DNA of 20,221 nt from the IMG/VR virus record IMGVR_UViG_3300007276_000413, positions 1 to 20,221 of that record. One strand, written 5' to 3'. How positions within the stretch are numbered: position 1 is the stretch's first letter; each line of letters starts with the position of its first letter. This document shows, one piece after another, positions 1 to 20,221 of this stretch. The DNA comes from a virus. The notes beneath the pieces are model-generated. The model was given only the letters and a program-made list of their open reading frames with translations, did no database searches and was not told where the DNA came from. Both the position numbers and the translations under genes were made by a program.

Positions 1-410
1 AAGCGGTTCGCATTCACCTGTCGTATCACGTCTTTGGCGGGCATGGCATTGACTGCTTTTATCGTGGCAGGGCCAATCTGTCCGTCTTGCGTTGCGCCGA
101 CAACCTTTTGCAGCACCTTAGCCGCGCGGGCTGGTCCGCTATTCACGGCGAAATCAGCCACGGTGTAATCAACGCCCATCGGCAACAAGTCAGCAAGCAC
201 CACATCCCAATAATTTCGCTTGTAGACAACCACGGCTTGCTCGGTCGTCAGCGCCTTCAAATCCGCAATCGTGCCCTTCGGCTTGATGAAGCGGCGAAAG
301 GTTCCGATGGTGATGCCTTTGTTCGTCGCCCCACCGGGGTCGGACGGATGGTTCACAAAGCCGCCTTCATGCTTGAGAATAAGCGGGATGATTTGTTGCG
401 AACGGTTCAT
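1..410 (-). CDS. Endolysin, GH108-type muramidase (3' end cut by window)
   Basis: The reverse strand from the ATG at 410 reads through to the left edge without a stop, giving about 136 residues of a longer protein. It begins MNRSQQIIPLILKHEGGFVN and continues HPSDPGGATNKGIT, the signature of glycoside hydrolase family 108 lysozymes, which cut peptidoglycan glycan strands. The catalytic Glu of that family corresponds to E15 in the HEGG motif. A later stretch, from about residue 80, contains DYTVADFAVNSGPARAAKVLQ and DGQIGPAT, matching the predicted peptidoglycan-binding domain that usually follows. No signal peptide or SAR segment is seen, so export presumably needs a holin. The start overlaps the upstream stop as ATGA, with GGAG eight bases before it, suggesting translational coupling. 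Family call is strong; specificity is inferred. Confidence 0.93.
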   Translation of the reverse strand, partial: MNRSQQIIPLILKHEGGFVNHPSDPGGATNKGITIGTFRRFIKPKGTIADLKALTTEQAVVVYKRNYWDVVLADLLPMGVDYTVADFAVNSGPARAAKVLQKVVGATQDGQIGPATIKAVNAMPAKDVIRQVNANR

Positions 411-937
411 TTCAATTGCTCCAATTCTTTGCGCAAACTCTGAATTTGCTGCTCAAGAGGGCTGACGACAGGCGGGCCAAGCTGCGGCACAGGCACATCG
501 TCGTTGCTGTCGTAAAGAGGTGTCACGACATTCCACAGTCTCCACGGGCAAGTATGCACAACATCAGCGTGCGAATTGTGGTAAAGTTCCTGTGGCGTCA
601 TTGATACAACTTGGTCCCGCCAAACCAGTGTGCCGCCCGTTCTAACTTGCGGAGGCCCGGCAAAGAGCCAGTTTGTCCTGACGGATAATTCAAACCGCTC
701 GCCGATATACCAGCGGCTCTCAATCCAAGTGCAGTTGCGCAGCTTTTCGGCTTGGCCGTCAAACGTCACATCAAATTCATTCGGCCCGACGCGCGGGTTT
801 TCGATTTGCAGCTTTGACACTACCGGGTCAACATAACCCTCAACCAGCGAATAGATGAAAGTCGCACTAAAAAACAAAACCAGCAGCGTCGCTGCACCAA
901 AAACCAGACTGTCAAGCTTTCGCAAAAATCGTCCCAT
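407..937 (-). CDS. Membrane-anchored lysis-cassette protein, possible spanin-like
   Basis: A 176-residue protein of unknown function. Residues about 9-34 (numbered from the upstream GTG) form one N-terminal transmembrane segment. The rest would face the periplasm: a beta-rich region with two cysteines (near 71 and 132) that could pair, a proline-rich linker, and a short charged C-terminal helix ending in SLRKELEQLK that may form a coiled coil. I prefer the ATG at 937 because GGAG lies five bases before it; a GTG at 943 overlapping the previous stop (GTGA) is the alternative and adds two residues. It lies between a small one-TM protein and the endolysin, so a role in lysis, such as an inner-membrane spanin-like subunit, is plausible. 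The fold is not the usual long coiled coil of Rz, so this remains a guess. Confidence 0.75.
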   Translation of the reverse strand: MGRFLRKLDSLVFGAATLLVLFFSATFIYSLVEGYVDPVVSKLQIENPRVGPNEFDVTFDGQAEKLRNCTWIESRWYIGERFELSVRTNWLFAGPPQVRTGGTLVWRDQVVSMTPQELYHNSHADVVHTCPWRLWNVVTPLYDSNDDVPVPQLGPPVVSPLEQQIQSLRKELEQLK

Positions 938-939
938 GT

Positions 940-1128
940 TCACTCCGACCCTATCATCCCCCTGATGGCTTTCACCATGCTTTCATACCCAAGCGCGACT
1001 GCGCCAAGAGTTATTACAACCCAAGACGCGCTTGCGCGAATTGATCCGAACAGCCAAGCCCGACGGCTTTCCTGCTCAAGAACCTTGCGGAGGGCTTCAA
1101 CCTCCTCGTCTGACAAAGGGCGCGTCAC
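940..1128 (-). CDS. Small one-TM protein, holin candidate
   Basis: A 62-residue protein. Residues about 6-25 form a charged amphipathic helix (DEEVEALRKVLEQESRR), followed by a single hydrophobic segment at about 33-50 (SWVVITLGAVALGY) and a short basic/acidic tail. Small one-TM proteins like this commonly sit just before phage endolysins and are often annotated as holins or unknown membrane proteins. It starts at a GTG at 1128, two bases from the preceding TAG, with only a weak GAG eleven bases upstream, so translation may depend on coupling. Holin function is inferred from position and topology alone. Confidence 0.7.
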   Translation of the reverse strand: MTRPLSDEEVEALRKVLEQESRRAWLFGSIRASASWVVITLGAVALGYESMVKAIRGMIGSE

Positions 1129-1129
1129 G

Positions 1130-1453
1130 CTACGCTAACTCGGCGGGTACAACGATGTCCATGTACCCCTCATTGGGGAACGTCTCGACAGCGCCTCCGG
1201 CGTACGTCACCTGGAACTCAGCTTCATAGTCTCCTGCGTCCTGTGTATCGCCCAAGGCAAAGTCGTACCGAACGACTCCGGTGGGGCCGTCAACGACGAC
1301 GGCGGGTGCGACCAGAACCGCGTTACGGTTCCGTTTGTTCCGCATGTGGAAAAGGATAGTAGCGCCGCTCACGTTAGCTGCGGTGCGGTCAGGGTTCACT
1401 AGGCGCGCTAGAAGGGCCGGTGATGTATCGTTTTGCTTTATGATAAAAGTCAT
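1130..1453 (-). CDS. BppU-like baseplate/fibre-associated beta-sandwich protein
   Basis: A 107-residue protein beginning MTFIIKQNDTSPALLARLVN and continuing with GATILFHMRNK, then DAGDYEAEFQVTYAGG. This is the pattern of the N-terminal domain of phage BppU (upper baseplate) proteins, an Ig-like sandwich found in many tailed phages beside receptor-binding genes. Length fits one such domain with nothing appended, so it may be an adaptor or short decoration rather than a full baseplate arm. A GAGGG Shine-Dalgarno precedes the ATG by six bases. The gene follows the two fibre genes with a 33-base gap that contains a small hairpin (TTGCC/GGCAA). Confidence 0.72.
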   Translation of the reverse strand: MTFIIKQNDTSPALLARLVNPDRTAANVSGATILFHMRNKRNRNAVLVAPAVVVDGPTGVVRYDFALGDTQDAGDYEAEFQVTYAGGAVETFPNEGYMDIVVPAELA

Positions 1454-1486
1454 GTCGGCCCTCGTTTGTTGCCTATAGTGGCAAAT

Positions 1487-3388
1487 TTAGTCCAAAAATA
1501 CAACACTGTTCGGCGCGTCCGTTATTGGGTAGGCGTTGTTGGTTTCCCCCGAACCGACACCCGCTACGTTTGGTCCCCAACGGTACGAGACGGTGTCAAA
1601 CACCGACGTGTTTTTCATGTCGTCATCGTAGTAGTGCTCCCGTGGGAACGCTGCATCCACGTACCCTAGGCTCAAGACCGGAACCCCGGAAGTGATAACA
1701 GAAGCGCTCAGTGCGTGGTCTTGCGCCAGTGAGCTGGTGCCTAGCACAGGCACGCCGGACAGGATATCCTGCGCTGTAAGGCTGTTCTGGACAGCGAACG
1801 TCGCGGAAACCCCGCCGAGGGAGAACGACGTGGTGTCGGCGGTTACGCTAGTGGCGAACCGTGTGCTGATGTCTACCCCGGATAGGGTGAACGCCCGCGC
1901 GTCGGCTGGAAGCACAATTTCGAGCTCGAGTGCAGCGTCTACCCCAGTGAAACTGAACGCCCCTGTGTCGAACGGGGTGATGGTCGACACCTCAAAGAAC
2001 GCGTTTACGCCCGCGAGCGAGAACGATCCTACAGCGGCTTCTAAGTTGCCCGCATTTGACAGCCCTACGTCGTAACCGGTTATCGTGAGCGCTGCTTGGT
2101 CCGCATGCAGTATGACGTTTGTGGTCAGGCCCGCGTCTACTCCGGTCGCAGAGAACGACCTCGTGACTGCGGGGAGGTGAGCGGCTCTCGTGAACTCGAC
2201 GTCAAAGCCTGTGGCAGCAAAAGACCGCGTGTCTGCGGTTCTGATAAAGCTGGCAGCTAGCCCGGTGTCGCTACCGTTCAGCGCAAACGTTCCAAGCAGC
2301 GCAGCAAACTCGCCGTCGGTAACAACGCCAACCTGAATTCCTGCCAGATCATACGCGCGGGTCTCAGCTGAGATCACGAACGTCCGTGGGGACGCCTCTG
2401 CGGCAATACCGGTGAGGGTAAACGCCCCTGTAGACGCTCCCATGACCACGATTGTGGCGAGTCCAGCGGCGATACCAGTGTAGTTGTACTGCGCCCGCAC
2501 AGCGGGAAGTTGGATAACGCGTGTCAGGCCGACGTCAACTGGAGTGACCCCAAATGTGGCCGCGTCAGCGTTCAGGAACAGCCCTTTTTCGAACGTCGCG
2601 TCTACACCGGTTGCATTGTAACCGTTTGTATCAGCGGGCATGACCAGGCTAGTCGGTAGCGTAACGTCCAGACCGGTCAGGGCAAACGACGCCGTGTCTG
2701 CGAGCATCGAGTACCCGCGCTGGAACGTCGCGTCGATGCCCGTAAGGGAGAACGGCCCGACTATGACCGTTAGGTCAATGCCGAGTTCGATGTTTAGGTC
2801 AACGCCTGTAAGCGAGAAAGCGCCAACGGTGACTGGTAGTGGGAACCCGCGCGGGAACGTCGCGTCGATGCCACTAACCGAGAACGTGCCCGCCGTAACA
2901 GGGAGCGTGTACCCGCGCGGGAACGTCACGTCGACGCCGGTCAGCGCGAATGAGCCGGTGTCCGCAGGCATGACCAGATCGCTCTGGAACGTCGCGTCAA
3001 TGCCCGCAAGCGCGAACGTACCGGTGTCCGCAGGCATGACTACGTCGTTGAGGAACGTCGCGTCGATGCCAGCCAGCGCAAGCGCACCGGTCTCCGCAGG
3101 CATGACTCGCCCAAGCTCGAGCGGAACCTCAAGGTTAGACAGCGTGAAGGGGCCCAGGTCTGCGGCGAGGGCGTAAACACCCACCGCAGAAAGTTCCGCC
3201 TTAAACTCAGCCCATGTGGCGAAGAAGTACCCGTTAGGCGTTACACCAGTGTCCACGCCGGTGACAGCAAACGCGCCTACGACACAGTCCAGCGTGTACG
3301 CACCGTTAAACGAAGCGTCCTGAATGGGGGCACCCAGGTGATCTAGTAAGATGTTACCTTGGTGGTCTTCTAGGAAACCGGCTGGCAT
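1487..3388 (-). CDS. Repeat-rich tail fibre-like protein (633 aa)
   Basis: The protein is mostly a solenoid of about twenty 22-residue units (residues 95-535) with the pattern hydrophobic-M-P-A-D-T-G-x-F-A-L-T-G-I/V-D-A-x-F plus four variable residues. Residues 1-94 include two degenerate relatives of the unit around 35-49 and 77-90. After the array come two copies of a second motif (ILSGVPVLG and ITSGVPVLS, about 540-580) and a polar tail with YYDDD. Related short repeats are, from memory, frequent in phage and alphaproteobacterial surface proteins, but I know no assigned function. Low Cys and Trp, high Thr/Asp/Gly and the short beta-strand-like period suggest an extended fibre. GGGGGAT precedes the ATG. 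It sits nine bases after the 927-aa fibre gene, with which it shares the repeat. Confidence 0.85.
   Translation of the reverse strand: MPAGFLEDHQGNILLDHLGAPIQDASFNGAYTLDCVVGAFAVTGVDTGVTPNGYFFATWAEFKAELSAVGVYALAADLGPFTLSNLEVPLELGRVMPAETGALALAGIDATFLNDVVMPADTGTFALAGIDATFQSDLVMPADTGSFALTGVDVTFPRGYTLPVTAGTFSVSGIDATFPRGFPLPVTVGAFSLTGVDLNIELGIDLTVIVGPFSLTGIDATFQRGYSMLADTASFALTGLDVTLPTSLVMPADTNGYNATGVDATFEKGLFLNADAATFGVTPVDVGLTRVIQLPAVRAQYNYTGIAAGLATIVVMGASTGAFTLTGIAAEASPRTFVISAETRAYDLAGIQVGVVTDGEFAALLGTFALNGSDTGLAASFIRTADTRSFAATGFDVEFTRAAHLPAVTRSFSATGVDAGLTTNVILHADQAALTITGYDVGLSNAGNLEAAVGSFSLAGVNAFFEVSTITPFDTGAFSFTGVDAALELEIVLPADARAFTLSGVDISTRFATSVTADTTSFSLGGVSATFAVQNSLTAQDILSGVPVLGTSSLAQDHALSASVITSGVPVLSLGYVDAAFPREHYYDDDMKNTSVFDTVSYRWGPNVAGVGSGETNNAYPITDAPNSVVFLD
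1784..3106 (-). repeat. About twenty 66-bp tandem repeats inside the 633-aa fibre gene
   Basis: Counting in the protein, 18 of 20 consecutive units are exactly 22 residues, one is 24 and one 21, giving a 66-base period. The best conserved DNA segment on the plus strand is GGAACGTCGCGTCGATGCC and close variants, seen for example near 2725, 2862, 2985 and 3052, encoding the G-I-D-A-T-F core. Units near the start of the gene (about 2850-3106) are most alike and those near its end most diverged, as expected for an array that grows by local duplication. The repeats are in frame throughout. Confidence 0.9.
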
Positions 3389-3397
3389 GTGATCCCC

Positions 3398-6181
3398 CTA
3401 GACCTGGCTGACTTGGAAGCGAAGGAACAAGTCGTTGTAGTCGGTGATAGCAGCCTTTTGCGGAGCTGTCAGCGCCATCACGCTAAGGGCGGGGCCAACC
3501 GGTAGGTCGACGTGAGCCTGCGAAGCAATTACTGCCGCGCCCTGCTCCAAGTAAACTGTTGCGTCCATCTGGGTGTTCGCGCTGCTCTTTCCGATAACGT
3601 ACGTGAGCGCGTGCGGCCCATCAGGGTTCACGAAATCTCCAGGGTCAGACAATCGCACTCTGTATTCGCTAGCCGAAGGGGCCAACTCCGAGCGCACGTA
3701 TGTGCCGTCGTCCCGCACTGTTTCGCCGATCGAAGCCCACAGCCCTGTTGTAGCACCGACTTCGTTCTGCCACGCGCCAACGCTATTATCTGCGTCAGGG
3801 CGCATAAACAGGAACGTGTATGCTTCAGCTATATCTGAGCCAGCAAGCGCAAAGGTGCCCACTGTGGTCGGCATCACCAGGGCGACAGGAAACTCCACGG
3901 ATACGCCTGCGACAGCGAACGCACCTACTGTGACCGGTAGGCTCTTCCCTAGAAGGAACGTCGCGTCGACGCCCGTCAGGGCCACGGAGCCGGTGATTGC
4001 GTCGAGTATGATTGCTCTTTGGAACGCCGCGTCGACGCCCGTAAGTGTGAACGGGCCTACCGTCGCTGGCATCACCAGGGCGACAGGGAACGTCGCGTCG
4101 ATACCGGTCAGCGCGAAAGTGTTGACGTCCGCAGACATAGTAACGTCAAGGGTTCCGGCTGCGCTGAAGGTCGAGACGTCAGAAAAAGCAGCGACGCGGT
4201 AGTAATATTTGTTGGTGACCGCCGTCGCCGCAAAGGTCGAGACGTCAGAAAAAGCAGCGACGCGGTCGTAAGTTGTGTTGGTAGCCGCCGTCGCGGTCAC
4301 TGTAGACGCACTCGCGAACGCAGCTGCCCGACTTAATACTGTGTACTTTACAGCAGTTGCGGTGAATGTGGACGCGGCCCCAATCGTAGCGCTACGGCTT
4401 TCCGTGCGTGTTGCTGTGGCCGATACGGTTGAGGCAGAAACAATGGCGGCGGTTCTATCGAAGGCGTTAACTGGACCGAGGTCGGTGATTGTCCAGCCGT
4501 CCCGGCTGATCAGCAAACCTCGCGCGGTCGCTGCTGCTCCACCGCCGGTATATTTTGTCTGGTTGAAGTCAGCGATTATCGCATCTGGCGGCGTCCCTGC
4601 AGTCGCCTCCATGTTTATGAGCCATGCGTCGTAGTCCGCTCGCGCCAATGCGGAGGCGGTCATAAAATCGTCGAGACCATTACCCGCGCCTGCTACAACG
4701 CCCGCGACGCTGAAGTTTTCAATACCCGGACAAGACACTGTCGGAGACGTGTCGATCGAAAAGAACATGCGGAAAAAGCTGGTGACACTTGACGTGTCCC
4801 AGCTTGCACCAAACGTGACGCTTGTTAGGTTCTCCGTGTTGGAGAACATGTACTCCAAGCCGTTCCCTGTCAGTGCTGTGGTTGTCCAGCTTGAGAGGTC
4901 TATTGTGGTGATAGCAGTGTTCGAGAACATAAACCGCATTGTGGTCGCGGAAGACACGTTCCACGCCTCGATGCCCGTTACTGCCGCGAGAGATGAACAG
5001 CCCTCAACGAAGTTCCGCATGTCGGTGACTATGCTGGTATCCCAGTCAGTAACATCGAGCGACGTCAACGACGAACAGTTGCGGAACATCTGGTAGACAG
5101 TCGTGACTGTGGACGTGTCTACCATCGACATGTCTATCGAAGCCAGTGAAGTACAGTCTTGGAAAACTCCACGGAAGTCGTTGAAAAGTGGGTCGTCCGT
5201 GAAGAAACCAGTCCAGTCCGCAGAGGTTAGGTTGGAGCAGCCGCTGAAAGAGTACGGGAAGTCACGCCACCCTACGGAGCCAATGATGACGCTGTTGACC
5301 CGATCCTTGCTTGTCCCAACACCGTCAAAACTGATGTTTGCAAACTGGCGCAGAACCCTGATGTCGTAGGTTGCCGCTGCGCCGGAATACGTGTGCGCCA
5401 GAGCGGCATCGTCAAAGGCCGTGATCACGCTGGAGCTACCGTCGCCCCACTCGATGGTCGCGTCAAAAGAACCGTTGCTTACGCAGGGGATCGTGAAGAC
5501 TTCGTCAGCGCCGACCGTGGTGATGTTCATCGAGAACGGAACACCAACCCAAGGATCGGAGGCGGCGACAGTCGAAGCGCTGGTGATCGCAGCGGTTCTG
5601 TCGAAGGTGGTGACGGTAGGGGAGGCTTTGAGATTAAAGCCATAACGGGCTTCGTCTATTATTACGGTGTTGTCTATTTCAGGGTAGAAGTAGAAGAAAT
5701 GCTCTGCGTCGTGATCTACGCCGTCATCAATCGAGAATACCAGTTCAAACTCATATTCGTCGTTGCCGTTTGTCGCTGCTAATGTGCTGTCTGTGCTTCC
5801 TTCGTTGTAGCGAATTACGCCGTCATTAAGGGTTCCAGACCCAAGCACTTGTGTAACGGTATCCCCCGGCCATACTTGGTTGTCGGTGCAAGCCACAAAG
5901 CCGTCCGTACCCACGGATACATAGGTGTTGCCGCCATAGTTTTGCGCGTTGTCGGTACTCTTGCGGTACACGAGGTTGAGAACTGGTTGCGCCGCCGTTG
6001 TTGCGCCTGCGATCTCTTGCACAAGAAACCGCATCCGGTATTGAACACCAGCCTCAATGGTTTCTGACAGAAAGCCAGAACTCAAGACAGCGGTTGTGCC
6101 TATCTGACCAGTGCCTTGCGCTCCTGTATCAGCGTATATCGCGCACGCCTGTACCCGCCAAACTGGGTTGACGTGTGACAT
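3398..6181 (-). CDS. Multidomain tail fibre: PKD-like, BspA-type LRR and short repeats (927 aa)
   Basis: Domains in order: residues 1-190, a beta-rich N-terminal region of unknown family; 193-205, a single FDRTAAITSASTV unit; about 215-285, a PKD-like fold (IEWGDGSS then LAHTYSGAAATYDIRVL); about 297-495, BspA-type leucine-rich repeats of the DUF285 kind (CSSLTSLDVTDWDTSIVTDM and relatives); about 505-569, the usual LRR cap (YDAWLINM ... KYTGGGAAATARGLLISRDGWTITDLG split across the cap); 572-676, five FDRTAAI-type units; 680-789, five 22-residue units shared with the next gene; 790-927, a terminal beta domain starting MRPDADNSVGAW. BspA LRR and PKD domains are protein- or glycan-binding modules on bacterial surfaces, so receptor recognition is the likely role; that is inference. 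The ATG overlaps the previous stop (TAATG). Confidence 0.87.
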   Translation of the reverse strand: MSHVNPVWRVQACAIYADTGAQGTGQIGTTAVLSSGFLSETIEAGVQYRMRFLVQEIAGATTAAQPVLNLVYRKSTDNAQNYGGNTYVSVGTDGFVACTDNQVWPGDTVTQVLGSGTLNDGVIRYNEGSTDSTLAATNGNDEYEFELVFSIDDGVDHDAEHFFYFYPEIDNTVIIDEARYGFNLKASPTVTTFDRTAAITSASTVAASDPWVGVPFSMNITTVGADEVFTIPCVSNGSFDATIEWGDGSSSVITAFDDAALAHTYSGAAATYDIRVLRQFANISFDGVGTSKDRVNSVIIGSVGWRDFPYSFSGCSNLTSADWTGFFTDDPLFNDFRGVFQDCTSLASIDMSMVDTSTVTTVYQMFRNCSSLTSLDVTDWDTSIVTDMRNFVEGCSSLAAVTGIEAWNVSSATTMRFMFSNTAITTIDLSSWTTTALTGNGLEYMFSNTENLTSVTFGASWDTSSVTSFFRMFFSIDTSPTVSCPGIENFSVAGVVAGAGNGLDDFMTASALARADYDAWLINMEATAGTPPDAIIADFNQTKYTGGGAAATARGLLISRDGWTITDLGPVNAFDRTAAIVSASTVSATATRTESRSATIGAASTFTATAVKYTVLSRAAAFASASTVTATAATNTTYDRVAAFSDVSTFAATAVTNKYYYRVAAFSDVSTFSAAGTLDVTMSADVNTFALTGIDATFPVALVMPATVGPFTLTGVDAAFQRAIILDAITGSVALTGVDATFLLGKSLPVTVGAFAVAGVSVEFPVALVMPTTVGTFALAGSDIAEAYTFLFMRPDADNSVGAWQNEVGATTGLWASIGETVRDDGTYVRSELAPSASEYRVRLSDPGDFVNPDGPHALTYVIGKSSANTQMDATVYLEQGAAVIASQAHVDLPVGPALSVMALTAPQKAAITDYNDLFLRFQVSQV
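3815..4144 (-). repeat. Five 66-bp repeats shared with the 633-aa fibre gene
   Basis: Residues 680-789 of the 927-aa protein are five units of the same 22-residue repeat that fills the neighbouring gene (for example FALTGIDATF, FTLTGVDAAF, VALTGVDATF). The plus-strand core GGAACGTCGCGTCGACGCC near 3955 and variants near 4020 and 4087 match copies in 1784-3106, so the relation is visible at DNA level. Confidence 0.88.
4154..4468 (-). repeat. Second repeat family (FDRTAAI-type), about five units
   Basis: Residues 572-676 carry FDRTAAIVSASTV, RSATIGAASTF, SRAAAFASASTV, DRVAAFSDVSTF and YRVAAFSDVSTF at roughly 20-22 residue spacing. The last two units are nearly identical in DNA: a 34-base match at 4167-4200 and 4233-4266, exactly 66 bases apart. 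A further single unit lies at about 5567-5605, on the other side of the PKD/LRR module. Confidence 0.85.
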
Positions 6182-6510
6182 TAGATGCGCCCACCAATTG
6201 GAAAGTCAGGATCGTCGGCGGCGCGGCTTGTGATCTCTGACCACTTTTCGCGGGTGACAGTACGTCCCTCAATGAAGCCATAAACCTTGCGGCGGCGCAG
6301 TCTGTCCATCAAGCCATGGATACAAGTCCCCCACCACTGCTTGCCTTCGATGTCCCACATATAGAAATCAAAGCCGTGCATCATGTAGCGCATGCCGCTT
6401 GTGTCGTATCCCAAAGCGCAGACAAACCCTTCGGGCGGCGCGTCCTCCGGGGAGCCTTGGTCGCTATCGAACGTCGACCCGTCGTCGTAGAAAATGCGCC
6501 AGTCTGGCAT
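6181..6510 (-). CDS. Hypothetical phage protein (109 aa), fibre-module neighbour
   Basis: A small soluble protein beginning MPDWRIFYDDGSTFDSDQG, with a Trp-rich middle (FYMWDIEGKQWWG) and a C-terminal half with a basic stretch (MDRLRRRKVYGF) ending DPDFPIGGRI. Proteins with this opening and with a GRTV-x-R-E-x-W-x-E-I segment recur near tail-fibre genes in tailed phages, but I know no assigned function. AGGTG precedes the ATG at a normal distance. Its TAA overlaps the ATG of the fibre gene, so the two are probably co-translated; a role in fibre assembly or attachment is only suggested by position. Confidence 0.8.
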   Translation of the reverse strand: MPDWRIFYDDGSTFDSDQGSPEDAPPEGFVCALGYDTSGMRYMMHGFDFYMWDIEGKQWWGTCIHGLMDRLRRRKVYGFIEGRTVTREKWSEITSRAADDPDFPIGGRI

Positions 6511-6523
6511 TTCGGCACCTCAT

Positions 6524-6913
6524 TTAGGTTAGCGACACCGAAATCTGCCCGATGTTGAAGTTGAGAACATCGTTGATGGTCAGCGCCGCAGAAGTGATGC
6601 CGTCCCACGCGAGCATGTTGCCGCCGGAGAGCGCGTCCCAAATGCCGACCGATACAATCGTGCCGTAGTTCGTGCCGGTGTTGGTCCATGAGACAGCGAC
6701 GGAGTTGGTAATCACTCCGGCTGCAGGCGCTCCAAACGTGACTGCCATGCGGACGTAGTTTCCGACTGCGGTGATCTCGTTTGCCGAACCCGCATCAGAG
6801 GGGCCAGGAGTGGTGTGCAGTGACAGGTACACCGTAGTCGGCGAGGTCAATGCGACGTTGCGGAACACATGGTTCAGCACCGCGTTTTCGGCGTAGTCTG
6901 AAAAGCTGGACAT
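6524..6913 (-). CDS. Small virion protein, Gp80-like tail/fibre family
   Basis: 129 residues, beta-rich: YLSLHTTPGPSDAGSANEI, then YVRMAVTFGAP, SVGIWDALSGGNMLAW and an ending LNFNIGQISVSLT. This order (short-chain sandwich with a conserved V-G-I-x-D-A-x-x-G-G-N-x-L motif) matches a widespread phage structural family often labelled tail fibre or Gp80-like. It presumably trimerises or decorates the virion; the precise location is not known. GGAG precedes the ATG. The protein at 9008-9451 has a similar ordering of strands (YVYIFN ... LIGYYDYGSS ... ESLTVNF) and may be a distant relative. Confidence 0.78.
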   Translation of the reverse strand: MSSFSDYAENAVLNHVFRNVALTSPTTVYLSLHTTPGPSDAGSANEITAVGNYVRMAVTFGAPAAGVITNSVAVSWTNTGTNYGTIVSVGIWDALSGGNMLAWDGITSAALTINDVLNFNIGQISVSLT

Positions 6914-6938
6914 CCGTCAGCTCCTTTCTGCTTTGGGT

Positions 6939-7358
6939 TTACCCAGTCGGTTGCCCGTACTGGCCTCGTATGGCTTGCTGCATCTTTGCAATTATGCTTT
7001 CCCGTCGGGCTGCTGCCGACATACCCGGGTTAGCGGTTGCAAGGTTCTCTTCCATGAACATTAACTGCAAACGGGTGTTCACGTCCAGATCATCTTGGTT
7101 ATCGTACATCTGCTCGGCTTTAGCCCGTGAGCGAGCGTCGACCTGCGCCTGCGTAACGACAGGAACCGGGCGCTCCTCCCGACAGGCAGCGATTACATCC
7201 TCTGCATTCTGCCACGGGCCAAACGCCTGGTGTTGGTTGCCGATAGCGCCCTGCCCGTTAGGGCGCGTCTGGTCGTACCGGACAACCCACTTGTTGTCCC
7301 CGGTTTGCTCGGCGGAGACATTGGTGCGGTTTTGCCATGCTTTCGTAATTGGCGGCAT
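6939..7358 (-). CDS. Hypothetical virion-module protein (139 aa)
   Basis: Not recognised. The N-terminal half (about 1-60) has a beta-like pattern (NKWVVRYDQTRPNG, then a GPWQNAEDVIAACREER segment). The C-terminal half (about 65-139) is predicted helical and charged (QVDARSRAKAEQMYDNQDDLD, MFMEENLATANPGM), ending with a Gln/Gly-rich tail. GGAG lies at a good distance before the ATG. It follows the three paralogous virion genes and precedes the Gp80-like gene in the same operon, so it is probably structural or an assembly factor, but nothing in the sequence fixes this. Confidence 0.75.
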   Translation of the reverse strand: MPPITKAWQNRTNVSAEQTGDNKWVVRYDQTRPNGQGAIGNQHQAFGPWQNAEDVIAACREERPVPVVTQAQVDARSRAKAEQMYDNQDDLDVNTRLQLMFMEENLATANPGMSAAARRESIIAKMQQAIRGQYGQPTG

Positions 7359-7367
7359 GTGTGGCTC

Positions 7368-7901
7368 CTATAAAAACCATATGGTGAAGTCGGCGGTAAC
7401 GCCTGTACGGTTGTTCATCGTGATATACGACTCGGTGTCAGAAACATAGTCGGCTCCTGCTCTGACTGACCCGTCAGTCGCGGCTGTCCCCGATCCAGGG
7501 CCGGTCCCGTTCGCCTCGAAAAGCGCGCCGCTGCTACCCCAGTCGTTGCTAGACGTCTTCTCGGCAGAGTCAACGCGGTAGGTCACGCGCCCGCAAAAGT
7601 CCAAATTCGACGTGCCAGAAGCCACGTTGTGGGCGATGTAGCACACCCCCCTCGTCATCCGCAGGTCTCCGGAAACTGTAGGCGCAACAAACTGGCCGAG
7701 CGCGTCGTCGGCTACAGTTATCTCTGAGGCGTATATCATTTTAGTGAGGAAGCGTCGGACCGGCACCATGACAACTTCGCCGTTGGCGTCGTTAGTGGTG
7801 TTGGAGACGTCTGTGATAGGCCCCATACGGTCGTTTACAGTGTCAGGTGTAATCCACCTAAAAATGTTGTGTGCGAGCGGGTCATTAATGTACGCCCCCA
7901 T
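7368..7901 (-). CDS. Virion protein, third of three tandem paralogues
   Basis: 177 residues from the ATG at 7901. I choose this over the GTG at 7913 because the ATG overlaps the previous stop as TAATG and GAGGTGG lies about eight bases upstream; the GTG would be part of that ribosome site. The sequence has V-V-M-V-P-V-R-R-F, then SEITVADDALGQFVAP, and ends ITMNNRTGVTADFTIWFL. These landmarks align with the two genes before it (7901-8416 and 8416-8979). The middle is Gly/Ser/Thr-rich (GTGPGSGTAATDGS). Two Cys are present. Function unknown; beta-rich composition and operon position suggest a decoration or short fibre protein. Confidence 0.8.
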   Translation of the reverse strand: MGAYINDPLAHNIFRWITPDTVNDRMGPITDVSNTTNDANGEVVMVPVRRFLTKMIYASEITVADDALGQFVAPTVSGDLRMTRGVCYIAHNVASGTSNLDFCGRVTYRVDSAEKTSSNDWGSSGALFEANGTGPGSGTAATDGSVRAGADYVSDTESYITMNNRTGVTADFTIWFL

Positions 7902-8416
7902 TACTCGATCCACCTCATAGGGTCACGGGAAAAGTAGAACGTCTGGTCGTCAGTTTGACCAATTCGGTTTTCTACGTGCAACGTGCGGTCCGACGAAGTC
8001 ACCGAGTGCGTTATTTCGCCGTCCACTCCGGAGGTGCCCGTTAATGCCGTGTTTTGTATAAACGCCGCCGCTGTCCCTACAGTGGTGTTGGCGTTGCCGA
8101 TGAAGCCAGCGCTGGGCTGCATCCAAAACGTAGTGGCGCGGGCTACAGCCATCCCTTTTGAGTATATGTTACCCTGTTTGAACACGTGCAACGCGTTGCC
8201 GTAGTCTGATGGGAAAACCAGTGTCCCGACGCTGTCGTCTGCGATCGTAAAAAGCCACCGGTAACGCACCTCGAACTGGCGCGTATGCGCGAGGGATATG
8301 TACTCCACGTCGCCGTCGGCGGTAGTCGCAGTGTCGTCGTCGTCAACCGCGAGCGTAGATAGCCCGAACGTGACATCGGCGAGGGCCATTTCTGGGTACG
8401 TGTTAGCCTTCCCCAT
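7901..8416 (-). CDS. Virion protein, second of three tandem paralogues
   Basis: 171 residues, beginning MGKANTYPEMALADVTFG. It shares with its neighbours the series VEYISLAHTRQFEVRYR, WLFTIADDSVGTLVFPSDYG, and a terminal HVENRIGQTDDQTFYF followed by an extra RDPMRWIE tail that the other two lack. Start and stop both overlap the adjoining genes by one base (TGATG and TAATG), and GAGG lies nine bases before the ATG. No known family is recognised. The alignment is by eye on short landmarks, so paralogy is likely but not proven. Confidence 0.8.
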   Translation of the reverse strand: MGKANTYPEMALADVTFGLSTLAVDDDDTATTADGDVEYISLAHTRQFEVRYRWLFTIADDSVGTLVFPSDYGNALHVFKQGNIYSKGMAVARATTFWMQPSAGFIGNANTTVGTAAAFIQNTALTGTSGVDGEITHSVTSSDRTLHVENRIGQTDDQTFYFSRDPMRWIE

Positions 8417-8979
8417 CAGTAAAACCTCGCAGAAACGTCAATAGTTGCGCCGGTGCGGTTAGTAACCCCGAACTCCGCGACGTCCAACGTAGCCGCGTTG
8501 GCTAATTCTCGCCCTGCGAACGTGACCTCCAGATCAGTTCCATCAGTCACCAGTTCGTTTGGGAACCTACTACTTAGGTTAATGTCGGCGTCGGACGAAA
8601 GCCGACTGCGGAACGCGCTATTACCGAGGTCCATAAATCCGTAGATGCTACCAGTCGAGCTGGCACCTCCGAAGGTCGAAGTAAACACAACCGTCCAACC
8701 GTACCGGCTGTAGTCCCATGCCCAGAAATCGTACGACTCGTTGGCGGGGGTCGTCGTCGGGAGGTAAGCGCTGTTGACCGGAATGTACGCAAGAACTTCA
8801 TCCGCCACGGTGGCGGTTATCTCGTGCCTCATAAGCTTTCGCACGTTGGACAAGGACACGTTTTTGGTCTGACCGCCGAGGTTTCCCCCGGTCAAGTCAT
8901 TCCAATCAGTCACCAGCAACAGATCGTCGTCCGCTAGCACGATGTCGGCTATATACCCTGCGGCGTTTATCGCGGCCAT
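8416..8979 (-). CDS. Virion protein, first of three tandem paralogues
   Basis: 187 residues, beginning MAAINAAGYIADIVLADDDLL. Shared landmarks with the next two genes are VSLSNVRKLMRHEI, TATVADEVLAYIPVNSAY and the terminal FGVTNRTGATIDVSARFY. AGGAGG stands at optimal distance before the ATG, making this the best ribosome site of the three; the two downstream copies depend on overlaps, so this gene probably sets the translation level of the set. Composition is Thr/Asn/Asp-rich with short strand-like segments. Function unknown. Confidence 0.8.
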   Translation of the reverse strand: MAAINAAGYIADIVLADDDLLLVTDWNDLTGGNLGGQTKNVSLSNVRKLMRHEITATVADEVLAYIPVNSAYLPTTTPANESYDFWAWDYSRYGWTVVFTSTFGGASSTGSIYGFMDLGNSAFRSRLSSDADINLSSRFPNELVTDGTDLEVTFAGRELANAATLDVAEFGVTNRTGATIDVSARFY

Positions 8980-9007
8980 CTTATCCTCCTGGCTTCTCGC
9001 CCTGAGA

Positions 9008-9451
9008 TTAAGTCAGAGTGAGAACACCGTTTGCGTCGTCGAAGTTGACTGTCAGGCTTTCACCTGTGAGCAGCGTAATCGAAGAACCGTAGTCGTAGTA
9101 GCCGATCAACGCATCAGCAGGTGTGGTTGCTGATTGGTTGAAGATGTACACGTAACGGAACGGGCCGGTCGAGCCGCCGGTCGAGGTCAACGTGATGTCG
9201 TTGATCGTCAGCTTGTAAATGCCGCTCGTCTGAACCGAAGAAGCCACCGTCAGCACACGAGACGACAAGTTCGTGTAGGCGATCTGCGTCACGTTTGCCA
9301 GAATACAGTCAGGCGTCAGGAGCGCCGGGTTCGGCGTTTCCGCGCCTGGAGCGATGTTAGACAATGCCAACTCAAGCGTGTTGGCCCCGAGGTTGTGTGT
9401 CCCTTCGGACAGGTGCTCAACGAAACCGTTAAGCTTAGTAAAAGTTGCCAT
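9008..9451 (-). CDS. Small virion protein (147 aa)
   Basis: Begins MATFTKLNGFVEHLSEGTHN, then TLELALSNIAPGAETPNP, and ends with YVYIFNQSATTPADALIGYY, DYGSSITLLTGESLTVNF and DDANGVLTLT. Proteins with this T-x-K-x-N-x-F-x-E-x-L start followed by LG-x-N-x-x-x-L-A-L-S-N recur as structural proteins in phages of Proteobacteria; from memory they are detected in virions but have no named role. An AAGGAT site precedes the ATG. The 83-base gap before it (9452-9534) is the longest in this part of the operon and contains a hairpin. Confidence 0.8.
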   Translation of the reverse strand: MATFTKLNGFVEHLSEGTHNLGANTLELALSNIAPGAETPNPALLTPDCILANVTQIAYTNLSSRVLTVASSVQTSGIYKLTINDITLTSTGGSTGPFRYVYIFNQSATTPADALIGYYDYGSSITLLTGESLTVNFDDANGVLTLT

Positions 9452-9480
9452 GACGACGATCCTTATCTCAGTTGTGTAAG

Positions 9481-9509
9481 CCTAAGTGACAGCGTGTTAC
9501 CATATTAGG
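9481..9509. other. Hairpin in the 9452-9534 gap
   Basis: CCTAA and TTAGG at the ends, and GTGACA facing TGTTAC (one G-U pair) around a GCG loop, form a two-part stem with a four-base bulge. No T run follows on either strand, so it is a weak terminator at best; an RNA processing or stability element is an alternative. Confidence 0.35.
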
Positions 9510-9534
9510 TATCTCAAAGCACGCCAAAAGTGGT

Positions 9535-9906
9535 TTATGCCGGGTCGGGTATGCCCACAGTGACCGACGTTAAAGTAAACGTGTTACCGGAGGTAACGCT
9601 CTGTGCGATGCCGAGCGACCCAGCGGCCAGGAGACGGCTGTTTACCGTGTCCACAAGCGCGTAGTGCGTGGCAGTGCCCGTACCAGACACAGCGCCGTCC
9701 GTAACAGCGGAGACGACAACCTGGCGACCCCCACCAGTGCGGTCCTGGGGCGCGCCTATTGTCACCGTAGCTGTAGACCCTAGGCTGCTCGTGACTGTTG
9801 CGTCTACGAACGAGACCGCCTGCTGCGACGTGATGTGGATTTGGTTGACCTCTGTGTCCAGCACGGTCAGCCCGTTGTCGAAGACTCGGTCATTGAGAAT
9901 AGCCAT
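9535..9906 (-). CDS. Small virion protein (123 aa)
   Basis: Begins MAILNDRVFDNGLTVLDTEVN and contains IHITSQQAVSF, IGAPQDRTGGGRQVVVSAV and a C-terminal GNTFTLTSVTVGIPDPA. This pattern is one I associate with a small conserved structural protein found next to capsid and adaptor genes in alphaproteobacterial phages; no biochemical role is known to me. Sequence is beta-rich with almost no long helices. The very strong AGGAGGT ribosome site and a position directly after the adaptors suggest it is made in quantity, for example as a head decoration or tail protein; that is inference. Confidence 0.8.
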   Translation of the reverse strand: MAILNDRVFDNGLTVLDTEVNQIHITSQQAVSFVDATVTSSLGSTATVTIGAPQDRTGGGRQVVVSAVTDGAVSGTGTATHYALVDTVNSRLLAAGSLGIAQSVTSGNTFTLTSVTVGIPDPA

Positions 9907-9917
9907 GCGTCAACCTC

Positions 9918-10529
9918 CTAGGCGAAACTTCGATTGCGAACCCGAAGGTTACTGTTCACGAGGTCGGTGCGTTTTGCGTTGTCGGCCTCGCTGTAAAACA
10001 GGCCACGATAGTACATGCCGGACTCAGTGTTTGACCACTGCTTGTCGGGGATCATCATCAGAGACGCCAGCGAGCCGTTAGCGATCACCCGCTCATACGT
10101 GTCGTAGATGAAGTCTTCTACGCCCGTAGCCCTGGTGGACGGCTTCAGCACAGCGACGCCAGTCAGTTGGTACGCGGCGTCCGGCGTAGGGAACAGCCGT
10201 AGCTCAACCCCGTTAACGACGCCATAAGCCAAAGGTACGCCTTCTACGTCTTCTGTCCCGTCATTCTGGTACAGGTCTGGAACCCGTGTCAGGTCTCGGC
10301 CAGAAACGGCAATTCGGGCAGTGTTTTCCAAGAGAGCGGAACCCTCGGTGAAGGGCTCATAAACCGCCTGCCCCTGCACTGTAGTCTCACTGATAGCAAC
10401 GCGCCAAATCTCGGATCGCTTGCAAAACTCTTGCGCGGCCCGGAGGAGGTGTTGGTCGATGACATCTTCCGGACACCCGGGAACGTGGGGTTGTACTTCG
10501 CGGTAAAACTCCGACCAGGCTTTAGTCAT
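9918..10529 (-). CDS. Head-tail adaptor-like protein (203 aa)
   Basis: Begins MTKAWSEFYREVQPHVPGCP with helices around residues 5-40 (DVIDQHLLRAAQEFCKRSEIWR), a beta region with RLFPTPDAAYQLTGVAVLKP and a C-terminal helical region (YERVIANGSLASLMM ... YYRGLFYSEADNAKR). This helix-strand-helix layout with an F-x-x-x-S-E-I-W segment resembles adaptor proteins that bind below the portal. The previous gene (10534-11208) has the same layout, so the two may form successive rings or be old paralogues. GGAG precedes the ATG and only four bases separate it from the preceding stop. Confidence 0.75.
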   Translation of the reverse strand: MTKAWSEFYREVQPHVPGCPEDVIDQHLLRAAQEFCKRSEIWRVAISETTVQGQAVYEPFTEGSALLENTARIAVSGRDLTRVPDLYQNDGTEDVEGVPLAYGVVNGVELRLFPTPDAAYQLTGVAVLKPSTRATGVEDFIYDTYERVIANGSLASLMMIPDKQWSNTESGMYYRGLFYSEADNAKRTDLVNSNLRVRNRSFA

Positions 10530-10533
10530 GGTG

Positions 10534-11208
10534 CTACTCCCTCGGCATCACTGCGGCGTCGCTAGCCGTTTTCGTCCCCAGCGACGTGGTGAACGCTTGG
10601 TAGTACGCTCCGGCGCGACCTTCGTTTGCCGGGTGCTCTGAGTCTTTAGAGTACGCTCGGTACAGAACCCAGTCAATGATGGGCGTCTGGTACGTGTCAG
10701 GAAGCAGAATGACCTCGACGCCTAAGTTAGCAGGGTCGAGCTGGCTCTCGGTGAGGGCGTGAGTGCCAGGGATTAGGGTGTACAGAATTTCCAGCTGCGC
10801 GGAAGTGGTAGCCGGAGGATACACAAAGAAATCAAGCGGTTGCCGGGGGTCGTAAACGTAGTACTGGAGGTCGTCCGAGGTAGCTTTGTCGTGCCAATCT
10901 GGGATTTGGTCGTCGAGCTGGGCACGAGGTGCCAGCCGGATCACCTTTTTGCGCGACGTCGCGGCTACGTTACGGATGACGTCTAGGAGGCGGAGCGCCC
11001 CTGGGAATGCTGTGGATATGTTCTGTCGCGTGCCCTCAGAGCACGTGTAGGTGGCGCTTGTGCTGGACGCGTCAGGGCGAGACATAATGATCGCCGTGTA
11101 CGCTTCATTGATCCAGTTTTGCAGTTCCAGGCGTGGCCAGCGGACGCTGTCGTCGAGGAGAATATCCTCGACGCGCTCAATGATGTCGATAACTCGAACC
11201 GTGGCCAT
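10534..11208 (-). CDS. Head-tail adaptor-like protein, DUF6682-type pattern (224 aa)
   Basis: Starts with VIDIIERVEDILLDDSVRWP followed by ELQNWINEAYTAIIMSRPDA, then RLLDVIRNV, a PDWH motif (near residue 105), YYVYDPRQPLDFFVYPP and a C-terminal helical section (IIDWVLYRAYSKDSEHP). The series RWP-x-L-E-L-x-x-W-x-N-E-A, LLDV-x-R-N, PDWH, and VYPP is what I recall for the DUF6682 phage adaptor family. Such proteins join portal to tail. An AAGGA site precedes the ATG. It lies two genes after the major capsid gene, the usual place for connectors. Confidence 0.78.
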   Translation of the reverse strand: MATVRVIDIIERVEDILLDDSVRWPRLELQNWINEAYTAIIMSRPDASSTSATYTCSEGTRQNISTAFPGALRLLDVIRNVAATSRKKVIRLAPRAQLDDQIPDWHDKATSDDLQYYVYDPRQPLDFFVYPPATTSAQLEILYTLIPGTHALTESQLDPANLGVEVILLPDTYQTPIIDWVLYRAYSKDSEHPANEGRAGAYYQAFTTSLGTKTASDAAVMPRE

Positions 11209-11218
11209 AACCTAGTCC

Positions 11219-11431
11219 TTACTCTTGTGGAGCTTCAGGCTTTTTGGCCGTTGGCTTCGCTTGCTTTGGCGCAGCTTCTAGCTCAGCTGCGAGCGCGAGG
11301 CCATTCTCGTTCAAAACCATCTTGTTGTCGATGGCTTTAGCGATAATCATGTTTTCGCCCTCAACGCAGAGGACTGCGCGGTTCGATACCATTACGGCAC
11401 CAACGGCTTGGATTAACTTATGGGCGTCCAT
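11219..11431 (-). CDS. Small protein after the capsid gene (70 aa)
   Basis: Not recognised. Residues 1-45 look like a small alpha/beta domain (KLIQAVGAVMVSNRAVLCVE, then NMIIAKAIDNKMVLNE), followed by an Ala/Glu helix and a Lys/Pro/Ala/Glu-rich tail (PKQAKPTAKKPEAPQE). AGGA precedes the ATG. It is separated from the capsid gene by a terminator, so its expression is presumably lower than capsid unless another promoter is used. A minor head protein is possible, but only by position. Confidence 0.7.
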   Translation of the reverse strand: MDAHKLIQAVGAVMVSNRAVLCVEGENMIIAKAIDNKMVLNENGLALAAELEAAPKQAKPTAKKPEAPQE

Positions 11432-11447
11432 GGTAGTTCCTTTACAC

Positions 11448-11478
11448 AGAGAAAGTGGGAGGCTGTTACGCCTCCCAC
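11448..11478 (-). terminator. Intrinsic terminator after the major capsid gene
   Basis: On the minus strand GTGGGAGGC and GCCTCCCAC form a perfect nine-base-pair GC-rich stem around a six-base loop (11455-11478), followed by TTTCTCT. It lies 15 bases beyond the capsid stop codon. Phage T7 has its Tphi terminator in the equivalent place, right after the capsid gene. Partial read-through is expected, because the downstream genes have no obvious promoter nearby. Confidence 0.82.
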
Positions 11479-11493
11479 CCTAATTTAGCTCAC

Positions 11494-12495
11494 TTATGTC
11501 GGGTCGCCGACAAGCGCAGTAACGAGCGCTGTGTCTTTGACCACTTTGCGGCCATATACAGACAGACCGCGAACGATGTCGCCGAAGTCAGTTTGGTTAC
11601 GCAGTGGCTCAGTCTTGCTGATCTGCGCCGCAAAAGCACAAGAGTGCTTCGTACCGGCAACCATCATGCGACGTGGCTTAGCACCAACATCGGCACCGCC
11701 GGAAGCAACTGGCGTCAGGCCGGGGACCATCAGCTTGTCAGTTGTGCCCTTTGGCAGCAGGTTGGAGACGTACACGTCGAAACGGTCCAGCATACCGATC
11801 TTGCCGGTACGGATGGTCGACGCAGCGTCGCCAGTGAAGTACGCCTGAGCGATGTCAGTTTGCATGAGCAACTGGCGGTCGAATGGCGAAATAATCAACC
11901 AGCGGCCTTCTTCAGGGACATTCTGCTCGTCCAGAGCCGCAGACATGCGGAGGATGGTTTGCAGGACGTTTGCAGGAGTTGCTTGGTTGATCGGAACCGC
12001 GTCGGAGCCGAGGTTGTACTCGGCGGACAGGGCACCAGCCGTGATGCCAGCGTTAGCTGCATCTGGACCTTCAGTAACGAACCACTGGAAGAAACAATCG
12101 TTTTCGATCGCGATCTTCAGCTGCTTGGCCGCGTCGTCAGTGAACATGTTCATCAGGTCCATGTCAGCCTGATGCGCAAGCACATCGTTGACCTGAACGC
12201 TGAAATACTTACCCTTGTCGATCTGCATGTCTGCAAAGATCGGCGTTGGCACTTCACTGGTCAGCGTAGAACCGGCACCCGTGTAATCATTGATAGTGAT
12301 CGACGGTGCGGTGCGGATACGAATGGTATCGCCCTGGTTTTTGATCTCGCCTTCCCAGTCTGTGTTGGCGATTTCGGTCATCATCGTGCTCGCGAAGAAC
12401 TTCGCGTTCAGCTTGTTAGACCACAGCTGTGGAATGAACGAGCCGGTGTACTCGGGGGAGGTGGTAAACGCACCTGTGGTTGGGAAAACAGCCAT
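11494..12495 (-). CDS. Major capsid protein (HK97-fold, podophage type)
   Basis: 333 residues beginning MAVFPTTGAFTTSPEYTGSF. Features typical of this coat family are an N-terminal arm leading to FIPQLWSNKLNAKFFASTMM, the NQGDTIRIRT segment, TPIFADMQIDKGKYFSVQVND, and EEGRWLIISPFDRQLLM in the central part, with a C-terminal SVYGRKVVKDTALVTA. It would assemble the procapsid around the scaffold encoded immediately upstream. AAGGAGG lies at optimal distance from the ATG, and a strong terminator follows the gene, both suggesting very high expression. No protease gene is visible nearby, so maturation may proceed without a head protease; that is inference. Confidence 0.92.
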   Translation of the reverse strand: MAVFPTTGAFTTSPEYTGSFIPQLWSNKLNAKFFASTMMTEIANTDWEGEIKNQGDTIRIRTAPSITINDYTGAGSTLTSEVPTPIFADMQIDKGKYFSVQVNDVLAHQADMDLMNMFTDDAAKQLKIAIENDCFFQWFVTEGPDAANAGITAGALSAEYNLGSDAVPINQATPANVLQTILRMSAALDEQNVPEEGRWLIISPFDRQLLMQTDIAQAYFTGDAASTIRTGKIGMLDRFDVYVSNLLPKGTTDKLMVPGLTPVASGGADVGAKPRRMMVAGTKHSCAFAAQISKTEPLRNQTDFGDIVRGLSVYGRKVVKDTALVTALVGDPT

Positions 12496-12533
12496 ATTGG
12501 CCTCCTTAGTTGGTCAACGACTGTTACGTGGGC

Positions 12534-13535
12534 CTACTGGCGCACACGCCCTTCGAGGTAAGCAGTCGTAATTTCTGCTTCAAGTTTAGCCGCATCGTCG
12601 ATTAGTCCCCGTGAATTGAGGGTTCGGATTTTTGTCCAGACTGCCTCCACCTCGCGGGCGGAGTAGACCTTGGACTCTTTCCCGACACTCGGTGTCACGG
12701 CGGAGTTTGCTGTCCGATTTGGCGCGACCTGCTTATCGAGTTCCGCTTGGCGCTCAGAACGTTCCGTATCTGGGTTCGGCGTGTCGGTCGGCAGTGTAGC
12801 TTTGAACAACTTAACGTAGTCCGCTACGGCTTCTGCGTCTCCGGCGTCGAACGCGTCTTTGGCACGATCTCGGCGTGGGCCACGGAGCATGGGGTCATAC
12901 TCATTGAGCCACGCGATCCAACGTTTGTCATTGTCGATCTTGTCGAAGTCAGGGACTAGGTGGATCAGCCGCTGGGAGAAACCCATTTGGCCGATTTGGC
13001 TACCTGTCGATGTCACCTGACCCTTCAGTTCTTCAATGATTGCGGCCTGTGCCTGGAGCTGCTCCTGAAATTCTTCAGCAACCTCTCGGGCCACTCGCCG
13101 CTGAACGTCTATAAGTTCGTCACCAAACTCTTGTCGATCTGCGTCGGTCACATAACTGACCTTTTCCTTCGGCTTTTCCGGTTCCTTTGGCGCTGGAGCG
13201 CTGACTTTTTTGGTCAGGGCCTCAATTTCTTCGCGCAAAGTGTTCACCTGCTGGTGCAGGCGAGGTACCTCGGCATCGTATTTCCCCCGAAGGGTCCGAT
13301 AACGCTGCTCGAAGTCTTCTGGAACGACTTCCGGCTTTGGATCAGTAGGCTTTGCTTCTGGTTTTTCAGCGGCTTTTTCGGCCTCAACCTTCGGTTTTTC
13401 TCCCTCAGTTTCCGTCTTTTCGGTCCCTTTTTCGGCTTTCTTGTCCGTTTTGGGGTCCTTTTCGCGGGCAGAGAGTGTCTTTTCTAGGGCTTCAACTTCA
13501 TCAAGCTGTGCTTGGACCTGCTTTGGCAACGCCAT
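12534..13535 (-). CDS. Capsid scaffolding protein
   Basis: 333 residues, highly charged. Residues 1-75 are a Lys/Glu/Pro-rich low-complexity region; about 75-110 (FEQRYRTLRGKYDAEVPRLH, then QQVNTLREEIEALTKKV) and about 140-175 (VQRRVAREVAEEFQEQLQAQ) are strong coiled-coil candidates; the C-terminal part has EYDPMLRGPRRDRAKDAFDAG and a final helix (YSAREVEAVWTKIRTLNSRG). The combination, length and place between portal and major capsid genes are diagnostic of a scaffold that guides procapsid assembly and then leaves. GGAG lies before the ATG. It ends 38 bases before the capsid ATG. Confidence 0.88.
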   Translation of the reverse strand: MALPKQVQAQLDEVEALEKTLSAREKDPKTDKKAEKGTEKTETEGEKPKVEAEKAAEKPEAKPTDPKPEVVPEDFEQRYRTLRGKYDAEVPRLHQQVNTLREEIEALTKKVSAPAPKEPEKPKEKVSYVTDADRQEFGDELIDVQRRVAREVAEEFQEQLQAQAAIIEELKGQVTSTGSQIGQMGFSQRLIHLVPDFDKIDNDKRWIAWLNEYDPMLRGPRRDRAKDAFDAGDAEAVADYVKLFKATLPTDTPNPDTERSERQAELDKQVAPNRTANSAVTPSVGKESKVYSAREVEAVWTKIRTLNSRGLIDDAAKLEAEITTAYLEGRVRQ

Positions 13536-13604
13536 TTTTATCTCCTCAAAGCACCAACTCTGTTTCGCAGCGCCTATCGTATGCTGCTCCCGTCATGGTG
13601 TGCT

Positions 13605-13838
13605 TCAGTTTCGGTTTACTACCGTGGCCGACTCTTCAGCCGCCCCCAGCAATTCTTCTAACAGCTCTGCGCGTCCCTGCAGGCGGTGGACTTTCACCAT
13701 ATCGCCCTCGTACACGAGTCTGCGTTTAGTCGCCTCACTGTGAGACGACAAAAACTTGAACAACGCCGACATCCCGGGTTCTTTGAGACGTGCAAATGCT
13801 TGGCGCACCTGCGGGTCTTCGTTGTTCAAATCTATCAT
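13605..13838 (-). CDS. Small conserved protein between portal and scaffold (77 aa)
   Basis: 77 residues, mostly helical: NEDPQVRQAFARLKEPGMSA, LFKFLSSHSEATKRRL, then HRLQGRAELLEELLGAAEES. Small helical proteins with this A-F-x-R-L ... F-L ... R-L-x-G-R-A-x-x-L-x-x-L-L layout lie between portal and scaffold in many podophages; I know no function. No good ribosome site is near the ATG (GGAG is 14 bases upstream), while a TTGACA/TAGTTT promoter-like pair ends just five bases before the ATG, which could give a nearly leaderless transcript. Confidence 0.75.
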   Translation of the reverse strand: MIDLNNEDPQVRQAFARLKEPGMSALFKFLSSHSEATKRRLVYEGDMVKVHRLQGRAELLEELLGAAEESATVVNRN

Positions 13839-13843
13839 CTCGT

Positions 13844-13872
13844 AAACTAGCTCCGGTGTTGTAACGTGTCAA
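13844..13872 (-). promoter_or_regulatory. Promoter-like pair before the 77-aa gene
   Basis: Minus strand: TTGACA at 13872-13867, a 17-base spacer and TAGTTT at 13849-13844. The -35 is perfect and the -10 keeps T, A and the last T. Transcription would start at about the ATG of the next gene. The flanking direct repeat ACGTGTCA/ACGTGTGA overlaps the -35. Confidence 0.35.
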
Positions 13873-13884
13873 CGTGTGAAGTGC

Positions 13885-15963
13885 TTATGCCCCGCCGGGC
13901 CGCGCGCTTACGAAATTCGACTCTCGTCCACCTTGGGCAGAACCATCCTCCTGGAGGGCCTTCGCCTTGGTAGCCATATCCATCTGTTTAGACGCCTGAT
14001 CCATCTGGGCGTCCTGAACTTGGGCCTGCTGTTGCTGCTGCAATTGCTGCCGCTGCTCCGCCTCCTTGATCGCCATCTGCTCGGCGGTAGGTACCAGTTT
14101 ATCCACGTTCATGTTCAGGTTGCCCGCCATATCGCGCATCAGCTCGGCAGCGCCGGGTAGCCCGACAACCTGCTGTGCAACAGGGCTTTCCAGAACAAGC
14201 CGCAGGAAGTCGTTCTTGCGTACGGCTTCAGCTTCCTTGACGACGAGCGACATCGCGCCCCGCGCAACGACCTGAACGTCACCGATGAGGTCTGGGTCTT
14301 GGGCGTAACGCAAGTTGCGCTGGTACTGTCGCTCAAGCATCGGAGTCAGCACATCCTGGTCGATGTTGCCGATGACCTGCTTGATGCTCTTGCCAGCGTT
14401 CGAAATCAGCATGGACAGGCCGGACGACGTACGCCCAGCGCCCGGGACGTGCTCACCGGTCATATAACGCGGGATGCCGGACACTTCGTCGGCGATCCCC
14501 ATGAACCGGTCAAACACACCCATAAGCTCTTGCCCGTTTGAGTTGGGCTGGAAAAACGAAATCGGAGGCGACGTATCGCCATACTCGGACTGCTTGAACT
14601 GCCAAATCTTCCACGGGGACATCTGTGAGATGTCCTCGCCCGCTGGCAGGCGACTGATGTTGACCCCCACCTGTGGGCCGGAGGAAATGCCCATGTTGTT
14701 CGCGAGCGCACGCGCTGCAGCGTTACACATGTTCTGGGCGTCCATGCAGAGATCGGCGACTCCGTTGCCGTCGACGCGCCCGGGCGTCTTCTCGTACGAC
14801 GTCACGTAGTATGGTTTCCGGCCCAGAGCGTCGTAGTTCAACACGGCCTTGATGACCTTGTTGTTAATCATCCACACTTCGCATGGGTAGGACTTCCGGG
14901 GGTCTGTGATGTCCGTCGGGGCCATCCCCCACTCGAGCAGCAACTTGCCGGGGATCGAGTCCCACAGCTGGATCGCGCTGACGACATCGTCGACGCCCTC
15001 ATCCATGTCCTTGCCCGTGGCTTCCTCGAGTTCGCTGTCGTCGTGGTCTAGCCACGTGCTGCCGCCAACGCCGAAGTTGTCCAGGCAGTCGATGATCGCA
15101 TCTTCGTCGTAACCGTCGACTCCGCGCATCGCTTCGATGTCATCGCGGGTCAGGTGGTGCAGCTCGATGCAAGGCATGTTCTGCACGTCGTCGCCCCACG
15201 GGGCCCAGTAAAATTTGAACGGGTCAACCCGCTCCCACTCGTCCCGCACTACCTCAACAGCGGCCATACCGCCTTGAACATACTGCATAACTTTGCGCCG
15301 ACGGGGGACTGGCCCCTTCAGGACGGCGTAGGGGAACGTGGCGACATCATTGGTAAAATTGTAGAGCGCTTTGATAAAGTGACCCTCGGTGAGCTGGTCC
15401 TCCATTTTCTGCTCCATGCGGTCAACGCGCTTCTCGGCCTCTTCCTTGAGGCTGCGCATGGCCGTGTCTTTCATGCCTGCCACAAGCATACGCATGTCTT
15501 CTTCCGACGGAGGCTCTCCCCCCATCATCAGGTAGTTCTGCAAATTCCGCTGTAGCGTGACCTGCATAAACGCTTTCATGTCGGGCGGCACGTCCGGGAT
15601 CGGGGTAGCCGAGAGGGCCCACGGCTTGTCGGCACCGGAACCCAGCAGAGTATCCCGTAACCACGCGGTGGCGGTACGGCATTTCGTGCTGACGATGCCC
15701 ATAAATATCTCGGAGCCGCCCTGGTCTCTGATCTCGCTCAGCTTCTCGGGGTCGTACTTCATGCTGCGTGCCCGGAGGCATTTGGCCAGACGAGGCTCGA
15801 TCTCCTGCTTCTTGTGGTCACGCATGGATGTCCACCGTTTCCGGACGTGCGAAGCAAGCCCTTGGATAACCGGAGAACGCTGTTTGTCTTCCGCCGCCCG
15901 TTTCGCTGCCGCCTCGAGGTCGGACGAACGCGCAACAGGGATCAGTGCGTGGCCATAGTTCAT
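13885..15963 (-). CDS. Portal protein
   Basis: 692 residues, within the range of podophage portals. The N-terminal half has the long helical clip and stem-type segments (VRKRWTSMRDHKKQEIEPRL, WLRDTLLGSG), a RVDPFKFYWAPW segment and GRKPYYVTSYEKTPG; the region after about residue 500 has GIPRYMTGEHVPGAGRTSSG, typical of P22-like portals, and the tail is Gln-rich (RQQLQQQQQAQ), as in portals with a C-terminal helical barrel. Twelve copies would form the DNA channel, bind the terminase and later the adaptors. It is 62 bases downstream of the large terminase. The ATG at 15963 follows a modest GAGA site. Overall assignment is firm; subdomain limits are approximate. Confidence 0.92.
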   Translation of the reverse strand: MNYGHALIPVARSSDLEAAAKRAAEDKQRSPVIQGLASHVRKRWTSMRDHKKQEIEPRLAKCLRARSMKYDPEKLSEIRDQGGSEIFMGIVSTKCRTATAWLRDTLLGSGADKPWALSATPIPDVPPDMKAFMQVTLQRNLQNYLMMGGEPPSEEDMRMLVAGMKDTAMRSLKEEAEKRVDRMEQKMEDQLTEGHFIKALYNFTNDVATFPYAVLKGPVPRRRKVMQYVQGGMAAVEVVRDEWERVDPFKFYWAPWGDDVQNMPCIELHHLTRDDIEAMRGVDGYDEDAIIDCLDNFGVGGSTWLDHDDSELEEATGKDMDEGVDDVVSAIQLWDSIPGKLLLEWGMAPTDITDPRKSYPCEVWMINNKVIKAVLNYDALGRKPYYVTSYEKTPGRVDGNGVADLCMDAQNMCNAAARALANNMGISSGPQVGVNISRLPAGEDISQMSPWKIWQFKQSEYGDTSPPISFFQPNSNGQELMGVFDRFMGIADEVSGIPRYMTGEHVPGAGRTSSGLSMLISNAGKSIKQVIGNIDQDVLTPMLERQYQRNLRYAQDPDLIGDVQVVARGAMSLVVKEAEAVRKNDFLRLVLESPVAQQVVGLPGAAELMRDMAGNLNMNVDKLVPTAEQMAIKEAEQRQQLQQQQQAQVQDAQMDQASKQMDMATKAKALQEDGSAQGGRESNFVSARPGGA

Positions 15964-15992
15964 GGTGATCTCTCATGTGTGACGTCGCCGCC

Positions 15993-16021
15993 ACGGTAAC
16001 TTCTATCAGTTATTTCGTCAA
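15993..16021 (-). promoter_or_regulatory. Weak promoter-like pair before the portal gene
   Basis: Minus strand TTGACG (16021-16016), 17-base spacer, TACCGT (15998-15993). Only T, A and the final T of the -10 match, so this is weak, but spacing and -35 equal those of two other candidates (13844-13872 and 17807-17835). Confidence 0.2.
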
Positions 16022-16025
16022 CGCA

Positions 16026-17441
16026 TCATGTCCAGCCGCCAGAGCTGACCTTCACGACCTCCCGGCGCACGTCCGACGACGCTAATCCGGACCTGAACGT
16101 CTCGCCGCCATCGGCGTGCAGACACAGATACTGGAACGCATCCGACACGTCTGACCACGGGTGCGATTTGTCGGGTTTGTCGTCCACAGCACCCTTGGTG
16201 TTAATCTTGTATTTATATTTCCCGGCCATGGCCTGCACCAGCGGCAGCGCACTGTTCCCGTCGATCATCACGCCGTACTTGCCGTCGACCACACGGGTCA
16301 GGTAACTCTCCACGGCAGCAAGTCTCGCCGCCAACGAGTTCGTCCGCGCGGCCCGGATCGTAAAGCCCTCGTTTTTGTAAATGTCCCCGACCGTCCGCTC
16401 GTCGGTCTGCACGCGCTGGAACGCCGCCGGGTCAATTATGATAAGCACCTGCCGCCCGGGGAATTTGTTGACGAGCAGGGGTTTCAACTTCTCACGGATA
16501 AACCGCAGCGCACCCATGTCCTGCGACACGAGCGCATCGTACACCACGAGCCTGCCATCGTAGGCTAACTGCCCGATGACAGCCGCCGGCGTAAGCCCCG
16601 CGTCGACACCGATTAGCAACGGCTGACCGCTGTACAACGGGGTAATCTCTTGTTTGCTTACATGCGCATCCCTGTTGAACGACTTGAACACGGGTTGCCC
16701 CGACAGGCTCTTGCCGAACTCGGCGTGGATGTACACCGCGATCCAGTCCTCGGTTTTCCCCTGCGCCAGGTTGTCATAGTAGTCATCCGGCAAAAACTTC
16801 GTCCAGTCTGCCTCCGGACTAAGCCCGCTGGGCTGGATCGTGACGTGCACGTTGTCCGGCGGCTCCGCGATGAGCTTCTCCCAAAAGGTATCCTGGTCCG
16901 GCGGGTTCGTCATCCCCCACAGGTGCATGTTCATCCGCCCGTCGTCGGTCACACACCCGACTCCGTTCATCATTTTGTCGGGGTAACGCCCCACACGACC
17001 CTGCGCCGCGTTGTAAATGTCCGGGTGTATCTCCCGAAACTCGTCGAAAATGATAAAGCTCGCCTGCAACGACAGCAGACGCCGCACGTCGTTCTGGTCG
17101 TCGAGACCACGGAACAACACTTCGCACTCGATATCGCCAACCTGGATGACGAATTTGTACTCGGTTTTGCGGAAGTACCCCATAACCCCGTCGGGTATCC
17201 ACTTCAGGAAGTCGGGTATGCTCGTGTCACGCAGCTGCTCTCGTGTGTTCCGGACCCAGATGCAGCGGGACCGGCGTACCCCGTCCTTGCACGGTGCCAT
17301 CTGCGCTGCATGGTGCAGGATTTTCATGATCCCGGCGGTGGTTTTCGTGGAACCAACCGGGCCGATCGCCAGTGATATGAACTTCTCGGAATAGAAAAAG
17401 TCGTCGAGGCTCCGGATAACCTCGAAATCAATCTGGTGCAT
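16026..17441 (-). CDS. terL: Terminase large subunit
   Basis: 471 residues from the ATG at 17441; an upstream GTG-type start would add 30 low-quality residues that overlap the previous gene in another frame, and AAGG precedes the chosen ATG. ATPase domain: Walker A GPVGSTKTT at 27-35, Walker B FIIFDE at 129-134 with D133/E134, and a coupling-type MTNPP at 177-181. Nuclease domain: acidic residues in LLIGVDAG (D280), LIIIDPA (D337) and HPWSDVSDAF (D431/D434), the expected RNase H-like triad. It packages and cuts DNA at the portal. The Walker A has Thr where most have Gly before the Lys. Its start overlaps the end of the preceding gene by 14 bases. Confidence 0.94.
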   Translation of the reverse strand: MHQIDFEVIRSLDDFFYSEKFISLAIGPVGSTKTTAGIMKILHHAAQMAPCKDGVRRSRCIWVRNTREQLRDTSIPDFLKWIPDGVMGYFRKTEYKFVIQVGDIECEVLFRGLDDQNDVRRLLSLQASFIIFDEFREIHPDIYNAAQGRVGRYPDKMMNGVGCVTDDGRMNMHLWGMTNPPDQDTFWEKLIAEPPDNVHVTIQPSGLSPEADWTKFLPDDYYDNLAQGKTEDWIAVYIHAEFGKSLSGQPVFKSFNRDAHVSKQEITPLYSGQPLLIGVDAGLTPAAVIGQLAYDGRLVVYDALVSQDMGALRFIREKLKPLLVNKFPGRQVLIIIDPAAFQRVQTDERTVGDIYKNEGFTIRAARTNSLAARLAAVESYLTRVVDGKYGVMIDGNSALPLVQAMAGKYKYKINTKGAVDDKPDKSHPWSDVSDAFQYLCLHADGGETFRSGLASSDVRREVVKVSSGGWT

Positions 17442-17781
17442 TGATCGCCTTACCCTCGATGGTGACGCTGTGGTCGTTATCCACCGCACGCGTGATGTTG
17501 ATGACCACCTGGGGCCCGGCGTTCGGGTCAACGGACGATTTCTCTTCCGGCTCCAACCTGCCCATTTTGTTGAGCATCTTTTGAAACTCGATGCGCGTCT
17601 GCGGATTTATCTCCGGGTTCTGCATGTGGCGAAAAAGGTTGTCGAGGTTCACCGCACCCATAAGGCGCGCCACAACTTCCATCTTTGCTGGGTCGTCCTC
17701 GATCCCCTGCAACTGTCCACGGGACAAGATGGGTTTGTCTCGCTTTTCCGGGTCTGAGACTTTGTCTACCTGCTGGGCCAT
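17428..17781 (-). CDS. Putative terminase small subunit
   Basis: 117 residues, not clearly similar in sequence to a named TerS, but placed directly before and overlapping terL. Residues about 1-30 are polar, about 30-80 helical (KMEVVARLMGAVNLDNLFRH, TRIEFQKMLNKMGRL), and the C-terminus is a beta-like QVVINITRAVDNDHSVTIEG, which would suit a TerS with a C-terminal strand region forming the ring barrel. TerS proteins recognise the packaging site and recruit TerL. No obvious helix-turn-helix is visible. AGGA precedes the ATG, and a sigma70-like promoter lies 26-54 bases upstream, making this the first gene of the leftward operon. Confidence 0.65.
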   Translation of the reverse strand: MAQQVDKVSDPEKRDKPILSRGQLQGIEDDPAKMEVVARLMGAVNLDNLFRHMQNPEINPQTRIEFQKMLNKMGRLEPEEKSSVDPNAGPQVVINITRAVDNDHSVTIEGKAINAPD

Positions 17782-17806
17782 AACGGTGTCCTGTAGTTTC
17801 GGGGTT

Positions 17807-17835
17807 AAATTAGGGGCGTGGGTTCAGTTCGTCAA
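17807..17835 (-). promoter_or_regulatory. Sigma70-like promoter of the leftward terminase operon
   Basis: Minus strand TTGACG at 17835-17830, exactly 17 bases, then TAATTT at 17812-17807. Transcription would begin near 17800, leaving about a 20-base leader with an AGGA site before the ATG at 17781. It is the best leftward promoter candidate in the control region. Confidence 0.5.
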
Positions 17836-17942
17836 GCGCGTGTCACGGGGCCGAAATTGGGGGTCAGGGTAATTTTAAGTTGATGATGTGTTATGCGTTT
17901 AAAAGGGGCAAAAATACGGGTTGGGTTGTGCGCGATACATAA

Positions 17943-17965
17943 GGGTGGGGTGTGGCGGGCGGGGG
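17943..17965 (+). other. G-quadruplex-type motif
   Basis: Four runs of three or more G (17943-45, 17947-50, 17957-59, 17961-65) with loops of 1, 6 and 1 bases on the plus strand, the classic G3+N1-7 pattern. It lies in the control region about 160 bases upstream of the leftward operon's first codon. Confidence 0.6.
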
Positions 17966-17970
17966 TGTCG

Positions 17971-18015
17971 GTCCCTACCCCTCCCCGTTGACGGGCCGCG
18001 TTAGATGTAGGGGAC
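17971..18015. other. Long inverted repeat in the control region
   Basis: GTCCCTAC (17971-17978) pairs with GTAGGGGAC (18007-18015), with a one-base bulge. Inside the loop, CCCG (17984-17987) faces CGGG (17992-17995) across TTGA. It could be an RNA structure or a protein-binding site. Confidence 0.4.
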
Positions 18016-18151
18016 ATATCACCCCTGCCATAGTGAGCGGACCAAGTGCAGTTTTGCGCAACGACCGCGAGCAGCGCTTCCCACCGCGCGAGAATAAACG
18101 TCGGCCTAACTATGCCGCGTGGGGTAATAGGACAGATTTTGAGCAACCGAC

Positions 18152-18164
18152 CGCGCGTAGCGCG
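18152..18164. other. Short palindrome CGCGC-GTA-GCGCG
   Basis: Perfect five-base arms around three bases; very GC-rich; no T run follows on either strand. Confidence 0.35.
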
Positions 18165-18190
18165 TGAGGTGGGCGGATAGCCCGAACGTA

Positions 18191-18216
18191 GCAGGATGAC
18201 CGTGGAACCGGCCTGC
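18191..18216. other. Bulged hairpin in the control region
   Basis: GCAGG (18191-18195) pairs with CCTGC (18212-18216), stacked on CCG (18200-18202) with CGG (18209-18211); ATGA is bulged and TGGAAC is the loop. The hairpin suggests a structured transcript, but no known RNA family is recognised. Confidence 0.4.
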
Positions 18217-18276
18217 GATGCTCCCCCGAACCTTGGCAAGAGGTCACTGCGTTGATTACTTTCAGCGCGATTGAAA

Positions 18277-18322
18277 AAGGATAACTCCTTACATGGCCCG
18301 CAGTGATGCGCGTAACATGTAA
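18277..18322 (+). promoter_or_regulatory. Possible leader mini-ORF with sequestered ribosome site
   Basis: AAGGA-TAAC-TCCTT (18277-18290) is a perfect hairpin that would hide the AAGGA ribosome site. Two bases later an ATG opens a nine-codon frame, MARSDARNM, ending TAA at 18320-18322. A hairpin follows at once (18323-18337). The order resembles a leader peptide and attenuator, but the ribosome site is 11 bases from the ATG and nothing else supports translation. Confidence 0.25.
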
Positions 18323-18337
18323 AAGCCCCGAAGGCTT
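18319..18337 (-). terminator. Weak terminator-like hairpin, minus strand
   Basis: On the minus strand AAGCC-TTCGG-GGCTT is followed by TTAC, giving a TTTT run that overlaps the end of the stem. The stem is only five pairs. It could stop leftward read-through transcripts before the late promoter region. On the plus strand it has no T run. Confidence 0.35.
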
Positions 18338-18349
18338 GGTCTTAGCAAC

Positions 18350-18360
18350 CGGATGATCCG
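18350..18360. other. Palindrome CGGAT-G-ATCCG
   Basis: Perfect five-base arms around one base, in the same palindrome-rich interval upstream of the rightward genes. Confidence 0.3.
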
Positions 18361-18395
18361 CCCGCACATGGAAACATGGCACGGTTTTAGTGAAT

Positions 18396-18410
18396 TGACA
18401 CATTGTGTCA
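18396..18410. promoter_or_regulatory. Operator-like palindrome TGACACA-T-TGTGTCA
   Basis: A perfect 15-base palindrome with seven-base arms, the size and symmetry of a dimeric regulator site. It lies 23 bases upstream of the candidate rightward -35 box. A half-site TGACAC recurs at 18511-18516, 22 bases before the first rightward ATG. A TTGACA hexamer overlaps it at 18395-18400 but has no -10 partner at 16-18 bases. Confidence 0.5.
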
Positions 18411-18419
18411 GGCATACGC

Positions 18420-18435
18420 AACGGGCCAACCCGTT
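18420..18435. promoter_or_regulatory. Inverted repeat AACGGG-CCAA-CCCGTT
   Basis: Perfect six-base arms around a four-base loop. Its right end overlaps the candidate -35 box (18434-18439), so a protein bound here would block or recruit polymerase. Confidence 0.45.
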
Positions 18436-18463
18436 CACCTCTTATGGTGTACCCGCGTATGAT
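18434..18463 (+). promoter_or_regulatory. Candidate rightward promoter
   Basis: TTCACC (18434-18439), an 18-base spacer and TATGAT (18458-18463). The -10 matches five of six consensus bases and the -35 four of six. The start would be near 18470, leaving a leader of about 68 bases before the ATG at 18538. Confidence 0.45.
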
Positions 18464-18537
18464 CCTGACCTTGTGTTAATGCAGAGCATACAGCGATGTG
18501 TGTTCTGTTTTGACACTTAACCGAAAGGCTATTTAAC

Positions 18538-19098
18538 ATGCTCACATCTAAGCAACTGAACAACAAGATCACTGCGTTTGGCAAGACGACTGCTGCCATG
18601 CGCGAAGAACTTCAAGTGATCCTCGCGAACGCGGCAGCTCATGCGTATGTCCACGGCGACGTGACGTACTACGATCGTGCTTTCGCTGGCGCATCCGGCA
18701 TCAACCGCAAACGTGCTGCGCGCTTCGTGCGTGACTACGGCTTCGCATCTCTCGACGCTGCGTCGGGAACGTATCGCCTTAACAAGACCGCACGTGACAA
18801 GGCGGACTTCGCGAACGGTGACGAGGTTGTCGAGTACCTCATGAACGACGTGCGTGCTTGGTACGCCGATGAAGAGACCATGGCTGACATTGCGAAAGAA
18901 CTGGACGCCGCCGCGCGTCTCAAGGCTCTCGCTTCGCAAATCCGTGCCGCTGCCAACGGTGACAGCAAGACATATACCGACGTCAAGCTGGACGGCAAAG
19001 AACTGAACGAGGCAATGGCCGCGCTCAAGGACGCCGTGACTGCCGCGCATGAAAAGCACGTGGCCCGTCACACCGAGCAACTGGCCCAAGCTGCATAA
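18538..19098 (+). CDS. Conserved phage protein of unknown function (186 aa)
   Basis: First gene of the rightward group, with GAAAGG nine bases before the ATG. The protein is almost entirely helical and soluble. Residues about 20-45 include MREELQVILANAAAHAYVHG followed by DVTYYDRAF; about 50-70 have GINRKRAARFVRDYGF; the C-terminal half is Ala/Lys/Glu/Asp-rich (AKELDAAARLKALASQIRAA). The LQ-x-x-x-x-x-A-x-x-H-x-x-x-HGDVT segment is one I have seen in uncharacterised early-region proteins of podophages. No catalytic motif is visible. It is followed by a long hairpin before the next gene. Confidence 0.82.
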   Translation: MLTSKQLNNKITAFGKTTAAMREELQVILANAAAHAYVHGDVTYYDRAFAGASGINRKRAARFVRDYGFASLDAASGTYRLNKTARDKADFANGDEVVEYLMNDVRAWYADEETMADIAKELDAAARLKALASQIRAAANGDSKTYTDVKLDGKELNEAMAALKDAVTAAHEKHVARHTEQLAQAA

Positions 19099-19116
19099 TC
19101 CAAAGTAGCCCTACTC

Positions 19117-19150
19117 AAGCATCCCACGACTCATCAGTTGCGGGGTGCTT
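19117..19150 (+). other. Long intergenic hairpin between two rightward genes
   Basis: AAGCATCCC (19117-19125) pairs with GGGGTGCTT (19142-19150), then after one A-C mismatch CGACT (19127-19131) pairs with AGTTG (19136-19140), closing on a CATC loop. That is 14 pairs including two G-U. The following TTTGG is too short for a clear terminator; RNase III-type processing, as in early regions of T7-like phages, is an alternative. Confidence 0.55.
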
Positions 19151-19178
19151 TGGTGCGTCTACTCGAAAGGGAATTACA

Positions 19179-19442
19179 ATGTCGACATATGGTAAGCAGA
19201 TCGACCACACGCTCATGGGGCCGCAAGGAGCCGTGTCACGTAACCGAGGCTGGAAGCAGACTAGCGCGACCGCCAAGGACAAGAGGCGGGCTTCTACGCG
19301 CTCCTTTACCGCCACCAGCAAGCTACGCCACAAACTGCGTAACACCAGTGTTGCGTTCGTAGACGACTCATGGTGCCACGTTGTAGCTGGTGTTGTCGTC
19401 TCCAAGTTCGCAAATGTGAGCGCCGCTATTGATGCTTTATAG
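19179..19442 (+). CDS. Small basic hypothetical protein (87 aa)
   Basis: Starts at an ATG with AAAGGG seven bases upstream. The N-terminal half is strongly basic (RNRGWKQTSATAKDKRRAST, then SKLRHKLR), suggesting nucleic-acid binding, and the C-terminal half is hydrophobic and strand-like (SVAFVDDSWCHVVAGVVVSK). No family is recognised. A different frame at 19138-19362 overlaps but lacks a good ribosome site. A repeat, TATAGGACTA-Y-CTG, begins at its last codons. Confidence 0.65.
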   Translation: MSTYGKQIDHTLMGPQGAVSRNRGWKQTSATAKDKRRASTRSFTATSKLRHKLRNTSVAFVDDSWCHVVAGVVVSKFANVSAAIDAL

Positions 19443-19514
19443 GACTATCTGGGACAGTATCCCTATCCGTGTGCAAACGGATGGTACTAGACGGGTACGA
19501 TATAGGACTACCTG
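19438..19514 (+). repeat. Two copies of TATAGGACTAYCTG, 63 bases apart
   Basis: Copies at 19438-19451 and 19501-19514 differ at one base. The first overlaps the stop of the preceding gene. The TATAGG core recalls the start region of single-subunit phage RNA polymerase promoters, but no further upstream match to a known promoter is seen. Confidence 0.45.
19465..19482 (+). other. Hairpin ATCCGT-GTGCAA-ACGGAT
   Basis: Perfect six-base arms, extendable by AGTA/TACT after an internal loop (about 19457-19488). No T run follows. It lies between the two TATAGGACTA copies. Confidence 0.45.
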
Positions 19515-19517
19515 TCC

Positions 19518-19836
19518 GTAACATAACGCCAATTCTTTCATAACACTCCAAAAAAGGGGGGTTTTGTTATTTTAGGGATCGCCAAGTCCTTGTTTTCTAT
19601 ACATTCTCTCTTAATAATAATAATAACATAACAAAATAACTAGACTAGAGAGAGAGACGTGTTGGAAAACTTTGCACTTTGGTGTTCTGCGCTGCGCGCG
19701 CTCCACCCTAAAATCCATCTCTCTCTTTTGGAGCGTTACGTTGTTATGTTACCGCGTAACCTATTGATATTGCAGCACATTCGTAAAACACGATTGTTAT
19801 GTTACCCTGTTATGTTTCCGCAATTGTTATTTTACC
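19518..19836. repeat. Iteron-like cluster, consensus GTTATGTTACC, both orientations
   Basis: Forward copies: GTTATTTTAGG (19566), GTTATGTTACC (19743), GTTATGTTACC (19796), GTTATGTTTCC (19809), GTTATTTTACC (19826). Inverted copies: GTAACATAAC (19518-19527), TAACATAAC (19624-19632), CAAAATAAC (19632-19640). GTTAC-CGC-GTAAC at 19748-19760 adds a palindrome. Eight related 9-11-mers within 320 bases of a genome otherwise poor in such AT-rich words is unlikely to be chance. Spacing is irregular and not a codon multiple (53, 13 and 17 bases). Confidence 0.6.
19542..19573 (+). terminator. Candidate intrinsic terminator after the 87-aa gene
   Basis: AACACTCC (19542-19549) and GGGGGGTT (19556-19563) pair with one A-G mismatch and one G-U around a six-A loop, followed by TTGTTATTTT. 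The stem is imperfect, but the T-rich tail and its place 100 bases after a stop codon fit a terminator for the rightward transcript. Confidence 0.5.
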
Positions 19837-19902
19837 ATTTACCGAACCCGCTTCATATAGTATCAAGCGGGACTAACACCGATCACCTAAGACAGTATCC
19901 CC

Positions 19903-19945
19903 ATGCGTGGAAGGCATACGAGACTACCTAGCAGAAACCACGCAT
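19903..19945 (+). other. Inverted repeat ATGCGTGG/CCACGCAT before the 62-aa gene
   Basis: Perfect eight-base arms at 19903-19910 and 19938-19945 with 27 bases between. The right arm ends six bases before the ribosome site of the next gene, so the hairpin could affect its translation. Confidence 0.4.
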
Positions 19946-19965
19946 AAACCTTGGAGAACCACATC

Positions 19966-20154
19966 ATGGAACACCTTGCATCCGTCCAGACGCTGTACCA
20001 GCTCGTGATAGCGATCACGTCGAACTGCGGACTGGATTACGTTTTCATCGCAGACACAAACTTGGATATCGTCTCGTGCGTCATATCCAGCATCGACTGG
20101 GTAGCAACAGGTAACCAGCCCGAAGTGATCGCCACATGCGAGCCGATGCCGTGA
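19966..20154 (+). CDS. Small acidic hypothetical protein (62 aa)
   Basis: Starts at the ATG at 19966, which has GGAG ten bases upstream; the in-frame TTG at 19951 would place that site inside the gene and is rejected. The sequence (MEHLASVQTLYQLVIAITSN, then LDYVFIADTNLDIVSCVISS) is hydrophobic but not clearly transmembrane, acidic, with three Cys. No family recognised. It follows the repeat-rich intergenic region and precedes another small gene. Confidence 0.55.
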   Translation: MEHLASVQTLYQLVIAITSNCGLDYVFIADTNLDIVSCVISSIDWVATGNQPEVIATCEPMP

Positions 20155-20171
20155 ACCCCAACCCCAACCCC
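20154..20171 (+). repeat. Three AACCCC hexamers after the 62-aa gene
   Basis: AACCCC occurs three times in tandem directly after the stop codon. It may be part of a short spacer; the minus strand has three G4 runs, one too few for a standard intramolecular quadruplex. Confidence 0.5.
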
Positions 20172-20197
20172 AGCACACGACTCATCGGAGTAGGACA

Positions 20198-20221
20198 ATG
20201 GCAATCAGTGACAAGCTAAGC
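20198..20221 (+). CDS. Start of a rightward gene cut by the window edge
   Basis: Eight codons, MAISDKLS, reach the right edge. The start is supported by overlapping GGAG and TAGGA ribosome sites 5-10 bases upstream. The leader contains CACGACTCATC (20176-20186), an exact 11-base match to 19125-19135 inside the intergenic hairpin before the 87-aa gene. Function cannot be judged. Confidence 0.6.

Follow-up and report, generated by a model that had tools for sequence, protein, structure and literature searches.

How does a phage protein come to carry, in the interior of its chain and between copies of a short repeat, a leucine-rich-repeat (LRR) module of the kind found in BspA-type proteins, and what might such a module do there? 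The protein in question, here called fib927 (927 aa), is encoded in a 20,221-base virus record from IMG/VR, the whole of which was analysed and is referred to below as the window. The genes on its minus strand start with a terminase-like gene, continue with those for an SU10-type portal, a putative scaffold, the capsid, and the adaptor, and lead on to the tail-region genes, among which fib927 (3398–6181, minus strand) forms a single open reading frame whose ATG overlaps the stop of an upstream 109-aa gene. Comparison with relatives delimits the neighbourhood by two conserved genes, g107 (1130–1453, minus strand) and, on the opposite side, g123 (9535–9906, minus strand), which in many relatives bound a variable interval. 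Directly downstream of fib927 lies a gene for a 633-aa protein (1487–3388, minus strand) made up nearly entirely of 22-residue repeats of a kind designated type B; towards its C-terminus it carries another repeat type, resembling that of repeat genes at the equivalent place in relatives. Elsewhere in the window, the adjoining small proteins g181 and g171 (7368–7913 and 7901–8416) both match one 270-aa protein of L291 and L295 and are probably copies of each other that have diverged, while a minus-strand frame cut by the contig edge (1–411) resembles, by eye, a glycosyl hydrolase 108-type phage muramidase.

The first-pass annotation had recognised in fib927, by motif, a PKD-like domain followed by DUF285/BspA-type LRRs and a C-terminal cap, and this layout is borne out at ~residues 212–571 by profiles, aligned homologues, and predicted fold. 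Reading along the protein (all coordinates on the minus strand), an N-terminal domain for which no relative was found (residues 1–192; 5606–6181) is followed by a lone repeat unit beginning with the border peptide discussed below (residues 193–208; 5558–5605), the PKD-like domain (~residues 212–300; 5282–5548), the DUF285/PARCEL/BspA-type LRRs (~residues 301–495; 4697–5281), and a cap that is conserved in homologues and ends in WTITDLG (~residues 496–571; 4469–4696). Behind this module come a type A array of five 22-residue units starting with FDRTAAI (residues 574–680; 4142–4462), type B 22-residue repeats starting with FALTGVDATF, the type common to the next gene (residues 681–785; 3827–4141), and a C-terminal domain, likewise with no relative found, in which AlphaFold places beta strands from ~residue 839 onwards (residues 786–927; 3401–3826).

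The LRR part is recognised by the Pfam profile DUF285 (PF03382; E = 3.1e-38, 130.6 bits against a curated cut-off of 25) and the NCBIfam PARCEL repeat profile (TIGR02167; E = 1.7e-18, 65.9 bits against a cut-off of 30). The PKD-like domain carries a WGDG...HTY motif and predicted beta strands; the Pfam models PKD_4 and PKD match 20 and 16, respectively, of 27 aligned sequences but leave the window copy unmatched up to E = 0.1, so that its PKD assignment is by homology. Alignment with two phage proteins spans the whole module, from the WGDG-containing Ig-like domain through the cap ending in WTITD. Structure prediction, which had been suggested as a check, returned a confident LRR solenoid for the module (27 aligned viral sequences; pLDDT 88.5, pTM 0.85), with strands every 26–28 residues, and the nearest solved folds were two BspA-type surface proteins, 4fs7 (Z = 16.0, 265 aligned residues, 6.5 Å) and 4fd0 (Z = 14.8, 259 aligned residues, 4.3 Å). 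The fold matches listed were filled by the LRR part and included no PKD structures, and a single-sequence phmmer search of the PDB gave no match; the best viral structural match was a Synechococcus phage S-SKS1 protein named as PKD domain-containing (M4QPG4). Modelled at full length, fib927 reached a pLDDT of 65, and its regions outside the module came out too poorly to be used in fold searches.

The use of such a module by a phage had been singled out as noteworthy, which proved overstated: a single profile scan found relatives of the module in 245 viral contigs, the best 80 of which were retained, and phage entries had already been annotated as BspA family LRR proteins (PMC7765460). Identity to viral sequences over the whole module was 26–44%. 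A tree built on the PKD and cap regions of about the best 80 viral and best 80 cellular copies, which shows neighbourhood rather than origin, placed the window copy together with 21 viral and 0 cellular copies in a 22-member clade (support 0.87). Its best viral BLAST match (E = 1e-47) likewise surpassed its best cellular match (E = 3e-36); judged by sequence, the window copy is thus closer to viral copies than to the cellular ones sampled. The companions of the module elsewhere are diverse. It lies C-terminal to a baseplate wedge protein in L091 and L092 (phrog_17744, E = 1e-187 and 8e-172) and to a major-tail-protein-like domain in L102 and L111 (phrog_1407), forms a 388-aa gene of its own beside the terminase genes of oyster phage KZY1 (Zobellviridae), and, in a 462-kb phage, makes up the ORF that immediately follows a fibre-like one. 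These many other protein contexts support its reading as a self-contained unit of PKD-like domain, LRRs, and cap.

Fusions of the major-tail-protein-like domain to the PKD-LRR module were seen at 4135–5283 in L111, at 1–1125 in L112, and at 4264–5266 in L102, and a second, downstream ORF of L111 (6602–6925) has a closely similar N-terminus and runs off the contig; such fusions may represent tail-tube subunit variants that display an adhesin. In a Halobacteriovoraceae MAG, neighbouring genes each end in a PKD-LRR module, four of them in L171 (696–6664) and three in L172 (923–6412).

What sets the window copy apart is its position. Among 72 complete viral copies, the module ends its protein within 5 residues in 69 and within 60 in two, leaving one in which more follows; in fib927, 355 residues come after it. 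The internal position is therefore a real peculiarity of the fib927 module. Searches for relatives of the parts around it were uniformly negative: single-sequence scans of the viral contigs with whole fib927, its N-terminal part, its repeat and C-terminal part, and the next gene recovered none for the flanking parts; a tblastn search of phage records with the flanks gave nothing; and nothing came of a flank search, run without a positive control, of 385 genomes of one class chosen via a MAG titled Alphaproteobacteria. The N- and C-terminal parts had no Pfam, PHROG, or phage-record match, and none of the viral-contig scans, phage records, or 385 genomes yielded a homologue in which the fib927 flanks stand around another insert or around none. 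Since no homology to known fibre or tail proteins appears outside the module, we call fib927 fibre-like and would not file it as a member of a tail fibre or receptor-binding family. In view of these unmatched termini, its probable location in the virion is suggested by gene order and by the company that the module keeps elsewhere.

We then turn to the repeats that border the module. As the first-pass annotation had reported, the peptide FDRTAAI[TV]SASTV stands at both borders, at residues 193 (FDRTAAITSASTV) and 574 (FDRTAAIVSASTV), with 12 of 13 residues identical, whereas the best identity in 60 shuffled sequences was only 6–8; the second copy, which had been placed at 4430–4468, is actually encoded at 4424–4462. 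Both peptides belong to units of a 22-residue repeat, with one copy before the module and five after it, the second border copy being followed by four more units of ~22 residues before the second repeat type sets in. The DNA of the two border copies had also been described as similar, as would be seen if a binding cassette had been inserted in, or exchanged through, a repeat array. Similarity there is, with 30 of 48 bases identical over 16 codons, but third codon bases agree in only 4 of the 13 identical residues, against 4.6 expected from the codon usage of the window, so that the resemblance is what the common peptide forces. Units 5 and 6 provide a comparison case (40 of 48 bases identical, third bases equal in 11 of 13 residues) and are a recent duplication. 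Two neighbouring units at 4167–4228 and 4233–4294 are 90% identical in DNA, having duplicated recently, so the length of the array continues to shift.

Insertion or exchange of the module by recombination between the FDRTAAI units on either side could account for the near-identical border peptides and for an internal copy, with resumed repeats behind it, of a module that usually ends proteins. We consider it unlikely all the same: chance-level third bases show that no recent target duplication created the borders, which bear no trace of recent exchange, the searched sets held no homologue combining the flanks with another insert, and the peptide itself may be retained because it forms a strand in the repeat structure. 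In GC and GC3 the module is unremarkable beside neighbouring genes, and composition thus gives no sign of recent acquisition.

Exchange of binding parts is visible on a larger scale, in the interval between g123 and g107. Capsid relatives of the window (n = 80; 75–90% identity) had the head genes in common with it, but not the tail region. When relatives were instead collected by g123, nearly all intervals opened with a gene having a conserved stretch of 95 residues at its start; this anchor was present in 61 of 61 complete fibre genes at a median identity of 70%, while the remainder behind it was related in 9% of pairs and fell into 10 clusters. Across L251–L330, the interval after g123 thus presents itself as a hypervariable fibre locus, with one anchor and mostly unrelated C-terminal domains. 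According to Pfam and PHROGs, these C-terminal parts include a T4 gp36-like and long tail fibre match (L265), a YadA head (L281), an S74 chaperone (L313), a lactonase-like propeller (C-terminal part in L307, next gene in L029), and a DUF285 LRR (L304, L305, and L306). The combination of a conserved anchor with varied fibre-type C-terminal domains marks the interval as a fibre or receptor-binding locus. In the relatives, the gene before g107 is commonly rich in repeats. Outside its PKD-LRR part, fib927 showed no match to the anchor-type fibres, and the LRR of those fibres bears only a distant likeness to that of the window (36% over 170 residues), so the DUF285 LRR occurs in this interval in two different protein contexts. 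The window, L251, and L259 carry a different gene set after g123 (g123 itself being 100% identical in L251 and 73% in L259). The proposed exchange of binding domains is therefore supported in kind for the interval, where one anchor is followed in the relatives by unrelated C-terminal domains, but exchange through the fib927 repeats shows no trace at synonymous sites.

Taken together, these observations make it probable, in our judgement, that fib927 is a virion tail-region fibre or fibre-like protein of an SU10-portal-type podophage, equipped with an exchangeable, self-contained adhesion module. The N-terminal part would probably attach to the particle, the 22-residue repeats would form a shaft or spacer, and the LRR solenoid, placed alongside or inside this shaft, would expose a surface that binds a ligand on the host cell or in the environment. 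Being of a kind that moves between phage structural proteins, the module would have entered fib927 long ago, and in this group of phages binding parts would be swapped as a whole gene or C-terminal region between g123 and the repeat gene with g107. An adhesive function is suggested by the class of the module and its company elsewhere; LRR solenoids are the scaffold classically used for recognition by immune receptors and bacterial adhesins, although LRRs also have non-adhesive roles.

If fib927 were instead kept out of the virion and displayed on the host surface as a product of the phage genome, this would fit the fact that BspA-type LRR proteins are known mostly from cell surfaces (PMC2996958, PMC2843621). 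We regard this as very improbable, given that fib927 sits inside a run of tail genes with its start overlapping the upstream stop, has no evident signal peptide in its first residues (by eye), and occupies an interval that holds fibre domains in relatives. The module might, on the other hand, be an accessory decoration for environmental polymers such as mucus or algal and particle glycans, keeping the phage near its hosts rather than acting as a specific receptor-binding domain. Its internal, non-terminal position in fib927 and its fusion elsewhere to tail-tube-like and baseplate proteins are in keeping with such a role, and phage proteins with Ig-like domains, PKD types being among those covered, conferred epithelial adherence when displayed (PMC13370021); in relatives, the DUF285 part nonetheless stands at the variable C-terminal end of a fibre, which is the usual receptor-binding position. 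To this alternative we assign an appreciable chance, though one short of even.

Returning to fib927 as a fibre-like virion protein with an adhesion module, we note a bolder reading, less likely than not, in which environmental phages in general would recognise hosts through an exchangeable module of PKD plus BspA-type LRR, carried alike on fibres, baseplate, and tail-tube proteins, with the LRR surface setting host specificity as LRRs do in immune receptors. The literature searched yielded no experimental proof of a DUF285 LRR as a phage receptor-binding domain. With one PKD-LRR module distributed across baseplate, tail-tube-like, fibre, and stand-alone proteins, many phages become open to tests of host binding by LRRs; the window adds that this module can also sit inside a repeat array.

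Compared with known systems, the fib927 module resembles BspA-type/DUF285/PARCEL proteins (PF03382, TIGR02167) in its 26–28-residue LRRs, its repeat motif, and the fold class of 4fs7 and 4fd0, and it has in common with them a wide horizontal spread, described for PARCEL/DUF285 repeats in bacteria and protists (PMC2996958); unlike in those proteins, its LRRs lie in the interior of a tail-region protein of a phage, flanked by 22-residue repeats. The DNA dyad symmetry reported for PARCEL repeats (PMC2996958) is at most weak in the repeat-coding sequence of the window (self reverse-complement score 33 against 23.1 ± 4.2, with 3 of 200 shuffles as high) and was found in none of four phage homologues. 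Two further likenesses are by description: Vibrio jumbo phage pir03, in which DUF285 ORFs were noted (PMC7765460), and coral-mucus Vibrio phages, in which an LRR-like protein, at an HHpred probability of 10% there, lies within a highly variable tail-module insertion (PMC10945359). The NRAK-anchor fibres of related podophages (L304–L306) occupy the same genomic interval in the same phage group and bear a DUF285 LRR, but theirs is C-terminal and distantly similar, and fib927 lacks the anchor. The three-part architecture recurs in phage proteins composed of PKD, DUF285, and cap: S-SKS1 M4QPG4 matches the module in structure, and KZY1 ORF63 (XPQ49276.1) and LR756500 from an uncultured jumbo phage match all three parts over their full length at 30–36% identity, with the difference that in the latter two the module ends the protein, whereas in fib927 the chain continues beyond it for 355 residues.
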